Positions 1-64,000 of a stretch of DNA of 64,000 nucleotides are shown here, piece by piece; positions within the stretch are counted from its first letter, which is position 1; every line of letters starts with the position of its first letter. The notes beneath the pieces are model-generated. The model saw nothing but the letters and a program-made list of their open reading frames with translations, made no database searches and was not told where the DNA came from. Source of the stretch: Anaerofustis stercorihominis DSM 17244 (GTDB lineage: Bacteria > Bacillota > Clostridia > Eubacteriales > Anaerofustaceae). Both the position numbers and the translations under genes were made by a program. Where the stretch lies: assembly GCF_000154825.1 (NCBI RefSeq), contig NZ_DS560019.1, forward strand, positions 248,001 through 312,000, written 5' to 3'.

Positions 1-788
1 TTTATTTTACTGATTTCGTCTATAATATTTTGTCTATATTCATCACAGGTAAGACCATAACTCAGCTGAATAACAATATTTAATTTATCCAAGATGTCAC
101 TGTTAAGCTTAGACAGTTCATTGATAACTCTTAAATGCTGTTGTCTTAAACTTCCGTTATAACCTATAGCGACACTTATTTTATCTTTTTCTATATTAAA
201 GAACTCTTTGCATTCATCTTTTGTCTTATGTTTCTTTTCTTCATCTATAACATCATAAATGGATATACCGAATTTAGCCCTTACTATCTTTTCATTATAA
301 ATATCACCGAAAACCTCATGAAAATAGCTGTCCATACCATCAGAAGAATAAGATATACATTCCGCTTTATCTAAACAAGGTATTGCTTTCATAAGCTGTT
401 CTCTGGTTTTAGAAAGTAAATCAGACCCCCAGTAAGTACAAACTATTTTTTTACCAAATCTGACTATAAACTTATTTAAGAAAGTAATCATAAAGTTACT
501 TGGAACAGAGTGGATATGAATAACATCAAACATACCATTTCCTGCTTCTTTTTTTACTTTCCTAAACATATTCACTAACGTCTTTAACTTTGGTATACGA
601 TCAAATAAAAATGTACCTCTATCTGTTTGTAAAATATTTATATTATGTTTATTATAAAAATCCTTAAAATCTTTATTTATAACACTTTTACTGGCAATAA
701 ATATCTCATTACACTCCTCTAAGAGGATATACTCCGTATATTCCTTGATCCAAAAGGAATTTGCATTACCGATTATCAATATTTTCAT
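1..788 (-). CDS. Glycosyltransferase, 3' end cut by window edge
   Basis: About 262 codons are present from ATG at 788; the stop lies left of the window. The translation begins MKILIIGNANSFWIKEYTEY, a Rossmann-like N-terminus, and carries YWGSDL near residue 120 and a later GYNGSLRQQHL segment. These fit GT-B fold glycosyltransferases of surface-polysaccharide loci. It starts 1 bp after the stop of the wbpE-like aminotransferase, so it is the distal visible gene of the glycan operon. By inference it adds one sugar to a lipid-linked oligosaccharide on the cytoplasmic face of the membrane. Donor and acceptor cannot be read from the sequence. A TDP-Fuc4NAc-transferase-like member is possible, but this is a guess from the QQHL segment. 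Confidence 0.75.
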   Translation of the reverse strand, partial: MKILIIGNANSFWIKEYTEYILLEECNEIFIASKSVINKDFKDFYNKHNINILQTDRGTFLFDRIPKLKTLVNMFRKVKKEAGNGMFDVIHIHSVPSNFMITFLNKFIVRFGKKIVCTYWGSDLLSKTREQLMKAIPCLDKAECISYSSDGMDSYFHEVFGDIYNEKIVRAKFGISIYDVIDEEKKHKTKDECKEFFNIEKDKISVAIGYNGSLRQQHLRVINELSKLNSDILDKLNIVIQLSYGLTCDEYRQNIIDEISKI

Positions 789-1925
789 TTATTTAATTCC
801 GTAAAAAAATTCTTTTATCTTATCGGTTACTCGTAAGATTTCATCATCTTTTAAATAAGGATGCATAGGTAAAGACAAAACGGTATCACAAAGGGAAATG
901 GTATTCTTAAAATCTTCCCCTTTATATTCTAGATAATCAAATGCTTTTTGTTCATGCATTGGTTTCGGATAATAAATCATTGTAGGAATGTCATTATCTT
1001 TTAAATATTTTTGTAAATCGTCTCTGACTTTTTTACTATCCAAAGTAATGGTATACTGAGCGTAACTTGAATAAAATCCTTTAGGTATATACGGAGTTTT
1101 CACCACTCCCTCAAGTTTTTCACTGTACTTATCAGCTACCCTATTTATATCTTTAAGCTCATATTCTCTAAAGGCTTTCAATTTAACAGATAATATTGCC
1201 GCTTGAATGGTATCGAGTCTTGAATTGACACCAATCCTTACATTATCGTATTTCATAGCACCTTTTCCGTGTACTCTGTAAGACTTTAAAAGCTCACATA
1301 TGTTATCATCATCAGTAAAAACAGCACCTCCATCACCGTAGCAACCGAGAGGCTTTGCAGGGAAAAATGAAGTCGTACTTATATCACCGAAACTGCAGGC
1401 TTTTTTACCTTCTATTTCTCCGCCAAAACCCTGAGCACCGTCTTCAAGTATCAAAAGTCCATACTTATCAGCTACTTTTTTTATTTCATTATAATCAGCG
1501 GGCAAACCAAATAAGTCAACTCCAACAACAACTTTTGGATTTAATCTGCCGTCTTTTTTTACTTTCAATACAGCATTTTCAAGGCTCTTTGCAGAAATAT
1601 TAAAAGTATCCTTATCCACATCTACAAATACAGGAGTAGCTCCTATATGAGAAACGACTTCACCTGAAGCAAAGAATGTAAAATCGGGAACAAAAACAGC
1701 GTCGCTCTCTTTTATATACCAAGCCATTAAAGCAAGAGATAAAGCGTCCGTACCGTTTGCACAGCTTACGCAGTGTTTAACTCCGACATATTCAGCAAGC
1801 TCTTTTTCCAATTCCTCTACTTGCTTGCCGCTTATAAAGTTACAATTAGTCATAACTTCAACAACGGCTTTATCTATATCATCTTTTAATACCTTATATT
1901 GTGTTTTTAAATCTCTGAATTCCAT
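789..1925 (-). CDS. wbpE: DegT/DnrJ/EryC1 aminotransferase, WbpE-like
   Basis: PLP-dependent sugar aminotransferase of 378 aa. The PLP lysine is Lys191 in SFFPAKPLGCYGDGG, and the Asp of LILEDGAQ is the usual pyridine-N ligand. In the known WbpA/B/E/D pathway this enzyme puts the 3-amino group on UDP-3-keto-GlcNAcA. The presence of wbpA, wbpB and wbpD on the same transcript is the main reason for that assignment; family membership alone fixes only 'sugar aminotransferase'. ATG at 1925 is preferred over GTG at 1937 because GAGG lies 7 nt upstream and overlaps the stop of the preceding glycosyltransferase gene. A second, distinct family member (pglE) sits upstream in the operon. Confidence 0.88.
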   Translation of the reverse strand: MEFRDLKTQYKVLKDDIDKAVVEVMTNCNFISGKQVEELEKELAEYVGVKHCVSCANGTDALSLALMAWYIKESDAVFVPDFTFFASGEVVSHIGATPVFVDVDKDTFNISAKSLENAVLKVKKDGRLNPKVVVGVDLFGLPADYNEIKKVADKYGLLILEDGAQGFGGEIEGKKACSFGDISTTSFFPAKPLGCYGDGGAVFTDDDNICELLKSYRVHGKGAMKYDNVRIGVNSRLDTIQAAILSVKLKAFREYELKDINRVADKYSEKLEGVVKTPYIPKGFYSSYAQYTITLDSKKVRDDLQKYLKDNDIPTMIYYPKPMHEQKAFDYLEYKGEDFKNTISLCDTVLSLPMHPYLKDDEILRVTDKIKEFFYGIK

Positions 1926-1933
1926 AACTATCC

Positions 1934-3058
1934 TCACTTCAATATATCATCATACAAATCATATAATACTTTTTCATCTATACTCCAGTTAAAATGCTCT
2001 TTTATTGCATCTCTTCCGTTCCTGCCCATTTCCTCGGCTTCTTTTGGATTTTCACTTAAATATTTAATTGCATTTTCTATTTCATCAATATTATCGGAAT
2101 TTACAACAATTCCGAAGTTATATTTTTCAATGACTTCTCTGGCATAAGGATAATCATTACTTATAACGGGAAGTCCCATGGACATAAATTCGTATATTTT
2201 CGTTGATAAATTTGAAAGCACTGCATACTGACCTACATTTAAAAGTACGTTTGCACCTATGGTAGACTCCTTATACATATTTAAAATATCATCTCTGTTT
2301 AAATATCCTCTAAAATCTACACATTCGTATTCTTCTGTCTTTTTAAGTTCTTCTCCATAAGATGCAGGCACAAAATTACCTCCCAAAATAAGTTTTGCAC
2401 CTGATTTATAGCACGCATTTATCAAGTGAGTTATACCTCTGTTATAATTAAGTCCTCCTGCGTAGCAAACAACAGGTTTTGAATAATCTTTTTCCGATTC
2501 TTCATATTTATTATAAAGCTCTTCCAATATAGGAGTATTATTTATATATACACATCGTTTGCTTCTACCCTCAAAAGGATGTTTTCCGAACATCGGACAA
2601 GGAAATATTAATCCATCTATTTTCTTGCTCACTTTACTCTCATAACTTTTGAATATTTTTGAAATAAATCCTCTCAAAAACTTAGGGATATAATACTTTT
2701 CTTTTATCTGCTCACTGTAATTCTCATGACTGTCAAATATAACCTTTTTCCCCTTTTTCTTAAGCTTCAGACCATAAGGAAGAAGTTCGGGGTCATGAAA
2801 ATGATAAATATCCGCATTTATCTCAAGAGCCTTTTTGTAGATGTCTTTAGCAGTGAATAACATTCTGGATATCCTGCCTCTGTTATTCGTTCCTATTCCC
2901 ACTATATGAACATTCTTACTCTCGTAACTTTTTCCTTTTGCAACCAAATATACTTCATACTCTTCTTTTTTAGCCAATGAGACACATTCTTTTTCAAATA
3001 TCCTGACATCAGTGGATTTATGTGCACTTGTCATATGACAAACTTTAATCATTATCAT
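1934..3058 (-). CDS. Glycosyltransferase family 4
   Basis: 374 aa, full length for a GT4 enzyme. It opens with MIMIKVCHMTSAH and a Rossmann-type N-domain. The C-domain contains VCYAGGLNYNRGI and KIYEFMSMGLPVISND, matching the nucleotide-sugar-binding region of GT-B retaining transferases. It lies between wbpD (2 bp gap) and wbpE (8 bp gap), so it is translationally packed with the diacetamido-glucuronic acid genes. It may transfer that sugar or the next one; this is inference from position. A second in-frame ATG two codons in (3052) has an equally plausible ribosome binding site. No transmembrane segment is visible, so a peripheral membrane location is likely. Confidence 0.85.
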   Translation of the reverse strand: MIMIKVCHMTSAHKSTDVRIFEKECVSLAKKEEYEVYLVAKGKSYESKNVHIVGIGTNNRGRISRMLFTAKDIYKKALEINADIYHFHDPELLPYGLKLKKKGKKVIFDSHENYSEQIKEKYYIPKFLRGFISKIFKSYESKVSKKIDGLIFPCPMFGKHPFEGRSKRCVYINNTPILEELYNKYEESEKDYSKPVVCYAGGLNYNRGITHLINACYKSGAKLILGGNFVPASYGEELKKTEEYECVDFRGYLNRDDILNMYKESTIGANVLLNVGQYAVLSNLSTKIYEFMSMGLPVISNDYPYAREVIEKYNFGIVVNSDNIDEIENAIKYLSENPKEAEEMGRNGRDAIKEHFNWSIDEKVLYDLYDDILK

Positions 3059-3060
3059 TC

Positions 3061-3621
3061 CTACCTTTTTATAAGTCCATTGCTTCCTTTTTTGTATTTT
3101 CTATTACAAGAACATGCTAAATTTTCATCGAGTATATTTCCGCACTCGCATACCCAGCCTATTTGTTTAGCGGGAACGCCCGCAAATAAAGCATGATCGG
3201 GAACATCTTTCGTAACTACAGCCCCGGAAGCAATCATACACCATTTACCTAAGCTATGACCGCAAACTATTGTTGCATTTGCTCCTACTGTTGAACCTGT
3301 ATCCAAAATTGTTTTTTTATACCCCAAAGGCCCCTTTGGATACTTTGCTCTCGGAGTCAAATCATTGGTAAATACCATAGAAGGACCGCAGAACACATGA
3401 TCTTTAAGTTCCACTCCTTCATAAATAGACACATTATTTTGAACCTTACACCCGTTACCTATGACTACATTGTTCGAGACGTTGACGTTTTGTCCGAAAG
3501 AACAGTTTTCGCCAATCCTTGCTCCCTTTTGTATATGGCAAAAATGCCATACCTTGGTATTTTTACCAATTATGACATCTTCATCCACATAGCTTGATTC
3601 ATGAACAAAATAATCGCTCAT
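3061..3621 (-). CDS. wbpD: UDP-3-amino-sugar N-acetyltransferase, WbpD-like
   Basis: 186-aa left-handed beta-helix acetyltransferase. Hexapeptide repeats run from about residue 10 to 150 ([41 protein letters not shown]). A short Cys-rich tail (WVCECG...CSC) is a feature I associate with WbpD/WlbB-type enzymes. Known role: acetyl-CoA-dependent N-acetylation of UDP-GlcNAc3NA to UDP-GlcNAc(3NAc)A. The start codon abuts the stop of the wbpB-like gene with no spacer, and the next gene starts 2 bp after its stop. Together with wbpA, wbpB and wbpE it completes the four-step route. No wbpI-type 2-epimerase is visible, so the gluco form may be the end product. Confidence 0.88.
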
Positions 3622-4695
3622 TTAAAATTCGCCTTTCATATCTATACTTGAAAAATCTTTTAAAGGAAGTTTTACCGCTCTTCCTTCTTTTTGTGATTTA
3701 TATACGCTTAAAACTAGTTCAAGAGCATTCCTTCCCGCTACGGCGTCTACATATGGTTTTCTGTCTTCTTTAATAGCGTTCATTACATCTTTGAATAAAG
3801 AAGTATGCCCGTTTCCGTAAACGTTGCTGGTTGCTTCTTCCAAACCTTTATTCCTGCTGTCTTCTTCGGTTTCATCTTTAAAATCCCAAACATCTATATT
3901 ATTTGTAGATTTTCCTCCGAGCTTTACAGTTCCGTTTTCCCCGAACAAATAAAGCGTTTCTTCAAGATTTTTAGGATACACATTTGTGGTTCCTTCTATA
4001 GTACCAACGGCACCGTTTTTAAATTTAACTACAGCCATACCAATGTCTTCCGCTTCGAGATAATCGTGAAACTGTTGTTTCGTTACTCCGTAAACCTCTT
4101 CGATTTCATCTCCCAGCATCCATCTGAGTAAATCTATACCGTGAATACACTGGTTCATTAATGCTCCGCCGTCTTCAGCCCATGTGCCTCTCCAAGGAGC
4201 CTGCTCGTAATAATCCTTGTTTCTGTTCCATCTTACATGAATAGAACCGTGAGAAAGTTTTCCGAACCTGCCCGCTTCGAGAGCATTTCTCATCTCTTGA
4301 ACGGCAATATTAAACCTGTTTTGATGACATGCGGATACTTTTACATTTTTCTCATTTGAACGTCTTATTATCTCATCAGCGTCTTTAATGCTCATCGCCA
4401 TAGGTTTTTCAATTATTACATTTATACCTTTATCAATCAAATATAAAGCAATCTCGGCATGTGAACCGCTTTCGGTAGCAATACTCACAAGCTCGGGCTT
4501 GATTTCCTCAACCATAACTTTATAATCATTATACCTTTTTATACTTTTATCACTTTGCAAATCATGCTTTGAAAGGACTTCTTCCATTCTTTCATCTAAA
4601 ATATCACATACAGCAGCTATTTCCAATTCATTATTAACAGCAGCTTTGATATGGTTGGTAGAAATCCTGCCGCAGCCTATTAACGCATATTTCAT
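3622..4695 (-). CDS. wbpB: UDP-sugar 3-dehydrogenase, WbpB-like (Gfo/Idh/MocA)
   Basis: 357-aa NAD(P)-dependent oxidoreductase. The Rossmann motif ALIGCGRIS is at residues 4-12 and the family EKP motif at 96-98 (IIEKPMAMS). Later conserved stretches include HVRWNRNKDYY and GGALMNQCIHGIDLLRW. The known WbpB reaction oxidises C3 of UDP-GlcNAcA, giving the 3-keto substrate of WbpE. The N-terminus is well supported: AGGAG lies about 7 nt before the ATG. It is 19 bp downstream of wbpA and flush against wbpD. Substrate assignment comes from the gene set; Gfo/Idh/MocA membership alone would not give it. Confidence 0.88.
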   Translation of the reverse strand: MKYALIGCGRISTNHIKAAVNNELEIAAVCDILDERMEEVLSKHDLQSDKSIKRYNDYKVMVEEIKPELVSIATESGSHAEIALYLIDKGINVIIEKPMAMSIKDADEIIRRSNEKNVKVSACHQNRFNIAVQEMRNALEAGRFGKLSHGSIHVRWNRNKDYYEQAPWRGTWAEDGGALMNQCIHGIDLLRWMLGDEIEEVYGVTKQQFHDYLEAEDIGMAVVKFKNGAVGTIEGTTNVYPKNLEETLYLFGENGTVKLGGKSTNNIDVWDFKDETEEDSRNKGLEEATSNVYGNGHTSLFKDVMNAIKEDRKPYVDAVAGRNALELVLSVYKSQKEGRAVKLPLKDFSSIDMKGEF

Positions 4696-4714
4696 ATCTA
4701 TTCTCCTAAATATT

Positions 4715-6028
4715 TTATAAAACTTCCAAATTATCTCTGTTTTTAATATCTTTCATTACATTCTTTGTATCAAAAATAGCTTTAGCATTGTTACTTACCA
4801 TTTCATAATCCACATTACTGTGAGCGGTAGTTATCATTATCAAATCATAAGAAGATATTATTTTTTCATCTATCTTATCTATTCCCTTTTTGCTCTTTCC
4901 TTCATGCTTATATTCGCTGATAAAAGGGTCATAAAAATCTACATCAGCACCATTTTCCCCCAGTATGTCTATAACACTAAGCGCAGGAGATTCTCGGTAG
5001 TCATCTATATCCTGCTTGTATGCAACCCCCATAACAAGTACTTTTGATGTACTTAAAGCCTTACCGTGTCTGTTAAGTATTTTCATTGCTCTTTCCACAC
5101 AGTACTCAGGCATTTTATCGTTTATCATCATAGAGCTTTCGATCATGGAAGTATGAAAACCATACTCTCTTGCTTTCCAAGACAAATAATATGGGTCTAA
5201 AGGAATACAATGTCCACCAAGTCCCGGTCCCGGATAAAAAGCCTGAAAGCCGTAAGGTTTCGTCTTTGCAGCGTCAATAACTTCCCAAAGACTTATCCCC
5301 ATTTCGTGACAAAGCATTGCAAGCTCATTTACAAGACCTATATTTATGTTTCTGTAAGTATTTTCGAGTATCTTTTCCATTTCCGCAACCGCAGGAGATG
5401 AAACGGTATGAATGTCGCTTTCCAAAACCGCACTGTACATTGCCGCAATCACTTCTGTCGCATCTTTACCTATCGCTCCCACAACTTTCGGAGTGTTTTT
5501 GGTTTTATAAATAAGGTTACCGGGGTCTACTCTTTCAGGAGAAAATCCAAGATAAAAATCTTCGCCGCATTTAAGTCCCGAGCCTTCTTCCAGAATAGGC
5601 TTAATAAGCTCTTCCGTAGTTCCCGGATAAGTAGTCGATTCCAATACTACCATTGTACCTTTTGTTAAATACTTTGATATTTCTATTGTAGAGCTTTTGA
5701 CATAAGAAATATCAGGCTGCTGATGTTTATCCAGAGGAGTCGGTACGCATATAGCAATAAAATCAACATCTTTTACGAAACTGAAATCGGTTGTGGCAGA
5801 TATCATTTTATTTTCTGTCAACTTCTTTAAATCACTGTCAACAACATCTCCGATATAGTTCTCGCCATTGTTTACCATATCCACTTTCTGAGACTGAACA
5901 TCAAAGCCTATGGTCTTATATCCGGCTTTGGCTTTTTCAACTGCCAAAGGCAGCCCTACATATCCAAGTCCGACTACTCCCACTATTATTTCTTTATTCT
6001 CGATCTTTTTTAATAATTCATTTTTCAT
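4715..6028 (-). CDS. wbpA: UDP-N-acetylglucosamine 6-dehydrogenase, WbpA-like
   Basis: 437-aa nucleotide-sugar dehydrogenase. NAD-binding VVGLGYVGLPLA lies near residue 20; the catalytic cysteine is Cys274 in GLGGHCIPLDPYY. The EIIVGVVGLGYVGLPLAVEK opening and overall length fit the WbpA/TviB branch, which oxidises UDP-GlcNAc to UDP-GlcNAcA, rather than UDP-glucose dehydrogenase. The GTG at 6037 could extend it by three residues, but AGGGTG is correctly placed for the ATG at 6028. It is followed within 20 bp by wbpB and preceded 15 bp upstream by a glycosyltransferase, and begins the diacetamido-glucuronic acid block of the operon. Confidence 0.9.
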   Translation of the reverse strand: MKNELLKKIENKEIIVGVVGLGYVGLPLAVEKAKAGYKTIGFDVQSQKVDMVNNGENYIGDVVDSDLKKLTENKMISATTDFSFVKDVDFIAICVPTPLDKHQQPDISYVKSSTIEISKYLTKGTMVVLESTTYPGTTEELIKPILEEGSGLKCGEDFYLGFSPERVDPGNLIYKTKNTPKVVGAIGKDATEVIAAMYSAVLESDIHTVSSPAVAEMEKILENTYRNINIGLVNELAMLCHEMGISLWEVIDAAKTKPYGFQAFYPGPGLGGHCIPLDPYYLSWKAREYGFHTSMIESSMMINDKMPEYCVERAMKILNRHGKALSTSKVLVMGVAYKQDIDDYRESPALSVIDILGENGADVDFYDPFISEYKHEGKSKKGIDKIDEKIISSYDLIMITTAHSNVDYEMVSNNAKAIFDTKNVMKDIKNRDNLEVL

Positions 6029-6043
6029 ATTTTTCACCCTGCT

Positions 6044-7303
6044 TTACCTAACTACATAATCTATTATATCAATCAATTTATCCGTAAGTTTATCAAAACT
6101 GAATTCTTCACTTGCAATTACTGAGCTCTCACATAATTTGGAATACTTCTCTTTATCGGATATTATTTTATTTTCTATATCATCACAGTATTTATTAAGG
6201 TCATTGTACTTTTTACATATCCCTATATTATTATCTTCAATTAAATTGAATTCTCCGAGATTATAATTTGCACATACGGGTTTACCGCTTGCCATATATT
6301 CAAAAAGCTTATTCCAGCTCACTCCGTATGCTCCTATATTTCCGGATATCCCGCTGATTAAATTCAAATCACTCTTGGATAATATAAAAGGAATATACTT
6401 CTTTTCCACTCTTCCCTTAAATACTACATTATCCAAAGATAATTTTTGTGCTACTTCTTCTAGAGATTCTTTTCTGGGACCGTCACCGTAAATTATAAAC
6501 TTGATATTATCTAAATGCTTATCCTTATAAATCTTTGCCATATCAAGGATTTCATCTACATTATTTACATCCCTTATGGAGCCTGCATATACTATTTTGA
6601 ATAGATTTTCATTATTTAAATCTTCATCTTTAAAAGTATATTTATTTTTATTATCTTCAAATTCCTCAAGGTCTACTCCGTTATTGATATAAAAGACTTT
6701 CTTTAAAGGAATAGCTTCTGTCCAGTTCCTGTCTTTTATATAATTTTCTCCGCCGGGAATAGTAAAAAGAACCGCATCGGACTTTTTATAAATCCACTTT
6801 TCTCCTTTGTAGAGAACCTTTGCTATGATACTCTTTCTTTTTATTATACCATATTCCACTAAACTTTCGGGCCATAAATCCCTAACTTCACTTATACAAG
6901 GGATATTATTAAATTTCTTTTTGATTTTAATTCCCGCAACAAGAGCCAGAGGATGAACGGAAGAAGCATATATAACATCGGGTTTACCTTCTTTTTTTAT
7001 ATACTCACTTACCGCTTTCTTAACATTTTTATAATATGAAAGCATATTTTTTATTCTTGAAACTCCGTTTCCCATATAAGGAGTAGTTTCAACAAAAACA
7101 TAAGGAACCTCATCTTTACCTTTTTTCTCTATATATAAATTATTATTTAAATCAATAATTTCATCACTGTTATGAATGGTGCTGGCACAAAAAATCTTAA
7201 CTTCATGACCTTTTTTAATTAAATACTTTGCAAAGCTCTGATGTCTCCCCGACTCATCAAAATACATATTGGTTGCATAATGATTTAAAATCCATACTTT
7301 CAT
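6044..7303 (-). CDS. Glycosyltransferase family 4, WbuB-like
   Basis: 419 aa with the long N-domain typical of WbuB-like GT4 enzymes (MKVWILNHYATN, ESGRHQSFAKYL, EVRDLWPESLVEYG). The C-domain contains IVYAGSIRDVNN and NKLFEYMASGKPVCAN, the usual donor-site region. It follows the pglF-E-C-D genes and precedes wbpA, so by position it could add the second sugar to a lipid-linked diacetamido-trideoxyhexose; the real order of transfer is unknown. It is separated from pglD by 20 bp and from wbpA by 15 bp. No signal peptide or convincing transmembrane helix is seen. Confidence 0.85.
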   Translation of the reverse strand: MKVWILNHYATNMYFDESGRHQSFAKYLIKKGHEVKIFCASTIHNSDEIIDLNNNLYIEKKGKDEVPYVFVETTPYMGNGVSRIKNMLSYYKNVKKAVSEYIKKEGKPDVIYASSVHPLALVAGIKIKKKFNNIPCISEVRDLWPESLVEYGIIKRKSIIAKVLYKGEKWIYKKSDAVLFTIPGGENYIKDRNWTEAIPLKKVFYINNGVDLEEFEDNKNKYTFKDEDLNNENLFKIVYAGSIRDVNNVDEILDMAKIYKDKHLDNIKFIIYGDGPRKESLEEVAQKLSLDNVVFKGRVEKKYIPFILSKSDLNLISGISGNIGAYGVSWNKLFEYMASGKPVCANYNLGEFNLIEDNNIGICKKYNDLNKYCDDIENKIISDKEKYSKLCESSVIASEEFSFDKLTDKLIDIIDYVVR

Positions 7304-7323
7304 ATATTTTTTACCCCAAATGA

Positions 7324-7938
7324 TTACTTTATTTTTCTTAAAGGATTTCCGACATAAATTCCTTTTTCTTTAACGTTGTTTATCACGACACTTCCGACAC
7401 CGATAATAATATCTTTACCTATCGATATATTATTCTTAACGGAAGTTGCGACTCCAATCCAAGTCCTGTTTCCGACATTTACTGTCCCACCCATATGCAC
7501 TCCGGGAGATAAATGAACAAAATCTCCGATATTACTGTCATGATCTATAGTAGAAGAAGTATTTATTATGGAATGCTTTCCTATTTTGGTACCGCTGTTT
7601 ATAACACTACCACCCATTATAACACTACCCTTATCGATATTTACATCTTCCCCGATTACAGCAGATGGATGAATAAAGGTAGTATAATCAAGCTTATATT
7701 CCTTAGAAATCTTTTCTCTTACTTCATTATTTCCTATAGCAATAACAAATTTAGTATCTTTATTATATTTTAAAGCGTCCTTAACTTTACCGACTACTTT
7801 ACAAGATAAAATTTCACTGCCGATGTCTAAATTGTCATCTAAAATTTCAATTTCAGATGCTTCATATCCGTTGTTCTTTATAATGTCTATAACGACTTTG
7901 GAATGTCCGCCTCCGCCTATAACAATCACTTTATTCAT
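7324..7938 (-). CDS. pglD: Sugar O/N-acetyltransferase, PglD/NeuD family
   Basis: 204 aa from ATG 7938. An N-terminal Rossmann-like UDP-sugar domain (VIVIGGGGHSKVVIDII) is followed by hexapeptide repeats. His133 in STIDHDSNIGDF aligns with the catalytic base of PglD. Known role: acetyl-CoA-dependent acetylation of the 4-amino group of UDP-4-amino-trideoxyhexose, giving UDP-diacetamidobacillosamine. The longer reading from 7959 lies inside pglC and lacks a ribosome binding site. The chosen start overlaps the pglC stop by 8 bp, implying translational coupling. Neighbouring pglE and pglF supply its substrate. NeuD-type sialic acid O-acetyltransferase is the alternative, but no sialic acid genes are present. 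Confidence 0.87.
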   Translation of the reverse strand: MNKVIVIGGGGHSKVVIDIIKNNGYEASEIEILDDNLDIGSEILSCKVVGKVKDALKYNKDTKFVIAIGNNEVREKISKEYKLDYTTFIHPSAVIGEDVNIDKGSVIMGGSVINSGTKIGKHSIINTSSTIDHDSNIGDFVHLSPGVHMGGTVNVGNRTWIGVATSVKNNISIGKDIIIGVGSVVINNVKEKGIYVGNPLRKIK

Positions 7939-8584
7939 TAAGAGATTTCTCCAAGTCAATATTTTTAGAACCTTTAAATTCTTCCATCGTAACCGAAGTT
8001 CCGCTGTCGATACCTTCTTTTACAAATACTTTTTTTATCGTTTTAAAGAATATAAATATATCCATTAACAATGAAGCATTATTCACATAAAATATATCAA
8101 GTTCAAACTTCTCTTCCCAGCTTATTGCATTCCTACCGTTGACCTGTGCATATCCCGTAAGTCCAGGCTTAACATCATGCCTATGGGCTTGTCTTTCATT
8201 ATATAAAGGCAAATACTTGACTAAAAGAGGTCTGGGTCCTACTATACTCATATCGCCTTTTAATATATTAAACATCTCGGGAAGTTCATCAAGACTGGTC
8301 GATCTCAGCATTTTACCAAACTTTGTAAGTCTTATCCCATCATCTAAAAGTTCTCCGTTTTCGTCTCTTTCATCGGTCATGGTCCTAAATTTATACATCA
8401 TAAATATTTTTCCATTAAGCCCAGGTCTCGCCTGCCTAAAAAGGATCGGAGAACCAATGTTTACTCTGACCAAAAATGATACTATTAATAAAACGGGACT
8501 TAAAATAATGATACCGCAAAGTGATAATATAAAATCAATAATGCGTTTTATATATTTATCATAAAAAGTACGTTTTCCAATCAT
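7931..8584 (-). CDS. pglC: Undecaprenyl-phosphate phosphosugar transferase, PglC-like
   Basis: 217-aa bacterial sugar transferase of the small monotopic PglC type. One hydrophobic N-terminal segment (about residues 15-37) is followed by the catalytic domain with RQARPGLNGKIF, KFRTM, SLDELPEMFNIL and VGPRPLL. It should transfer phospho-sugar from UDP-diacetamido-trideoxyhexose to undecaprenyl phosphate, the first membrane-committed step of glycan assembly. ATG 8584 lies 2 bp after the pglE stop; an in-frame TTG at 8596 would overlap pglE and has no better ribosome binding site. The 3' end overlaps pglD by 8 bp. Its presence argues for diNAcBac-type initiation of the repeat unit. Confidence 0.9.
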   Translation of the reverse strand: MIGKRTFYDKYIKRIIDFILSLCGIIILSPVLLIVSFLVRVNIGSPILFRQARPGLNGKIFMMYKFRTMTDERDENGELLDDGIRLTKFGKMLRSTSLDELPEMFNILKGDMSIVGPRPLLVKYLPLYNERQAHRHDVKPGLTGYAQVNGRNAISWEEKFELDIFYVNNASLLMDIFIFFKTIKKVFVKEGIDSGTSVTMEEFKGSKNIDLEKSLNE

Positions 8585-8586
8585 AA

Positions 8587-9738
8587 TTAATCCCAAAGAG
8601 TCTTTATAATATTACTTACCCTTTCCATATCTTCCTTTGTCATTTTTGTATCGGAAGGAAGACAAACTCCATTATTAAATATGTACTCCCCTACACCGCC
8701 GTTGTCGATATAATCATATTTTTCAAAGAAAGGCTGTTTATGCATAGGGTTCCAAACGTGTCTTGCTTCTATATTGTTTTCTTCAAGCTTTAATATTACA
8801 TCCAAAGGTTTTACCTTTGAATTTTCATCTATCAATATGGTAGACAACCAACAATTACATCTGGTATCTTCATCATTTATAGGCATCATCTCGATATCAG
8901 AAATATCCTTAAATGCTTCTTTATAATGAAAATAAATTTCTCTTTTTTTTTCAACTCTTTTATCTAAAACTTTAAGCTGTCCCCTACCTATACCCGCGAC
9001 GATATTACTCATCCTATAATTGTATCCTACTTCTTTATGATAGTAATACCTTTTATTTTCTCTTGCCTGTGTAGATAAAAATCTCGCTCTTGCGGCTTTT
9101 TCTTTGCTGTCGGATGTATTAACAAGAAGCATACCTCCCCCCGAAGAAGTGATTATCTTATTTCCGTTAAAAGATAAGATACCATAATCTCCGAATGTTC
9201 CAGTCATCCTTCCTTTATATATACTTCCCAAACTTTCCGCCGCATCTTCAACAATAGGAGTATCATATTTCTTGCATATTTCAGCTATTTCGTCTATTTT
9301 TGCACAAATACCGTATAAGTGTACAACAATTACCGCCTTTGGCTTAATACCTTTTTCTTTATATTTTTCAAAAGCGGTTTCCAAAGCCTTGGGGCTCATA
9401 TTCCAAGTATCCCTGTCGCTGTCTATAAAAACAGGCGTTGCATTTTCATATATTATAGGATTTGCACTCGCCGAAAAAGTCAGACTTTGGCAAAATACTA
9501 TATCGCTCTTTTTTACTTCCAACAGTTTAAGAGCCAAATGAATTGCTGAAGTTCCCGAAACCAATGCAGCGGCATCTTTTGCTCCGGTAACTTCACATAT
9601 TTCCTTTTCAAAATTATTTACATTTTCTCCAAGAGGTGCTATCCAATTTGTATCGAAGGCTTCTTTTATATATCCCTGCTCATACCCTTCATCACTCATA
9701 TGTGGTGAAGCTAAAAAAATTCTTTCCTTATTTCCCAT
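8587..9738 (-). CDS. pglE: UDP-4-keto-6-deoxy-GlcNAc 4-aminotransferase, PglE-like
   Basis: 383-aa DegT-family aminotransferase. The opening RIFLASPHMSDEGYEQGYIK and the PLP lysine Lys194 in LSFNGNKIITSSGGG are typical of PglE. In the known pathway it transfers an amino group from glutamate to C4 of the 4-keto sugar made by PglF. It is 15 bp from the polymerase gene upstream and 2 bp from pglC, and GGGAG precedes its ATG. It is clearly different in sequence from the wbpE-like aminotransferase at 789-1925, which fits two separate amino sugars. The exact sugar configuration is inferred from gene context. Confidence 0.88.
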   Translation of the reverse strand: MGNKERIFLASPHMSDEGYEQGYIKEAFDTNWIAPLGENVNNFEKEICEVTGAKDAAALVSGTSAIHLALKLLEVKKSDIVFCQSLTFSASANPIIYENATPVFIDSDRDTWNMSPKALETAFEKYKEKGIKPKAVIVVHLYGICAKIDEIAEICKKYDTPIVEDAAESLGSIYKGRMTGTFGDYGILSFNGNKIITSSGGGMLLVNTSDSKEKAARARFLSTQARENKRYYYHKEVGYNYRMSNIVAGIGRGQLKVLDKRVEKKREIYFHYKEAFKDISDIEMMPINDEDTRCNCWLSTILIDENSKVKPLDVILKLEENNIEARHVWNPMHKQPFFEKYDYIDNGGVGEYIFNNGVCLPSDTKMTKEDMERVSNIIKTLWD

Positions 9739-9753
9739 TTTTAACTCCCATAT

Positions 9754-11052
9754 TTAAATATTTTCATTTGATTCATTAATTTTTAATTGTTCATATTCCA
9801 TAGATGCTATAAATAATATTATAAGAAAAAACATGAATGGAATAATGTTTAAAATAGTGTTCTCAAAGTTAGAAACTACAATCATATATATAATAGGCAA
9901 GAAGTATTTCTTACAAACTTTGTCATCTATATTTTTAATCCTATTTATAAAGAAATATAAAAACAATATCAAGCATATCAAACCGTTTCCTGCAATGAAA
10001 TCAAGAAAACCGTTATGAGCATTAAGTTTCCTATACTTGCTTGCATATCCCGCATTGGCACCTAGTTTGACATCTACCATCTGAGGAATATTTTCCATTA
10101 AATAATCATATCTCTTCTGTCCCGTATATTCATAACTTCCAAAACCAATTAAAAAATCATCTTTTAAAGATAAAATAGTATATTTATCCAACATATACCT
10201 TTGAGAACTGTAAGCATTCCATATATTTTCAAATGGCGTAAAAGAAAGCAATTTGCTGTTAACCCCTACAATGGCAATCATTATGATTAAGTAAGACAAA
10301 GATATTAACAAGATTTTACCCATTAATTTTTTTAAATTTATACTTTTATGGTATTTTACTACAAAATAACATAACAACACAACAATTAATCCAGTTATTG
10401 CACTTCTACACCCCGATATAAACAAATATAATATTGATATAATAATACTAATATAGTATTTATAATCTTTCTTTTCTATATAAAACAAACTAAATGTAAT
10501 AACAAAAGTAACAAGGATTCCTCCATCATTTGGATTTACATTAAAAGTCGTACCGGAGATAGAATATATCAAAGATTTTAAAAATGCCTCTTCTAGTCCG
10601 CTACTTGTAAAAAGGTAATAAACAACTCTTAAAATAAAAAATGCCGTTACCAATGATATTATAATAATACATGGCTTTAATATTTTTTTAGGATTATTTC
10701 CGTTTAAAGTAAGTCCTCTAAATAAAATTACCAATAAGAAAAATTCTATTACTATACTTCTGAGAGTTGCATTATCAAAATCTTTTATATATAAAGTAAT
10801 AAGCCTAACAATAAAATATAAAATTATGATTATATTATTTTTTATTAATTTTTTTAAATTAAAATTTTTAATCGATATTAAATAATTATATATAAAAACG
10901 ATAATGCATAAAAAGAAACTTATTAAGTTTAAACCAATAAAAAAAGTACTATCAAGTTTTAATAACAATGTATTTCTAAATATAAAAATAAGCATTGTAA
11001 TCATAATAATAATATTAAATATTACATTACTTTTTTTACCTTTAATCTTCAT
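9754..11052 (-). CDS. O-antigen polymerase/ligase-like membrane protein
   Basis: 432 aa, strongly hydrophobic, with about 10-12 predicted membrane helices and one large extracytoplasmic loop around residues 245-345. A HNGFLDFIAGNGL motif near the end of that loop matches the H-[NS]-x2-L signature of Wzy/WaaL-type proteins. It would polymerise or ligate lipid-linked repeat units outside the membrane. AAGGAG lies 7 nt before the ATG. The coding region is noticeably more AT-rich than its neighbours, as is common for Wzy genes. No wzx flippase is visible in the window; it may lie to the left. Confidence 0.78.
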   Translation of the reverse strand: MKIKGKKSNVIFNIIIMITMLIFIFRNTLLLKLDSTFFIGLNLISFFLCIIVFIYNYLISIKNFNLKKLIKNNIIIILYFIVRLITLYIKDFDNATLRSIVIEFFLLVILFRGLTLNGNNPKKILKPCIIIISLVTAFFILRVVYYLFTSSGLEEAFLKSLIYSISGTTFNVNPNDGGILVTFVITFSLFYIEKKDYKYYISIIISILYLFISGCRSAITGLIVVLLCYFVVKYHKSINLKKLMGKILLISLSYLIIMIAIVGVNSKLLSFTPFENIWNAYSSQRYMLDKYTILSLKDDFLIGFGSYEYTGQKRYDYLMENIPQMVDVKLGANAGYASKYRKLNAHNGFLDFIAGNGLICLILFLYFFINRIKNIDDKVCKKYFLPIIYMIVVSNFENTILNIIPFMFFLIILFIASMEYEQLKINESNENI

Positions 11053-11188
11053 AAAAATATCTCCTTATATGCCAGACATATATTATACACCATATCGACA
11101 AATTTTGATAATTTTTAATCTAGTATTAATAAAAAAGTTATAATATGTAATAATATTATAAAAGATAATTTACCTATTAAGTTATCAT

Positions 11189-13018
11189 TTAATCATTTTT
11201 AACTTCTTCATAGGTAGGACAAAGTTTCTTTATTTTATTTCTTATTATATAGTCATTATTTTCATAAGCTACATTTATAAGATTACCTACTTCCTTTAAA
11301 AATTCTTCAATCTCTATTTTTACTGGTTTTGCTATATATATCATATGATTTTTTGTACCAGTAAGTCCTTCTTCTTCCATAAGAATTTCTTCATACATTT
11401 TTTCTCCGGGTCTGAGTCCGACAACATCTATCTTTATTTCTTCTCCCGGGATATAGCCTTTAAGCTTTATCAAATTAACTGCAAGATCATAAATCTTAAC
11501 AGGTTTACCCATATCAAGAACAAATATCTCCCCGCCTTCGGCAAGAAGTCCAGCCTGAATAACCAAAGATACTGCTTCTCTTACTGTCATAAAGAACCTC
11601 GTAACTTCTTTATGAGTGACTGTCACGGGCCCCCCTTCTTCAATTTGTTTTAAAAACAGAGGTATGACAGAACCGTTGCTGCCAAGAACATTACCAAACC
11701 TAACAGCTACAAATTCAGTTTCTGATTTTGCATTGTAGCTTTGAATAATCATTTCACAAATTCTTTTTGTAGCCCCCATAACATTGGTAGGTCTGACAGC
11801 TTTATCTGTAGAAATCAAGACAAATCTCTTTACATTATATTTATCGGCTAATTTAACGAGATTAAGAGTACCTTTACAGTTGTTTTTTACCGCTTCGTTA
11901 GGTGAATATTCCATTAAAGGAACATGTTTATGTGCCGCAGCATGATAAACTATTTCAGGTTTATATTTATTAAATATGCTTTCCATTCTATCCATATCTC
12001 TGATAGAAGCAATAAGAACCACAACATCTATGTCGGGATATTTTCTTTTAAGCTCCATTTGAAGCTCATAAGCAGTATTTTCATATATATCCACTACAAT
12101 AAGCCTTCTAGGATTATTTGCGGTTATTTGCCTGCAAAGTTCGGAACCTATTGTTCCGCCCCCCCCGGTAACCATTACGGTTTTACCGTCAACAAACTTT
12201 TTAAGCTCTTTATTTTTTATATCTACAGCATCTCTGCCAAGTAAATCTTCATAATTTACCTCTCTTACTTTCTGAGTAAGCGAACTTGTAAGACTCTTTG
12301 CTATAGCGGGAAGTATTTTTAATTTTACGCTGGTTTGATTACATATGGTAATTATATCTCTTATTGTATCTACAGAAGCGGAAGGCATTGCAATTATCAC
12401 TTCATCTACATCATATTTAGCAATATTATTTAATATATCGTCCCTTGCTCCGACTATAGGTATATTATGAATATATTTACCTACTTTATTATAATTATCA
12501 TCAATAATGCAAACGACATCATAACTCTTCATTCCGTTTCTGATTTCTTTAATAAGAAGAGAGCCTGCAGAACCTGCACCTATTATCATTATATTCCTTT
12601 TAAGAGCACTCTTTTCTCTTCTGGCAATTATACCTTTAAATACTCTTACGGAAAGTCTTGATAAAGCAATTAACAAAAATAAGAAAATAATATCAAAGAA
12701 GTAATAACTTCTGGGCATACCTACATCAAAAAATTTATGATATAAAAGATAAATTAGTTCAATTACTACAGATGCCTTAAGCGCAGACATTACTTCATCC
12801 ATAGAAGCATAAGTCCATACCCTGTTGTACATTTTGAATACAGCTAAAACCAAAATTGCTATAAATATATCAAGAGGGAGAAACTTAAGCGCAGGATATA
12901 AAAACCTTGATGGAATTGTAAACAAATCAAATCTTAATAATAAAGACATCATGGAACTGAATGTTACTATCAAAGCATCTACAATAAATAATATTGCTAA
13001 CCTTTTATTCTTTGTCAA
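11189..13018 (-). CDS. pglF: UDP-GlcNAc 4,6-dehydratase, PglF/CapD-like membrane protein
   Basis: 609 aa. Four N-terminal membrane helices (within residues 1-130) are followed by a CoA-binding-like Rossmann segment (MIIGAGSAGSLL near 145) and a C-terminal SDR dehydratase domain (MVTGGGGTIGSELC near 283). LISTDKAVRPTNVMGATKR replaces the usual YxxxK, as in PglF-type inverting/retaining dehydratases. It makes the UDP-4-keto-6-deoxy sugar used by PglE. The start is TTG at 13018, with AGGAG about 8 nt upstream. It is the first gene of the glycan operon, 56 nt or so from the predicted transcription start. A 136-bp AT-rich gap separates it from the polymerase gene. Confidence 0.9.
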   Translation of the reverse strand: MTKNKRLAILFIVDALIVTFSSMMSLLLRFDLFTIPSRFLYPALKFLPLDIFIAILVLAVFKMYNRVWTYASMDEVMSALKASVVIELIYLLYHKFFDVGMPRSYYFFDIIFLFLLIALSRLSVRVFKGIIARREKSALKRNIMIIGAGSAGSLLIKEIRNGMKSYDVVCIIDDNYNKVGKYIHNIPIVGARDDILNNIAKYDVDEVIIAMPSASVDTIRDIITICNQTSVKLKILPAIAKSLTSSLTQKVREVNYEDLLGRDAVDIKNKELKKFVDGKTVMVTGGGGTIGSELCRQITANNPRRLIVVDIYENTAYELQMELKRKYPDIDVVVLIASIRDMDRMESIFNKYKPEIVYHAAAHKHVPLMEYSPNEAVKNNCKGTLNLVKLADKYNVKRFVLISTDKAVRPTNVMGATKRICEMIIQSYNAKSETEFVAVRFGNVLGSNGSVIPLFLKQIEEGGPVTVTHKEVTRFFMTVREAVSLVIQAGLLAEGGEIFVLDMGKPVKIYDLAVNLIKLKGYIPGEEIKIDVVGLRPGEKMYEEILMEEEGLTGTKNHMIYIAKPVKIEIEEFLKEVGNLINVAYENNDYIIRNKIKKLCPTYEEVKND

Positions 13019-13081
13019 TTACTTTCTCCTATGTGTATTTTCAATAAATTTTAATTTTATAAATTAAATAATTTGTTTTTC

Positions 13082-13110
13082 AGTATACTACAAAGAAATT
13101 TAAATGTCAA
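13082..13110 (-). promoter_or_regulatory. Sigma-A-type promoter of the glycan operon
   Basis: Read on the minus strand: -35 TTGACA (13110-13105), 17-bp spacer, -10 TATACT (13087-13082). It lies about 65 bp upstream of the pglF start and faces it. Nothing resembling a terminator or riboswitch is visible in the short leader. Confidence 0.75.
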
Positions 13111-13295
13111 ACTTTGCGCTGTTTGAAACATATTGAAGAACGCAAATTAACATTTTTATCCAAATAAAGCAAATTTTTATTTATATTAGTAGAATAATAC
13201 TTTGCATATAAAACCCATTAAAACTGTATAATATTTAAAATAAAGATAAATTATGATATAATAAATATCTATAAATATTTTAAGAGGAAAATAAA

Positions 13296-15209
13296 ATGAA
13301 CAATTACGGATTTATAAAAGTAGCGTGCGGAGTACCGAAGGTTAAGGTCGCAAATCCAAGCTACAATACAAATGAAATATATAATTTAGTAAAAGAAGCA
13401 AAAAAAGAAGGAGCAAAAATATTCATAACGCCGGAACTTTCCATAAGCTCATATACTTGTGCGGATTTGTTTTTTCAGGATACACTTCTTGAAAAATGTG
13501 AAGAAGAACTGGAAAAACTTGTGGAAAAGACCGCAGATGATGACATTTTCATCGTTGTGGGAATGCCTATAAAATATAAAAATGCGCTTTATAACTGTGC
13601 TGTAGCATTTTTAAACGGAGAAATCCTTGGAGTAATACCTAAAGAATTTATCCCAACTCACAGTGAATTCTACGAAAAAAGATGGTTCGCAAGTGGTAAA
13701 GATGTATCAGATGAATTATCTTTGGCAGGACAGGAAGTTTTTTTCGGACAAATGCTGTTTAAATTAAGAAAGGATCTTACTGTTGGAATTGAAGTATGTG
13801 AAGACTTATGGGTACCTATAGCACCGAGTGCAAAACTGGCATTATCGGGAGCTAATCTTATTTTAAATATCTCAGCCAGCAATGAAGTAGTTTCAAAAGA
13901 TGAGTACAGAACCAATTTGATTTCATCGCAAAGTGCTAAATGTTTATGTGCTTACGCATATGTTTCTGCCGGGGTTCATGAATCCACCACCGATTTGCTG
14001 TTTGGAGGAAGTTCTCTGATAGCTGAAAATGGGATCATACTAAACAAAGGAAAACGATTTGAAAGAGAAAATCAACTTACCAGTGCATATATAGATTTGC
14101 AGAAACTAAACTTTCAAAGGAGACAAAATATCAGTTTCAGCGACAGCAGGGAACAATATGAAGAATTTTATGAAGAAATTGAGTGCGAATTTGAAAATGA
14201 TATTGATATCACTGAATTCGATAGATTTGTAGATCCTCATCCATTTACGCCAAACGATGAAAATCAGAGGATAGAAAGATGTAACGAAATTTTTAACATA
14301 CAGTCTTCGGCTCTTGCAAAAAGACTTGAACATACAGGACTGAAAAAATTGGTTGTAGGGATATCCGGAGGTCTTGACTCTACACTTGCACTTTTAGTTG
14401 CAACTCAGACAATGAAACTTTTAAATCTTCCAAGCGAAAATATAATAGGAATAACCATGCCCGGATTTGGGACAACTGACAGGACATATACAAATGCTTT
14501 GGATTTAATGAAATCTCTAAATGTAACCATTAAAGAAATAAGCATAAAAGAAGCTGCAACACTTCATATGAAAGATATAGAACATGATATAAATATTCAC
14601 GACGTGACCTATGAAAATACACAGGCAAGAGAAAGAACTCAAGTGCTTATGGATATGGCAAATAAAAACGGAGCAATACTTGTAGGAACCGGAGATTTAA
14701 GCGAAATGGCTTTGGGATGGTGCACATATAACGGCGATCATATGAGTATGTACGGAGTAAATGCAAGCGTTCCGAAAACTTTGGTTTCTCACTTGGTAAG
14801 GACAGTTGCGATGATAAGTGACGATAAAACAAAAGATATCCTTTTGGATATTTTGGATACACCTGTCAGTCCGGAATTGTTACCGCCTACAAAAGACGGA
14901 AAGATAGCTCAAAAAACAGAAGACAATATAGGACCATATGAACTTCATGACTTTTTCTTATATTATTTTATTAGATTTGGAGCAAAGAAAGATAAACTTC
15001 ATTTCTTAGCAAAACAAGCATTTAAAGACAAATACAGTGATGAAACGATTGAAAAATGGCTTAATAATTTCATGAAAAGATTTTTTATATCTCAGTTCAA
15101 ACGTTCCTGTACACCCGACGCACCTAAAGTAGGGTCAGTAAGCTTGAGCCCAAGAGGAGACTTTAGAATGCCGAGCGATGCGGATTTCAGTGCTTGGTTA
15201 GAAGACTAA
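13296..15209 (+). CDS. nadE: Glutamine-dependent NAD+ synthetase
   Basis: 637-aa two-domain enzyme. The N-terminal nitrilase-type glutaminase carries the Glu47/Lys116/Cys168 triad (TPELSI, PKEFIP, GIEVCEDLW). The C-terminal ATP pyrophosphatase has the PP-loop GISGGLDST at 355-363. It converts deamido-NAD plus glutamine and ATP to NAD+. Length fits the glutamine-hydrolysing form rather than the short ammonia-dependent NadE. AGAGG lies 9 nt before the ATG; two TATAAT-like -10 elements lie upstream. It is monocistronic on the plus strand and converges on thrB. It completes NAD synthesis from the nadABC genes at the other end of the window. A structured repeat begins 8 nt after its stop. Confidence 0.95.
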   Translation: MNNYGFIKVACGVPKVKVANPSYNTNEIYNLVKEAKKEGAKIFITPELSISSYTCADLFFQDTLLEKCEEELEKLVEKTADDDIFIVVGMPIKYKNALYNCAVAFLNGEILGVIPKEFIPTHSEFYEKRWFASGKDVSDELSLAGQEVFFGQMLFKLRKDLTVGIEVCEDLWVPIAPSAKLALSGANLILNISASNEVVSKDEYRTNLISSQSAKCLCAYAYVSAGVHESTTDLLFGGSSLIAENGIILNKGKRFERENQLTSAYIDLQKLNFQRRQNISFSDSREQYEEFYEEIECEFENDIDITEFDRFVDPHPFTPNDENQRIERCNEIFNIQSSALAKRLEHTGLKKLVVGISGGLDSTLALLVATQTMKLLNLPSENIIGITMPGFGTTDRTYTNALDLMKSLNVTIKEISIKEAATLHMKDIEHDINIHDVTYENTQARERTQVLMDMANKNGAILVGTGDLSEMALGWCTYNGDHMSMYGVNASVPKTLVSHLVRTVAMISDDKTKDILLDILDTPVSPELLPPTKDGKIAQKTEDNIGPYELHDFFLYYFIRFGAKKDKLHFLAKQAFKDKYSDETIEKWLNNFMKRFFISQFKRSCTPDAPKVGSVSLSPRGDFRMPSDADFSAWLED

Positions 15210-15216
15210 CATTTAT

Positions 15217-15360
15217 GGGATTTCACCCCAAACCCCAATACTTTTTAAAAGATTAAAAAGTATGAAAAAATCTCCACTCAAATGCCGTGGAGGCTAATGT
15301 GGCTGGATTTTCTAAAATTTTCTACTCGAAAATTTTAAAACAGTCACATCCCCAGCCCAT
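15217..15360 (+). repeat. Structured intergenic repeat, copy 1 (3' of nadE)
   Basis: A roughly 140-bp element begins just after the nadE stop, in the nadE sense. It contains perfect or near-perfect stems: 15239-15248/15253-15262 (TACTTTTTAA), 15272-15277/15287-15292 (CTCCAC/GTGGAG), 15314-15322/15328-15336 (AAAATTTTC/GAAAATTTT), and an outer stem TGTGGCTG/CAGTCACA (about 15299-15306/15341-15348). A second copy, in the same order, lies after thiC at 57957-57842 on the minus strand. Sequence identity is partial but the stem order is kept. It is not a simple terminator, since no U-tract follows. Confidence 0.8.
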
Positions 15361-15382
15361 AAAACGTTCTAATTAAAAAAAT

Positions 15383-15412
15383 AAAAACGAATAGTAATAC
15401 TATTCGTTTTTT
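15383..15412. terminator. Bidirectional intrinsic terminator between nadE and thrB
   Basis: The stem CGAATAG/CTATTCG (15388-15394/15400-15406) is flanked by A-runs on one side and T-runs on the other, so it can end both converging transcripts. Confidence 0.85.
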
Positions 15413-15433
15413 AATTATAGAAATGGATTATTT

Positions 15434-16303
15434 TTAGTATTTCACTCCGTCGAAATCGATTTTAAGCGGATACAAGTCATATTTATCTTTTAATTTCTTG
15501 ATATCATAATCAAGTTTTCTAAGATTGATATTTCCTTCATATACACCCATTATCGTAGGACCCGCACCCGACAGATATGTACCGACAAAACCATATTTCT
15601 TGGTTAAGTTTACTATATCATCATATCCGTTGATGAGTTCTTTTCTGTAAGGTTCATGGATCCTATCCTGAAGCGCGTCTTTTACAAACTCACTGTCGCC
15701 TCTTTCCAAGCTTAGAGGAAGCAAAGATGCTCTTTGGATATTAAATACAACATCTTCTCTTGAGTATTTATCGGGAAGCACGTTTCTTGCCTTCTTTGTG
15801 GAAAGTTTGAAACGAGGGATAAACGCACATATCCTATATTTTTTATTGGTATGTATCTTGTAATATTTGAACTCCGTATCTTCCTTATATGAAAGGGTTG
15901 TCCCGCCGAATATACAAGGTGCAACATTATCGGGATGACCTTCGATACTAGAAGCAATATTAAATACATCATCGATATCAACTTCTATATTCAAGACTTT
16001 ATAAGCCATTATGATTCCCGCAACAACACAGGTAGCGGAACTCCCAAGACCTCTGGTTGAAGGGACATCGCTTTTAACTTCTACTTTTACACCAATAGGT
16101 TTTTTATTTAAAAATCTACATGTAGTAAGCATGCTCGTTAAAATCAAATTATTTGTATTGTTTATATCTTCTTCTTTTCCGTCAAAAATAAATTTATCAC
16201 ATTTTTCTACTTTGAAAGTGTTATATAAAGTTACTGCAAGTCCAAAAGTATCGAATCCGCAGCATAGATTAGCACTGGTTGCGGGAGCTTTTATTTCAAA
16301 CAT
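15434..16303 (-). CDS. thrB: Homoserine kinase
   Basis: 289-aa GHMP-family kinase that phosphorylates L-homoserine with ATP in threonine synthesis. The glycine/serine-rich ATP loop VPSTRGLGSSAT is at residues 80-91, the N-terminal APATSANLCCGFD is the substrate-side motif, and the C-terminal YLSGAGPTIMG is the third GHMP motif. Length is normal. Its ATG overlaps the thrC stop by one base (TAATG), so the two genes are translationally coupled. It is the last gene of a long leftward operon and is followed by the bidirectional terminator at 15383-15412. No T-box or other leader is seen, consistent with an internal operon position. Confidence 0.94.
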   Translation of the reverse strand: MFEIKAPATSANLCCGFDTFGLAVTLYNTFKVEKCDKFIFDGKEEDINNTNNLILTSMLTTCRFLNKKPIGVKVEVKSDVPSTRGLGSSATCVVAGIIMAYKVLNIEVDIDDVFNIASSIEGHPDNVAPCIFGGTTLSYKEDTEFKYYKIHTNKKYRICAFIPRFKLSTKKARNVLPDKYSREDVVFNIQRASLLPLSLERGDSEFVKDALQDRIHEPYRKELINGYDDIVNLTKKYGFVGTYLSGAGPTIMGVYEGNINLRKLDYDIKKLKDKYDLYPLKIDFDGVKY

Positions 16304-17793
16304 TATTTCTTACCCTCTATATATTTTAGTATAGAATTTCTCATATCTTCTTTTGTAATAACTTCTTCTTCTCTTCTTTCAATGCTTTCGATATTATTTA
16401 CAGGTTTTGGTATATTTACTTTTGTTTTTTCGTTTAATTTATACATATATTCCACATCGTCACTTGCTTTTACATCATCATCAAAAATCGAATCATATAC
16501 ATCTTTTGAAAATTTATAAGGTGAAGCCGTAGATAATAAAACAGAATATGTATCGTCTTCTTTTGTATCTTTATATACCTTATATCCGGCAGCGGTATGA
16601 GTATCCATTAAGTAATTATCTTTTTCGTATACTTCTTTTATTACCTCTCTGATTTCATCTTCTGTCGCATACCCTCCAATAAAATTATCCGCTTTATTCA
16701 TATATTCACTGTCTATAGTATATTTACCCTCATTACTTAACTTTGCCATCAAGTCATTTACTTTTTTATCATCTCCGTCATACATATGATAAATAAGTCT
16801 TTCAAGATTTGAGGATATCAAAATATCCATTGAAGGTGAGATGGTCTTTTTAAATTCTCTATTTTTATCATAAGTACCGCTTTTGAAGAAATCAAATAAT
16901 ACGTTATTATCATTGGAAGCACAAATCAATTTATTTACAGGCAGTCCTGTCAAGTAAGCGTAGTAACCTGCCAAAATATTTCCGAAGTTACCGGTAGGAA
17001 CTATAAAATTAACTTTATCCCCTTCCTTGATTTTCCCCTGTTCAATTAATCTTACATATGAGTGATAATAATATACCACCTGAGGAAGAAGTCTTCCTAT
17101 ATTGATTGAATTTGCCGAAGAAAGTTTGACTCCGTATTTTTCAAGTTCCTTTTCAAAGTCACTGTCGTTAAAGATTTCTTTAACTCCCGCCTGTGTATCA
17201 TCAAAATTACCTTTTACAGCATAACTCTTAACATTACTTCCTTTTTGAGTAAGCATTTGAAGCAGCTGTAATCTTGAAACACCTTTATAAGGATAGTAAA
17301 CTATAACGTCTATACCATCTACATCATGAAAACCTTCCAAAGCAGCTTTACCTGTGTCTCCGCTGGTTGCGGTAAGTATCAAAACATCATCTTTATCATT
17401 TTCATTTTCTTTGGCACATTTTAATAAAAGAGGTAAAATAGAAAGAGCACAGTCTTTGAATGCTATAGTGTTACCGCTGAATAATTCCAATATAGAAAGT
17501 CCGTCTTCCACGTCAACGACTTTAAATATATCTTCGGTTTCAAAGTTGTTTAAACTATAAGCTGTATCAACACAGTAATCGATTTGTTCTTTTGAAAAAT
17601 CCAAAAATTCGCCTAAAATAGTTTTAGCTATGTAATTATAAGATTTACCGATGAAGTCTTTATAATCAAATTTTACATCTTTCAAAAACTGAGGAACAAA
17701 TAATCCCCCGTCATCACTAAGACCTTTTATAATAGCTCTTGACGGACTCAGCTTATTATCATTATCTCTTGTACTGTTAAAAAGTTTCTCCAT
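16303..17793 (-). CDS. thrC: Threonine synthase
   Basis: 496-aa PLP enzyme that converts O-phospho-homoserine to threonine. The PLP lysine is Lys113 in TIAFKDCALSILP; the phosphate loop is TSGDTGKAALEGF. The extra N-terminal segment and length near 500 aa place it in the fungal/E. coli-like class rather than the short Bacillus type. It overlaps thrB by one base and is 10 bp downstream of the PTS_EIIC_2 membrane protein gene. Homoserine dehydrogenase is not in the window. The pair gives the final two steps of threonine synthesis. Confidence 0.95.
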   Translation of the reverse strand: MEKLFNSTRDNDNKLSPSRAIIKGLSDDGGLFVPQFLKDVKFDYKDFIGKSYNYIAKTILGEFLDFSKEQIDYCVDTAYSLNNFETEDIFKVVDVEDGLSILELFSGNTIAFKDCALSILPLLLKCAKENENDKDDVLILTATSGDTGKAALEGFHDVDGIDVIVYYPYKGVSRLQLLQMLTQKGSNVKSYAVKGNFDDTQAGVKEIFNDSDFEKELEKYGVKLSSANSINIGRLLPQVVYYYHSYVRLIEQGKIKEGDKVNFIVPTGNFGNILAGYYAYLTGLPVNKLICASNDNNVLFDFFKSGTYDKNREFKKTISPSMDILISSNLERLIYHMYDGDDKKVNDLMAKLSNEGKYTIDSEYMNKADNFIGGYATEDEIREVIKEVYEKDNYLMDTHTAAGYKVYKDTKEDDTYSVLLSTASPYKFSKDVYDSIFDDDVKASDDVEYMYKLNEKTKVNIPKPVNNIESIERREEEVITKEDMRNSILKYIEGKK

Positions 17794-17803
17794 AATATCT
17801 CTC

Positions 17804-18781
17804 CTATTTTAATTCTAATTTTAAATCTCCGGATTTTATTATATTTTTCTTTCTAAAAATCTCACTTATCAAAAGTGTCAAAAAAGCCGGAAGAACAAAA
17901 TGCATAAGTATCATCATTGCAAAAGTCCCTGCACTGCTCCCCATTGCTTCTATCATCCCGAACTGTCCGACTAGCCCGCTTGTTCCCATTCCCGCACCAT
18001 AAGCGGTATTGGTCATTTTAAATACGACCGTTGAAATCGGTCCAAGTATCGCACTTGTTATTATAGGCGGTAAAAATAATATCGGCTTTTTCATAATATT
18101 TGCGATTTGGAGCATACTGGTTCCCAGTCCCTGAGATATGAGACCTTCAAATTTGTTTTCTCTAAAACTCATTACCGCAAAACCAATCATCTGAGAAGCA
18201 CAGCCGACACACGCTGCACCCGCAGCAAGTCCGGATAGATTAAGCATTATTCCGAGAGCCGCAGAACTTATAGGGAGCGTTAAGATGATACCCATTATAA
18301 CGCTTACCAAAATCCCCATTATCAGAGGTTCCTGTTCGCATGACTTCATTATAAGCTCACCAAGCAATAGCATGAACTTCTGCATGATAGGTCCTATGTA
18401 AAATCCGACAAGTCCTCCCACAATAACCGTTACTATCGGCGTTATGATTATATCGAGACTTGTTCTCTTGGATACCAGCATTCCTGCAATGGAACCCGAT
18501 ATACCCACAAGCAGTGCACTTATCGGATCTCCTCCGATAAGCCCCGCACCACCGCAGGCAAATATTACCAGAGGATCCGACTTAAGTCCGTATGCCACAC
18601 TTACAGCTATGACAGGAGCAGTCATGGTTTTAAGTGCGGGAAAAAGCGTATCCGTTAAAAAACTGATATGAAAAACTACACCGATCTGATTTAAAATACT
18701 GCCTATAATCAGTGTAGAAAAAAGCCCCAAAGCCATACTTGAAAGAGTGTCTATAAAATAAGTTTTAAAGAATTTCTTCAA
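17804..18781 (-). CDS. PTS_EIIC_2-family membrane protein
   Basis: 325 aa with about 9-10 membrane helices, rich in Gly/Ala (IGGDPISALLVGISGSIAGM, GAGMGTSGLVGQFG, GSSAGTFAMMILMHF). It resembles the Pfam PTS_EIIC_2 family, named for similarity to sugar-PTS IIC permeases, although no IIA/IIB domain or cysteine phosphorylation site is present. Substrate is not established. The start is TTG at 18781 with AGGAG 8 nt upstream. It sits between ricT (10 bp) and thrC (10 bp), so it is co-transcribed with threonine synthesis genes. A role in amino acid transport is only a positional suggestion. Confidence 0.8.
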   Translation of the reverse strand: MKKFFKTYFIDTLSSMALGLFSTLIIGSILNQIGVVFHISFLTDTLFPALKTMTAPVIAVSVAYGLKSDPLVIFACGGAGLIGGDPISALLVGISGSIAGMLVSKRTSLDIIITPIVTVIVGGLVGFYIGPIMQKFMLLLGELIMKSCEQEPLIMGILVSVIMGIILTLPISSAALGIMLNLSGLAAGAACVGCASQMIGFAVMSFRENKFEGLISQGLGTSMLQIANIMKKPILFLPPIITSAILGPISTVVFKMTNTAYGAGMGTSGLVGQFGMIEAMGSSAGTFAMMILMHFVLPAFLTLLISEIFRKKNIIKSGDLKLELK

Positions 18782-18791
18782 CTTAATTCTC

Positions 18792-19727
18792 CTAATTATC
18801 TTTTTCTAATTTTTTTAATTCTTCATCTATACTTTCATCTACATGCTCTGCATGTTTATCATGATTTGGACATGATTTATTTTGACAGGTATCTTTATTT
18901 GAACAATGTTTCTTCTTTTTCTTAAGTACTTTTACTTCACCATCCGTAAATTCTTTAAAAGCGATATCTCCGTCATTTTCGAATTTAACGAGAAATGTTT
19001 CCTTTAATACATTTAGTCTTTCCACCGTACCTATTCCGTCAGGAGTCTTGACTTTATCAGAAACCTTAGGAAGTCTTGAAAGAGCATCTTCATAACAGTT
19101 ATGTTCATATTGAAGACAACATAAAAGCCTTCCGCATATTCCCGAAATTTTTGAAGGATTAAGGGATAGTCCCTGTTCCTTTGCCATCTTGATTGAAACC
19201 GGTTCGAATTCGCCAAGCCATTTATTACAGCAAAGACCGCATCCGCACGGACCTACACCGCCTAAAATTTTAGCTTCGTCTCTTACTCCGATTTGTCTAA
19301 GTTCGATTCTTATTTTAAATATCGACGCTAAATTTTTTACAAGCTCTCTGAAATCGATCCTTCCGTCTGCGGTAAAATAGAAAATAACTTTTGAAGCATT
19401 GAATGTATATTCCGCTCTTATTAGTTTCATATCAAGTTTTTGCTTGATTATTTCCTCTTTACAAATCTTTAAAGCCTTTTCCGCTTTTCTAAGATTTTCT
19501 TCATTGGTCTTTGTATCCTTTGCCGTCGCTTTTCTTATGACAGGTTTTATCGGTTTTGTGACTTCATCTTCTTCCACATATTTTACCTTGCTTGCAACAG
19601 TACCATACTCAAGTCCTCTTGCCGTCTCTACAATCACGTTATCTTCCAATTTAAGATAAATATTTGTAGGATCGAAATAATATATTTTACCTGCAGGTTT
19701 AAATCTTACACCTACTACTTTTTGCAT
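18792..19727 (-). CDS. ricT: RicT/YaaT, PSP1-domain protein
   Basis: 311-aa PSP1-domain protein (MQKVVGVRFKPAGKIYYFDP). It carries the cysteine-rich block GPCGCGLCCNKW and GICGRLLCCLQYEHNCY (about residues 157-212), which in Bacillus RicT takes part in Fe-S cluster binding within the RicA-RicF-RicT complex. That complex promotes RNase Y-dependent mRNA processing and affects sporulation. The tail is Lys/Cys/His-rich (KKKKKHCSNKDTCQNKSCPN), an addition that may bind metal. Its ATG overlaps the holB stop by one base. The tmk-darA-holB-ricT order matches the conserved Bacillus/Clostridia cluster. RicA and RicF are not in this window. Confidence 0.92.
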   Translation of the reverse strand: MQKVVGVRFKPAGKIYYFDPTNIYLKLEDNVIVETARGLEYGTVASKVKYVEEDEVTKPIKPVIRKATAKDTKTNEENLRKAEKALKICKEEIIKQKLDMKLIRAEYTFNASKVIFYFTADGRIDFRELVKNLASIFKIRIELRQIGVRDEAKILGGVGPCGCGLCCNKWLGEFEPVSIKMAKEQGLSLNPSKISGICGRLLCCLQYEHNCYEDALSRLPKVSDKVKTPDGIGTVERLNVLKETFLVKFENDGDIAFKEFTDGEVKVLKKKKKHCSNKDTCQNKSCPNHDKHAEHVDESIDEELKKLEKDN

Positions 19728-20596
19728 TATATATCCTCCCCTATATATATAAATAGATCAAGAAATGCTAAAGAAGCGTTTGCATTATAATTGATCATTT
19801 CATTTATATATAGAATTTTGTCTATTATTTTTTGTAATTTATCCTTGGTAACAAGATTATTGACTTGTTTTATATATTCCATATAATCTGAGCTTTTATC
19901 ATTAAAAGTCATATCTAAATTACTTTCTTTATATATTAACACATCTGAGAAAAATTTCATTATAAAAAGTGTATAATTTTCAACTTTATTCTTATCTTTT
20001 GTCAGTTTTTTACTTATATTTACATTATTTAGATTATTTCCTTTTAATATATTTGATAAACTTTCAAATATGTAATTCTTTTCCTCATCAGAAAGGCTTA
20101 AAGTAACTTTATTATCATTAACTTTTATATGGATACATCTTGAAAGGATAGTGGGAAGAAGTATTTCTTTGGAAGGAGAAGATAAAATAATTATAGTATC
20201 CTTTACCGGTTCTTCCAAAGTCTTTAAAAAAGCATTGGAAGATTCTATAGTCATGGTATCCGCATTATGAATAACGAATATATTGTACTTATATTCGCTG
20301 GAAGATAAACTTATTTTATACTGCATATCCCTTATCTGTTTAATTTTGATACTGGCAGAGTCCTTATAAATATGAGTTATATCTATATTATTGTTCGTAT
20401 TTATTTTTATACATTCCTCACACTCATCACAGTAGTATTTAGAATTTTTACAGTACAGAGTCTTAAGAAATTCCAGTATTGTTTTATCAAGGACATCTTC
20501 CCCCGCACCGTAGAAAAGATAAGCATGAGACATTGTATCTTTGTCAATATGATTTAAGAGAATATTCTTTTCCGTTTCAAATAAATTATCTAACAT
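19727..20596 (-). CDS. holB: DNA polymerase III delta-prime subunit
   Basis: 289-aa clamp-loader subunit of the AAA+ fold. The zinc module is visible as four cysteines at 49, 56, 59 and 62 (LYCKNSKYYCDECEECIK). The P-loop position reads GAGEDVLDK and lacks the GKT of an ATPase, as expected for delta-prime. The segment FLKTLEEP and the later LPTILSRC match the sensor-1 region with its SRC motif. It helps load the sliding clamp at the replication fork. It is 2 bp after darA and overlaps ricT by one base. It is shorter than E. coli HolB, as usual in Firmicutes. Confidence 0.92.
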   Translation of the reverse strand: MLDNLFETEKNILLNHIDKDTMSHAYLFYGAGEDVLDKTILEFLKTLYCKNSKYYCDECEECIKINTNNNIDITHIYKDSASIKIKQIRDMQYKISLSSSEYKYNIFVIHNADTMTIESSNAFLKTLEEPVKDTIIILSSPSKEILLPTILSRCIHIKVNDNKVTLSLSDEEKNYIFESLSNILKGNNLNNVNISKKLTKDKNKVENYTLFIMKFFSDVLIYKESNLDMTFNDKSSDYMEYIKQVNNLVTKDKLQKIIDKILYINEMINYNANASLAFLDLFIYIGEDI

Positions 20597-20598
20597 TA

Positions 20599-20931
20599 TT
20601 AATACTTTTCAAACTGTGCAACATCCAAAACAAAGACTGTTGCTCCTCCGACTTCTACGCTTGCTGTATATGTTGTAAGAGGACTTTCCATAAAAGAAGC
20701 GTCCACAGGTGTAGATATAACTTGCTCTCTTTTTTTACATATTTTCTTCATGATTTCCAAAGCTTTCTCAACTTTTTCTTCCTCTGTACCAATCATCAAA
20801 GTAACATTTTTCATCTTTAAAAATCCGCCTATAGTATTAAGCTTAGTTACTTGATATCCTTCATCTGTGAGGGCGTCGGATAAAATAAAAGCATCCTCGT
20901 CCTGTACCATAGCAATAATTAATTTCATCAT
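20599..20931 (-). CDS. darA: Cyclic-di-AMP receptor DarA (PstA/YaaQ)
   Basis: 110-aa PII-like protein. It opens MMKLIIAMVQDEDAFILSDA, and the segments LNTIGGFLKMKNVTLMIGTE and SFMESPLTTYTASVEVGGAT match the DarA/PstA family, whose trimers bind c-di-AMP between subunits. Its downstream partner is not established. GGAGG lies 7-10 nt before two adjacent ATG codons; either could be the start. It lies 5 bp after tmk and 2 bp before holB, the conserved order in Firmicutes. The yaaR gene found between yaaQ and holB in Bacillus is absent here. Confidence 0.93.
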   Translation of the reverse strand: MMKLIIAMVQDEDAFILSDALTDEGYQVTKLNTIGGFLKMKNVTLMIGTEEEKVEKALEIMKKICKKREQVISTPVDASFMESPLTTYTASVEVGGATVFVLDVAQFEKY

Positions 20932-20936
20932 TTTCT

Positions 20937-21620
20937 TTACCTCCTAAGGTCTTTTGTGATTTTTTTATATAAAATATCATTTATTTCTTCTATACTTTTA
21001 AGTGAACTTTCCTTTACGCATTCTATTCTGTCAAACCCATACTTGTCCACCAAAAAATTAACATTTTCATACGCAGACATTAAATACTCATAATCACTTT
21101 CATGTATATCTTTTTTACTCTCATTTGTAAACTTATTATCCCTGTCCTTAATCAGTGCCTTAGATACTTCGGGATCAATATCCAAGAAAAAGACTTTATC
21201 GGGTTTTGGAATTTTAAATATATTATACTCAAAATCCAATAACCAGTCTAAATACTCTTCCTTTTTTTCTACATCTTTTATCTTGCACCCCTGATGTACC
21301 ATGTTACTGGTTACATATCTGTCTGCAATTATAATCCCGCCGTTTAAGTAAAAGTCTTCATATTCCTTTTTATAAGTAGCGTATCTGTCCACCGCATAAA
21401 ACGTAGAAGCTACCTTCGGATCTATATCATCAGCATTCTTACCGAAATCACCGTTTAGATACATCTTGACAAGTGCGGAAGATTGGCTTTTATAATTAGG
21501 ATAACTGGCTCTTATAACATTATGACCTTCTTCTTTCAATCTCTTGGTTATAAGTTCGCTTTGTGTCTGCTTACCGCTTCCGTCGAGTCCCTCTATAACA
21601 AATAACTTTCCCTTGTTCAT
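20937..21620 (-). CDS. tmk: Thymidylate kinase
   Basis: 227-aa dTMP kinase giving dTDP for DNA synthesis. The P-loop EGLDGSGKQTQ is at residues 9-19, the DR-containing motif VDRYATYK near 73, and IIADRYVTSNMVHQG near 95. Residue Gln17 sits where many bacterial enzymes have Thr. It is about 15 residues longer than the average Tmk and has the lid region around KDRDNKFTNESK. AAGGAG lies 8 nt before the ATG. It is 2 bp after the decarboxylase gene and 5 bp before darA. Location is cytoplasmic. Confidence 0.93.
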   Translation of the reverse strand: MNKGKLFVIEGLDGSGKQTQSELITKRLKEEGHNVIRASYPNYKSQSSALVKMYLNGDFGKNADDIDPKVASTFYAVDRYATYKKEYEDFYLNGGIIIADRYVTSNMVHQGCKIKDVEKKEEYLDWLLDFEYNIFKIPKPDKVFFLDIDPEVSKALIKDRDNKFTNESKKDIHESDYEYLMSAYENVNFLVDKYGFDRIECVKESSLKSIEEINDILYKKITKDLRR

Positions 21621-21622
21621 TA

Positions 21623-22999
21623 TTACTCCTTAATCACATCAATATACCCATTATTTAACCCTAAAACAGTCTGCCTGTCCATTATACTTTTTAAATAAGA
21701 GATTATATCATTATCTATCACTTCTCCCGGTGTAAGTATAGGAAATCCCGGCGGATAAGGTACTATATAATCAATGCTTACTTTATTAGCAGCCTCGTCC
21801 AATTTTACACTTTCTCTATTCATTTTTAGTGCATTTCGCATACTATATTTTATAATAGGTTTATTATTTTCAAAAACAATATCACTTCTTTTTTTTATTT
21901 TAAATTTTTCTTCAGCTATAAAAGTTAAAGCTTTTTTTAATTTTTCTAAATCATCTTCATCTGTCTTTAAACCCAAATAGCAAAGAGTATACTTATCGGT
22001 GGAACACTCGGTAAATATATTATATTTTTTTTCAAGTATCTCCGATAAAGTATATCCGTCCAAATCCGAATTCGAAGTATCTATACAAATCTTGGTATAA
22101 TCATGTATTTTTCCTGAAAACTCTTCAAAAGTAAATTTGGTATTACTTTCTACATAATCTTTGGTTTTAATGTACCATTTCTTTATATCCTTTAAAATTT
22201 CATCACCTCTGTCTTCGGCTAAATGAACAGCTTCCTCAACAGAAGTAAGAAACAAATAAGAAGGTGACGTGGATGTAGTCATATTTATATATAATTTAAG
22301 TTTATTAATATCTATCAAATCACTGTTTACATGAAGCAGTGATGTCTGAGTAAGAGCTGTTAGAGTTTTATGCATGGATGTTATTACTATATCACTGTTA
22401 GTTCGTAAAGAAGTGTTCGGATATTCATCACAGAAAGAAAAATGCGTCCCGTGGGCTTCATCGACAATTATTATAATTTCCTTATTTATCTTCTTTATTT
22501 CATCACATACTTTTTCTATATCCATACTAAAACCGAAGTAGCTTGGATAAGTAATTATAACAGCTTTTATATCCGGATTTTCCTTAACGGCATTTATATA
22601 CTCTTCTTCCGTTATCCCTAATATATTATCCTTGGGGTAAATATATACAGGTATTCCTCCGCTTAAAAAAAGTCCGTAATAACTTGATATATGGCTGTTT
22701 CTGGGAAAAAGTATTTTATCATTTTTATTTAATGAATATAATATGGAGCTTATGATACCGCTTGTACTTCCTCCGACTAGAATAAATGATTTCTTGCTTT
22801 TAAAAGTATCTTTTATATATTCGTTAAGCCTTAATATCACATCGTTTGGAGACAGCAAATTATCGTTAAAGGATAGTTCTGTAACATCGGATGTATAAAA
22901 ATACTCTTTTTCCACCCTTCCTTTATGTCCCGGCATATGAAGTCTGGTAGGATTTTTATCTATATAATTTTTTATGTTTTCGTTTAGCTGATTTTTCAT
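21623..22999 (-). CDS. Orn/Lys/Arg decarboxylase-family PLP enzyme, YaaO-like
   Basis: 458-aa aspartate-aminotransferase-fold enzyme. The N-terminal TRLHMPGHKG motif, the DEAHG Asp/His pair at 180-184 and the PLP lysine Lys211 in ITSMHKTLTALTQTS all match the short YaaO/SpeA decarboxylases. The C-terminal PYPPGFPILTPGE is also typical. Family members decarboxylate lysine, arginine or ornithine for polyamine synthesis; the substrate cannot be read from the sequence. It is the first gene of the operon that continues through tmk, darA, holB, ricT, thrC and thrB, matching yaaO-tmk in Bacillus. No strong SD is visible. Its upstream region is shared with divergent trxA. Confidence 0.9.
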   Translation of the reverse strand: MKNQLNENIKNYIDKNPTRLHMPGHKGRVEKEYFYTSDVTELSFNDNLLSPNDVILRLNEYIKDTFKSKKSFILVGGSTSGIISSILYSLNKNDKILFPRNSHISSYYGLFLSGGIPVYIYPKDNILGITEEEYINAVKENPDIKAVIITYPSYFGFSMDIEKVCDEIKKINKEIIIIVDEAHGTHFSFCDEYPNTSLRTNSDIVITSMHKTLTALTQTSLLHVNSDLIDINKLKLYINMTTSTSPSYLFLTSVEEAVHLAEDRGDEILKDIKKWYIKTKDYVESNTKFTFEEFSGKIHDYTKICIDTSNSDLDGYTLSEILEKKYNIFTECSTDKYTLCYLGLKTDEDDLEKLKKALTFIAEEKFKIKKRSDIVFENNKPIIKYSMRNALKMNRESVKLDEAANKVSIDYIVPYPPGFPILTPGEVIDNDIISYLKSIMDRQTVLGLNNGYIDVIKE

Positions 23000-23220
23000 T
23001 TTTTAGTCTCGTTTATATATAAAATAATATAAAATTCATAAATAAGTCTTAAACTTAATCTTTTTTCAAAATATAACTTCTATTATATTTATTTTATTAT
23101 AGCATAAAACAAATTCTAATTTTAAGCATATAACATTAATTTTCAATTAAATATGTAAATATTTAAATTTAAATGATATAATGATAAAGATGTGAAATAC
23201 TAATATTCAGGAGGACGATT

Positions 23221-23547
23221 ATGGCAAGTGAAAATATAGTAATAATTACAAACGAAAACTTCGAAAGCGAAGTTGTAAACAGCGATAAACCCGTAATGGT
23301 GGACTTTTGGGCAAATTGGTGCGGACCATGCAAAGGGCTTGCTCCTATTATTGATGAAATCGCTAATGAATACTCTGATAAGGTAAAAGTAGGTAAAGTA
23401 GATGTTGACGCAAACGGAGAACTTTCAATGAAATTTAGAGTTATGAGCATACCTACAGTTATATTCTTCAAAAACGGAGAACAAATAGCCAGAGAAGTCG
23501 GTGCATTCCCTAAAGAAAAATATGCGGAAATCATAAACTCTCTATAA
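23221..23547 (+). CDS. trxA: Thioredoxin
   Basis: 108-aa thioredoxin with active site WCGPC (Cys34, Cys37) and the cis-proline at Pro78 (MSIPTVIFFKNGE). It reduces protein disulfides in the cytosol, normally recycled by thioredoxin reductase, which is not in the window. Length is full. AGGAGG lies 7 nt before the ATG. It is a single-gene unit, divergent from the yaaO operon across a 221-bp AT-rich gap, and ends in its own terminator. Confidence 0.95.
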   Translation: MASENIVIITNENFESEVVNSDKPVMVDFWANWCGPCKGLAPIIDEIANEYSDKVKVGKVDVDANGELSMKFRVMSIPTVIFFKNGEQIAREVGAFPKEKYAEIINSL

Positions 23548-23574
23548 AAAGAGCAGCTAAAGCTGTTCTTTTTT
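23547..23574 (+). terminator. Intrinsic terminator of trxA
   Basis: The stem AAGAGCAGCT/AGCTGTTCTT (23549-23558/23561-23570) is followed by a T-run and starts at the trxA stop codon. Confidence 0.88.
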
Positions 23575-23575
23575 A

Positions 23576-24296
23576 TATTTTAAATTAAAATTCAGCATTT
23601 TTTTTATTTGCTTTATAGATATAGTCTTTCTTATATCTATAAAGGAGTTTTTCTATATTAATTAAAATAAAAAAAGTTTATCAAATCACTTTTAATTAAC
23701 ATATTCTCAAATGAATGTTTTATTATTGGTGTTTATAAAAATCCGACAGAGAAATCTAAGAAAGCTATTTTAAATTATTTACATCATATGCAATACTTTT
23801 AACTTACTTAATAAAAAATAATATTTTTCTTTAAATATACAGATAAAGACTATATTTTTGATTCTATTGTTTCAGCTTGCATTAAACATTCTTTGTAATA
23901 ATTTTTAAAGTTCAATGGATTTTGTCTTATTGGATTTTATCTAATGATATTTCTAAAAAATTTCTTCTTTTAATATTTTTTGTATTTTATAATTTTTTTA
24001 TTTATAATATTTATTTTTAATAATCAATACGTATTAATAATATTGCCCTTTTATATACATATCCCCCTACATAGATAAAGTAAAACAAAACTTAATAATT
24101 AACAATATTCAAATCATTTATATTATAAGCTAAGCATTTTAAAGGCTAAAATACTTTGTATAATTTAAAAGCAGCTTAAAGCTGCTTTATACAAATTTAT
24201 ATATTTTTTCTTTTATTGAATATATAAATCTTTCAATATATTCAATTCCTTTTAAAATTATAAAATAATAAACATAATAGAAGAAACACATATCTA
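23576..24296. other. AT-rich gene-free stretch
   Basis: About 720 bp without a supportable gene. It is very AT-rich with stops in all frames. One short plus-strand reading around 23717-23803 gives a protein-like piece, CFIIGVYKNPTEKSKKAI and onward to a stop, about 28 residues with no start codon or SD. It could be a remnant of a decayed gene, but I cannot identify a parent. No terminal inverted repeats or target duplications typical of an IS were seen. A hairpin lies at 24168-24188. Confidence 0.5.
24168..24188 (-). terminator. Hairpin, likely terminator of yjzC
   Basis: AAAGCAGCTT/AAGCTGCTTT (24168-24177/24179-24188). On the minus strand it is followed by TTTTAAATT and lies about 110 bp after the yjzC stop. 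Confidence 0.55.
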
Positions 24297-24464
24297 TTAG
24301 TCTTCTTTGACCCATCTTCTGCCTTTAGCACCTGTAGGCGGAAGTCTGTCACCTTGGTCTATATTTACTAATCTTCCGTTTTCAATATAAGATCCATCGT
24401 TTTCTACTTCTCTGTATTCTCCTGCCGGTAAGTTATCCGTACCGGGTTTATATAAATCACTCAT
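24297..24464 (-). CDS. yjzC: YjzC-family small protein
   Basis: 55-aa protein: begins MSDLYKPGTDNLPAGEYREV, ends TGAKGRRWVKED. The PGTDNLPAGEY and LPPTGAKGRRWV stretches match the small YjzC family of Firmicutes, whose function is not known to me. AAAGGAAC lies about 8 nt before the ATG. It is a single gene between the AT-rich stretch and Mn catalase on the same strand, with 158 bp to the latter. It is charged and soluble, with no membrane segment. Codon use looks like the neighbours, and the conserved motif supports a real gene. Confidence 0.8.
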   Translation of the reverse strand: MSDLYKPGTDNLPAGEYREVENDGSYIENGRLVNIDQGDRLPPTGAKGRRWVKED

Positions 24465-24591
24465 GTTTCTGTTCCTTTCTTTGAAAATTTATTTACAAAA
24501 TTATTTTTTGTATGAACGATTTTTTTATTCCATGTATAAATTGTCAGATTTTCCACTTTTTTGACTAAACTGTATTTTTTAACTAAATAAA

Positions 24592-24616
24592 AAAGACTAT
24601 CAAAAAGATAGTCTTT
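24592..24616 (-). terminator. Intrinsic terminator of Mn catalase gene
   Basis: AAAGACTAT/ATAGTCTTT (24592-24600/24608-24616) with a T-run on the minus-strand side, 7 bp beyond the stop codon. Confidence 0.85.
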
Positions 24617-24622
24617 AAATCA

Positions 24623-25288
24623 TTAATTGAATGCCGGTGGTTTTCCGTCCACATGATGTAAATCACTTTGAGGGGACGGTGTTGACATATTAAAATACAT
24701 TTTGGCAGCCTTTGTAGTACCGAAATCTCTGTTTGAACCTGTGTCCTGAACTTTATTAAAAGCTTCTCTGAACATCGCATTATGAGCTTCTTCTCTGTTA
24801 AGAAGAAAATCAATGGTTTCTTTAACTTTTTTATCATTGATTTGACGATATAAATACTCATAAACAACTTTTGCACGTTGCTCGGAAGCGATATTAGAAA
24901 GTAAATCCGCACATAAGTCTCCTGTCACGGTTACATAATCTCCGGTCCATGAATATCCGGACGCATTTATAAGCCCCGGATTTAAACCAAGAAGTACGTG
25001 AGACTGAATTTCCCCTGCTTCCACTTTGTCATAGTTGACATCATGTCCGTTTAGTAAATTTATAGTTGTAGCGACCATTTCCATATGACTTAATTCTTCG
25101 GCAGCTATATCCAAGAATAAATCTTTGATTTCCTGATCTTTAATCCTAAAGCTTTGAGACATATACTGCATAGCAGCTTTTAATTCTCCGTTTGCTCCTC
25201 CAAGCTGTTCCTGCAGCAAAACCGCATACTGTGGATTTGGCTTTTCTACTTGAACAGCATGAAATAATTGCTTTTCATGTTTAAACAT
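24623..25288 (-). CDS. Manganese catalase family protein (CotJC-like)
   Basis: 221-aa ferritin-like protein. Expected metal ligands are seen in GGANGELKAAMQYM (Glu), IAAEELSHMEMVATTI (Glu, His, Glu) and LNREEAHNAMFREAF (Glu, His). It would dismute H2O2 with a di-manganese centre. Length is between CotJC (about 190) and long Mn catalases (about 270), so it may be the short spore-coat-associated type; no cotJA/cotJB partners are present. AAGGAG-like sequence precedes the ATG. The gene is monocistronic with its own terminator. A putative Mn exporter lies far away at 60134-60988; the two are not linked. Confidence 0.88.
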   Translation of the reverse strand: MFKHEKQLFHAVQVEKPNPQYAVLLQEQLGGANGELKAAMQYMSQSFRIKDQEIKDLFLDIAAEELSHMEMVATTINLLNGHDVNYDKVEAGEIQSHVLLGLNPGLINASGYSWTGDYVTVTGDLCADLLSNIASEQRAKVVYEYLYRQINDKKVKETIDFLLNREEAHNAMFREAFNKVQDTGSNRDFGTTKAAKMYFNMSTPSPQSDLHHVDGKPPAFN

Positions 25289-25407
25289 AATAATCCTCCT
25301 TTTTTTATTTTCATTTTTATTTTTCCACTAAATAAAAAAAATTATTTAATTTAATATTCAATAAAAAATAAATTTAAATGAAATGAAAGATTATAAAAAA
25401 CCGAGGA

Positions 25408-26541
25408 TTATATTTCAAATTCCTCGGGCTTTCCGTTTAATATGTATTCTCTTTTTACTCTCTTATTTATACAGCATAACAGTTCGTAAGGAATGGTTTC
25501 ACATATCTCTGCAAGTGAGGATATATTTATATTTTCTCCGAAAATTTCAACGTTATCCCCTATCTCTATATCCGCTTCTTCGGGAATTTCAAGCATCGTC
25601 ATATCCATACAAACATTTCCGATTACTTTTGCCTTATACTTGTTATTTATCAAAACTTCACCTTTATTTGATAGTTTCCTATTATAACCGTCGGCATATC
25701 CCACACACATCACTGCAACTTTTGTCTTTTCCTTTGCAGTAAAAGTCCTCCCATATCCTACCGTTTCATCCTTATCTATATGAAATATATTTGTTATTGT
25801 CGTATAGAATGACATGACCGGTTTATATGGATTTATTTCGGGCTTCACTTCCGAAGGATAAACTCCGTAAAGGACAATCCCGGCTCTGACCGCGTCGAGA
25901 CTATATTCATCCAAGTCCGTTATCGCAGCAGAATTTGCAATATGGTTAATGGTCACACCTAAATCATATTCCTTTGATTTCTTTATCGCATAATCGAAAA
26001 TTTCAAACTGCTTATTGCTGTAAGACTTATCGACTTCATCGCTCGTTGCAAAATGTGAAAACAACCCTTCATAAATAAGATTATCCAAACCTTTCAATAA
26101 TTTAAATGCTTCGTCAATTTCATCTTTATTAAAGCCCAGTCTGTTCATTCCGGTGTTGATTTTAATATGTACCTTTATTTTTTTATTCTTTTTGCCGGCT
26201 TCTTCATTCAGTTTTTTCGCAAAGTCCAAATTATAAATCGTAGGAATTATATCATTATCTATTATTTTATTTATCTTTCTGTCCGGAACGTAGCCTAATA
26301 TCAATACATCTGCATCTATACCATAATCTCTTAGGCACATCGCCTCATAAACGCTGGAAACAGCAAACAAATCTGCTCCTTCACTCATTAATATCTTGGC
26401 ACAAATTTCTGCCCCGTGACCGTACGCGTCGGCCTTGATGACAGGTATGACTTTTTTGCCTTTTACTTTGTTTTTTATTACCCTATAATTGTTGATTAAA
26501 TTATCAAGATTGATTTTTACACCGCTTTGAAATTTTTCCAT
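25408..26541 (-). CDS. alr: Alanine racemase
   Basis: 377-aa fold-type III PLP enzyme making D-alanine for peptidoglycan. The PLP lysine is Lys36 in VIKADAYGHGA; the opposite-face tyrosine is in MCVGYADGYNR. Length is standard. AGGAG lies about 11 nt before the ATG. It follows tsaD on the same strand but across a 287-bp gap that contains three DnaA-box-like 9-mers and an inverted repeat, so it probably has its own promoter. No clear terminator is visible in the AT-rich 118 bp after its stop. Confidence 0.95.
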   Translation of the reverse strand: MEKFQSGVKINLDNLINNYRVIKNKVKGKKVIPVIKADAYGHGAEICAKILMSEGADLFAVSSVYEAMCLRDYGIDADVLILGYVPDRKINKIIDNDIIPTIYNLDFAKKLNEEAGKKNKKIKVHIKINTGMNRLGFNKDEIDEAFKLLKGLDNLIYEGLFSHFATSDEVDKSYSNKQFEIFDYAIKKSKEYDLGVTINHIANSAAITDLDEYSLDAVRAGIVLYGVYPSEVKPEINPYKPVMSFYTTITNIFHIDKDETVGYGRTFTAKEKTKVAVMCVGYADGYNRKLSNKGEVLINNKYKAKVIGNVCMDMTMLEIPEEADIEIGDNVEIFGENINISSLAEICETIPYELLCCINKRVKREYILNGKPEEFEI

Positions 26542-26630
26542 TTTTATGATTTTCTCCTAAATATGAAGTTTTATACTAATTTCGACAAAAAAAGCTAAAA
26601 AGTGACGAATTTGTTATCAAATTGACACAT

Positions 26631-26678
26631 TTATACACATATCAACATACTTATCCACAGTTTTCCACATTTTCTACA
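26631..26678 (+). promoter_or_regulatory. Cluster of DnaA-box-like 9-mers
   Basis: Same-orientation 9-mers are at 26631-26639 (TTATACACA), 26651-26659 (TTATCCACA), 26661-26669 (TTTTCCACA) and, weaker, 26670-26678 (TTTTCTACA). The first two match TTATNCACA exactly. Start-to-start spacing is 20, 10 and 9 bp. The cluster is about 90 bp upstream of alr, in the alr-tsaD gap. Confidence 0.65.
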
Positions 26679-26726
26679 TATAAAAATCCGCTATTTTATG
26701 GTATTTTCATCGAAATTAAGGTATAA

Positions 26727-26793
26727 ATTATCAACATTTTACCATGAATTTAAGGTAATAATGTTTAAAAATCCACGTAAAAATGTTGATAAT
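26727..26793. repeat. Inverted repeat in the tsaD-alr gap
   Basis: ATTATCAACATTTTAC (26727-26742) and GTAAAAATGTTGATAAT (26777-26793) are inverted copies differing by one inserted A, with a 34-nt loop. There is no T-tract, so a terminator is unlikely. A third TATCAACAT lies at 26640, inside the DnaA-box cluster. Confidence 0.6.
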
Positions 26794-26828
26794 ATTCGTT
26801 ACATTTTTATATTTCTATTAAATATATT

Positions 26829-27833
26829 TTATAATTTTAAGTCAGGATTTGCATTTAAAATCAAGCTGTCTTTTTTGTTATTTATATAATTAAAATATCC
26901 TGCCGAACCTATCATCGCAGCATTGTCCGTACAGTAAATTTTATCCGGCAAAAAAAGTTTTATATTTTCTTCTTCGCATCTCTTTTTAAGTTCATTCCTA
27001 AGTAAATCGTTACACAAAACGCCCCCGCCGACACAAAGAGTTTTCATATTTTCTTTTTTTAGTGCAATCATGGTTTTTGTAACAATCGTATCTACGACAC
27101 ATCTGTTAAAGCTTGCACATACATTATCTATATTAACTTCTTCATTTTTCATTTTTTTACTGTTTAAGTAATTCAAAACAGCACTCTTAAGCCCGCTGAA
27201 ACTAAAATCTAAGTTATCTTTACCCATAAGCACTACGGGAAAATCAATGCTATACTCATCCCCAAGCTTGGCATGCTTATCTATTTGTACTCCGCCCGGA
27301 TATGAAAGTCCAAGGCTCCTTGCTACTTTATCAAAAGCCTCTCCTGCGGCGTCATCCTTTGTAGAACCCAATAATTCAAAATCTGTATAATCATTTACCT
27401 TTGTTATATTGGTATGCCCTCCGCTTGCCGTAAGACATATAAAAGGAGGTTTTGCCCCCATTATAAAGCTGGCTGAGATATGTCCAGCCATATGATTGAC
27501 TCCGACCAAATCTTTATTCAAACCAAATGCCAAAGCTTTTGCATATGATAGACCTATCAATAAAGCTCCAACAAGCCCCGGACCTGTAGTTACACTTATG
27601 AAATCTATATCATCAAAAGTAACATCTGCATCTAAAAGGGCCTTATCCACAACGCTCGATATCTTCATCAAATGATTTCTCGATGCAATTTCTGGAACGA
27701 CGCCTCCATAAACTTTATGAATATCTATTTGAGTATGAATGGCGTTTGATTTAACTTTTATTCCATCTTCCACGACTGCAACACTTGTTTCATCGCAAGA
27801 AGTTTCAATAGCCAAAGTAGTTATTTTACTCAT
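26829..27833 (-). CDS. tsaD: tRNA t6A synthase subunit TsaD
   Basis: 334-aa Kae1/Qri7/YgjD-family protein that transfers threonylcarbamoyl from TC-AMP to A37 of tRNAs with TsaB and TsaE. The metal-binding motif NHMAGHISA (HxxxH), the N-terminal LAIETSCDETSVAV and the later CVGGGVLCNDLLR are all present. ATG 27833 is chosen: GAGG lies 9 nt upstream. An upstream ATG at 27842 abuts the GAGG and is less likely. The gene overlaps the bactofilin-like gene by 8 bp. It is the last gene of the tsaE-tsaB-rimI unit. Confidence 0.95.
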   Translation of the reverse strand: MSKITTLAIETSCDETSVAVVEDGIKVKSNAIHTQIDIHKVYGGVVPEIASRNHLMKISSVVDKALLDADVTFDDIDFISVTTGPGLVGALLIGLSYAKALAFGLNKDLVGVNHMAGHISASFIMGAKPPFICLTASGGHTNITKVNDYTDFELLGSTKDDAAGEAFDKVARSLGLSYPGGVQIDKHAKLGDEYSIDFPVVLMGKDNLDFSFSGLKSAVLNYLNSKKMKNEEVNIDNVCASFNRCVVDTIVTKTMIALKKENMKTLCVGGGVLCNDLLRNELKKRCEEENIKLFLPDKIYCTDNAAMIGSAGYFNYINNKKDSLILNANPDLKL

Positions 27834-29268
27834 CTGTATCATCCTCTTTATTATCTATCTCATCTTGATTAGGTTCTTTGCTTCTATTAATATTATTTTC
27901 ATCATCCGTCTCATCCGCAGCATTTACTTCGTCACTATTACTTTCATTTTCTTTTTGTCTCATAGCCGCTTCGAATTTTTGACTCTTCATTTGTTCAAAT
28001 TTTTGTTTTGTCCTTATTATATCTTCCTTAGAATTATTGATACTCATAAGTGTGACATACTCTGTTTTTTCCCTTTTTATTTGAAAACGAAGGTATAGAG
28101 AAATTAACATCACAATACTTCCTATACCTATCAAATTAGCTATTAAAGTGATTACAGAGCTAAAAAATGATGAAGGTAAGAAATCCAATGCAAGGATTAC
28201 AAAAATCCCCGTTAACATCTTTGAAGAAAGATTTTGCCCTTTGATAAATAATCCTCCCAGTACCAATGCTGTTGGTATGGTTGCTATATAAGTCAAATCA
28301 AAATATAAGCTTGCAATATGAAGTGCCACAGGAATTCCTACAACGGTAATAAGGAGTATGAATATTACAGGTATTATGAATAACATAGTCATAGCACCTA
28401 CGCTTAAGCATTTAAATACATTACGTCTTGTAAACAATTCGACCTTTAAAGCACTCATTGGGAATAATTTAAATAATAAAATAGCAATCAAAAGTATGGA
28501 AATCTTATTTAATATTCCATAATAAGAAATAAATCCTGCAAGAGCACTTTCTTCTTCGTTCTGAACACTTGGGATTTTAAAACCCAAATCCTCATTTTTT
28601 ATATTGCCCACAACTTTACTTTGATCTGTTTTTACTATAGGATTAGGACTTTCGTATGTCAGAGAACCATTTATTCTTGCATCCCTGCCTAACACAAGTT
28701 CATTACATCCTACTCTTACATCCCCTTTAATAAATCCGTTAATGGTAACACTTTTACCTACTACCAATACATCTCCGTCAACTTTACCCTTTAAAAGCAC
28801 ATCATCTGCATATAAATTCACATCTCCGTTTACTACTGTTTTTTCATTGGTTATAACTTTATTTCCATAGCAAATCAAATCTTTTTTAATATGTGAATCA
28901 TTCAAATACATATTACTATAAAAACCTATAACGCTTTTATTGATTACACCGGAATTGGTAAAATTAGGAGCAATGGAAATAACACTTCCACTTATATGAC
29001 CGCTGTTATTTATTGATGTGGAAGCAGTAATCACACTTCCGTTGATTTTACCCTCACTTAAAATATTCGTATAAGTTCCCATAAAAATAGATTTATTGTA
29101 AGTATCTTTTTTATTGAGAGTAAATACGGTTCCTTCGGTATTGGTTTTAAGTTCTTCCTTTTTTACACTATTACCGATATTAGCTCCAAAAATAATAGAT
29201 GGAATTAATAACAATATTAAAGCAAAACTAAATATTATCCTTATTTTATTTTTTCTTTTTTCTCTCAT
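27826..29268 (-). CDS. Bactofilin-like polymer-forming protein with membrane domain
   Basis: 480 aa from ATG 29268, which has GGGGGAG 6 nt upstream. It begins with a signal/anchor segment (IRIIFSFALILLLIPSIIFG). Residues about 55-225 form short beta-helix-like repeats typical of bactofilin/polymer-forming domains (INGFIKGDVRVGCNELVLGR). Four or so membrane helices lie between about 255 and 400. The C-terminus is acidic, rich in Asp/Glu/Asn. Function is unknown; such proteins are predicted to form cell-surface or membrane-bound scaffolds. It sits between rimI and tsaD (8-bp overlap with tsaD), so it shares the t6A transcript, though no functional link is known. Confidence 0.78.
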   Translation of the reverse strand: MREKRKNKIRIIFSFALILLLIPSIIFGANIGNSVKKEELKTNTEGTVFTLNKKDTYNKSIFMGTYTNILSEGKINGSVITASTSINNSGHISGSVISIAPNFTNSGVINKSVIGFYSNMYLNDSHIKKDLICYGNKVITNEKTVVNGDVNLYADDVLLKGKVDGDVLVVGKSVTINGFIKGDVRVGCNELVLGRDARINGSLTYESPNPIVKTDQSKVVGNIKNEDLGFKIPSVQNEEESALAGFISYYGILNKISILLIAILLFKLFPMSALKVELFTRRNVFKCLSVGAMTMLFIIPVIFILLITVVGIPVALHIASLYFDLTYIATIPTALVLGGLFIKGQNLSSKMLTGIFVILALDFLPSSFFSSVITLIANLIGIGSIVMLISLYLRFQIKREKTEYVTLMSINNSKEDIIRTKQKFEQMKSQKFEAAMRQKENESNSDEVNAADETDDENNINRSKEPNQDEIDNKEDDTDE

Positions 29269-29290
29269 TATGTCTCCCCCGGAAGAAATC

Positions 29291-29734
29291 CTATATATCA
29301 AATCTCCACATTATATATGCGTCTTCATGATTATCCGCATAATAATTCTTTCTCTTTCCATATATTTTAAATCCCATACTTTCATATAGATTAATCGCGG
29401 TTATATTCGATTCTCGTACTTCTAATGTCATTTCTTTGATATCTTTTCTGAAGGCATGTTCAACTATCAATGATAATAACTTTTTGCCATATCCAAGACC
29501 TCGTTTGTCTTCTCTCACGCCCATTGTGGTGATATGACCTTGTCCGACTATATCCTGATAACCGCCAAAGGCTATAACATCTTCCCCTTCATAAAACACT
29601 ATATAAAAACTTTTGTTATTTATAAGTTCCCCAAAAATAGATTGTTCTCCCCAAGGATGTTCAAAACAATCTTTTTCAAATTCTATTATGTCTTCAACGT
29701 CTGTAATGACCGCTTCTCTGATTTCAAGTCCCAT
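29291..29734 (-). CDS. rimI: Ribosomal protein S18 alanine N-acetyltransferase-like
   Basis: 147-aa GNAT acetyltransferase. The acetyl-CoA motif is VREDKRGLGYGKKLLSLIVE (motif A), followed by LEVRESNITAINLYESMGFK. The opening VEDIIEFEKDCFEHPWGE matches RimI. Known role: N-terminal acetylation of ribosomal protein S18; related RimI proteins may act more broadly. It is 1 bp after tsaB and 22 bp before the bactofilin-like gene; rimI next to tsaB is common in Firmicutes. Length is normal. Confidence 0.9.
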   Translation of the reverse strand: MGLEIREAVITDVEDIIEFEKDCFEHPWGEQSIFGELINNKSFYIVFYEGEDVIAFGGYQDIVGQGHITTMGVREDKRGLGYGKKLLSLIVEHAFRKDIKEMTLEVRESNITAINLYESMGFKIYGKRKNYYADNHEDAYIMWRFDI

Positions 29735-29735
29735 A

Positions 29736-30437
29736 CTATTTCTTTTTTAACCTTTGTTCTTCTGCCGCAGATGGTCTTATATAATTGGGAAGATAATTAT
29801 CGTAAGAATAAATATTTATATCTTCTTTGATATATCTTTCAGAAATTTTCGCTACTCCGCTTGCCTTTGGAAGCAAATTATAATTATCGGCAAAAATAGC
29901 TTTATCGGATATTCTTTCTGATATCTTATCCTTATATTTATTAACACCGTCCCCGGCAAATAAAACGCTGTCGTATCCTTCCAATTTATCAATTAAATCA
30001 TTAATATTTATAATACTGTCTGAATATAAAGGATTTAACTTATTATCCTTATTTATAAAAATATTATAGTAAGCATCATTTCTTTGAGCATCAAATATAA
30101 TACAAATCACATCATTCATACCTTTTAAATTTTCTGCACATGCAGCTAGTGAAGAAACCGACACTATGGGTTTATTCATGGCATGAGCAAAAGCTTTAAC
30201 CGTTGAAGCCGCAATCCTTAAACCTGTAAAAGACCCGGGACCCGATCCCACAGCAAAGTAATCTATATAATTTAAATTTAACCTTACATCTTCGAGAAGA
30301 TGTTTAATCAAGGGAAGGAGCTTTTCTGAGTGTTTTAATTTGTATGCGGTATATTCTTCGCCGAGTATATTATCACCATCTAAAATAGCCGCGCTCGCCG
30401 CAACGGTCGAAGTGTCTATTGCAAGTATCTTACTCAT
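29736..30437 (-). CDS. tsaB: tRNA t6A accessory protein TsaB
   Basis: 233-aa actin-like-fold protein (ILAIDTSTVAASAAILDGD; FAVGSGPGSFTGLRIAAST). It forms a heterodimer with TsaD in t6A synthesis and lacks the HxxxH metal site of TsaD, as expected. Its start overlaps tsaE by 8 bp and its stop is 1 bp from rimI, showing close coupling. Location is cytoplasmic. The protein looks complete. Confidence 0.94.
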   Translation of the reverse strand: MSKILAIDTSTVAASAAILDGDNILGEEYTAYKLKHSEKLLPLIKHLLEDVRLNLNYIDYFAVGSGPGSFTGLRIAASTVKAFAHAMNKPIVSVSSLAACAENLKGMNDVICIIFDAQRNDAYYNIFINKDNKLNPLYSDSIININDLIDKLEGYDSVLFAGDGVNKYKDKISERISDKAIFADNYNLLPKASGVAKISERYIKEDINIYSYDNYLPNYIRPSAAEEQRLKKK

Positions 30438-30894
30438 AAATTTCCTCCAATTTTTTTATTATATCAACGCTGTCATCAAACGCTTTTATATCTATGACTC
30501 TTTTGTTAAAATCTTGTTCATCTTTTTTTATATCAACGATTATTCCTGTTTCATCAAGCTCGCTCATTATCATATCTGCCCATTCGATAATAATTTTTTC
30601 GTTTTTATAAATATCATAAAAACCTATATAATCAAGCTCGCTTATATCTTCTATCCTGTAAGCATCCATATGATAAAGAGTATCATGATCATTTCTATAT
30701 TCGTTTATGATGGTATAAGTAGGAGATGAAAACTTATCCAAAAGCCCCAGACTTTCCGCGATACCTTTGCTAAACTGAGTCTTTCCGCTCGCCATTTCTC
30801 CTATTAAATATACACTTGTATTACTTTTTAGTAATCTACCTATCTCTTTGCCTAAAGAGGTAGTTTCCATATCATTTCTTGTTATTATCCTCAT
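30430..30894 (-). CDS. tsaE: tRNA t6A ATPase TsaE
   Basis: 154-aa P-loop ATPase with Walker A GEMASGKTQFSKG and the family segment FSSPTYTIINEY, then LYHMDAYRI. It binds the TsaB-TsaD complex and its ATPase activity drives the t6A cycle. It is the first gene of the t6A operon; 138 bp separate it from larC upstream, which ends at a terminator, so a promoter is expected at 30895-31010, although no clear -35 is seen. It overlaps tsaB by 8 bp. Confidence 0.93.
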   Translation of the reverse strand: MRIITRNDMETTSLGKEIGRLLKSNTSVYLIGEMASGKTQFSKGIAESLGLLDKFSSPTYTIINEYRNDHDTLYHMDAYRIEDISELDYIGFYDIYKNEKIIIEWADMIMSELDETGIIVDIKKDEQDFNKRVIDIKAFDDSVDIIKKLEEIYE

Positions 30895-31011
30895 AAATAT
30901 ACCTATCTGTTATAAACTTAAATTATATTATAACAAAAAATACTTTACTTTAAAATATATATGTGAGGTTTAAATGTAAAGTTTTATATTTATAAATATA
31001 TAAGTAAAATA

Positions 31012-31034
31012 AAAAAACGCTAAAAGCGTTTTTT
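31012..31034 (-). terminator. Intrinsic terminator of the nik-lar operon
   Basis: The stem AACGCT/AGCGTT (31016-31021/31025-31030) has A- and T-runs on both sides and overlaps the larC stop codon region. Confidence 0.8.
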
Positions 31035-32649
31035 ATTTTATATCTCTTATTGAAATATCATATTTATTCGATATATCTTTTAAATCATCAAATTCAAGCT
31101 TACTTTTTTTTATACCATATCCACTGCCGACTTTTTTCTTAACATTCCCATACTCAGTTTCTTCTTCGCTAAAACTCCTGTTTAATATATATCTGTCATA
31201 TTCGCTTTTTCTAACTCCGAAGGTAGAAGTATATTTCATGATAACATTCAATAAAATTTTCTCATCTTTTTCTTTTAAAAGGACTTCGAGTATCACTCCC
31301 GGACGGTTTTTCTTCATATTTACGGGAATAGTATAAACATCAAGAGCGCCGCTACTCCACAATTTATCAATGGCAAGCCCGATTTCCTCTCCCGTCATAT
31401 CATCAATATTACATGAAAGCTTGATTATTTTATCTTGCAGTTTACATTCATTATTTATTTCACCTAAAAATACCCTTACAAAATTAGCAGATTTCAGCTC
31501 TTTTTTACCTAAACCATAGCCTACTCTTTTATATGTCATATTTCTTGTGTTTGTAAATTCATTAGAAAAATGTTTTAAAATAGCAGCTCCCGTCGGTGTT
31601 GTTAGTTCACCTTCTTCTTCGTTCGTATAAGTAGGAACATCTCTTAATATATAAGCCGTTGCCGGGGCAGGAACGGGAAGTATACCATGAGCGGTCCTTA
31701 CATTTCCGTATCCGACATTTAAAGGAGAACAAATAATATTATCTATATCTAATTTTTCAATCAAATAACACACTCCAACGATATCAACTATAGCATCTAA
31801 ATTTCCAACTTCGTGAAAATGAACCTTATCAACACTGCATCCATGAGCTTTTGCTTCCGCTTCAAGAATTAGGCTATATACTTCTTTGGCATGATACTTA
31901 ACATTTTCACTTACATTCAACTTATCGATTATATGATTGATATGTTTGATATCATTATGACTATGTCTATGATGATGCCCATGTTCATGTATAGGTTCAT
32001 GAGGATGATGAGAATGCTCATGATTATGTTCATGACCGCATTTATTCTCATGATGAGTATGTTCGTGTAAAGAGTTCTGCCCCTTAAGATAATCATCAAA
32101 TCCTACCTCAAATGCATAGAGACCGTCTGCAGGAAATGAAATATCCTCTTTTTCATCAGCTCTTTCATGAATATGATGATGTTCATGGTCTATGGATTTA
32201 CTTCTGTCATTTAAAAAATCACTGTAGCTTTCTTCAAAAGCATATAAACTATCAGCAGAGAAAACAGGCTCGTCTATTTTTTTACTTATATCTTCCTTGA
32301 TATCGATTTTATTTTCGCTCCTGCTGTTTAAGTAATCATGATATCCGCCTTCAAAAGCATAAAAACTGTCTAACATTAAATTATCATCTCGATTGTTATG
32401 TTCATGATGTCCTTTTTTATTATCTGCTACATCAAGGCTTTCTTCCTCTACTCCATTAACGGTTACGATTATTTTCTTACCTGATATACCGTTTCGCTTT
32501 TCTTCTCTAAAGCTTACATTTACATTTTCAAGACCAAGATTATTCATCATCTGTAAAAAATCTTCTTTATCTTCATATAAATCCAAAAGTGCAGCCATTA
32601 ACATATCGCCTGCCGCACCGCTGTTACATTCTATATATAAACTATTCAT
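31033..32649 (-). CDS. larC: Nickel-pincer cofactor cyclometallase LarC, with repeat-containing insert
   Basis: 538 aa in one open frame; some lactobacilli need a frameshift to make LarC. Conserved LarC blocks are LYIECNSGAAGDML at the N-terminus, KVHFHEVGNLDAIVDIVG near 275, and GELTTPTGAAIL. LarC inserts Ni into the pincer nucleotide made by LarB and LarE. An insert at about 80-235 is unusual: it contains three copies of an S/GLYAFExxYxDYL motif (95-111, 134-150, 176-192) and a His-rich tract (HEHNHEHSHHPHEP and onward), probably metal-binding. The protein is about 100 aa longer than usual. It overlaps larB by 8 bp and ends the operon. Confidence 0.92.
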   Translation of the reverse strand: MNSLYIECNSGAAGDMLMAALLDLYEDKEDFLQMMNNLGLENVNVSFREEKRNGISGKKIIVTVNGVEEESLDVADNKKGHHEHNNRDDNLMLDSFYAFEGGYHDYLNSRSENKIDIKEDISKKIDEPVFSADSLYAFEESYSDFLNDRSKSIDHEHHHIHERADEKEDISFPADGLYAFEVGFDDYLKGQNSLHEHTHHENKCGHEHNHEHSHHPHEPIHEHGHHHRHSHNDIKHINHIIDKLNVSENVKYHAKEVYSLILEAEAKAHGCSVDKVHFHEVGNLDAIVDIVGVCYLIEKLDIDNIICSPLNVGYGNVRTAHGILPVPAPATAYILRDVPTYTNEEEGELTTPTGAAILKHFSNEFTNTRNMTYKRVGYGLGKKELKSANFVRVFLGEINNECKLQDKIIKLSCNIDDMTGEEIGLAIDKLWSSGALDVYTIPVNMKKNRPGVILEVLLKEKDEKILLNVIMKYTSTFGVRKSEYDRYILNRSFSEEETEYGNVKKKVGSGYGIKKSKLEFDDLKDISNKYDISIRDIK

Positions 32650-33406
32650 TAATACCCTCCATTTTGTTTATCATATTCGCAAGATATCCGGCACCGAAAC
32701 CATTATCTATATTTACTACGCTGACGCCGCTTGCACAGGAATTAAGCATGGAAAGGAGAGCAGAAAGTCCGCCGAAATTAGCACCGTACCCCACACTTGT
32801 AGGAACGGCGATAACAGGACAGTCAACAAGTCCTCCGACAACGCTGGCTAAAGCACCTTCCATTCCCGCAACCACGATTATTACTCGTGCTGACATCAAG
32901 ACATCTAAATTATCCAATAATCTGTGAAGCCCGGCAACCCCCACATCATATAGCCTTTCGACATTGCTTCCGAGTGTACTGGCAGTTATATAAGCTTCTT
33001 CGCATATATCGATATCACTCGTACCTGCAGCGGCAATAACGATTTTCCCCACTTTATCGATATCCTTATTTTTATAAGCTATACCCATTTTAGCTTTATC
33101 ATAGTAAACAATATCTATACTATCCTTCAATTTTTTATACTTATTTTCATCAATTCTTGTTATAAGTATATTTTCACTGCCATTCTCTCTCATGCTGTTT
33201 ACAATACCAAGGATTTGTTCCGCTGTCTTTTTTTCTCCGTAAATAACTTCCGATACCCCTTGTCTTATAGAGCGATGGTTATCGATTTTTGCATATCCTA
33301 TATCACTGAAAGGTTCCATTTTAAGTTTAACCACAGCATCATCGATTGAGATTTCATTATCTTTAACTTTTTTTAGTATATCTTTTAATCCTTCTTTACC
33401 CTTCAT
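32642..33406 (-). CDS. larB: Pyridinium biscarboxylic acid mononucleotide synthase LarB
   Basis: 254-aa protein whose C-terminal half is PurE/AIR-carboxylase-like (IVIAAAGTSDIDICEEAYIT, VAGMEGALASVVGGLVDCPV, AVPTSVGYGANFGG). LarB carboxylates and hydrolyses nicotinic acid adenine dinucleotide to the biscarboxylated mononucleotide, the first step of the nickel-pincer cofactor. Its NaAD substrate is the same deamido-NAD made by the NAD pathway in this genome. It overlaps larC by 8 bp and lies 6 bp after larE. Length and motifs are normal. Confidence 0.94.
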   Translation of the reverse strand: MKGKEGLKDILKKVKDNEISIDDAVVKLKMEPFSDIGYAKIDNHRSIRQGVSEVIYGEKKTAEQILGIVNSMRENGSENILITRIDENKYKKLKDSIDIVYYDKAKMGIAYKNKDIDKVGKIVIAAAGTSDIDICEEAYITASTLGSNVERLYDVGVAGLHRLLDNLDVLMSARVIIVVAGMEGALASVVGGLVDCPVIAVPTSVGYGANFGGLSALLSMLNSCASGVSVVNIDNGFGAGYLANMINKMEGINE

Positions 33407-33412
33407 ATCACT

Positions 33413-34159
33413 CTACCTTCTTGGTCTTAAATCAAAACTTATTTCATCAAACATATGAGATATCGTTTTAAGTATCCTGTCTCTGTTTTCCATAACTTTT
33501 ATAAAATCTTTTTCTTTAACTTGAATTACCGCACTATTATCTTTTACTCTTATCCTAAAATCCTTGAAACCCAGTTTAAATAAATAAGACTCGCTTTTTT
33601 CTATCTTGACAAGAGTATCTTTTTTTATTTTCTGTCCGGTGCTTATCCTCGTTGCAAGACATGAATAAGAAGGCTTGTCCCATGTAGGAAGCCCGGCTTC
33701 TTTTGACAGAGTCCTTATATCTTGTTTTGTAAGAGAACATATTTTTAGAGGGGATAAAATTTTCATTTCTTTCAGCGCCTTCATTCCAGGACGATCACCT
33801 TCGTCATCCGTAGCATTGGTACCGTCTATTATAATATTATATCCATCCTGCTTAGCCGTTTTTATAATATGAGAAAAAATATTCTGTTTACAATAATAAC
33901 ACCTGCTGCTATCATTAGTTATAATTTTTTCTTCATTTAAAATAGGATTATCGATTATTTTTAAATCTGCACCGAGTTTAGTTGCAAGAGTGATACTCTC
34001 TTTTAATTCAAAGTCAGGCTGAAACTCACTCTTTACAAAATAAGCTGTTGATTCAATATTTAATTTTTTTAATATGTATAACAAATAAGAGGAATCAACT
34101 CCTCCGGAAAAAGCCAAAGCTACTTTCTTATAATACTTAAAAAATTCTTCAAGGGTCAT
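33413..34159 (-). CDS. larE: Sacrificial sulfur insertase LarE
   Basis: 248-aa PP-loop ATPase. The SGGVDSS loop is at residues 18-24. Cys167 in KPSYSCLATR aligns with the sacrificial cysteine that is converted to dehydroalanine in Lactobacillus LarE. Two more cysteines in SRCYYCK (87 and 90) could instead fit the Fe-S cluster form, which uses three cysteines; Cys87, Cys90 and Cys167 would supply them. It thiolates the two carboxylates of the LarB product. It overlaps nikO by 4 bp and is 6 bp before larB. Confidence 0.92.
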   Translation of the reverse strand: MTLEEFFKYYKKVALAFSGGVDSSYLLYILKKLNIESTAYFVKSEFQPDFELKESITLATKLGADLKIIDNPILNEEKIITNDSSRCYYCKQNIFSHIIKTAKQDGYNIIIDGTNATDDEGDRPGMKALKEMKILSPLKICSLTKQDIRTLSKEAGLPTWDKPSYSCLATRISTGQKIKKDTLVKIEKSESYLFKLGFKDFRIRVKDNSAVIQVKEKDFIKVMENRDRILKTISHMFDEISFDLRPRR

Positions 34160-34848
34160 AATCCTGCCTCCACAAGAAATTCTTCATTATTTAATACATC
34201 CATATTTCCATTATAATATATACTTCCATTTTTTAAAATAACAACCTTTGTACAAGTTTCTTTTATTAGGTCAAAGTCATGAGAAGCAATAAGTTTAGTG
34301 GAATCAATAGAATTTATTATTTCAATCAACTTTCTTTTTGACTTTTTATCCAAATAAGAAGTAGGCTCATCAAATAATATGATTTTCGGATTTTGAACCA
34401 ATATCGAAGCAATACAAGCGCTTCTTTTTTCTCCTCCGGAAAGCTTATAAACAGCCTTATCTTTTAAATGATAAATACCGAGTTTATTCAATATATCATA
34501 AACGATATTTTCAACTTCTTCTTTGTTCATATTCAAATTATTTAACGCAAAAGCAACATCTTCGTACACAGTAGATGAAAACAGCTGATCATCCGGATTT
34601 TGAAATATAAGCCCAACGTCCATTCTGATTTTATCAATGTTATTTTTATTTACTTTAATCCCATTTACGGTTATAATTCCTTCGTCTATCGGGACAACTC
34701 CAAGCATACTTAAAAATAAGGTAGATTTTCCTGCACCGTTAGCACCAAGCAAACCTATATTTTCATTGTCATTTATATCTAAATTTAAATTATTCAGTGC
34801 TTTTGTTCCGTCGGGATATTTTATATTTAAATCTTTTATATTTATCAT
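34156..34848 (-). CDS. nikO: Nickel/cobalt ECF transporter ATPase (NikO/CbiO-like)
   Basis: 230-aa ABC ATPase: Walker A GANGAGKST, Q-loop FQNPDDQLFSSTV, signature YKLSGGEKRSA, Walker B IILFDEPTS, and switch ASHDFDLIK. The QNPDDQLF segment is typical of ECF-transporter ATPases. It couples ATP hydrolysis to Ni(II) or Co(II) uptake with NikM and NikQ. It overlaps larE by 4 bp and is 10 bp after nikQ. Nickel is favoured over cobalt because the next three genes are lar. Confidence 0.9.
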   Translation of the reverse strand: MINIKDLNIKYPDGTKALNNLNLDINDNENIGLLGANGAGKSTLFLSMLGVVPIDEGIITVNGIKVNKNNIDKIRMDVGLIFQNPDDQLFSSTVYEDVAFALNNLNMNKEEVENIVYDILNKLGIYHLKDKAVYKLSGGEKRSACIASILVQNPKIILFDEPTSYLDKKSKRKLIEIINSIDSTKLIASHDFDLIKETCTKVVILKNGSIYYNGNMDVLNNEEFLVEAGL

Positions 34849-34858
34849 TTACTCTCCT

Positions 34859-35629
34859 CTAAATACAATAAAAACTTAATACTATATATATAAAAAAGAT
34901 TATAAAACTAATATAATCGCTTTTTGAATACTTATATATTTTACTGTAATTATATTCACCATTGTAACCTCGAAGCTTCATCGCATGATATACTTTATCC
35001 GCTTTGTCCATACTCCTAAGGAGTAAATTCCCGAGAAAACTCCCCATATCCTTAATATAAATCCCTTTTTTTCGGTTACTTCTTAAAATATATGCAGTAT
35101 ACATATTCCCGGCTTCATCAGCTAAAGTATGAATATATCTGAATGTAAGGTTCAACTCATTAACAATGATCTTTGGAATTTTAATATTTTCCATAAAAGC
35201 AAAAATATCATGTAATTTCGTAGTTGAAATAAGTAAAAATACCGACATTACAGTAAGATAAGATTTTAAAATAATACCTATAAAAGATATTAAGCCGAAG
35301 CTTATTGGAATATTTAATATACAACAATAAATTTTATTATTAACAAAAATATTCCCTATACCGATAAAGAAAGAAAAAGGCAGGACAAACAAATATCTTT
35401 TAAATAACAGTTTGTGATTTGTTTTACTCATTAAGAACACTAGCAATATATACAATAAAAAGAATAATAATCTTGAAATGTTATAACTCGAAGTTGAAAC
35501 TACGGATATTATAAAAATTAAAGTCATGAATATCTTGACCGAAGGAGTAAGCAAATGGAAAAAACTATTATTGTCTGCTAATCTTTCCATAAAATAAACA
35601 TCATTTAAAGACGTCCTTATATTCGCCAT
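34859..35629 (-). CDS. nikQ: Nickel/cobalt ECF transporter T component (NikQ/CbiQ-like)
   Basis: 256-aa membrane protein with about 5 helices. The two cytoplasmic coupling motifs appear as AYILRSNRK and, further on, LLLRSMDKADKVYHAMKLRG, which fit the A-R-[SG] motifs that contact the ATPase in CbiQ/EcfT. The opening FMERLADNNSFFHLLTPSVK matches CbiQ-type. It lies 26 bp after nikM and 10 bp before nikO. The metal is inferred from the operon. Confidence 0.88.
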   Translation of the reverse strand: MANIRTSLNDVYFMERLADNNSFFHLLTPSVKIFMTLIFIISVVSTSSYNISRLLFFLLYILLVFLMSKTNHKLLFKRYLFVLPFSFFIGIGNIFVNNKIYCCILNIPISFGLISFIGIILKSYLTVMSVFLLISTTKLHDIFAFMENIKIPKIIVNELNLTFRYIHTLADEAGNMYTAYILRSNRKKGIYIKDMGSFLGNLLLRSMDKADKVYHAMKLRGYNGEYNYSKIYKYSKSDYISFIIFFIYIVLSFYCI

Positions 35630-35655
35630 TACTTACTCCTTTCCATATTATTACA

Positions 35656-36663
35656 TTATGATCTTTTTAATTTACTTACCTTATATGCACTTATCCCTAT
35701 AACGCCTGCAAAAACAAATACTATTACTCCCCCGACAATTCCCGCAACAGATGTTCCGCTTATCACACTTTGGTTATCTTCGTTCTTATAGTTATAATCA
35801 GGCATAAAAGCCGTCTTTTCTTGAATATTGTTCATCGCAGTATAAACATCATGCGCCCCGTTTTCAACCTCAGTACTTCCCGTAACCCCTTGAACAGACC
35901 ATTCGAGTCCGTCCGGATTTGATGAAGCGAAGAGAGATAGCCCTCCTGCCACAATAAAAGTAATGATACTTAAAGACACAATGACCCTTTTAAAACTTAC
36001 ATTACTTTTCTTACTAAATATACTTTCATCTAAAATTTCTTTTCTTTGATTAAATATAAAGTCTGCTACGAGCATAGTTACAACACCTTCAGCAAGTCCG
36101 ATAGCTAAATGTATCGGCTGCATTAAAACTAAAAACTGGCTGAAAGGAAGTTCGCTTATCCCTGAAAAAAAGGTTTCTAGAACAACCATAAAAGCACCTA
36201 GTTGCAAGGATAATACACACCCGATCATTGAAGCAATCCCAAGACTTTTCTTGCTTACTCCCCTTTGTAATATAGGTTTAATAACATAAGGATAAATTAT
36301 TAAACAAGGAATAACCCCCATATTAAATAAATTACACCCGAGTGCAAGAAGTCCTCCGTCCGCAAAAAACAAGCACTGTATCAGTAACACCGAAAATATG
36401 GATATAAAAGCCGCAGGACCACCCAAAATCAAAGAAAGAAGTATACCTCCTCCGATATGACCGCTCGAACCTGTCATAGGTATCGTAAAATTGATCATTT
36501 GAGCCGCAAATACAAATGCACTCATAATCCCCATCAATGGAACTTTTTTTTCTAAATTTTCATCTTCTTTTATTTTCTTAACAGAATAAATAACCGCCCC
36601 CGAACTAACTGCCAACATAGCACCTCCGACAGCAGGAGACACCAAAGCATCCGCCATATGCAT
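35656..36663 (-). CDS. nikM: Nickel ECF transporter substrate component NikM with PDGLE domain (NikMN fusion)
   Basis: 335 aa from ATG 36663. The N-terminus MHMADALVSPAVGG is the conserved NikM/CbiM start, where the N-terminal amine and His2 bind the metal; this and GGGAGGAAA about 6 nt upstream fix the start, although the frame stays open further. Residues 1-215 form the CbiM-like core of about 7 helices. The C-terminal part carries SSNPDGLEWSVQGVTG and a last helix, the PDGLE/NikN domain, giving a fused NikMN. It is the first gene of nikMQO-larEBC. The leader upstream contains a terminator (see 36664-36784). Confidence 0.92.
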   Translation of the reverse strand: MHMADALVSPAVGGAMLAVSSGAVIYSVKKIKEDENLEKKVPLMGIMSAFVFAAQMINFTIPMTGSSGHIGGGILLSLILGGPAAFISIFSVLLIQCLFFADGGLLALGCNLFNMGVIPCLIIYPYVIKPILQRGVSKKSLGIASMIGCVLSLQLGAFMVVLETFFSGISELPFSQFLVLMQPIHLAIGLAEGVVTMLVADFIFNQRKEILDESIFSKKSNVSFKRVIVSLSIITFIVAGGLSLFASSNPDGLEWSVQGVTGSTEVENGAHDVYTAMNNIQEKTAFMPDYNYKNEDNQSVISGTSVAGIVGGVIVFVFAGVIGISAYKVSKLKRS

Positions 36664-36784
36664 AACTATTTCCTCCCATAAAAAAACACGAAAGAAAGAC
36701 ATTACTTCATGTAATGGATTATCCTTCGTGGAATCATTCTTAAACAATATTTTTAAGATAAAATACCTTCGTGGTATCAATTTC
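36664..36784 (-). promoter_or_regulatory. nikM 5' leader with tandem ACGAA-loop hairpins and terminator
   Basis: The predicted transcript carries, in order: ATACC-ACGAA-GGTAT (36777-36764), CTTAAA/TTTAAG (about 36758-36740), ATTCC-ACGAA-GGAT (36734-36721), CATTAC-ATGAA-GTAATG (36716-36700), then CTTTCGTG (36694-36687) directly followed by seven T and the SD GGGAGG. CACGAA of the second hairpin (36730-36725) can pair with TTCGTG (36692-36687), making an intrinsic terminator before the gene. The first hairpin has the same CCACGAAGG and could compete. I recognise no known riboswitch class. Confidence 0.6.
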
Positions 36785-36790
36785 TATAAC

Positions 36791-36819
36791 ATATTATCAC
36801 TTTTATGGAATATTTTCAA
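36791..36819 (-). promoter_or_regulatory. Sigma-A-type promoter of nikM operon
   Basis: Minus strand: -35 TTGAAA (36819-36814), 17-bp spacer, -10 TAATAT (36796-36791). The expected start is near 36784. Confidence 0.75.
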
Positions 36820-36839
36820 TATCTTAATTAAACCTAAAT

Positions 36840-36861
36840 ATTTCATTATATATAATGAAAT
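36840..36861. promoter_or_regulatory. 22-bp perfect palindrome upstream of nikM promoter, candidate operator
   Basis: ATTTCATTATA is followed at once by its exact inverse TATAATGAAAT. It lies 20 bp upstream of the -35 element. Symmetry and AT content are like Fur-family or NikR sites; the regulator is unknown. Confidence 0.6.
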
Positions 36862-36875
36862 ATTTAAACAAATAA

Positions 36876-36898
36876 AAAATCCGTACAAAACGGATTTT
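36876..36898 (-). terminator. Intrinsic terminator after the 123-aa membrane protein gene
   Basis: AAAATCCG/CGGATTTT (36876-36883/36891-36898) with T-run on the minus-strand side, 13 bp after the stop. Confidence 0.82.
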
Positions 36899-36911
36899 CT
36901 ATTTTATTTAT

Positions 36912-37283
36912 TTAATTGTCTTCATCAATTATCTCAGCTTCAACTTCTTCGATTTCTTCGTCTTCATCACTTGCTTCAATCGAGAGTTTTTTATCTTCTT
37001 TTAATTTCTTCATTGCGTCTTTTTCTTCTTTTCTTTTATCATGTTTTTTCTTTTTTGTAAAGAAGTATATTACAAGGGCAATAAAACCGGGCAGGAACCA
37101 CTGAACGAATTCCGTAAATTTATTTAGGCCGTTGCCTTTTGTCACTACACTCATCATAACTGCTATTAAAGCAAACACTGCCGGGATGATCAGTCCCATT
37201 AAGATATTGTCTGACTTGCAAAGCAAAAATTGAATCAATACTGCCAGAACGATACATACTAAAACTATTATTAAACTATTCAA
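36912..37283 (-). CDS. Small membrane protein with acidic tail, unknown function
   Basis: 123 aa. I do not recognise a family. Three hydrophobic segments (about residues 3-21, 28-46, 58-76) are followed by a basic stretch (FFTKKKKHDKRKEEKD) and a very acidic C-terminus (SDEDEEIEEVEAEIIDED). The start is TTG at 37283 with GGAGG about 9 nt upstream. It lies 35 bp after the M23 peptidase gene on the same strand and ends at its own terminator, so the two may form a two-gene unit. The charge pattern puts the tail in the cytoplasm by the positive-inside rule. The hydrophobic pattern, SD and terminator support a real gene. Confidence 0.65.
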   Translation of the reverse strand: MNSLIIVLVCIVLAVLIQFLLCKSDNILMGLIIPAVFALIAVMMSVVTKGNGLNKFTEFVQWFLPGFIALVIYFFTKKKKHDKRKEEKDAMKKLKEDKKLSIEASDEDEEIEEVEAEIIDEDN

Positions 37284-37318
37284 AATCTTTTCCTCCGATT
37301 ATTATTATATAAATTATT

Positions 37319-38989
37319 TTATTGAAATGCGTCAACGTGAATACCGTTTGCCAAATACTTAAAGTAATTCAAGATTACCTGACTTACACCGTGATAATGT
37401 ATTTCAAAGTGACAGTGAGGTCCCGTAGAGTTACCCGTACTTCCCATTACTGCAATCTGTTCACCCTGTTGTACTTTTTGACCAACTCTTACAAGGATTT
37501 TTACATTATGTCCGTATCTCGTGGAATACCCATTACCGTGATCTATGTCTACACAGTTTCCGTATCCTCCGTACCAGCTTGCTCTTGTTACTATACCGGT
37601 ATCGGAAGCATAAACGGGAGTACCCTGAGGATTGGCAATATCGACAGCTTTATACCCCGCATGAGAACCTGCTTTATTAAGAGCCGAAATAGTACCGCTT
37701 GCAGGCATTATAAACCTTCCCGTACTCGTCACAGGAGGAAGCGGCTTTGTACCTCTTGAAATGATTTTACTGGTAGATTTTTCAGTAACTGTTTCTTTCT
37801 TTATATCACTTTTTACTACAGTTCCGTTTTCGTACGTATTTACAGCAGTGACTTTCTTTTCTCCGTCTTTTCCTTCCTGTTTAACCTTATTGGTCCCTAC
37901 ATATACATCAGGATCGTCTCTGTAAACAGTTTTATAAGCTACATCTTTTTTATACGTTACTTGTTTTACTGTGGTTATAGTAATTGAAGGTTTACTGCTG
38001 ATTTCATCAGTAGAAAATTCATCTTCTCTGAAATTCAAGGCGCTTACCAGATTAGTGCTTTTCTTAGATTCATTAATTTTACCTAAAATATCACTGTCTC
38101 CCGTATTTTCAACTTTATGATTTGAACTATCACTCAAATAATTGATCGCATCTTTAACATCCATGGCAGAATCTATAGATATAAGTTTTTCCTTATACTC
38201 CATATCTTCTTTTACTTTACTTCCTTTTATAAGCTTTACATTTGAACTTTCTTTTTCGTAATTGTTACCTATATTATTTATTACCGTTTTGGCATCCTGA
38301 GTCGATGCAACTCTCACGGCTTCATTGCCGTTAACACTTATAACGGCGCCTTTACAAAATAGAGGGATATTTAAATTATAAACAGCATTTTCACATTCTT
38401 CCGTATCCATTATATCCTTTGGATTTTTTATCGGCACTTTCTGATATGAAATTGATTTTTCATAATAAACATTTGAATTGTCATACCACTTTGTTAAGTT
38501 AGCATCCACATTAGTAAGTGCATTTTCAAAATCATTTACATTTTTGACTATACCAAGTTTTGTACCATTAAAAATTACTTCATACCCAAATAAATTTTTA
38601 TATGTAAATGCCCCCACAAAAAATATGACTACACAAAAAACACCGACTAAAAAACTAAAAAGATGATCTTTTGCATATTCTCTAAAATCTCTCAGTCCGA
38701 ATTTTACTCTTTTTAAATAATATTTGACTCCGACAAAAAATTCATCCAAATCTTCTTTGATTTCATCGATTTGACTGTGAATCCAGCTTCTTTCGTATCT
38801 TTGTCTAAGCTTCGAAGGTTCTTTTTTTACATCTTGTCCACCGGCAATTTTTCTGAATATATTTTCTTTTTTATGTATATATGTTGATTCTTCTGCTATG
38901 TGATATTTATTTTCTCGTCTTACTATTTGTTTATATACTTTATCGAGCTCCTGCTCTTCATTACGTCTATTGACCCATTTAATTTTCAT
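37319..38989 (-). CDS. M23 peptidoglycan endopeptidase with G5 domain
   Basis: 556 aa. A cytoplasmic basic N-terminus is followed by one membrane anchor (about residues 113-135, LFSFLVGVFCVVIFFVGAFT). A long extracellular region follows with a G5 domain at about 345-425 (ending VTEKSTSKIISRG). The C-terminal LytM/M23 domain has AGSHAGYKAVDIANP, DHGNGYSTRYGHN and HCHFEIHYHG. Zn ligands HxH and the Asp are visible; the first histidine lies further from the Asp than in classic LytM (H-x6-D), which I believe is usual in this clostridial subfamily. It would cut peptidoglycan cross-links at the cell surface. GGAGG precedes the ATG. Confidence 0.88.
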   Translation of the reverse strand: MKIKWVNRRNEEQELDKVYKQIVRRENKYHIAEESTYIHKKENIFRKIAGGQDVKKEPSKLRQRYERSWIHSQIDEIKEDLDEFFVGVKYYLKRVKFGLRDFREYAKDHLFSFLVGVFCVVIFFVGAFTYKNLFGYEVIFNGTKLGIVKNVNDFENALTNVDANLTKWYDNSNVYYEKSISYQKVPIKNPKDIMDTEECENAVYNLNIPLFCKGAVISVNGNEAVRVASTQDAKTVINNIGNNYEKESSNVKLIKGSKVKEDMEYKEKLISIDSAMDVKDAINYLSDSSNHKVENTGDSDILGKINESKKSTNLVSALNFREDEFSTDEISSKPSITITTVKQVTYKKDVAYKTVYRDDPDVYVGTNKVKQEGKDGEKKVTAVNTYENGTVVKSDIKKETVTEKSTSKIISRGTKPLPPVTSTGRFIMPASGTISALNKAGSHAGYKAVDIANPQGTPVYASDTGIVTRASWYGGYGNCVDIDHGNGYSTRYGHNVKILVRVGQKVQQGEQIAVMGSTGNSTGPHCHFEIHYHGVSQVILNYFKYLANGIHVDAFQ

Positions 38990-39180
38990 AAACAGACATG
39001 ACCTCCTATATGTATAATCCTATCGAATTATATCTATACGTATTAAAAGTTTATCATAATAATAATAAAAAAGAAAGAAAAAAGCCTTTTTTTTGATGAT
39101 AGTTTGTGGAAGATAATGAAAAACTTGGTTTAAAGAATGGTTACAGAGGCAATAATAATATAAAAATCGGAGGTATGAAT

Positions 39181-39420
39181 ATGAAGTTACCAAGTCATTC
39201 TTACAACAGTGCAAAAAAAATCATTGTGGATAATGTAGGCAAAGATGTAGATTTTATAAGTAAAGTTTCGAGAGGAAAGATAATCAAAAATGAAGGTACT
39301 ATTTTAAACGCATATAATAATATTTTTACCATTTCAACCAATATAGATAATAAAGATGATATTTTATCATTTTCTTATTCGGATTTAATAAATCATTCAT
39401 TAAGACTTAAGATAAAATAA
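39181..39420 (+). CDS. veg: Veg-family protein
   Basis: 79 aa from ATG 39181, chosen because CGGAGG sits 7 nt upstream; the longer frame from 39106 starts before that SD. The second half (KIIKNEGTILNAYNNIFTIS and then SFSYSDLINHSLRL) matches the Veg pattern of Firmicutes, where the Bacillus homologue has been linked to biofilm gene control. It is more divergent at the N-terminus, so confidence is moderate. It is divergent from the M23 gene and upstream of a HAD phosphatase gene (103-bp gap with its own -10). The protein is small, soluble and basic. Confidence 0.7.
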   Translation: MKLPSHSYNSAKKIIVDNVGKDVDFISKVSRGKIIKNEGTILNAYNNIFTISTNIDNKDDILSFSYSDLINHSLRLKIK

Positions 39421-39523
39421 ATAATTAATTATAATTTATAATGTAAACTAAATGTAAAAATATAATAAGATAACATTATTTATGATATAATATATTTTAC
39501 AAATAAAGGAAAAGGAATAAGAA

Positions 39524-40153
39524 ATGAAATATAAATGTGTAATTTTTGATTTTGACGGTACCCTTGCAAACACGGAGAATGTTATTTTTCGCGTATACAA
39601 TGAAATTGCCAAAAAATACGGTTATAAAGAAATTACACACGATTATATAGATGAACTAAAACATCAGCCTATCCATAATATAATCAAAGATTTAGGGGTC
39701 CCATATTTAAAGGTATTTTCCCTTATTAAAAAAGGACAGAAATTAATGAAAGAATACCATAAATCAATGGATCCGTACGAAGAAGATTTAAAAGAGACAT
39801 TAAAAATTTTAAAATCAAAACTTAGCTATATGGGTATTATTTCATCCAATTCAAAAAAGAATATAAATACATTTTTGAAAAATGAAAAAATAGATACAAT
39901 GGATTTTATAATATCTTCACCTCTTTTTTCAAAGGAAATCAAAATAAACAAGTTAAAGAAGAAACTAAAATTAAAAGATGAAGATATATTGTATGTGGGT
40001 GATGAAGTAAGGGATATAGTTTCGGCAAAAAAAGCAAATATAGATATTGCAAGCGTGACATACGGATACAATACAAAAGAATATTTATCAAGTGAAAATC
40101 CTACTTATTTTATAGATGATTTAAAAGAACTATTTAATATAATAGAAAAATAA
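39524..40153 (+). CDS. HAD-superfamily phosphatase, phosphoglycolate-phosphatase-like
   Basis: 209 aa. HAD motif I is FDFDGTLANTE (Asp9 nucleophile, Asp11), motif II GIISSNS, motif III lysine in SKEIKINKLK, and motif IV YVGDEVRDIVSA. The four-helix cap lies between motifs I and II, as in the Gph/PpaX group. The physiological substrate cannot be read. AAAGGAAAAGG precedes the ATG and an extended -10 (TGATATAAT, ending 39491) lies upstream. It converges with the GNAT-YoaP gene on a shared terminator. Confidence 0.85.
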   Translation: MKYKCVIFDFDGTLANTENVIFRVYNEIAKKYGYKEITHDYIDELKHQPIHNIIKDLGVPYLKVFSLIKKGQKLMKEYHKSMDPYEEDLKETLKILKSKLSYMGIISSNSKKNINTFLKNEKIDTMDFIISSPLFSKEIKINKLKKKLKLKDEDILYVGDEVRDIVSAKKANIDIASVTYGYNTKEYLSSENPTYFIDDLKELFNIIEK

Positions 40154-40175
40154 CCCATATAGGGTTATTTTTTAT
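40148..40175. terminator. Bidirectional terminator between HAD and GNAT-YoaP genes
   Basis: The stem TAACCC/GGGTTA (40151-40156/40162-40167) is flanked by A-run and T-run and overlaps both stop codon regions. Confidence 0.8.
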
Positions 40176-40926
40176 TTACATATTTACCAGCCAAATCATT
40201 AAAAGCTTTTACCGTCAATATCTCATGAGTTATAAATTCATCTTTATAAAATACACTATATGAAGTATATGGGCTTTTAGCATCCTTTGCTTTTTCCAAA
40301 TTATCTATTTTCACACTTTTAAGAGGTATATTATTCTTCTTTGCCTCTTCCTCGATTAATGGGGAATATTTTAGAGTAAACGGACACTGCGCGGTATAAT
40401 ACAATGTAAACCCATTGTTTCCGGTCTTTGGAGTTTTAACACTATCTCTAAACTTGGGAGGCTCTACATTTTCTTCAAAAGGCAAATACATAAGTTCAAA
40501 ATAAGGCTCTGCTTCATCACACTTTATAAAGCCCTTATAAGTCAGAAATTTTTTATCCGCCATATATCCCTTTTTCTTATCGGAAGAAAGAATAGCCAGC
40601 CCCTTTAATCCTCGGCTTTTTGTATCTTTAATACATTCATCGAGCAGTATACTTGAATTACCCTCTCCTTTATATTTTCCGCTCACCCAAAGACAGTCTA
40701 TAAACATATACTCATCTCCGTCAATGGGATACCAAGCATTTTTTAAAGGTATATATTCAATAAAAACCTTACCCCTTACATCCATCTTTTTAAAAGTCAA
40801 ACCTTCATTCATCCTATCTTTGAGCCAAGATTTTTTTTGATCCACATAACCACTATCTTTTTGGGACATGAGGCAGCAAATATGTTCTTTTTCTATGTTT
40901 TCATTATCTAATGTAATTATATTCAT
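40165..40926 (-). CDS. GNAT acetyltransferase with C-terminal YoaP domain
   Basis: 253 aa from ATG 40926, chosen because GAGGTGAT lies about 6 nt upstream; ATG/GTG codons at 40932/40935 overlap the SD. Residues 1-150 are GNAT-like (VSGKYKGEGNSSILLDECIK as the CoA motif). Residues about 165-250 are a YoaP-type, thioredoxin-like module (GFTLYYTAQCPFTLKYSPLI; Cys but no CxxC). The role is not known; the combination is widespread in Firmicutes. It is 11 bp after a TfoX-N gene and likely co-transcribed with it. Confidence 0.82.
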   Translation of the reverse strand: MNIITLDNENIEKEHICCLMSQKDSGYVDQKKSWLKDRMNEGLTFKKMDVRGKVFIEYIPLKNAWYPIDGDEYMFIDCLWVSGKYKGEGNSSILLDECIKDTKSRGLKGLAILSSDKKKGYMADKKFLTYKGFIKCDEAEPYFELMYLPFEENVEPPKFRDSVKTPKTGNNGFTLYYTAQCPFTLKYSPLIEEEAKKNNIPLKSVKIDNLEKAKDAKSPYTSYSVFYKDEFITHEILTVKAFNDLAGKYVNKK

Positions 40927-40937
40927 GTTCATCACCT

Positions 40938-41240
40938 CTATTTTATAAGTTCATCATAAGTATTTATTATTAAGTCGATTAAAGTATTTTTATCTTCTAT
41001 ATTTTCAATCACTATATGCTCTTTTGCACCTTGATAGGGACTGGCAAACAATATATCTTTCCCCAGTATCTTCCTGCCTGAATCAGTATCCTTTATAAAT
41101 AACTGATTATCACATATACATCCGAAAAACTTTCCTTTATACCAAAGTCCGTATTCTCCAAACATTTTCTTACACTTGATATCCCCTAGAGGTTTTAAAT
41201 TTTCATAAACATAATCCACGAATTCAATACTGGTTGACAT
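40938..41240 (-). CDS. TfoX N-terminal-domain protein
   Basis: 100 aa from ATG 41240, with AGGAG about 8 nt upstream; the open frame further upstream lacks an SD. It has the TfoX-N pattern FVDYVYENLKPLGDIKCKKM, FGEYGLWYKGKFFGCICDNQ and LFASPYQGAKEHIVIE. Proteobacterial TfoX controls competence, but stand-alone TfoX-N proteins in Firmicutes have no established role. It lies between the hairpin at 41278-41309 and the GNAT-YoaP gene. Soluble and small. Confidence 0.83.
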   Translation of the reverse strand: MSTSIEFVDYVYENLKPLGDIKCKKMFGEYGLWYKGKFFGCICDNQLFIKDTDSGRKILGKDILFASPYQGAKEHIVIENIEDKNTLIDLIINTYDELIK

Positions 41241-41277
41241 AGCTGTTTCTCCTATTACTTTTATATCATTATATAAC

Positions 41278-41309
41278 AATAAACATGACAGCTATATGTC
41301 ATGTTTATT
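41278..41309 (-). terminator. 13-bp inverted repeat at the end of the WYL gene
   Basis: AATAAACATGACA/TGTCATGTTTATT (41278-41290/41297-41309) with a 6-nt loop. It spans the WYL stop codon. The following minus-strand sequence is U-rich but mixed (TGTTATATAA), so termination is likely but not certain; it also lies 38 bp upstream of the TfoX-N gene. Confidence 0.6.
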
Positions 41310-42191
41310 GTATTTATTATTAACTTTTTTTACCAGTTCCATAAATTCGTTTCTTATATCAGAGGGAAATATGATTTCCGCTTTTTCACCGAAACTTAAA
41401 AGCCAGCTGAATAGATACTCTTTATCATAAAATGAAAATCCGAAAAAAAGTTTATCATCTAAGAAATAAGAATAGCTGTCTGCGCCGTATTCATCAATTA
41501 TCCGGTATTCAACATCCTTATCAAATATTATAAGCACATTTAAATCATTAGGATATATTTTATCTATATCATTTTCCTGCAAAGGAATTTCTCTTGATAA
41601 GAAAGTTTCACCGGTTTCTTTTAAGTTGATCGATCTATTTAATTTAAATAATCTAAAGTCTTCTCTCTCAAGAGAATATGCGTATAAATACCAGCTTGAC
41701 CATTTAAATGTAAGAGTATACGGTTCCACAACCCTGTGACTTTTTCCCTTTTTTGAAAAGTAATCAAACTCCAAAAGCAGTTTATTATTTATTGCTTTTT
41801 GCATCTTTTCTATTTTATCAGATAAAGATTTTTTATAATAAGAAGATAGATCTATATCTAAATCATTTTTAGGGTTATCCTTAAATTTATCCAGGAGCAG
41901 TTCATATTTATTATTGTCGCTTATACTGGTAATACCCTTGAGCCCTGCATATATGGCATTTATTTCGTCCTCTTTTAAAAGGCTTTTGTCCATTTTAAAA
42001 TCCGGATCCAAATATATACCACCCCCTGCTCCTCTAGTGGTAACTATCGGTATCCCGGCTTTGCATAAATCCAATATATCTCTGTTTATCGTCCTTACCG
42101 ATACTTCGAATTTTCCCGCTAAAAAAGGAGCTGTCACTTTTTCCTTGTTTAATAAAGTTGTGATTATACCCATCAACCTATCGATTTTCAT
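41292..42191 (-). CDS. HTH-WYL transcriptional regulator
   Basis: 299 aa. The N-terminal winged HTH (residues about 1-60: GIITTLLNKEKVTAPFLAGK, then SVRTINRDILDL) is of the DeoR/HTH_11 type. The central WYL domain runs from about 140 to 220 (RVVEPYTLTFKWSSWYLYAY, FRLFKLNRS), followed by a WCX-like C-terminus. WYL proteins sense ligands such as nucleic acids or small molecules; the ligand here is unknown. It is 24 bp after the ATP-grasp gene in the gcs operon, so it could regulate that unit. Confidence 0.88.
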   Translation of the reverse strand: MKIDRLMGIITTLLNKEKVTAPFLAGKFEVSVRTINRDILDLCKAGIPIVTTRGAGGGIYLDPDFKMDKSLLKEDEINAIYAGLKGITSISDNNKYELLLDKFKDNPKNDLDIDLSSYYKKSLSDKIEKMQKAINNKLLLEFDYFSKKGKSHRVVEPYTLTFKWSSWYLYAYSLEREDFRLFKLNRSINLKETGETFLSREIPLQENDIDKIYPNDLNVLIIFDKDVEYRIIDEYGADSYSYFLDDKLFFGFSFYDKEYLFSWLLSFGEKAEIIFPSDIRNEFMELVKKVNNKYNKHDI

Positions 42192-42215
42192 AACAAACTC
42201 CTTATATTTTAAATA

Positions 42216-43544
42216 TCAAACTTCCACATGCATCGAGCACATCGCGATACCGCCGGCGGCTTCGCATATTATCCCTTGTCTTCCGCCTCTGGAATATAGT
42301 CCTTTGAATTTACCGTTATAGATGAATATACCAGGCATGTTGCTGAACTCATCAAAGACAAATTCTCCGTTTTTTTCTTTTATAAAATTCTTTGTTTTAT
42401 ACATTTCAGCATATTCCTGAAGCAGGTACCCTTTATCAGTATTTTTATCAACGAATTTCATAAATTCTTCTTTTGTATAATCCACACCTGCATACACACC
42501 TCTGGCTCCGTATAAATCATCGGGTTTTATTATCCAGCTGTCTTTATTGTTTATCACTTCATCTCTGTCAAACTCCCCGTCCTTTAACCAGCAGGTATAT
42601 GGGATATGGTCCTTGATAAATAATATTTCTTCATCGGTCAAGAAATCAAAAGTTTCCTTTTTATGCATTATCATATAAACTATTTTATTATGAATTACCT
42701 GAGTCCTTAAAGATCCTATGATGCAAGTTTTTTTATCCTTTATTGCTTCTATAAAAGCAGGTATCTTTTCAATTTTCTCCATCATTTCACTGGTAACGGC
42801 TCTTCTGTAAACCGCATCTATTTTCACACCGTCTTTCGTATAAAGACCATCGTCATATTTAAGTGTCGTAATATCAGCTATAACGGTCTTGTAGCCTCTT
42901 TTTTCAAAACTGGACTTAAATACCTTGAATTCTTCATTCGTTGCACTTTCCATAAAGTCGATTATTCCTATTGTGGGTTTTTTTACCTTATATTTAAAAG
43001 TATCATAAATATTTAAAAATTCCTCTACCCAGCTATTAAATAATTCAAAATGAGTGATATTATATTTCTTGCTGAACTCATTGAATATTTTATCATTTTT
43101 GTAAGCATTATTTAATTCTCTGTCCTCATTCATCGCACTGGCTCCGTCGGCGTTGAATTCGCAGAATTTAAAAGTAAAGTTTTCTTCATTTAAAAACAAA
43201 TCTATCCTCGTTATGGGAAGGGGCTGTTCATAATAATTTTCACATAAAATAAGCTCTTCCAACTCTTTGCTGAAAGGAAATAATTTTCTGTATTCCTTAT
43301 CTTCGATATATTTGTTTATTATTTTACAAAGGATAGTATGAGTAGTCATGGCAACGTATTTGAAGTAATCTATTACTTCCGTGGTATAAAGCTTCGGTAC
43401 ATATGGAAACCTTATATGCTCTCCGTGATAAATAGCCGTGGAATTTTCTATATATTTGATTGCTTCATTATAGCTTTCCTTAGATTTATTTATATCGGAT
43501 TTTATCAAATCCAAATATTCATCCGTAAGTTCTATTACTTTCAT
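42216..43544 (-). CDS. Circularly permuted ATP-grasp ligase, glutathionylspermidine-synthase-like
   Basis: 442 aa. Features of the permuted ATP-grasp/GSP-synthase group are seen: RIDLFLNEENFTFKFCEFNA with DGASAMNED downstream (acceptor and Mg-binding acidic residues), the ATP site SWIIKPDDLYGARGVYAG, and the C-terminal SNMPGIFIYNGKFKGLYSRG. The family forms amide bonds between a carboxylate (often of a glutathione-like peptide) and an amine. Its ATG directly follows the stop of the glutamate-cysteine ligase gene, with no spacer. By inference it extends or modifies gamma-glutamylcysteine; the second substrate is unknown. No amidase domain is fused to it. Confidence 0.78.
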   Translation of the reverse strand: MKVIELTDEYLDLIKSDINKSKESYNEAIKYIENSTAIYHGEHIRFPYVPKLYTTEVIDYFKYVAMTTHTILCKIINKYIEDKEYRKLFPFSKELEELILCENYYEQPLPITRIDLFLNEENFTFKFCEFNADGASAMNEDRELNNAYKNDKIFNEFSKKYNITHFELFNSWVEEFLNIYDTFKYKVKKPTIGIIDFMESATNEEFKVFKSSFEKRGYKTVIADITTLKYDDGLYTKDGVKIDAVYRRAVTSEMMEKIEKIPAFIEAIKDKKTCIIGSLRTQVIHNKIVYMIMHKKETFDFLTDEEILFIKDHIPYTCWLKDGEFDRDEVINNKDSWIIKPDDLYGARGVYAGVDYTKEEFMKFVDKNTDKGYLLQEYAEMYKTKNFIKEKNGEFVFDEFSNMPGIFIYNGKFKGLYSRGGRQGIICEAAGGIAMCSMHVEV

Positions 43545-44795
43545 CTATTCACCTCTCTCATCTTTTAATATTTTTAAAGTCTTTTCCCTTTTCACTAAAT
43601 CATAAAATAAACTGACTCTGTCTTTTTCTTCATGACACAAATTATCTTTTGCAAGTTCAATCAGGCTTAACAATAAATCTTTGATTTCAAAACCATAAAC
43701 CTTAGCGTCATATCCTTTATTTACAACTTCGCCCTTCGCCTTAATCACATCGTTATCTTTTATATACTTAAATTTATCAAGAAGTAATGATATTGCCTCT
43801 TCACTATAAAAAATACCTTTGATTATACTTGCATAAGACAGTACATAATCTATCGGTAGACAGTCTGCCATTCTTATCTCAACATAATTTTTAAGTCTTA
43901 CATCAGGGAAAAACATAGAAATCAAATGCTCTATATCCTTTTTATTTAATTCACTGTCACAATAAATATCCTTTATTTTTTTATTTCTTGTATATACACT
44001 ATTTCCGTTTTTATCTTCAATCAAGATCGCGGGAGAATTCAATATATATTCACTATATTCCTTAAATCCAAAATCTTTATTTAAAGCATCCTTTACTATC
44101 ATGCTTCTTTCAGGATCGACATCATTCCATATCCCTATTCTAACGCAATTTTTATCATAATGTTTTCCTTCAAAAATATTGGTATTATCGGTCATAAAAG
44201 AAATAACAGGTGATAAAATATTAGCAAGCCTAAACTTATTTTTAAAGTCTTCTTCACTAAAATAGTCTACGCTGACCTGTGCCGAAGCAGAGCCTTTCAT
44301 CATGTTTTTACCGTGCGACCCAACTTTTGAAAAGTAGTCAAGCATATATTCATATCTTTTTTTGGGGATCAAATTAAGCTCATCGACTTTTGATTTTGGC
44401 TGATAACCCGCATATATCATTTTATAATTAAATTTTTTTAAAATCGGTTTTATTTTAAGTAAAAAATAATTATATTCTTCCAAAATATCCAGAGTATCTA
44501 TAAAAGGACCTATACTGATTTCAAGCTGACTTGCAGGTTCCAAAGTTATATTGGATTTATCTTTTACAAGTCCGATAAGATTACCGTCTTTATATATCTC
44601 TTTTTCAAAATAGGGACTAAGAAGTTTTAAAATATCCCTTATTCCATTTTCTTCATAATAATCGACACTTTCCATAGTATCTGCTCTTACGATAAAATGC
44701 TCAAGTTCCAATCCCAAACTTTTATCTTTTTCTTCTTTTATACCACTTTTAAAATAATCCACAAGTTTATTTAAATTTATGTCATAATAATCCAT
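43545..44795 (-). CDS. Glutamate-cysteine ligase family protein
   Basis: 416 aa. The N-terminal LGLELEHFIVRADTMESVDY matches the plant/EgtA-type glutamate-cysteine ligase family (GCS2), with ITLEPASQLEISIGPF and SASAQVSVDY as further conserved blocks. It would join glutamate and cysteine through the gamma-carboxyl with ATP. It is not a GshF fusion, since no ATP-grasp part is attached; a separate ATP-grasp gene follows directly. It lies 8 bp after the DUF2007 gene. The substrate pair Glu+Cys is the family norm, not proven here. Confidence 0.85.
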   Translation of the reverse strand: MDYYDINLNKLVDYFKSGIKEEKDKSLGLELEHFIVRADTMESVDYYEENGIRDILKLLSPYFEKEIYKDGNLIGLVKDKSNITLEPASQLEISIGPFIDTLDILEEYNYFLLKIKPILKKFNYKMIYAGYQPKSKVDELNLIPKKRYEYMLDYFSKVGSHGKNMMKGSASAQVSVDYFSEEDFKNKFRLANILSPVISFMTDNTNIFEGKHYDKNCVRIGIWNDVDPERSMIVKDALNKDFGFKEYSEYILNSPAILIEDKNGNSVYTRNKKIKDIYCDSELNKKDIEHLISMFFPDVRLKNYVEIRMADCLPIDYVLSYASIIKGIFYSEEAISLLLDKFKYIKDNDVIKAKGEVVNKGYDAKVYGFEIKDLLLSLIELAKDNLCHEEKDRVSLFYDLVKREKTLKILKDERGE

Positions 44796-44803
44796 AATGT
44801 CAC

Positions 44804-45055
44804 CTACTCGTCTTCATCATCTTCCAATTTACTGTCAAGTATTTCTTTTGCTTTATCATAATCTTCCTTATTAACATAAATACTTACAGGCATGGCACTC
44901 TTTCCGATTATCACTTCAGCCCATGCGATATCGGTATCGTATTTCAGTGTAGCTTTTATTCCGCATGAATCTAAAAGCCCTTCAATGATACAACCTTCAG
45001 TATCATTTCTTACTCCATTCAAAAATACTAAATTATCATCTTTTTTCTTTTTCAT
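44804..45055 (-). CDS. DUF2007-type small protein
   Basis: 83 aa from ATG 45055, with GAGG 8 nt upstream. The pattern DTEGCIIEGLLDSCGIKATL, then VSIYVNKEDYDKAKEILD, fits the DUF2007 (GlnB-like, putative signal-transducing) fold. The ends are basic (MKKKKDD) and acidic (LEDDEDE). It is the first gene of the glutamate-cysteine ligase operon, 8 bp from it. Function is unknown. A -10-like TAT(T)ATAC lies just upstream but no -35 was identified. Confidence 0.75.
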   Translation of the reverse strand: MKKKKDDNLVFLNGVRNDTEGCIIEGLLDSCGIKATLKYDTDIAWAEVIIGKSAMPVSIYVNKEDYDKAKEILDSKLEDDEDE

Positions 45056-45135
45056 AGTTAGTACCTCGGAAATATTATACCACAATTATTTTAGTATCTA
45101 AGCAATAATGGAAAATTTAGTAAAAATGATATATT

Positions 45136-46509
45136 TTACTCTTTAATCCCCATCAATGTTTTCCTGACTTCGATTATAAATAATATGACAGTTACACTTA
45201 CAGCTATCACATCCGTTATGGGCTGAGCTAAAAATACTCCGAGAACATTATTTGTAATTAATTTCGGAAGTATGAATATAAGTGGGATTAAAAGAACGAT
45301 CTTTCTGAATACAGCCAAAAAAAGTGATACTTTTGCATTGGAAAGGGCGACAAAGGTTTGCTGACAAGATATTTGAATCCCTATCAAGAACATGACAGCC
45401 ATATAAATTTTTATCGACCACTGTGTATATGTTATAAGTGCAGTATCCGAAGTGAACAAAGTAATGAACACTTTAGGTAAAAACATAGTTAAACACCAAA
45501 GCAAAAGAGAATATAAAGTACATATGACTATTTGAAATAAAAATGCTCTCTTTACTCTGTCGGCATTTCCAGCTCCGTAATTAAAGCTTATTACAGGCTG
45601 TGCACCTTGAGTAAACCCCTGTATCGGCATAGTGTAAAACTGTAAAATAATATTTAAAATAGTCATAGAACCAACAGCTATATCTCCTCCGTATTTAAGC
45701 AGTGAAGAATTAAAAATAATAGCTATGGCACTTTCCGTTACCTGCATGACAAAAGGCGATAGTCCGAGAAGAAGACAAGGCAGATATATTTTAAAATCTA
45801 TTTTAAAATATTCCTTTTTTATTTTTATAAAACTCTTTTTGCTGTTTAAAAAATATAATACCCAAAGAGCTGATAAAAATTGAGAAGTAACAGTAGCAAG
45901 AGCAGCTCCTTTTACCCCCATATCAAGCATAAATATAAATATAGGGTCCAAAACCATATTTAAAATTGCCCCTATTAAAATACTTATCATCCCTGTGACT
46001 GCAAACCCTTGTGCCATAATAAAAGTATTAAGTCCTATAGCGATTTGAATAAAAACTATTCCCAAGGAATAAACCCTTAAATAAGATAATGCATATTCAA
46101 TGGTAGCCGTACTTGCACCAAAAAGGAATAATAATTTTTCACCAAACAACAAAATCATTATGGTCATAATGATACCTGAAATAATAGTACCGATAGTGCA
46201 GCTTCCAAGGATTTTTTCGGCGCTGTTTTTATCATTTTTACCAAGCATTATCGCTGCTCTGGGTGCGCCTCCCATAGACGTAAGGGTCGCAAAAGCATAA
46301 ACCAATATAAGAATGGGGAAACAAACACCGACTCCTGTCAGTGCAAGTGTTCCGACACCTTCTATATGACCTATAAACATCCTATTTATTATATTGTAAA
46401 GCACGCTAAAGATTTGTGCTATTATTGCCGGAACAGCAAGTGTAAAAATTAGTTTCCCGACATTTCCGCTTCCCAAGTCTATTTTATTTTCATTATTTTT
46501 TTCTAACAT
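45136..46509 (-). CDS. MATE-family efflux transporter
   Basis: 457 aa with 12 predicted membrane helices in two similar halves. The opening LGSGNVGKLIFTLAVPAIIA and the GIGTLAL-like and MGGAPRAAIMLGKND segments are typical of NorM/DinF-type MATE proteins of Clostridia. It should export cationic or other small molecules using a Na+ or H+ gradient; the substrate is unknown. It is monocistronic: no gene is closely linked upstream, and 50 bp separate its stop from the DUF2007 start. The protein looks complete. Confidence 0.92.
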   Translation of the reverse strand: MLEKNNENKIDLGSGNVGKLIFTLAVPAIIAQIFSVLYNIINRMFIGHIEGVGTLALTGVGVCFPILILVYAFATLTSMGGAPRAAIMLGKNDKNSAEKILGSCTIGTIISGIIMTIMILLFGEKLLFLFGASTATIEYALSYLRVYSLGIVFIQIAIGLNTFIMAQGFAVTGMISILIGAILNMVLDPIFIFMLDMGVKGAALATVTSQFLSALWVLYFLNSKKSFIKIKKEYFKIDFKIYLPCLLLGLSPFVMQVTESAIAIIFNSSLLKYGGDIAVGSMTILNIILQFYTMPIQGFTQGAQPVISFNYGAGNADRVKRAFLFQIVICTLYSLLLWCLTMFLPKVFITLFTSDTALITYTQWSIKIYMAVMFLIGIQISCQQTFVALSNAKVSLFLAVFRKIVLLIPLIFILPKLITNNVLGVFLAQPITDVIAVSVTVILFIIEVRKTLMGIKE

Positions 46510-46626
46510 ATATACCTCATTATTATCTATGAATTTAAATTCTATTTAACTATTTTTAGCAATATAAAAACTTATATTTACAGAATAAAAAAATATATAA
46601 TAATTATTTGATTTTTATAGATAATA

Positions 46627-46652
46627 AAAAAACGCCTAACTGCTAGACGTTT
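46627..46652 (-). terminator. Intrinsic terminator of gpsA
   Basis: On the minus strand AAACGTCTA/TAGGCGTTT (one G-T pair) with loop GCAGT, followed by a run of seven T; 9 bp after the gpsA stop. Confidence 0.82.
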
Positions 46653-46660
46653 AATTTATT

Positions 46661-47626
46661 TTAATAAAATTCCTTTTTAACACTTCTTAAAAACATATCT
46701 TTAAGCATTTTATGAGGACTTAATTCACCGTTTAAAACTGCATCGACGCCTCTTATTATAGGCATTTCCACATTATAATCATCACTTAACTTTACAATGG
46801 CTTTTGCTGTACTTACACCTTCGGCAAGATAATCATCATTCAAAGTCCCTCTAACAAAATTTTCACCATATCTTCTGTTGTTGGAAAATTCACTGAACAA
46901 TGTCGCTTCATAATCTCCCAAATGACAAAGTCCGTAGGCAGTTATTTCATCTCCGCCCATTGCTTTTATCAGCCTTGAAACCTCTCTGGCCCCTCTTGCC
47001 ATCAATGCACCCTTTAAAGATGAATATCCAACTGCATCAAGCATACCGGCAGCAATCCCGATTACATTTTTAGCGGCAGCACCAAGCTCATCCCCTATCA
47101 AATCTTCTCCTATATAAAGTCTTATCAAATCACTGGAAAATGTTTTTACAACATCTTCGGTAACATCTTTATTGTCACTGTCTATCACCATACAATTAGG
47201 TATCCTCTTCACAAAACTTTGAACATGTCCCGGGCCTACCCAAACAGCTAATTTTACCTTGCTTCCGAGTATCTCCCTAAAAACCTCTGTAAGTCTCTTT
47301 CCCGTTGATACTTCGATACCTTTCATACAAAGGATAAAAGTCTTATTTTCATAATTTGATTTTTTTATATCTTCACAAAGATTTCTTAAATGCTGAGATG
47401 AAATTGAAATTATTATATAATCACTGTTATCTATGGTTGCATCTAAATCATTTGTAAGTTTGGTAGTTTCGCTTAAATATAAATATTTATTTTTTCTTGT
47501 ATGCTCAAGTTCTTCTAAATTCTTGGAACCGCTTCTCCCCCATATCGTTACGTTATGACCTATCTTATCGCTGTACCAACCCAGGAATGTGCCCCATCTT
47601 CCGCAGCCTAAAACCGATACTTTCAT
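46661..47626 (-). CDS. gpsA: NAD(P)-dependent glycerol-3-phosphate dehydrogenase
   Basis: 321 aa. The N-terminal Rossmann motif SVLGCGRWGTFLGWY replaces the usual GxGxWG(T)ALA with a close variant. Catalytic Lys is in the AAAKNVIGIAAGMLDA segment, and GLCHLGDYEATLFSEFSNNR is the conserved C-terminal block. It reduces dihydroxyacetone phosphate to sn-glycerol-3-phosphate for phospholipids. Length is slightly shorter than the usual 330-340 aa. It is a single-gene unit 97 bp upstream... of nothing linked: sigK lies on the 5' side with a 96-bp gap. Confidence 0.9.
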   Translation of the reverse strand: MKVSVLGCGRWGTFLGWYSDKIGHNVTIWGRSGSKNLEELEHTRKNKYLYLSETTKLTNDLDATIDNSDYIIISISSQHLRNLCEDIKKSNYENKTFILCMKGIEVSTGKRLTEVFREILGSKVKLAVWVGPGHVQSFVKRIPNCMVIDSDNKDVTEDVVKTFSSDLIRLYIGEDLIGDELGAAAKNVIGIAAGMLDAVGYSSLKGALMARGAREVSRLIKAMGGDEITAYGLCHLGDYEATLFSEFSNNRRYGENFVRGTLNDDYLAEGVSTAKAIVKLSDDYNVEMPIIRGVDAVLNGELSPHKMLKDMFLRSVKKEFY

Positions 47627-47722
47627 ATTGATACCTCTTTTACTAATTTCTCTATAATGATTTTACCCTTTTATATAATAATTCACAACCTTTTAGCTTT
47701 TATTTTTGATCATATATTTTAT

Positions 47723-48424
47723 TTAATATTTCTTTTTAAATGAAATTGCAATTTTTTCTATTGCTTTTTTCTCTATTCTAGAAACATAAGACCTGGATAT
47801 ATCATACATATCAGCTATTTCTCTTTGTGTATAACTTCTTTTACCTTTTAAACCATATCTAAGATAAAGTATTTCTTTTTCTCTGTCCTCAAGTACTTCA
47901 TCCATTATCTTATAAAGAAACTCACTTTCGACCTTTAAATTTACTTTGCTGTTTACATCGTCTTCATCGGTAGCTAAAATATCCAGTAGAGAGATATTGT
48001 TTCCTTCTTCATCAAAACTGATATAATCCTCTAAAAACACATTGGAAGCAGTCTTTGTTTCACTTCTAAGAGCCATTAGTATTTCATTATCTATACATCT
48101 AGCCCCATAAGTCGCAAATTTAGTTCCTTTGTTATAATCAAAAGAATTTATTCCTTTTATAAGACCAATAATGCCTATGGAAATAAGATCTTCCTTTGTA
48201 ATATTCGAAGAAGAATATTTTTTACTTACATGAGCAACCAATCGAAGATTATGATTTATTAGCATTTCCTTTGCATGCATATCATTTTCTTCTTTGAACT
48301 TTACAAAATATTTTGTTTCATCTTCTTTTTTTAGCGGTTTTGGAAAAGACTCACTGGCTGAAAAATAACCTAAAAATACCAATACTCGCTGAAGTAAATC
48401 CAAAATCCCTAGAAAACCTAACAT
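47723..48424 (-). CDS. sigK: Sporulation sigma factor SigK
   Basis: 233 aa, uninterrupted; there is no skin-type element. The hydrophobic pro-sequence (MLGFLGILDLLQRVLVFLGY) matches pro-SigK, removed by SpoIVFB in Bacillus. Region 2 is seen in LINHNLRLVAHVSKKY and DLISIGIIGLIKGINSFDYN, region 4 in YTQREIADMYDISRSYVSRI. It directs late mother-cell transcription. An unusual feature is that the SD (GGGGGTGA) lies inside an 11-bp hairpin just before the ATG. The 404-aa orphan gene is 78 bp upstream on the same strand. Confidence 0.92.
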   Translation of the reverse strand: MLGFLGILDLLQRVLVFLGYFSASESFPKPLKKEDETKYFVKFKEENDMHAKEMLINHNLRLVAHVSKKYSSSNITKEDLISIGIIGLIKGINSFDYNKGTKFATYGARCIDNEILMALRSETKTASNVFLEDYISFDEEGNNISLLDILATDEDDVNSKVNLKVESEFLYKIMDEVLEDREKEILYLRYGLKGKRSYTQREIADMYDISRSYVSRIEKKAIEKIAISFKKKY

Positions 48425-48428
48425 AAAA

Positions 48429-48455
48429 TCACCCCCATAAAATATATGAGGGTGA
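48429..48455 (-). promoter_or_regulatory. Hairpin sequestering the sigK Shine-Dalgarno
   Basis: Minus strand: TCACCCTCATA (48455-48445), loop TATTT, TATGGGGGTGA (48439-48429), then TTTT and the sigK ATG. The 3' arm contains the whole SD GGGGGTGA, and all 11 positions pair (one T-G). Confidence 0.72.
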
Positions 48456-48502
48456 CTTATAAATCTTGCTTGTACTTATTTAATTAAACTTTTTAAATCT
48501 TT

Positions 48503-49717
48503 TTATAATGAAAATAACACTTTAAGTGCACCGATTATATTTGACTCTGATAGATCAATTCTTCTAAGCTGTAAATCGTATATCATAACTTCCATTATTT
48601 CTACAATATATGAAATATTTTTTATTTCGTCATAATCATTTAATGTTTGTATCCTTTGAATATCGGATAAAAAACTTTCGAGATTAAATTCTTTATTGTA
48701 TTTATTATATATCTTATGCAAAAAAATCGACAAGGTATCATTATTATGCTCAATATGATATTCTATCTTTTGAACAAAGCTCATATTTTGTATATTTTTA
48801 TTATTATATAATTTATCAAATTCTATTTCAAATCCCTCTATGATATATGGAAGTTTTTCTACTCTCCTCATATCCCTGACATGTCCGTTCTCCGGTATAT
48901 GTTTTAAATATAAATCATTATTTGAAATAAGTTCCAATATTTTACCTATATGTCCGTTTATATACCTTATCCTTATACTGGGATATAATTCTACCTTTTG
49001 ATTAAAGTTATAATTATGAGCATTAAATTCCGGGAACACCATTTCGCCGATCCTATCATAATTTTCATCTTTATCATTCTTTTTCATAAGCCTGATTTCT
49101 TTGATATTAATATCTCCTCTGTAAAATAGAAAAGATAAAAAATCTCTTATGATTTTATCAAGAGCCACAAGAAATCTTGAATTTTGTATCGTATTGAAAT
49201 ATAGATCAAAAGCAGGATATACTGCAAGAGGATATTTGTAATTAATATCCCTTACTACATGAAAAGAACAACTTATATCAATACCTTTATAATTAAATAT
49301 CTCTTTGACGGATTTTACTACTCTAAAATCCAAAAGATTTATATCTCCATTTTCTTTTTCGTCCAAATATTTTAGATATTCAACAAAATTCAGATAATTC
49401 ATCTTTGCTATTTTGATTGAAATACCGTCATAACCGGTTTGCTTGTTTTTAAGTGTAATATAATAATCGATTTTTATTTTTATTACATTATTATTTTGAT
49501 TTGAAATAATTACTCTTGGTTTAAAAATTACTGTATCCCTACTATCTTTTACTTCCCCGATTATAAACAGACTAACCAGACAGTTGTTTCCGACATTACA
49601 ATAAGTATTAAAATAATAGTCGGGCTTCCCTTTATGCTTTAAAGTCAATTTTAGGATTGAACCTTCATAAATAAAATTATAATCTTGATCGTTATATTTA
49701 GCATTCCCCTTAATCAT
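48503..49717 (-). CDS. Orphan 404-aa protein, possible HEPN/ApeA-like fold
   Basis: No family recognised with confidence. Residues 1-240 look like a beta-rich sandwich domain (YNFIYEGSILKLTLKHKGKP, DVIIF-type strands). The C-terminal third is helical. The stretch LYLKHIPENGHVRDMRRVEK with PYIIEGFE after it resembles the region preceding the HEPN-like part of ApeA-type proteins, but the RxxxxH catalytic motif of HEPN ribonucleases is not visible, so activity should not be assumed. No signal peptide or membrane helix. Single gene, same strand as sigK, 78 bp upstream of it. It is not obviously foreign in composition. Confidence 0.6.
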   Translation of the reverse strand: MIKGNAKYNDQDYNFIYEGSILKLTLKHKGKPDYYFNTYCNVGNNCLVSLFIIGEVKDSRDTVIFKPRVIISNQNNNVIKIKIDYYITLKNKQTGYDGISIKIAKMNYLNFVEYLKYLDEKENGDINLLDFRVVKSVKEIFNYKGIDISCSFHVVRDINYKYPLAVYPAFDLYFNTIQNSRFLVALDKIIRDFLSFLFYRGDINIKEIRLMKKNDKDENYDRIGEMVFPEFNAHNYNFNQKVELYPSIRIRYINGHIGKILELISNNDLYLKHIPENGHVRDMRRVEKLPYIIEGFEIEFDKLYNNKNIQNMSFVQKIEYHIEHNNDTLSIFLHKIYNKYNKEFNLESFLSDIQRIQTLNDYDEIKNISYIVEIMEVMIYDLQLRRIDLSESNIIGALKVLFSL

Positions 49718-49861
49718 AGTTACACACTAACCCTTTAATTCCGACATTTTTCTCATTATATAACCATAATTATAAAGCGTCAATGAAATATTAAAAGAAT
49801 TTTAAACATTTTAATACTACTTTGAAAGATTTTGCAGTATAATTGTTTATTTTATATTAAT

Positions 49862-50341
49862 TTACAATTTATCCCTTACAATCTTCCAATCATCAATCAA
49901 CATATTAAGTGAATACCTTGCATTTGCGGGACTTGTGGAAGGAAGTTTAATTATATCAATATCTATATCTTTATTATACTTTTTAAACAAATTATAAGCA
50001 GTACCGCCATTTAAAAATATAGTTTTGATATTTGTTTCTTTTAAAATCTCTGATAAATTATTCACAACCACATTTTTGATTGAGCTATCGCTTGAGCCTT
50101 CAATGTCGCAAGAAGCAATTACATCCCATACTGCTATATTATTATTTATAAGCATTTTTCTTTTATCTTCTACGGTTTGAGGAAGAGATGTACCCGTAAG
50201 AGCACTTATCACTTTCCAAAATCTGTTTTGTGGATGTCCATAAAAAAACTTAGTTTCTCTTGATTTAACGGAAGGAAATGAACCAAGGATCAATATTTTA
50301 GAGTCTTTATCATATACAGGATTTATATTATGATATTCCAT
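49862..50341 (-). CDS. DNA-deoxyinosine glycosylase (UDG superfamily, family 6)
   Basis: 159 aa. The motif ILILGSFPSVKSRETKFFYG, followed by HPQNRFWKVISALTG, is characteristic of the hypoxanthine/uracil DNA glycosylase branch. The C-terminal LPSTSPANARYS is the second active-site loop. It removes deaminated purines from DNA as the first step of base excision repair. Length is normal. It lies 10 bp after the HsmA-like gene, so the two may be co-transcribed. No AP endonuclease or ligase is adjacent. Confidence 0.88.
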   Translation of the reverse strand: MEYHNINPVYDKDSKILILGSFPSVKSRETKFFYGHPQNRFWKVISALTGTSLPQTVEDKRKMLINNNIAVWDVIASCDIEGSSDSSIKNVVVNNLSEILKETNIKTIFLNGGTAYNLFKKYNKDIDIDIIKLPSTSPANARYSLNMLIDDWKIVRDKL

Positions 50342-50351
50342 ATAGCTCCCC

Positions 50352-50732
50352 CTATATATTCATTCCCATAAACATACCTATAAAATAAGGTATAAGCCAT
50401 ATGAGCCACACGACTATGCTGAATTTATGGAAATTTCTCTGCATTTCTTCATTATTTTTTCTAAGAACGATAATAGCCCATACCGCATGAAATAACATAA
50501 GAAGTATTGCTATCAGACCGGTTATACCATGAATACCAAAACTGCTGCTGTTAGCTTTTGCAATAAAAGACATGATGGTTGTTCCCGTAGTATCACATAC
50601 GAGACCCAAAAGGAAAAAAATGACATGTGCCGATTTTAACCTCTTTGCTTTCCTCTCGGAAAAAACTCCGATAGTATAAAATACTAATGCAAGCGTTATA
50701 GTTATAATTGCTAAAATAAGTTTAAAATTCAT
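50352..50732 (-). CDS. HsmA/TIGR03987-family membrane protein
   Basis: 126 aa with four hydrophobic segments. The pattern AIITITLALVFYTIGVFSER, then HVIFFLLGLVCDTTGTTIMS and LIAILLMLFHAVWAIIVL, fits the small TIGR03987/HsmA membrane family of anaerobes. Conserved Asp and His lie within helices 2 and 3. Function is unknown to me. It sits between an aldo/keto reductase gene (40 bp) and the DNA glycosylase gene (10 bp). Confidence 0.75.
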   Translation of the reverse strand: MNFKLILAIITITLALVFYTIGVFSERKAKRLKSAHVIFFLLGLVCDTTGTTIMSFIAKANSSSFGIHGITGLIAILLMLFHAVWAIIVLRKNNEEMQRNFHKFSIVVWLIWLIPYFIGMFMGMNI

Positions 50733-50771
50733 AAATCTCTCCTTATATACTAATTTATTAATTTATATAGT

Positions 50772-51617
50772 TTAATCAAAATATATTCTTTCCCTGTCGG
50801 GATGTTCACCTGACCACCCTATTTGAGGAAGACACATTAATTCAAATTCATCTTCTATAGAAATTTCAAAATCAAAAACATCCATATTTTCTTGCATCCT
50901 TTCTACCGAGGAAGACTTCGGAAGAGGCTGAACACCGAGCTGTAAAATAAATCTAATACAAATTTGAGCTACGGATTTATTATATTTTTTCGAAAGCTCC
51001 ATAAGCCTTTCTTCTTTTAATACTCTTGCTCTTCCTATGGGAGACCATGCCTGAGGCAGGATATCATTATCTTTCAGAAAATCAATTGCAGCCTTTTGAA
51101 TATATCCAGGATGAATTTCAAGCTGGTCGACCATAGGTTTAATGTCACATTTATCAAGTATATTTATCAAATGATGAGGCAAAAAATTACTGACACCGAT
51201 AGACTTTACTCTTCCCTCTTTATAAAGAGTTTCCAAAGCTTTCCAAGTCTTGATATCAAGCTCCTTCCAGTCATCGCTTTTCAAATCTTTTTTTGGCCAA
51301 TGTATAAGAAACATATCCAGATAATCAGTCCCTAAATTATTAAGTGATTTTTCAAATGATTTAATAGTATTGTCATATCCCATTTCAGTCTTCCAGACCT
51401 TTGATGATAAAAATAAATCCTCTCTTTTAACATTGGATTTAAACATTACTTCTTTAATCAAGTGTTCATTATTATAAAAAGCGGCAGTATCAAAATGCCT
51501 GTAGCCTGCTTCAATGGCATTTATTAAAGTAGGAACATAATCTCCGTTTCCGGCTTTATACGTTCCAAAACCAATTTTATCTATGTAAAGACCGTTATTT
51601 AATTTATATTTTTCCAT
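50772..51617 (-). CDS. Aldo/keto reductase
   Basis: 281 aa (beta/alpha)8 NADPH-dependent oxidoreductase. The catalytic tetrad is visible: Asp in YRHFDTAAFYNNEH with Tyr, Lys in LFLSSKVWK, His in FLIHWPKKD. GVSNFLPHHL and the C-terminal cofactor segment PLPKSSSVERMQENMDVFDF are also present. It belongs to the 2,5-diketo-gluconate reductase/AKR5-like group; the natural aldehyde or ketone is not known. ATG 51617 is used because GGAGG is 5 nt upstream; an in-frame TTG at 51629 overlaps that SD. Single gene by spacing. Confidence 0.9.
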   Translation of the reverse strand: MEKYKLNNGLYIDKIGFGTYKAGNGDYVPTLINAIEAGYRHFDTAAFYNNEHLIKEVMFKSNVKREDLFLSSKVWKTEMGYDNTIKSFEKSLNNLGTDYLDMFLIHWPKKDLKSDDWKELDIKTWKALETLYKEGRVKSIGVSNFLPHHLINILDKCDIKPMVDQLEIHPGYIQKAAIDFLKDNDILPQAWSPIGRARVLKEERLMELSKKYNKSVAQICIRFILQLGVQPLPKSSSVERMQENMDVFDFEISIEDEFELMCLPQIGWSGEHPDRERIYFD

Positions 51618-51674
51618 TTTTTCCTCCAATACTTTTTACTGATTATACTCTTATATTTTTAAAATACCTAATAC

Positions 51675-52361
51675 TTAGTAACATTTTTTGCAAGGAGTAT
51701 ATCCCGTAGCTTTAGCTTTTTTCATATCGACTTTATCGGGTTTTCTCATATGACTGCAGTACTTATTTGAATGATATTTGCTTCCGGTACGAGAAATGTA
51801 AACATAAGTTATTTTTTTCGAACTCTTTATTGATTGTTGTTTTTTCTTTTTTAAAGCTTGTGCTTTTTTATCTATCACTTTGATTGTTATTACATTGCTT
51901 TTAACATTGCTCTTGCCGTCTATTACATATATATCCGACTTACCTTCCTTAAAAGAATTTGCTATTATTTTTCCCTCTTCTCTATTTATTTTTACTGCAT
52001 CCTCACCAGTCGAAATATATTTTAAATCATCTATATTTGCTCTATTTGGTATAACTTTAATATCTATAGCTTGAATAGAATTAATATCCATATAATGGTT
52101 TTTTATATAAATATTTATCTTTTCAGGTCTAATAGGATTTGAAGGTACAAAAATAAAAGATAAAAATGAAATAAAAAAAATAATAAATCCTATTAAAAGA
52201 ATTTTTTTCTTATCATTTTTATCACTGTCAAATTTTTTATTATAGATGAACAATATTATTAATAAAGGTATCCATAAATATCTAAATAAAATTACGGATA
52301 GGATTATCAATAATAAACTTGCTATTAAATACCCAAAACCTTTTTGCTTTATCTCTTCCAT
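51675..52361 (-). CDS. Membrane protein with Ig-like and Cys/His C-terminal motif
   Basis: 228 aa. Two or three N-terminal hydrophobic segments (about residues 9-40 and 53-72) are followed by a Big_2-like beta domain (about 78-165: INSIQAIDIKVIPNR through KSNVITIKVID). A Lys-rich linker follows, and the tail YHSNKYCSHMRKPDKV... TPCKKCY has a C-x-H...C-x2-C pattern seen in small metal-binding or Ada-like tails. Function is not known; the beta domain should face outside the membrane if the helices anchor it. It is followed by an AKR gene and preceded by a small HTH gene, without tight coupling. Confidence 0.7.
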   Translation of the reverse strand: MEEIKQKGFGYLIASLLLIILSVILFRYLWIPLLIILFIYNKKFDSDKNDKKKILLIGFIIFFISFLSFIFVPSNPIRPEKINIYIKNHYMDINSIQAIDIKVIPNRANIDDLKYISTGEDAVKINREEGKIIANSFKEGKSDIYVIDGKSNVKSNVITIKVIDKKAQALKKKKQQSIKSSKKITYVYISRTGSKYHSNKYCSHMRKPDKVDMKKAKATGYTPCKKCY

Positions 52362-52445
52362 ATCAAGATCCTCAATGTTTTATTCGATTTATTATGACAT
52401 ATAAAAAAAATACATGTCAAGCTATAATAATCAAAACACTATATA

Positions 52446-52658
52446 TCAAACAAAAAAGCTATCAGGCTTAATAAATAAAGTATTCATGTCACAATCAAAT
52501 GCATCGGATAATCTGTTAATCATATCAAATGATATTTTTGTGGTTTCATTCTTTACCAATTTATTGACAGTGTCATAATTACTGTTGATTGTTTTAACAA
52601 GCCAATATTTACTCCTATTGTTCTTTTCAAGCAGATACTTTAAATTTAAATAAACCAT
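52446..52658 (-). CDS. Small Cro/C1-type HTH regulator
   Basis: 70 aa from ATG 52658, with AAAGGAAAGTGAT about 8 nt upstream. The YLLEKNNRSKYWLVKTINSN and TVNKLVKNETTKISFDMINR segments form the helix-turn-helix, and LSDAFDCDMNTLFI is the usual C-terminal helix of XRE-type short regulators (YozG-like). No ligand domain is attached. Target and role are unknown. It is divergent from the candidate small RNA promoter at 52766-52794 and about 108 bp from it, so it might control that promoter; this is positional inference only. Confidence 0.82.
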   Translation of the reverse strand: MVYLNLKYLLEKNNRSKYWLVKTINSNYDTVNKLVKNETTKISFDMINRLSDAFDCDMNTLFIKPDSFFV

Positions 52659-52765
52659 GCTAATCACTTTCCTTTGTTTTATATTTATATTAACTATTCT
52701 ATACAAAACTCATCTAAAATATAAGTACTTTATAGCTAATATAGTTATAAATGATATAGTTATAC

Positions 52766-52794
52766 TTGACTTGTTTTTTACTCTTTGATATACT
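52766..52794 (+). promoter_or_regulatory. Consensus promoter of candidate small RNA
   Basis: -35 TTGACT (52766-52771), 17-bp spacer, -10 TATACT (52789-52794). The predicted start is near 52801. No coding gene follows before the terminator. Confidence 0.7.
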
Positions 52795-52800
52795 AAATTT

Positions 52801-52880
52801 GCAACAAATCAATCTTTTCAAACATGATTTGCAAAATGTGAGTCTCTAAAAAGAACTTCCGAATTCGGAGGTTCTTTTTA
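52801..52880 (+). ncRNA. Candidate small RNA of about 80 nt
   Basis: A consensus promoter just upstream and a strong intrinsic terminator (52848-52879: AAAAAGAAC arm, centre TCCGAATTCGG, T-run) delimit about 80 nt with no ORF longer than five codons. A second weak stem, CAAATC/GATTTG (52805-52810/52826-52831), lies in the 5' part. No known RNA family is recognised. It could be an independent sRNA, or a terminated leader of the aconitase gene, whose start is 135 bp downstream. Confidence 0.5.
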
Positions 52881-53015
52881 GATTATAACAAATTTATATA
52901 AAAAACGAACTATTTGCATAATTATTCTTTTTAATAATTATATATTCTATATTTATTGAAAATTCTAAACTTTTCTGATAGTATTATCTAAATGAAAATA
53001 TAAGGAGATAAGTAT

Positions 53016-54932
53016 ATGAAAAAAACACTTACTTATAAAATATTAGAAAACCATCTCGTAAGCGGTGAAATGACACCCGGAGAAGGGATCGCTATAAAAA
53101 TCGATAATACACTAACTCAGGATTCAACAGGAACTATGGCTTATCTACAATATGAAGCCATAAGTGAAGATAAAGTAAAAACAAAGAGATCCGTTGCATA
53201 TATAGACCACAATATGCTTCAAACCGGACCTGAAAATATGGATGACCACATTTACATACAGACAGTCACGGATAAAATTGGGGTTATATATTCCCGTCCG
53301 GGCAACGGGATTTGTCATAGACTAAACTTAGAAAGGTTTTCCATGCCCGGAGAAACATTACTGGGTTCAGACTCTCATACACCTACTTGCGGCGGAGTGG
53401 GTATGATTGCCATTGGAGCGGGCGGACTGGACATTGCGGCTGCAATGGCGGGAAGCGAATATTATTTAACCATGCCTAAAGTCGTGGGTGTAAAATTAAC
53501 CGGTAAGCTCGGTAACGGAGTAAGTGCAAAAGACGTTATTTTAGAAGTGCTTAGAAGACTTTCAGTAAAAGGCGGAGTAGGTAAAGTAATCGAGTATTAC
53601 GGAGAAGGCGTTAAATCCTTAACGGTTTCTCAAAGGGGTTCCATAACGAACATGGGAGCCGAATTAGGTGCAACAACATCTATATTCCCTTCCGACAGCG
53701 AGACTTTAAAATTCTTTAAAGCACAGGGAAGAGAAGATGATTTTAAAGAACTAAGTGCAGACGAAGGATGCGTATATGATGAAAACCTTGAAATCAATCT
53801 AAGCGAATTAAAACCTTTGGCAGCATGTCCTCATTCTCCCGACAATGTAAAAGACGTAAAAGAACTTGAAGGAACAAAAATCACTCAAGTATCCATAGGA
53901 AGCTGTACAAACTCTTCATACGAAGATTTGATGACAGCAGCTAAAATATTAAAAGGAAAGACCATCGCAGATAACGTCTCTCTGACAATAGCACCGGGTT
54001 CAAGACAAGTTCTTGATATGCTTTCAAGAGACGGAGGTCTATCTGATTTGATAAATGCGGGAGCAAGGATTCTGGAATGCGGCTGCGGTCCATGTATAGG
54101 TATGGGGCAAAGTCCAAACTCAGGAGGTGTATCCTTAAGAACATTCAACAGAAACTTTAAGGGAAGAAGCGGAACGGTTGACGCAAATGTATATTTGGTA
54201 TCTCCGGAAGTTGCGGCGTATTCTGCAATAAAAGGAGAAATCGCGGATCCATACGAAAAAATTGACTTTGTCATTGAAGAACCAACGGAATATATCATAA
54301 ATGACAATATGTTTATTATGCCTAAACCGGACAAAAACAAGGTAAGTGTAAAAGGACCGAACATTAAACCTTTCCCTAAAGCAAGCGTAATATATGATAA
54401 TTTTGATTTGAAAGTCGTTACAAAGTTAGAAGATAATATAACGACAGACGACATCATGCCTTCAAATGCAAAACTGCTTCCTTTCAGATCCAATATAGAA
54501 TACTTAAGTGAATTCTGTTTAAGACCTGTAGACGAAAACTTCTCTAAAAAAGCAAAAGCAGAAGAAAAAGGTTCAATTATCGTTGCAGGCGATAACTACG
54601 GTCAAGGCTCCAGCAGAGAACATGCGGCACTTGCACCTTTATATCTCGGCGTAAAAGTCGTTATAACAAAATCATTCGCGAGAATTCATAAAAACAATTT
54701 GATCAATAACGGTATAGTTCCGCTAACTTTTATTAATGAAGATGATTATGATACAATCGATATCGATGATGTATTAAGTGCAAAAGACATGCTAAAACAG
54801 CTGGACGGAGATGAAATCATAATTAAAAACGAAACAAAAAATAAAGAATATAAATTAAGATTAGAAGTTTCCGACAGAGAAAGAATGTTACTTAAAAACG
54901 GCGGATTAATAAATTATTTAAAAACTAAATAA
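53016..54932 (+). CDS. Aconitate hydratase
   Basis: 638 aa of the aconitase/LeuC superfamily with both parts fused: catalytic domains 1-3 (residues about 1-430) and swivel domain (about 470-620). Fe-S cluster cysteines lie in SIGSCTNSSYEDL and ECGCGPCIGMGQSP. The GDNYGQGSSREHAALAP segment is the swivel signature. This length matches the short aconitase type of anaerobes rather than AcnA (about 890) or AcnB. It interconverts citrate and isocitrate. AAGGAG lies 9 nt before the ATG. It is monocistronic; no citrate synthase or isocitrate dehydrogenase is adjacent. Confidence 0.92.
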   Translation: MKKTLTYKILENHLVSGEMTPGEGIAIKIDNTLTQDSTGTMAYLQYEAISEDKVKTKRSVAYIDHNMLQTGPENMDDHIYIQTVTDKIGVIYSRPGNGICHRLNLERFSMPGETLLGSDSHTPTCGGVGMIAIGAGGLDIAAAMAGSEYYLTMPKVVGVKLTGKLGNGVSAKDVILEVLRRLSVKGGVGKVIEYYGEGVKSLTVSQRGSITNMGAELGATTSIFPSDSETLKFFKAQGREDDFKELSADEGCVYDENLEINLSELKPLAACPHSPDNVKDVKELEGTKITQVSIGSCTNSSYEDLMTAAKILKGKTIADNVSLTIAPGSRQVLDMLSRDGGLSDLINAGARILECGCGPCIGMGQSPNSGGVSLRTFNRNFKGRSGTVDANVYLVSPEVAAYSAIKGEIADPYEKIDFVIEEPTEYIINDNMFIMPKPDKNKVSVKGPNIKPFPKASVIYDNFDLKVVTKLEDNITTDDIMPSNAKLLPFRSNIEYLSEFCLRPVDENFSKKAKAEEKGSIIVAGDNYGQGSSREHAALAPLYLGVKVVITKSFARIHKNNLINNGIVPLTFINEDDYDTIDIDDVLSAKDMLKQLDGDEIIIKNETKNKEYKLRLEVSDRERMLLKNGGLINYLKTK

Positions 54933-54947
54933 TAATCTAAATACAAC

Positions 54948-54980
54948 AAAAAGCTTTCATATATTTATGAAAGCTTTTTT
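54948..54980 (+). terminator. Intrinsic terminator of the aconitase gene
   Basis: AAAAAGCTTTCAT/ATGAAAGCTTTTT (54948-54960/54967-54979) with T-run, 16 bp after the stop. Confidence 0.85.
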
Positions 54981-55236
54981 ATTTATCTGTGAAAAAAATA
55001 ATAATGAAACCTTATAACTTTTAGCTATATCAAGATATAAATAAATAGAATTAACGAATAATGAAAATATATGATATACTTAAAAAAATCAAATTCAAAT
55101 AAAAAGTTTTTTTGTTTGTTGATTTATGGATATTTAACGTCTATGGAATAAATAATCAGTTAAAAAAATTATAAACTTATGCTATAATATTAGTTAATGT
55201 TTAAAAATTAATTAGAAAATGAGGAATGACGCTGTT
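54981..55236 (+). promoter_or_regulatory. metNIQ upstream region with extended -10 promoter
   Basis: A TGC-TATAAT extended -10 (55180-55188) with a weak TTAAAA -35 (55160-55165) lies 48 bp before the metN start. The remaining 180 bp are AT-rich with no SAM-I, T-box or other leader recognised. Confidence 0.55.
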
Positions 55237-56256
55237 ATGGATTTTAATAATGAGAATTATCCGATCATAAAAATTGAAAACTTATATAAAACTTTTTATT
55301 CCAAAGACGGAGAAGTAAACGCTCTTAAGGATATAAACCTTGAAATCAACAAGGGAGAGATTTACGGAATAATAGGTATGAGCGGTGCGGGTAAAAGTAC
55401 ACTTGTAAGATGTATAAATTATCTTGAAAAACCCACAAAAGGAAGAGTTCTTATTTCAAATAAAGATTTATCAAAATTAAACGATAAAGAGCTTAGAGAT
55501 TTAAGGCATTCAATAGGAATGATATTCCAGCAGTTTAATCTTTTAATGCAGGAAACTGTAATCAAGAACGTAATGTTCCCTCTTGAAATAATAGGCACTA
55601 AAAAAGAAGAAGCACAGAAAAGAGCGTTGGAACTACTTGATATAGTAGGACTTACGGAAAAAGCAAATTCGTATCCCGCACAGCTAAGCGGAGGACAAAA
55701 ACAAAGGGTCGCAATAGCAAGAGCACTTGCATCAAATCCTAGCGTACTCCTTTGCGATGAAGCTACTTCAGCACTTGACCCTAATACTACATCTTCAATA
55801 CTGGAACTCCTTAAAGACATAAACCAAAAACTTGGAATAACTATCGTAATAATTACTCATGAAATGAGCGTAGTCGAAGAAATATGTACTCACGTTGCTG
55901 TAATTGAAAATTCAAGAATTACAGAAACGGGAACGGTTGAGGATATATTCACACATCCTAAGAGCAACTGGGCAAGAAACACAATTAATCCCGACAGTAA
56001 AAACATGAGCCCTGATATAAAAACAAATTCACTTAGGATAGTATTTGACGGAAGTACTACTCATGAACCGATAATATCAAATATGATATTGGACCTGGGT
56101 GTAAAAGTTTCTATACTTTATGCCAATGTCAAGGATATTGAAGGCAAAGCTTTAGGTCAGCTAGTGATAGAAATCCCAAAAGACAAAGAAGACAGAGAAA
56201 AGGTAATGAATTATCTAAATGAAAAAAATTTGGTAGTAGAAAAGGTGGAGGGTTAA
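55237..56256 (+). CDS. metN: D-methionine/methionine ABC transporter ATPase MetN
   Basis: 339 aa from ATG 55237, with GAGGA about 11 nt upstream; the ATG at 55219 has no SD. Walker A GMSGAGKST, signature LSGGQKQR, Walker B LLCDEATSALDP and H-loop ITHEMSV are present. The C-terminal NIL domain (about residues 262-339: LRIVFDGSTTHEPIISNMIL) is the methionine-sensing part that shuts transport when methionine is plentiful. First gene of the metNIQ operon, 1 bp before metI. Confidence 0.93.
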   Translation: MDFNNENYPIIKIENLYKTFYSKDGEVNALKDINLEINKGEIYGIIGMSGAGKSTLVRCINYLEKPTKGRVLISNKDLSKLNDKELRDLRHSIGMIFQQFNLLMQETVIKNVMFPLEIIGTKKEEAQKRALELLDIVGLTEKANSYPAQLSGGQKQRVAIARALASNPSVLLCDEATSALDPNTTSSILELLKDINQKLGITIVIITHEMSVVEEICTHVAVIENSRITETGTVEDIFTHPKSNWARNTINPDSKNMSPDIKTNSLRIVFDGSTTHEPIISNMILDLGVKVSILYANVKDIEGKALGQLVIEIPKDKEDREKVMNYLNEKNLVVEKVEG

Positions 56257-56257
56257 T

Positions 56258-56917
56258 ATGTTAACTGGTGCAGAATGGCAAATGGTCGGAGTAGGGATAC
56301 TCCAGACTTTATATATGACTATAGTATCGACGGTTATTGCTTACATAATAGGGTTACCTATGGGAATATTGCTGGTAACAAGTGCTAAAGACGGAATAAA
56401 AGAAAATAAGATATTATTTAAAATACTTGATATACTCACAAATGTTTTAAGAAGTGTTCCGTTTTTGATATTACTCGTTTTAGTCATTCCTTTGACAAGA
56501 CTGATCGTCGGTACCACTATCGGTTCAACGGCGACAATAGTCCCTCTTGTTATAGGTGCGGCACCGTTTATAGCAAGAATGGTTGAATCTTCACTTAAGG
56601 AGGTCGACAGAGGGGTAATTGAAGCCTCGCTATCTATGGGTGCATCTCCTTATCAAATAGTAAGTAAAGTTATGATAACGGAATCAATGCCGTCATTAAT
56701 GGTTGGGTTCGCGATTTCAATAACCACAATTTTAGGCTATTCGGCTCTTGCCGGTTTTGTCGGAGGCGGCGGGCTCGGAGATATAGCCATACGTTACGGA
56801 TATTACAGATATCAATCAAACATCATGATTGTAACGGTAATATTACTTGTCTTAATCGTTCAAATTCTTCAGGCAATAGGAACAAAGATTGCAACGAAGA
56901 TTGATAAAAGAATATAA
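56258..56917 (+). CDS. metI: Methionine ABC transporter permease MetI
   Basis: 219 aa with about 5 membrane helices. The EAA loop that contacts MetN is seen in GVIEASLSMGASPYQIVSKVMITESMPSL. The opening LTGAEWQMVGVGILQTLYMT and GLPMGILLVTS are typical MetI. Single base between metN stop and metI start. It lies 29 bp before metQ. Full length. Confidence 0.94.
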   Translation: MLTGAEWQMVGVGILQTLYMTIVSTVIAYIIGLPMGILLVTSAKDGIKENKILFKILDILTNVLRSVPFLILLVLVIPLTRLIVGTTIGSTATIVPLVIGAAPFIARMVESSLKEVDRGVIEASLSMGASPYQIVSKVMITESMPSLMVGFAISITTILGYSALAGFVGGGGLGDIAIRYGYYRYQSNIMIVTVILLVLIVQILQAIGTKIATKIDKRI

Positions 56918-56946
56918 TAAAAAATACATATGAGGAGAAGAAAATT

Positions 56947-57762
56947 ATGAAAAAAGTATTAGCAGTTTTATTAAGCGGTATTTTAGCCGTAGGATTACTA
57001 TCAGGCTGCGGAAACAGCAGTTCTGATGATAAAGTTATTAAAGTAGGTGCAACAGCAGTACCTCATGCAGAAATATTAAATGCAGTAAAAGAAGATTTAC
57101 AAAAAGACGGATACACATTGGAAGTTACGGAATTTACAGATTACGTACAGCCAAACAAAGTAGTTGACGACGGAACTTTAGATGCAAACTTCTTCCAACA
57201 CAAACCTTACATGGATTCATTCAATGATGAACAAGGCACTAAACTAGTATCCGTAGGAACAGTTCATTATGAACCTCTTGGAATTTACGCCGGAAAATCT
57301 AAAGACATTAAAAATATCCCTGACGGAGCTACAATAGCAGTTCCTAACGATACAACAAATGAAGCAAGAGCGCTGCTACTTCTTGAAAAGAATGGTATCA
57401 TTACACTTAAAAAAGATGCAGGATTAAATGCAACAGCAAAGGATATTGAAAAAAATCCTAAAAATGTAAAAATCCAAGAACTTGAAGCGGCACAAATACC
57501 AAAGAGTTTACAGGATGTTGACTTCGCGGTTATCAACGGTAACTATGCTATGGAAGCAGGCTTAAGCGTTAAAAAAGATGCCCTTGCAATCGAAACAGCT
57601 GACAGTGAAGCAGCTAAAACATATGCAAATATCATCTGTGTAAAAGAAGGAAATGAAAATACGGACAAGACAAAAGAATTATTAAAAGTTCTTCAGTCAG
57701 ACAATGTTAAGAAATTCATCGACGGGAAATACGACGGCAGCGTAGTTTCAATATTTGAATAA
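56947..57762 (+). CDS. metQ: Methionine-binding lipoprotein MetQ
   Basis: 271 aa. A lipoprotein signal with lipobox LLSGC places the acylated cysteine at 21, followed by NSSSDD. The NLPA-family core (TAVPHAEILNAVKEDLQKDG, DANFFQHKPYMDSFN) binds methionine and delivers it to MetI. GAGGAG precedes the ATG. Followed by a strong terminator. Third and last gene of the operon. Confidence 0.94.
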   Translation: MKKVLAVLLSGILAVGLLSGCGNSSSDDKVIKVGATAVPHAEILNAVKEDLQKDGYTLEVTEFTDYVQPNKVVDDGTLDANFFQHKPYMDSFNDEQGTKLVSVGTVHYEPLGIYAGKSKDIKNIPDGATIAVPNDTTNEARALLLLEKNGIITLKKDAGLNATAKDIEKNPKNVKIQELEAAQIPKSLQDVDFAVINGNYAMEAGLSVKKDALAIETADSEAAKTYANIICVKEGNENTDKTKELLKVLQSDNVKKFIDGKYDGSVVSIFE

Positions 57763-57780
57763 AATAAAAATTATATTAAT

Positions 57781-57809
57781 AAAAAAGACAGTTTAAAACT
57801 GTCTTTTTT
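57781..57809. terminator. Terminator of metQ, possibly also of thiC
   Basis: A long stem AAAAAAGACAGTTT/AAACTGTCTTTTTT (57781-57794/57796-57809) with A- and T-rich flanks can act on both strands. Confidence 0.85.
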
Positions 57810-57841
57810 ATTTCTTGCTTATTACTATTAAATCAGGGATG

Positions 57842-57957
57842 GCGGTAGCAGTTGTTTCAAAAATTTCGGGCAGAAATTTTTAGAAAATCCAACTGCGTAT
57901 AGCCCCCGCGGCTTTAGCGGAGATTTTTTGGAACTTTTTATCTCTAAAAAGTTCAGA
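57842..57957 (-). repeat. Structured intergenic repeat, copy 2 (3' of thiC)
   Basis: Read on the minus strand it starts 3 nt after the thiC stop and repeats the stem order of copy 1: GAACTTTTTA/TAAAAAGTTC (57954-57945/57940-57931), CTCCGC/GCGGGG (57922-57917/57909-57904), GCAGTTG/CAACTGC (57896-57890/57854-57848) enclosing AAAAATTTC/GAAATTTTT (57881-57873/57867-57859). Base changes relative to copy 1 keep the pairs. Confidence 0.8.
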
Positions 57958-57960
57958 GTG

Positions 57961-59268
57961 TTATTCATCAAAAATACTAACTATCTCTCCGTCCAAAATC
58001 CTATTTGTATTTTTAACCGCACAGAAGTTACCGCACATTGAACAAGTATCTTCTTTCTCCGGTTTAGCTTCTTGTCTGTATCTTCTTGCTTTTTGAGGAT
58101 CGATACAAAGTTCAAACATCTTTTCCCAGTCAAGTTCTTTCCTAGCCAAACTCATTTCATTATCCCAGTCGCTCGCACCTTCTATCCCCTTTGCAATATC
58201 AGCGGCGTGAGCAGCGATTTTTGCGGCGATTATCCCTTCTTTTACATCATCTAAATTAGGAAGTCTTAAATGCTCCGCAGGAGTAACATAACAAAGGAAA
58301 GACGCCCCGTGAGTAGCAGCAATCGCGCCTCCGATAGCTGAAGTTATATGATCATATCCCGGAGCAACATCTGTCACTATTGGTCCAAGCACATAAAAAG
58401 GTGCTCCGTAACAAAGAGTTTTTTGTATTTCCATATTAGCAGCAATTTGATTTATAGGCATATGTCCCGGTCCTTCAATCATTACCTGAACATCTTTTTC
58501 CCATGCTCTTTTTGTAAGTTCACCTAAAGTAATCAATTCTTCTATTTGAGAAGCATCAGTACCGTCGGCAATGGAACCCGGACGGCATGCGTCACCAAGA
58601 CTCATTGTTATATCGTATTCCCTGCAAATGTCAAGCACTTCGTCATAGTATTCATAAAAAGGATTTTCTTCTCCAGTCATCTCCATCCATGCGAAAATAA
58701 TAGAACCGCCTCGGGATACTATATTTGTAAGTCTTTTGTTTTTCTTGAACTTCTTTATCGTTTCCTTATTTATACCGCAGTGAATGGTCATAAAATCAAC
58801 ACCGTCTTCGGCGTGCATCCTTACGATATCCAACCATTCTTTTGCCGTAATCTTCATTAGGGCTCTATGATAATATACTACAGCGTCATAAATCGGAACT
58901 GTCCCTATCATAGCCGGGCATTCCTTCGTAAGGCGTTTTCTGAATTTCCTTGTATCTCCGTAAGAAGACAGATCCATTATAGACTCCGCTCCCATTTTTA
59001 CAGCATTATTTACCTTCTCGACTTCCATATCCATGTCTTTAAAATCTCTCGATACTCCAAGGTTTACATTTATTTTGGTTTTTAACATAGATCCAAGACC
59101 GTTAGGGTCAATATTTTTATGCAGCTTATTACAAGGAATGATTATCTTACCTTCGGACATAAGTTTCATTAGCTTACTCATTTCCATATTTTCCTTTTTA
59201 GCTACGATTTCCATTTCTCTTGTGACGATACCTTTTCTGGCTGCGTCCATTTGTGTAGTGTAATTCAT
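57961..59268 (-). CDS. thiC: Phosphomethylpyrimidine synthase ThiC
   Basis: 435 aa. Radical-SAM enzyme turning aminoimidazole ribotide into HMP-phosphate for thiamine. The C-terminal cluster motif reads CSMCGNFC (about 409-416), with three residues between the second and third cysteines; the long ThiC forms have four. [30 protein letters not shown] and [14 protein letters not shown] are conserved blocks. A TPP riboswitch (59344-59436) and terminator (59299-59325) precede it, supporting thiamine rather than a benzimidazole-forming BzaF role. AAGGAG precedes the ATG. Monocistronic. Confidence 0.95.
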
Positions 59269-59298
59269 ATCAGTTCTCCTTAATATTTTTTCAAATAA

Positions 59299-59325
59299 AA
59301 AAGCTTATCCTCAGGATAAGCTTTA
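59299..59325 (-). terminator. Expression-platform terminator of the thiC riboswitch
   Basis: The stem AAAGCTTATCCT/CAGGATAAGCTTT (59300-59324) is followed on the minus strand by a T-run, between aptamer and thiC. Its loss on TPP release would allow read-through. Confidence 0.85.
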
Positions 59326-59343
59326 GAACTAACATATTATTTT

Positions 59344-59436
59344 GCTTACATATCATGGCATTATCCATACGAGGTTAAAGGGTCAAAATTCGTTCGCATT
59401 TTTTCTCAGCCTACGCGTAAGCTCCCCTGCTTTTTT
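59344..59436 (-). promoter_or_regulatory. TPP riboswitch aptamer
   Basis: Minus strand: GCAGGGGAGC at the 5' side, then the conserved GGCTGAGA, GACCCTTTAACCT and GGATAATGCC blocks in the right order and spacing for a THI element. It lies 76 nt upstream of the thiC ATG at its 3' edge, with a terminator between. Confidence 0.93.
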
Positions 59437-59448
59437 AATTGTAACCAA

Positions 59449-59477
59449 ATATTAGCATTTAATTTATTTTTTGTCAA
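59449..59477 (-). promoter_or_regulatory. Sigma-A-type promoter of thiC
   Basis: Minus strand: -35 TTGACA (59477-59472), 17-bp spacer, extended -10 TGC-TAATAT (ending 59449). Confidence 0.75.
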
Positions 59478-59668
59478 ATTAAATAATTTTTATTAAACTT
59501 AATATAAAATCAAAATTTATCATTTCCCGGGAAATCGTGTCACAAAATTTAATAAATTATTATAAAGTAAAAATAATAAAATTCAACATTTCAATATGAA
59601 AACTGATTATAATACGCACTAACAAATATACTATGTAATATAATCATGTCTAACCTTAAAAATATTAC

Positions 59669-60031
59669 TTAAATAATAAATAAATGATACAAGAATACTC
59701 CCATAATAATACCTAGAATAAAACTAATTATACCGACAATAATATATCTGTTTTTTCTTTTTTTACACTCTGCTTTAACTTTTTCTATATTAGCTTCTTT
59801 ATCTTTAAAATAATTTTTACCTAAATCAGTCAATTCTATATTTATTGGATACTCTTCCATATTGTCTATTTTTATAAGTCCGTTATCTTCCAAATATTTT
59901 AGAGTATCGATTATATCTTTGTTATTATCTATCTTTTCTTTAAAATATCCAAAAACCGTTATATTTGGATCACTGATAATATTTATGATTTCTATTAGTA
60001 AACTTTCTTCTTTTTCTTTTAAAATATTCAT
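59669..60031 (-). CDS. Winged-helix-like protein with C-terminal membrane anchor
   Basis: 120 aa. Residues about 1-75 look like a winged helix (EEYPINIELTDLGKNYF resembles the wing/last helix of MarR/PadR-like folds; TLKYLEDNGLIKID the recognition region). A basic stretch (KAECKKRKNRY) leads into one membrane helix (IIVGIISFILGIIMGVFLYH). No family recognised. It might be a membrane-anchored regulator or an adaptor; inference only. The gene is alone between thiC and the Mn exporter, with a terminator of the latter upstream. Confidence 0.65.
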   Translation of the reverse strand: MNILKEKEESLLIEIINIISDPNITVFGYFKEKIDNNKDIIDTLKYLEDNGLIKIDNMEEYPINIELTDLGKNYFKDKEANIEKVKAECKKRKNRYIIVGIISFILGIIMGVFLYHLFII

Positions 60032-60092
60032 TTAAAACACCTTATTATTAAATTTACTAAATTATATCATTTATCGACTTCTTTAACAAATA

Positions 60093-60117
60093 AAAAAGAG
60101 CTTCAAAAGCTCCTTTT
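60093..60117 (-). terminator. Intrinsic terminator of the Mn transporter gene
   Basis: GAGCTT/AAGCTC-type stem (60098-60103/60107-60112) with T-run on the minus-strand side, 17 bp after the stop. Confidence 0.82.
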
Positions 60118-60133
60118 AAATATAAAAAACTTA

Positions 60134-60988
60134 TTAACTTACCCCTAAAATCTCAAGTGCTATACCGCAGAAAATACTTATGAAATAAAGTATTGAAACT
60201 ATTTTTATATTTTCTAATTTATCTTTATTAACTTTAAAGAGAACAAGCAGCCCTACTCCTGCACTCGATAACAGTCCCGACATCATTGCACCAAAACCTA
60301 TGGCTCCGTTCAGATATAAATCCGTTATGACGACTGATGCGGCACAGTTGGGTATAAGTCCCACCAGTCCAGAAATAAGCGAACCTATAATAGGAGTATT
60401 CAATACAAAATTAGATAAGTTATCCTCCCCTATAAAAGAAATGATTATGTTTAATGCAAATGAAATTATAAATATGAACACAAAAATATTTAATGTATGT
60501 TTTATGGCTGATATAATAAAACTTTCGCTTTCACTGCAATCATCATGCATGTGGTTATCCGTTTCTCCCATATGCATTTTTCTATTTAAAAAGCTCTTTC
60601 TAAAAATCAAATCCAGAATAATACCAAAAAATATACCAATAAACATTTTTAATAAAAGAACTTTAAGTATCATTGATATTGGTGCATTGTTTGAAATCAT
60701 TATAGGAAGCATCTCATCGGAAGTAGATAAAAATATGGAAATCAGAGTACCGAAGGTAATTATCCTTCCGGCATAAAAATTTGATGCGGCAGTAGAAAAT
60801 CCGCACTGTGGCACTACACCGAAAATCCCGCCTAAAATCGGTCCAAGTATCCCCGCATGTTCGATTATATGCACAAGCTTATCGCTTGTCTTATGTTCTA
60901 TATATTCAAGTACTATATATGTTATAAGTAAAAATGGAAATATTTTTATGCTATCCATAAAAGCATCGACCAAAGAATCCAAAAACAT
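60134..60988 (-). CDS. Putative manganese/heavy-metal exporter (ArsP_2-like)
   Basis: 284 aa with about 8 membrane helices in two halves. Conserved motifs are GVVPQCGFSTAASNFYAGRI in the first half and GLIPNCAASVVITDLYLNGA in the second, the internal duplication typical of the 'putative manganese transporter/ArsP_2' group. A His/Asp/Glu-rich loop (MHMGETDNHMHDDCSESE) between the halves may bind metal. It would export Mn(II) or another cation or an arsenical; the sequence does not decide. Divergent from nadA; no yybP-ykoY (Mn) riboswitch is visible in the short gap. Confidence 0.78.
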   Translation of the reverse strand: MFLDSLVDAFMDSIKIFPFLLITYIVLEYIEHKTSDKLVHIIEHAGILGPILGGIFGVVPQCGFSTAASNFYAGRIITFGTLISIFLSTSDEMLPIMISNNAPISMILKVLLLKMFIGIFFGIILDLIFRKSFLNRKMHMGETDNHMHDDCSESESFIISAIKHTLNIFVFIFIISFALNIIISFIGEDNLSNFVLNTPIIGSLISGLVGLIPNCAASVVITDLYLNGAIGFGAMMSGLLSSAGVGLLVLFKVNKDKLENIKIVSILYFISIFCGIALEILGVS

Positions 60989-61143
60989 AATAAACCTCCA
61001 TAATTATTACTATATTATACATTATTCAAATGATTTTAAAAGATATAATACGAAGTAATTATAAAATAATACTTTTATCTAAAAATATAATATTTTGTAT
61101 CAATTTTTATATTATTTTATTTCCAATATTTTTTACACCTGTC

Positions 61144-61172
61144 TTGTCATATGTTAACTTTAGTGGTATAAT
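61144..61172 (+). promoter_or_regulatory. Sigma-A-type promoter of nadABC
   Basis: -35 TTGTCA (61144-61149), 17-bp spacer, -10 TATAAT (61167-61172), 28 bp before the nadA ATG. The ACACCTGTCTTGTCAT segment overlapping the -35 is a possible NiaR-type operator, but I could not verify its consensus. Confidence 0.7.
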
Positions 61173-61200
61173 TGACTTCAAATTCTTTAAGGAGATAAAT

Positions 61201-62109
61201 ATGAACGACTTAGTAAATAAAATAGAGAAATTAAAAAAAGAAAAAGACGCAGTGATTTTAGCTCATTATTACGTAGAAGACGAAGTGCAGGAAATTGCTG
61301 ATTATGTGGGAGATTCTTTCTATTTAGCTCAGATAGCTACAAAAGTAAAAGAAAGCACAATAGTATTTTGCGGTGTTTCTTTTATGGGTGAAAGTGCTAA
61401 AATACTTAACCCTGATAAAACAGTTTTAATGCCCGATGAAACAGCAGACTGTCCTATGGCACACATGGCAACCATTGAAAAAATAGAAAAAATCAAAAGT
61501 GACTATGAAGATGTAGCTGTAGTTTGTTATGTAAATTCAAGTGCTGAATTAAAATCTCACAGTGATGTATGCGTAACTTCTTCAAACGCTTTAAAAATAG
61601 TCAGGAGTTTACCTAATAAAAATATCTTCTTTATACCGGATGAGAATTTAGGAAGATATGTAGCAAAAAAAGTCCCTGAAAAGAATTTTATATTCAATGA
61701 CGGATACTGCCCTATACATAAAGAAATGACGAAAGAGAATCTAATTAAAACAAAAGAATATTACCCTAATGCGGAAGTTTTGATACACCCCGAATGCACC
61801 GAAGATGTACTTGAAATGGCAGACTACATAGGAAGTACCGCAGGTATTATAGATTATGCAACAAAAAGTGATACAGATGAATTTATAATAGTTACGGAAC
61901 TGGGAGTACTGTATGAACTTAAAAATAAAAATCCCAATAAGAAATTTTACAATTTAGGATGCGGACAATGCTGTCCGGATATGAAAAAAATAACACTGGA
62001 AAAAGTTTTAAATGCTCTTAAAAATAACGAAACAAAAGTAGAATTAGATAAAGAACTAAGAACAAAAGCATATGCACCTCTTGAAAAAATGCTTAAGTTA
62101 GGGAAATAA
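61201..62109 (+). CDS. nadA: Quinolinate synthase NadA
   Basis: 302 aa from ATG 61201, with AAGGAG 6 nt upstream; the longer frame back to 61030 lies across the promoter. Iron-sulfur ligands are expected in VFCGVSFMGESAKIL, VLIHPECTEDV and CGQCCPDMKK. LAHYYVEDEVQEIADYVGDS is the conserved N-terminal block. It condenses iminoaspartate with dihydroxyacetone phosphate. First gene of nadABC, 15 bp before nadB. Confidence 0.94.
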   Translation: MNDLVNKIEKLKKEKDAVILAHYYVEDEVQEIADYVGDSFYLAQIATKVKESTIVFCGVSFMGESAKILNPDKTVLMPDETADCPMAHMATIEKIEKIKSDYEDVAVVCYVNSSAELKSHSDVCVTSSNALKIVRSLPNKNIFFIPDENLGRYVAKKVPEKNFIFNDGYCPIHKEMTKENLIKTKEYYPNAEVLIHPECTEDVLEMADYIGSTAGIIDYATKSDTDEFIIVTELGVLYELKNKNPNKKFYNLGCGQCCPDMKKITLEKVLNALKNNETKVELDKELRTKAYAPLEKMLKLGK

Positions 62110-62124
62110 ATTAAGGATAAAAAA

Positions 62125-63432
62125 ATGGAACTTAAAACTGATATCGTAATCGTCGGGACCGGTGCCGCAGGCCTTTTTTCTGCACTAAATCTGCCCGAGG
62201 ATAAAAATATAACAATAATAACAAAAGATGAAGCTGAAAACAGCGATTCTTTTTTGGCTCAAGGCGGTATATGCGTACTTAAAGACGAAAACGATTATAA
62301 AAATTATTTTGAAGACACCATGAAAGCAGGGCATTATGAAAATGATAAAAAATCAGTGGAAATAATGATAAATTCTTCAAAAGAAATAATTAAAGATCTG
62401 GAAAAATACAAAGTCGATTTTCAAAAAGATAACGGAGAATATGTATTTACAAGAGAAGGTGCTCACTCTTCCCCCAGGATACTATTTCATAAAGACATAA
62501 CGGGGAGAGAAATCACATCCAAACTTTTAAATGAAGTTAAAAAAAGAAATAATATAAAAATCATGGAACAATTTACCATGGTGGATATAATAAATAAAAA
62601 TAATGAATGTTATGGGATAATCGGAATAGATAAAAAGGGCTCAATTGTGCCAATAAAAGCCGATTACACGATATTTGCCTGCGGGGGCATAGGCGGACTT
62701 TTCGATAATTCAACCAACTTCCCTCACATAACCGCAGATGCCATAGCAATAGCAATAAACAATAACATCAAACTTAAAAATATCGATTATATACAAATAC
62801 ATCCGACTACTCTATATTCAAAGAAAAAAGGAAGAAGATTTTTGATTTCCGAATCAGTAAGAGGAGAAGGTGCTGTCTTACTCAATAAAAACATGGAAAG
62901 ATTTGCAAATGAGCTCCTGCCGAGAGATATACTTACAAAAAAAATATTGGAACAAATGAAGAAAGATAATATGCCTTATGTATGGCTTTCAATGGAACCG
63001 ATAGACAAAAAAGATATCAAAAACCACTTTCCAAACATTTATGAACATTGCTTAAAAGAGGGATATGATGTAACTAAAGAATGTATCCCGGTTGTTCCTT
63101 CTCAGCATTATTTTATGGGCGGAATTAAAGTAGATTACAATTCCAAGACCTCAATGGAAAACCTATATGCCGTCGGAGAAACAAGCTGCAACGGGGTTCA
63201 CGGTAAAAATAGGCTCGCAAGCAATTCATTGCTGGAAAGTTTGGTGTTTGCAAAAAGAGCAGCCAAAGATATAACAAAAGAAAATAAAAAAATAGAAGAT
63301 ATAAATTTGAATATTGATTTAAGTAAGTACAAAGATTATAACAAACTGCAAAAGTCATACAGACAAATCGTACTTGATGAAATCGAAAGGAAGAAAAAAG
63401 ATTATGAACGATCAAATCACAATGAAGCTTAA
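62125..63432 (+). CDS. nadB: L-aspartate oxidase NadB
   Basis: 435 aa flavoprotein. The FAD-binding motif is IVGTGAAGLFSALNL near residue 10; SFLAQGGICV, GAHSSPRILFHKDITGREIT and SQHYFMGGIKVD are the succinate-dehydrogenase-like catalytic blocks. It oxidises aspartate to iminoaspartate, feeding NadA; in anaerobes fumarate can be the acceptor. It is about 100 aa shorter than E. coli NadB, lacking most of the C-terminal helical domain, as in many Firmicutes. It overlaps nadC by 29 bp. Confidence 0.93.
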   Translation: MELKTDIVIVGTGAAGLFSALNLPEDKNITIITKDEAENSDSFLAQGGICVLKDENDYKNYFEDTMKAGHYENDKKSVEIMINSSKEIIKDLEKYKVDFQKDNGEYVFTREGAHSSPRILFHKDITGREITSKLLNEVKKRNNIKIMEQFTMVDIINKNNECYGIIGIDKKGSIVPIKADYTIFACGGIGGLFDNSTNFPHITADAIAIAINNNIKLKNIDYIQIHPTTLYSKKKGRRFLISESVRGEGAVLLNKNMERFANELLPRDILTKKILEQMKKDNMPYVWLSMEPIDKKDIKNHFPNIYEHCLKEGYDVTKECIPVVPSQHYFMGGIKVDYNSKTSMENLYAVGETSCNGVHGKNRLASNSLLESLVFAKRAAKDITKENKKIEDINLNIDLSKYKDYNKLQKSYRQIVLDEIERKKKDYERSNHNEA

Positions 63433-64000
63433 TATGGATAAACTGATATTACAGGCACTTGAAGAGGATATAACCAGTGAAGATATAACCACTAACGCGG
63501 TAATGAGAGAAAGCAGAACCGGTGAAGTAGACTTAATATGTAAAGAGGACGGCATAATAGCAGGTTTGGAAGTATTTAAAAGAACATTCGAGCTTCTTGA
63601 TGAAAATACAAAAGTCGAGTTTTATGTAAAAGACGGAGATAGCGTAAAGAATAAAGATTTAATGGGAAAAGTAACAGGAGATATAAGGGTACTTTTGTCC
63701 GGAGAAAGGACAGCACTCAATTACCTCCAAAGAATGAGCGGTATTGCCACATATACTAATACAGTTGCCAGTTTACTTAAAAATACTAAGACAAAATTAC
63801 TGGATACAAGAAAGACCACTCCAAATATGAGGATATTCGAAAAATATGCAGTCAAAGTCGGAGGTGGATATAATCATAGGTATAATCTTTCTGACGGGAT
63901 ATTACTTAAAGATAATCATATAGGTGCTGCGGGAGGCGTAAAAGAAGCAATTGAGATGGCTAAGGAATATGCGCCTTTTGTTAGAAAAATAGAAGTGGAA
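63404..64000 (+). CDS. nadC: Quinolinate phosphoribosyltransferase NadC, 3' end cut by window edge
   Basis: 199 codons visible from ATG 63404; ATG codons at 63422 and 63434 are also possible, but AGGAAG is about 10 nt before the first. The type II PRTase motifs LSGERTALNYLQRMSGIATY, LLDTRKTTPNMRIFEKYA and VKVGGGYNHRYNLSDGILLK are present, with HIG after DN. It turns quinolinate into nicotinate mononucleotide and completes nadABC. The 3' end lies beyond the window. Confidence 0.94.
   Translation, partial: MNDQITMKLNMDKLILQALEEDITSEDITTNAVMRESRTGEVDLICKEDGIIAGLEVFKRTFELLDENTKVEFYVKDGDSVKNKDLMGKVTGDIRVLLSGERTALNYLQRMSGIATYTNTVASLLKNTKTKLLDTRKTTPNMRIFEKYAVKVGGGYNHRYNLSDGILLKDNHIGAAGGVKEAIEMAKEYAPFVRKIEVE

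Follow-up and report, generated by a model that had tools for sequence, protein, structure and literature searches.

Guanidine-II riboswitches need no more than a pair of similar hairpins whose loops are conserved, together with a terminator. In the RNA targets of ANTAR proteins the hairpin loops are six nucleotides long, the first being A and the fourth G (PMC3369931), and the NiCo (czcD) riboswitch precedes efflux genes (PMC9294342). NikR is absent in more than half of the organisms with NikABCDE (PMC2667541), so that nickel uptake in the others must be under some different control. In the 64-kb stretch of DNA analysed here (the window), the leader of a nikM operon contains a row of small hairpins with GAA loops that overlaps an intrinsic terminator. 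Judging from sequence comparisons, this element and the protein DUF3842 are probably the two parts of a metal-uptake control system that has not been described before.

The nikM control region

Coordinates are positions in the window, and all control features of nikM are on the minus strand. The operon starts with nikM itself (35656..36663, ATG at 36663), encoding CbiM and PDGLE domains, and continues on the same strand with genes for a nikQ/cbiQ-type transmembrane component (34859..35629), a nikO-type ATPase (34156..34848) and a larE-type ATP pyrophosphatase (33413..34159, a name which we take from gene order and general knowledge), followed by larB (32642..33406, AIR carboxylase domain) and larC (31033..32649, nickel insertion protein). 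A previous sequence-only reading had described a palindrome, a promoter and a leader about 120 nt long, in which two CCACGAAGG hairpins have ACGAA loops and a terminator precedes the Shine-Dalgarno sequence; all of these were found. The palindrome, 5' of the promoter, is A+T-rich, a candidate operator, and longer than the 22 bp first noted (36840-36861), its perfect stretch being 32 bp (36835..36866); it is the sole perfect palindrome of at least 22 bp in the window. The promoter is of the extended -10 type (36791..36819), composed of TTGAAA (36819-36814), a spacing of 17 nt and TG-A-TAATAT, with the TAATAT at 36796-36791; its score of 9/12 is by itself no better than that of shuffled sequence. 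We infer a transcription start at about 36784. A strong hairpin terminator (36876-36898), T-rich on both flanks, separates the nik promoter from the gene upstream.

Within the leader, HP1 (36762..36778) has the sequence GATACC[ACGAA]GGTATT, the loop of which recurs on other stems in relatives. HP2 (36717..36735, with the core TCC[ACGAA]GGA at 36732-36722) is the antiterminator hairpin and overlaps the 5' arm of the terminator. One further hairpin of this type had been overlooked: HP3 (36700..36716, CATTAC[ATGAA]GTAATG), with its loop closed as C[ATGAA]G, follows the same loop rule and sits atop the terminator. The latter (36680..36730) is formed by CACGAAGGA (36730-36722) and TCTTTCGTG (36695-36687), followed by seven T (36686-36680), and uses up the second hairpin; the Shine-Dalgarno sequence GGGAGG lies at 36672..36677.

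HP2 and the terminator are mutually exclusive hairpins. The terminator conformation has a free energy of -24.5 kcal/mol, against -18.2 for the best fold with HP2 enforced, and without the 3' arm of the terminator the leader RNA folds into HP1, HP2 and HP3. The fold of the whole leader (-28.8 kcal/mol, z = -2.04) is modest on its own, but the arrangement is not mere chance because it is conserved in 20 nikM leaders of relatives. The proposal of attenuation through a leader terminator with mutually exclusive hairpins is supported, and the hairpins are indeed conserved in orthologous leaders; given this anatomy and conservation, we hold with high confidence that the element is a conserved attenuation element. 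The proposal that HP1 competes for the 3' arm of the terminator is not supported. Such pairing is possible in the window but not conserved in relatives, where HP1 keeps only the C[(A)NGAA]G loop on unrelated stems (e.g., GCCGGC[TGAA]GCCGGT) that are unable to pair with that arm; the retention of the loop on changing stems argues against competition. Leader-peptide attenuation was considered and rejected: the ATGAAG of relatives is readable as a start, but the window has ACGAAG with no Shine-Dalgarno sequence before it.

Spread, loops and target genes of the element

We searched 61 genomes, most of them from the window's order, for nikM and read its leaders. In 20 nikM leaders belonging to three families HP2 is present as C[AYGAA]G, and nearly all of them have the 3' arm CTTCRTG followed by T. 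A covariance model (R1) built from the element and searched over the order and 391 Clostridia genomes found it in 35 of the 391, spread over 14 families, with further copies across the window's order. Reverse-strand matches of R1, which are mirrors of palindromic terminators, were excluded by eye. The copy in the window scores 55 bits (E 3.9e-11), its sequence being among those on which R1 was trained, and has the features of the family, i.e., HP2 as C[AYGAA]G overlapping a terminator and a metal-uptake gene (nikM) behind it. Searches with Rfam at gathering and relaxed thresholds gave no match at the element, either in the window or at 20 other loci. As the sequence-only reading had suggested, the leader corresponds to no listed riboswitch: the NiCo, cobalamin, fluoride, yybP-ykoY and other Rfam models do not match at the element, and Rfam 15 holds no family of this type. 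One cobalamin riboswitch is present at locus L066, away from the element. Elsewhere in the window (59329-59438, minus strand) a match to the TPP riboswitch below threshold (39.2 bits, gathering score 54.3, E 3.7e-4) is possibly a divergent member of that class.

The loop of HP2 is A[CT]GAA in all 84 non-redundant elements (ATGAA in 61 and ACGAA in 23). The general loop rule, C[(A)NGAA]G, is kept throughout, whereas the stem sequences differ between elements through compensating substitutions. When HP2 was chosen by its loop alone, pairs 2-4 were formed in 100, 95 and 81% of cases, against 88, 70 and 50% with partners shuffled; for HP1, which was chosen for at least four pairs so that only pairs 5 and 6 are independent, these two were formed in 88% against 43-52%. 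Upstream hairpins closed by C-G, with GAA loops on differing stems, occur in 27 of 90 elements as compared with 0.64 in shuffles, and their loops include TGAA, AGAA, ACGAA, AAGAA, ATGAA and AGGAA. When the rule for the closing pair was relaxed, hairpins of the type (N)NGAA were found upstream in 36/84 elements (5.5 in shuffles) and within the terminator in 40/84 (1.5 in shuffles), and six control loop rules gave counts of just 1-7. Hairpin number and spacing vary between elements, about 26 of the 84 having HP2 only under the rules used, and little is conserved beyond the loops. Because the loop is conserved on changing stems, and in the strand that the terminator must unfold, it is best read as a recognition site that would be presented in the antiterminator form.

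The genes behind the elements are nikM, cbiM and nikA- or nikB-type ABC genes, as well as genes for an RcnR/CsoR-like protein, a class I methyltransferase, a folT-like ECF substrate component, an FmdE-type protein and a TroA-type ABC operon, the FmdE and TroA labels being assigned by eye from sequence. The common theme of these targets is transition-metal uptake, mainly of nickel and cobalt, even if some are left unexplained by it. They uphold the suggested link of the leader to nickel/cobalt uptake, and the element likely serves nickel/cobalt or related metal status; the folT-like ECF gene means that "nickel/cobalt" may be too narrow. The pincer cofactor, which had also been put forward, is unlikely as a general signal, as the element also precedes cbiMQO, nikABCDE and TroA-type operons without lar genes.

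Several of these loci deserve mention in their own right. The folT-like ECF component has an internal PMH(I/L)P motif, lies behind the element in several families (L083, L093, L096, L106-L112, L116, L117 and L120), adjoins uridine-kinase-like genes and DUF3842, and is possibly an uncharacterised importer of a metal or metal chelate. In genus g10 of the window's order the element stands before a class I methyltransferase gene, with RcnR-like, MATE and Ni/oligopeptide ABC genes nearby (L063-L068, L070, L074, L075, L081 and L082); this is possibly a metallophore uptake locus. At L071 (5642-5824) and L078 (5377-5629) two tandem elements precede a single ABC ATPase gene.

DUF3842 as a candidate antitermination factor

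DUF3842 (PF12953), an uncharacterised protein, is conspicuous in the neighbourhoods of the element. It is encoded in 34 of the 35 Clostridia genomes with the element and in 101 of the 356 others (Fisher 2e-16, phylogeny ignored). The sole exception is G437, where the match is short and not followed by a called gene; it may be no more than a terminator that fits by chance. Within the window's order DUF3842 is present in 32 of 33 element genomes, the remaining one being 86% complete, and among genomes with nikM the leader carries the element in 20 of 23 with DUF3842 and in none of four without it (p = 0.002, phylogeny ignored); L022 and L023 are from genomes with both DUF3842 and nikM where the element is absent. 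At a looser cut-off a match to the element was found in 11 of 40 further genomes with DUF3842 as against two of 40 without. The association is also one of position: in 14 of the 35 genomes, no more than about 3.5 kb separates DUF3842 from an element. With gene names assigned by eye from order and sequence, three loci have both in the same operon, namely element-nikABCDE-DUF3842-larC-larE-larB in Mobilitalea sibirica (L187), element-nikABCDE-DUF3842 in Heliorestis acidaminivorans (L183), and element-cbiMQO-DUF3842 (L200); DUF3842 lies directly behind the element in Desulfovirgula thermocuniculi (L242) and at L256, and divergent from it in Alkaliphilus pronyensis (L252). The genome of the window encodes DUF3842 at G000:C1:106916-107293, behind mutL-miaA and a third gene and far from nikM, a location that may fit a trans-acting factor. 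It should be noted that about 100 of the sampled Clostridia with DUF3842 have no R1 element at E 1e-3, and that DUF3842 is present also in phyla without any element seen.

The predicted fold of DUF3842 is a Rossmann-like sandwich (pLDDT 94.5). Comparison of the model with Foldseek and VIA-align returned generic Rossmann-type matches (best Z 8.8), i.e., middling ones to dehydrogenases and other nucleotide-binding enzymes, and nothing informative on function; no RNA-binding relative was found, and the model shows no evident metal site. A sequence search for solved relatives gave nothing better than E 0.4, and a search of one literature library found no paper on DUF3842 or on nikM leaders.

The exclusive hairpins, their conservation on compensating stems, the common targets and the co-occurrence and linkage of DUF3842 are features of the sequences themselves. 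We lean towards a mechanism in which GAA-loop hairpins held by DUF3842 would block the terminator in an attenuation of metal uptake. By default RNA polymerase would halt at the leader terminator. A trans-acting factor would grip the C[(A)NGAA]G hairpins, always HP2 and in addition HP1 and/or HP3; with HP2 held, its strand would be kept out of the terminator and the operon would be transcribed. The likeliest factor would be the small Rossmann-like DUF3842, to which we give a somewhat better than even chance, probably as a dimer or oligomer able to read two or three hairpins simultaneously; the form that does so would predominate when nickel or cobalt is scarce. RNA binding by DUF3842, read-through caused by this binding, and nickel/cobalt status as the signal are what we infer, the direction from binding to read-through because HP2 and the terminator exclude each other. 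That DUF3842 is the first of a new class of RNA-binding antiterminators, a Rossmann-fold nickel/cobalt sensor reading rows of C[(A)NGAA]G hairpins across Clostridia, we would put at an even chance.

Alternatively, the hairpins alone could constitute a small riboswitch, with a metal ion or small ligand between the GAA loops, and DUF3842 would act elsewhere in metal handling as a chaperone, enzyme or ligand maker. That guanidine-II manages with two similar hairpins and a terminator, and that DUF3842 resembles a nucleotide-binding enzyme fold and is co-transcribed with transporters, would agree with this, but the near lack of conservation beyond the loops leaves hardly any sequence from which a ligand pocket could be built, the hairpins vary in number and spacing, and element and DUF3842 co-occur regardless of the transporter behind; we consider it unlikely. 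Quite improbable is a leader read by another RNA-binding antiterminator, either an ANTAR protein or one of the BglG/GlpP type (BglG/LicT systems combine a RAT sequence of about 29 nt with a PRD antiterminator protein). ANTAR targets have the same layout of tandem hairpins, the second overlapping the terminator (PMC3369931), and one ANTAR protein is encoded in the window genome, but they need hexaloops with A1 and G4 where the loops here are (A)NGAA of 4-5 nt, no ANTAR protein is found in 14 of the 35 element genomes, and the ANTAR gene of the window genome adjoins glnA/glt genes whose separate leader carries GGAC[AAAGGA]GTCC; an assignment of the element to ANTAR-target RNA was rejected on the loops and the missing proteins.

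It is very improbable that the operon is controlled chiefly on the DNA, by way of the 32-bp palindrome, and that the leader has little weight. The palindrome is unique in the window, and element-free nikM genes often carry C-tract/G-tract sites, but its arms (TTTCAT...ATGAAA) are partly retained in one close relative only (L002) whereas the leader recurs throughout. The C-tract/G-tract sites, which we take to resemble RcnR/CsoR operators, are found in five of seven element-free nikM leaders (as palindromes in L022, L023, L024, L026 and L027), suggesting that RNA control has been replaced by DNA control there. Finally, a constitutive partial terminator with no dedicated regulator and repeats by chance would fit the z-score of a single leader, only -2.04, but is hardly credible given that the loop is conserved, on stems with compensating changes, across 14 families and in front of several types of gene.

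The antitermination reading would make the element and DUF3842 a concrete and widespread candidate regulator of nickel uptake in Clostridia, covering also acetogen-like relatives, in which key enzymes depend on nickel. If true, it would give a function to a domain on which no paper turned up in the library searched, contribute a family that Rfam 15 lacks, and hint at what is carried by the uncharacterised transporters of this regulon.

Comparison with known systems

The targets of the ANTAR proteins EutV, NasR and AmiR resemble the element in that a pair of small hairpins carries short conserved loops on stems of variable sequence, that the second hairpin overlaps an intrinsic terminator, and that read-through is expected once the hairpins are held. 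They differ in having hexaloops with A1 and G4 in place of the 4-5-nt (A)NGAA; the element's terminator, moreover, often contains a third hairpin, and the element goes with DUF3842 rather than ANTAR proteins and with genes of metal uptake. As a separate observation, the leader of a glutamate-synthase-like gene near the sole ANTAR gene (L032, 16700-16870 of G000:C5, minus strand), with GGAC[AAAGGA]GTCC, A1 and G4 included, and a terminator, is likely an ANTAR target.

Guanidine-II (mini-ykkC) likewise uses two hairpins whose short loops are conserved (ACGR, compared with ACGAA in the window), but differs in its loop rule and genes, and the TGAA and AGAA loops of the element misfit ACGR; its Rfam model gave no match to the window leader, either at the gathering score or when E values up to 10 were allowed. 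The guanidine-IV variant (Gd4v), also a hairpin with a terminator and sometimes before MATE genes, was rejected as it is pseudoknotted and has other genes. A proposed link to nickel and cobalt is shared with the NiCo/czcD riboswitch, but the element precedes uptake genes, is a row of plain hairpins and has no Rfam match. Repression of the RcnR/CsoR or NikR type controls the same kinds of operons, but through DNA operators, and the element and the C-tract/G-tract DNA sites may replace one another. Set beside these systems, the element is a novel form of tandem-hairpin antitermination, possibly with a new class of protein.
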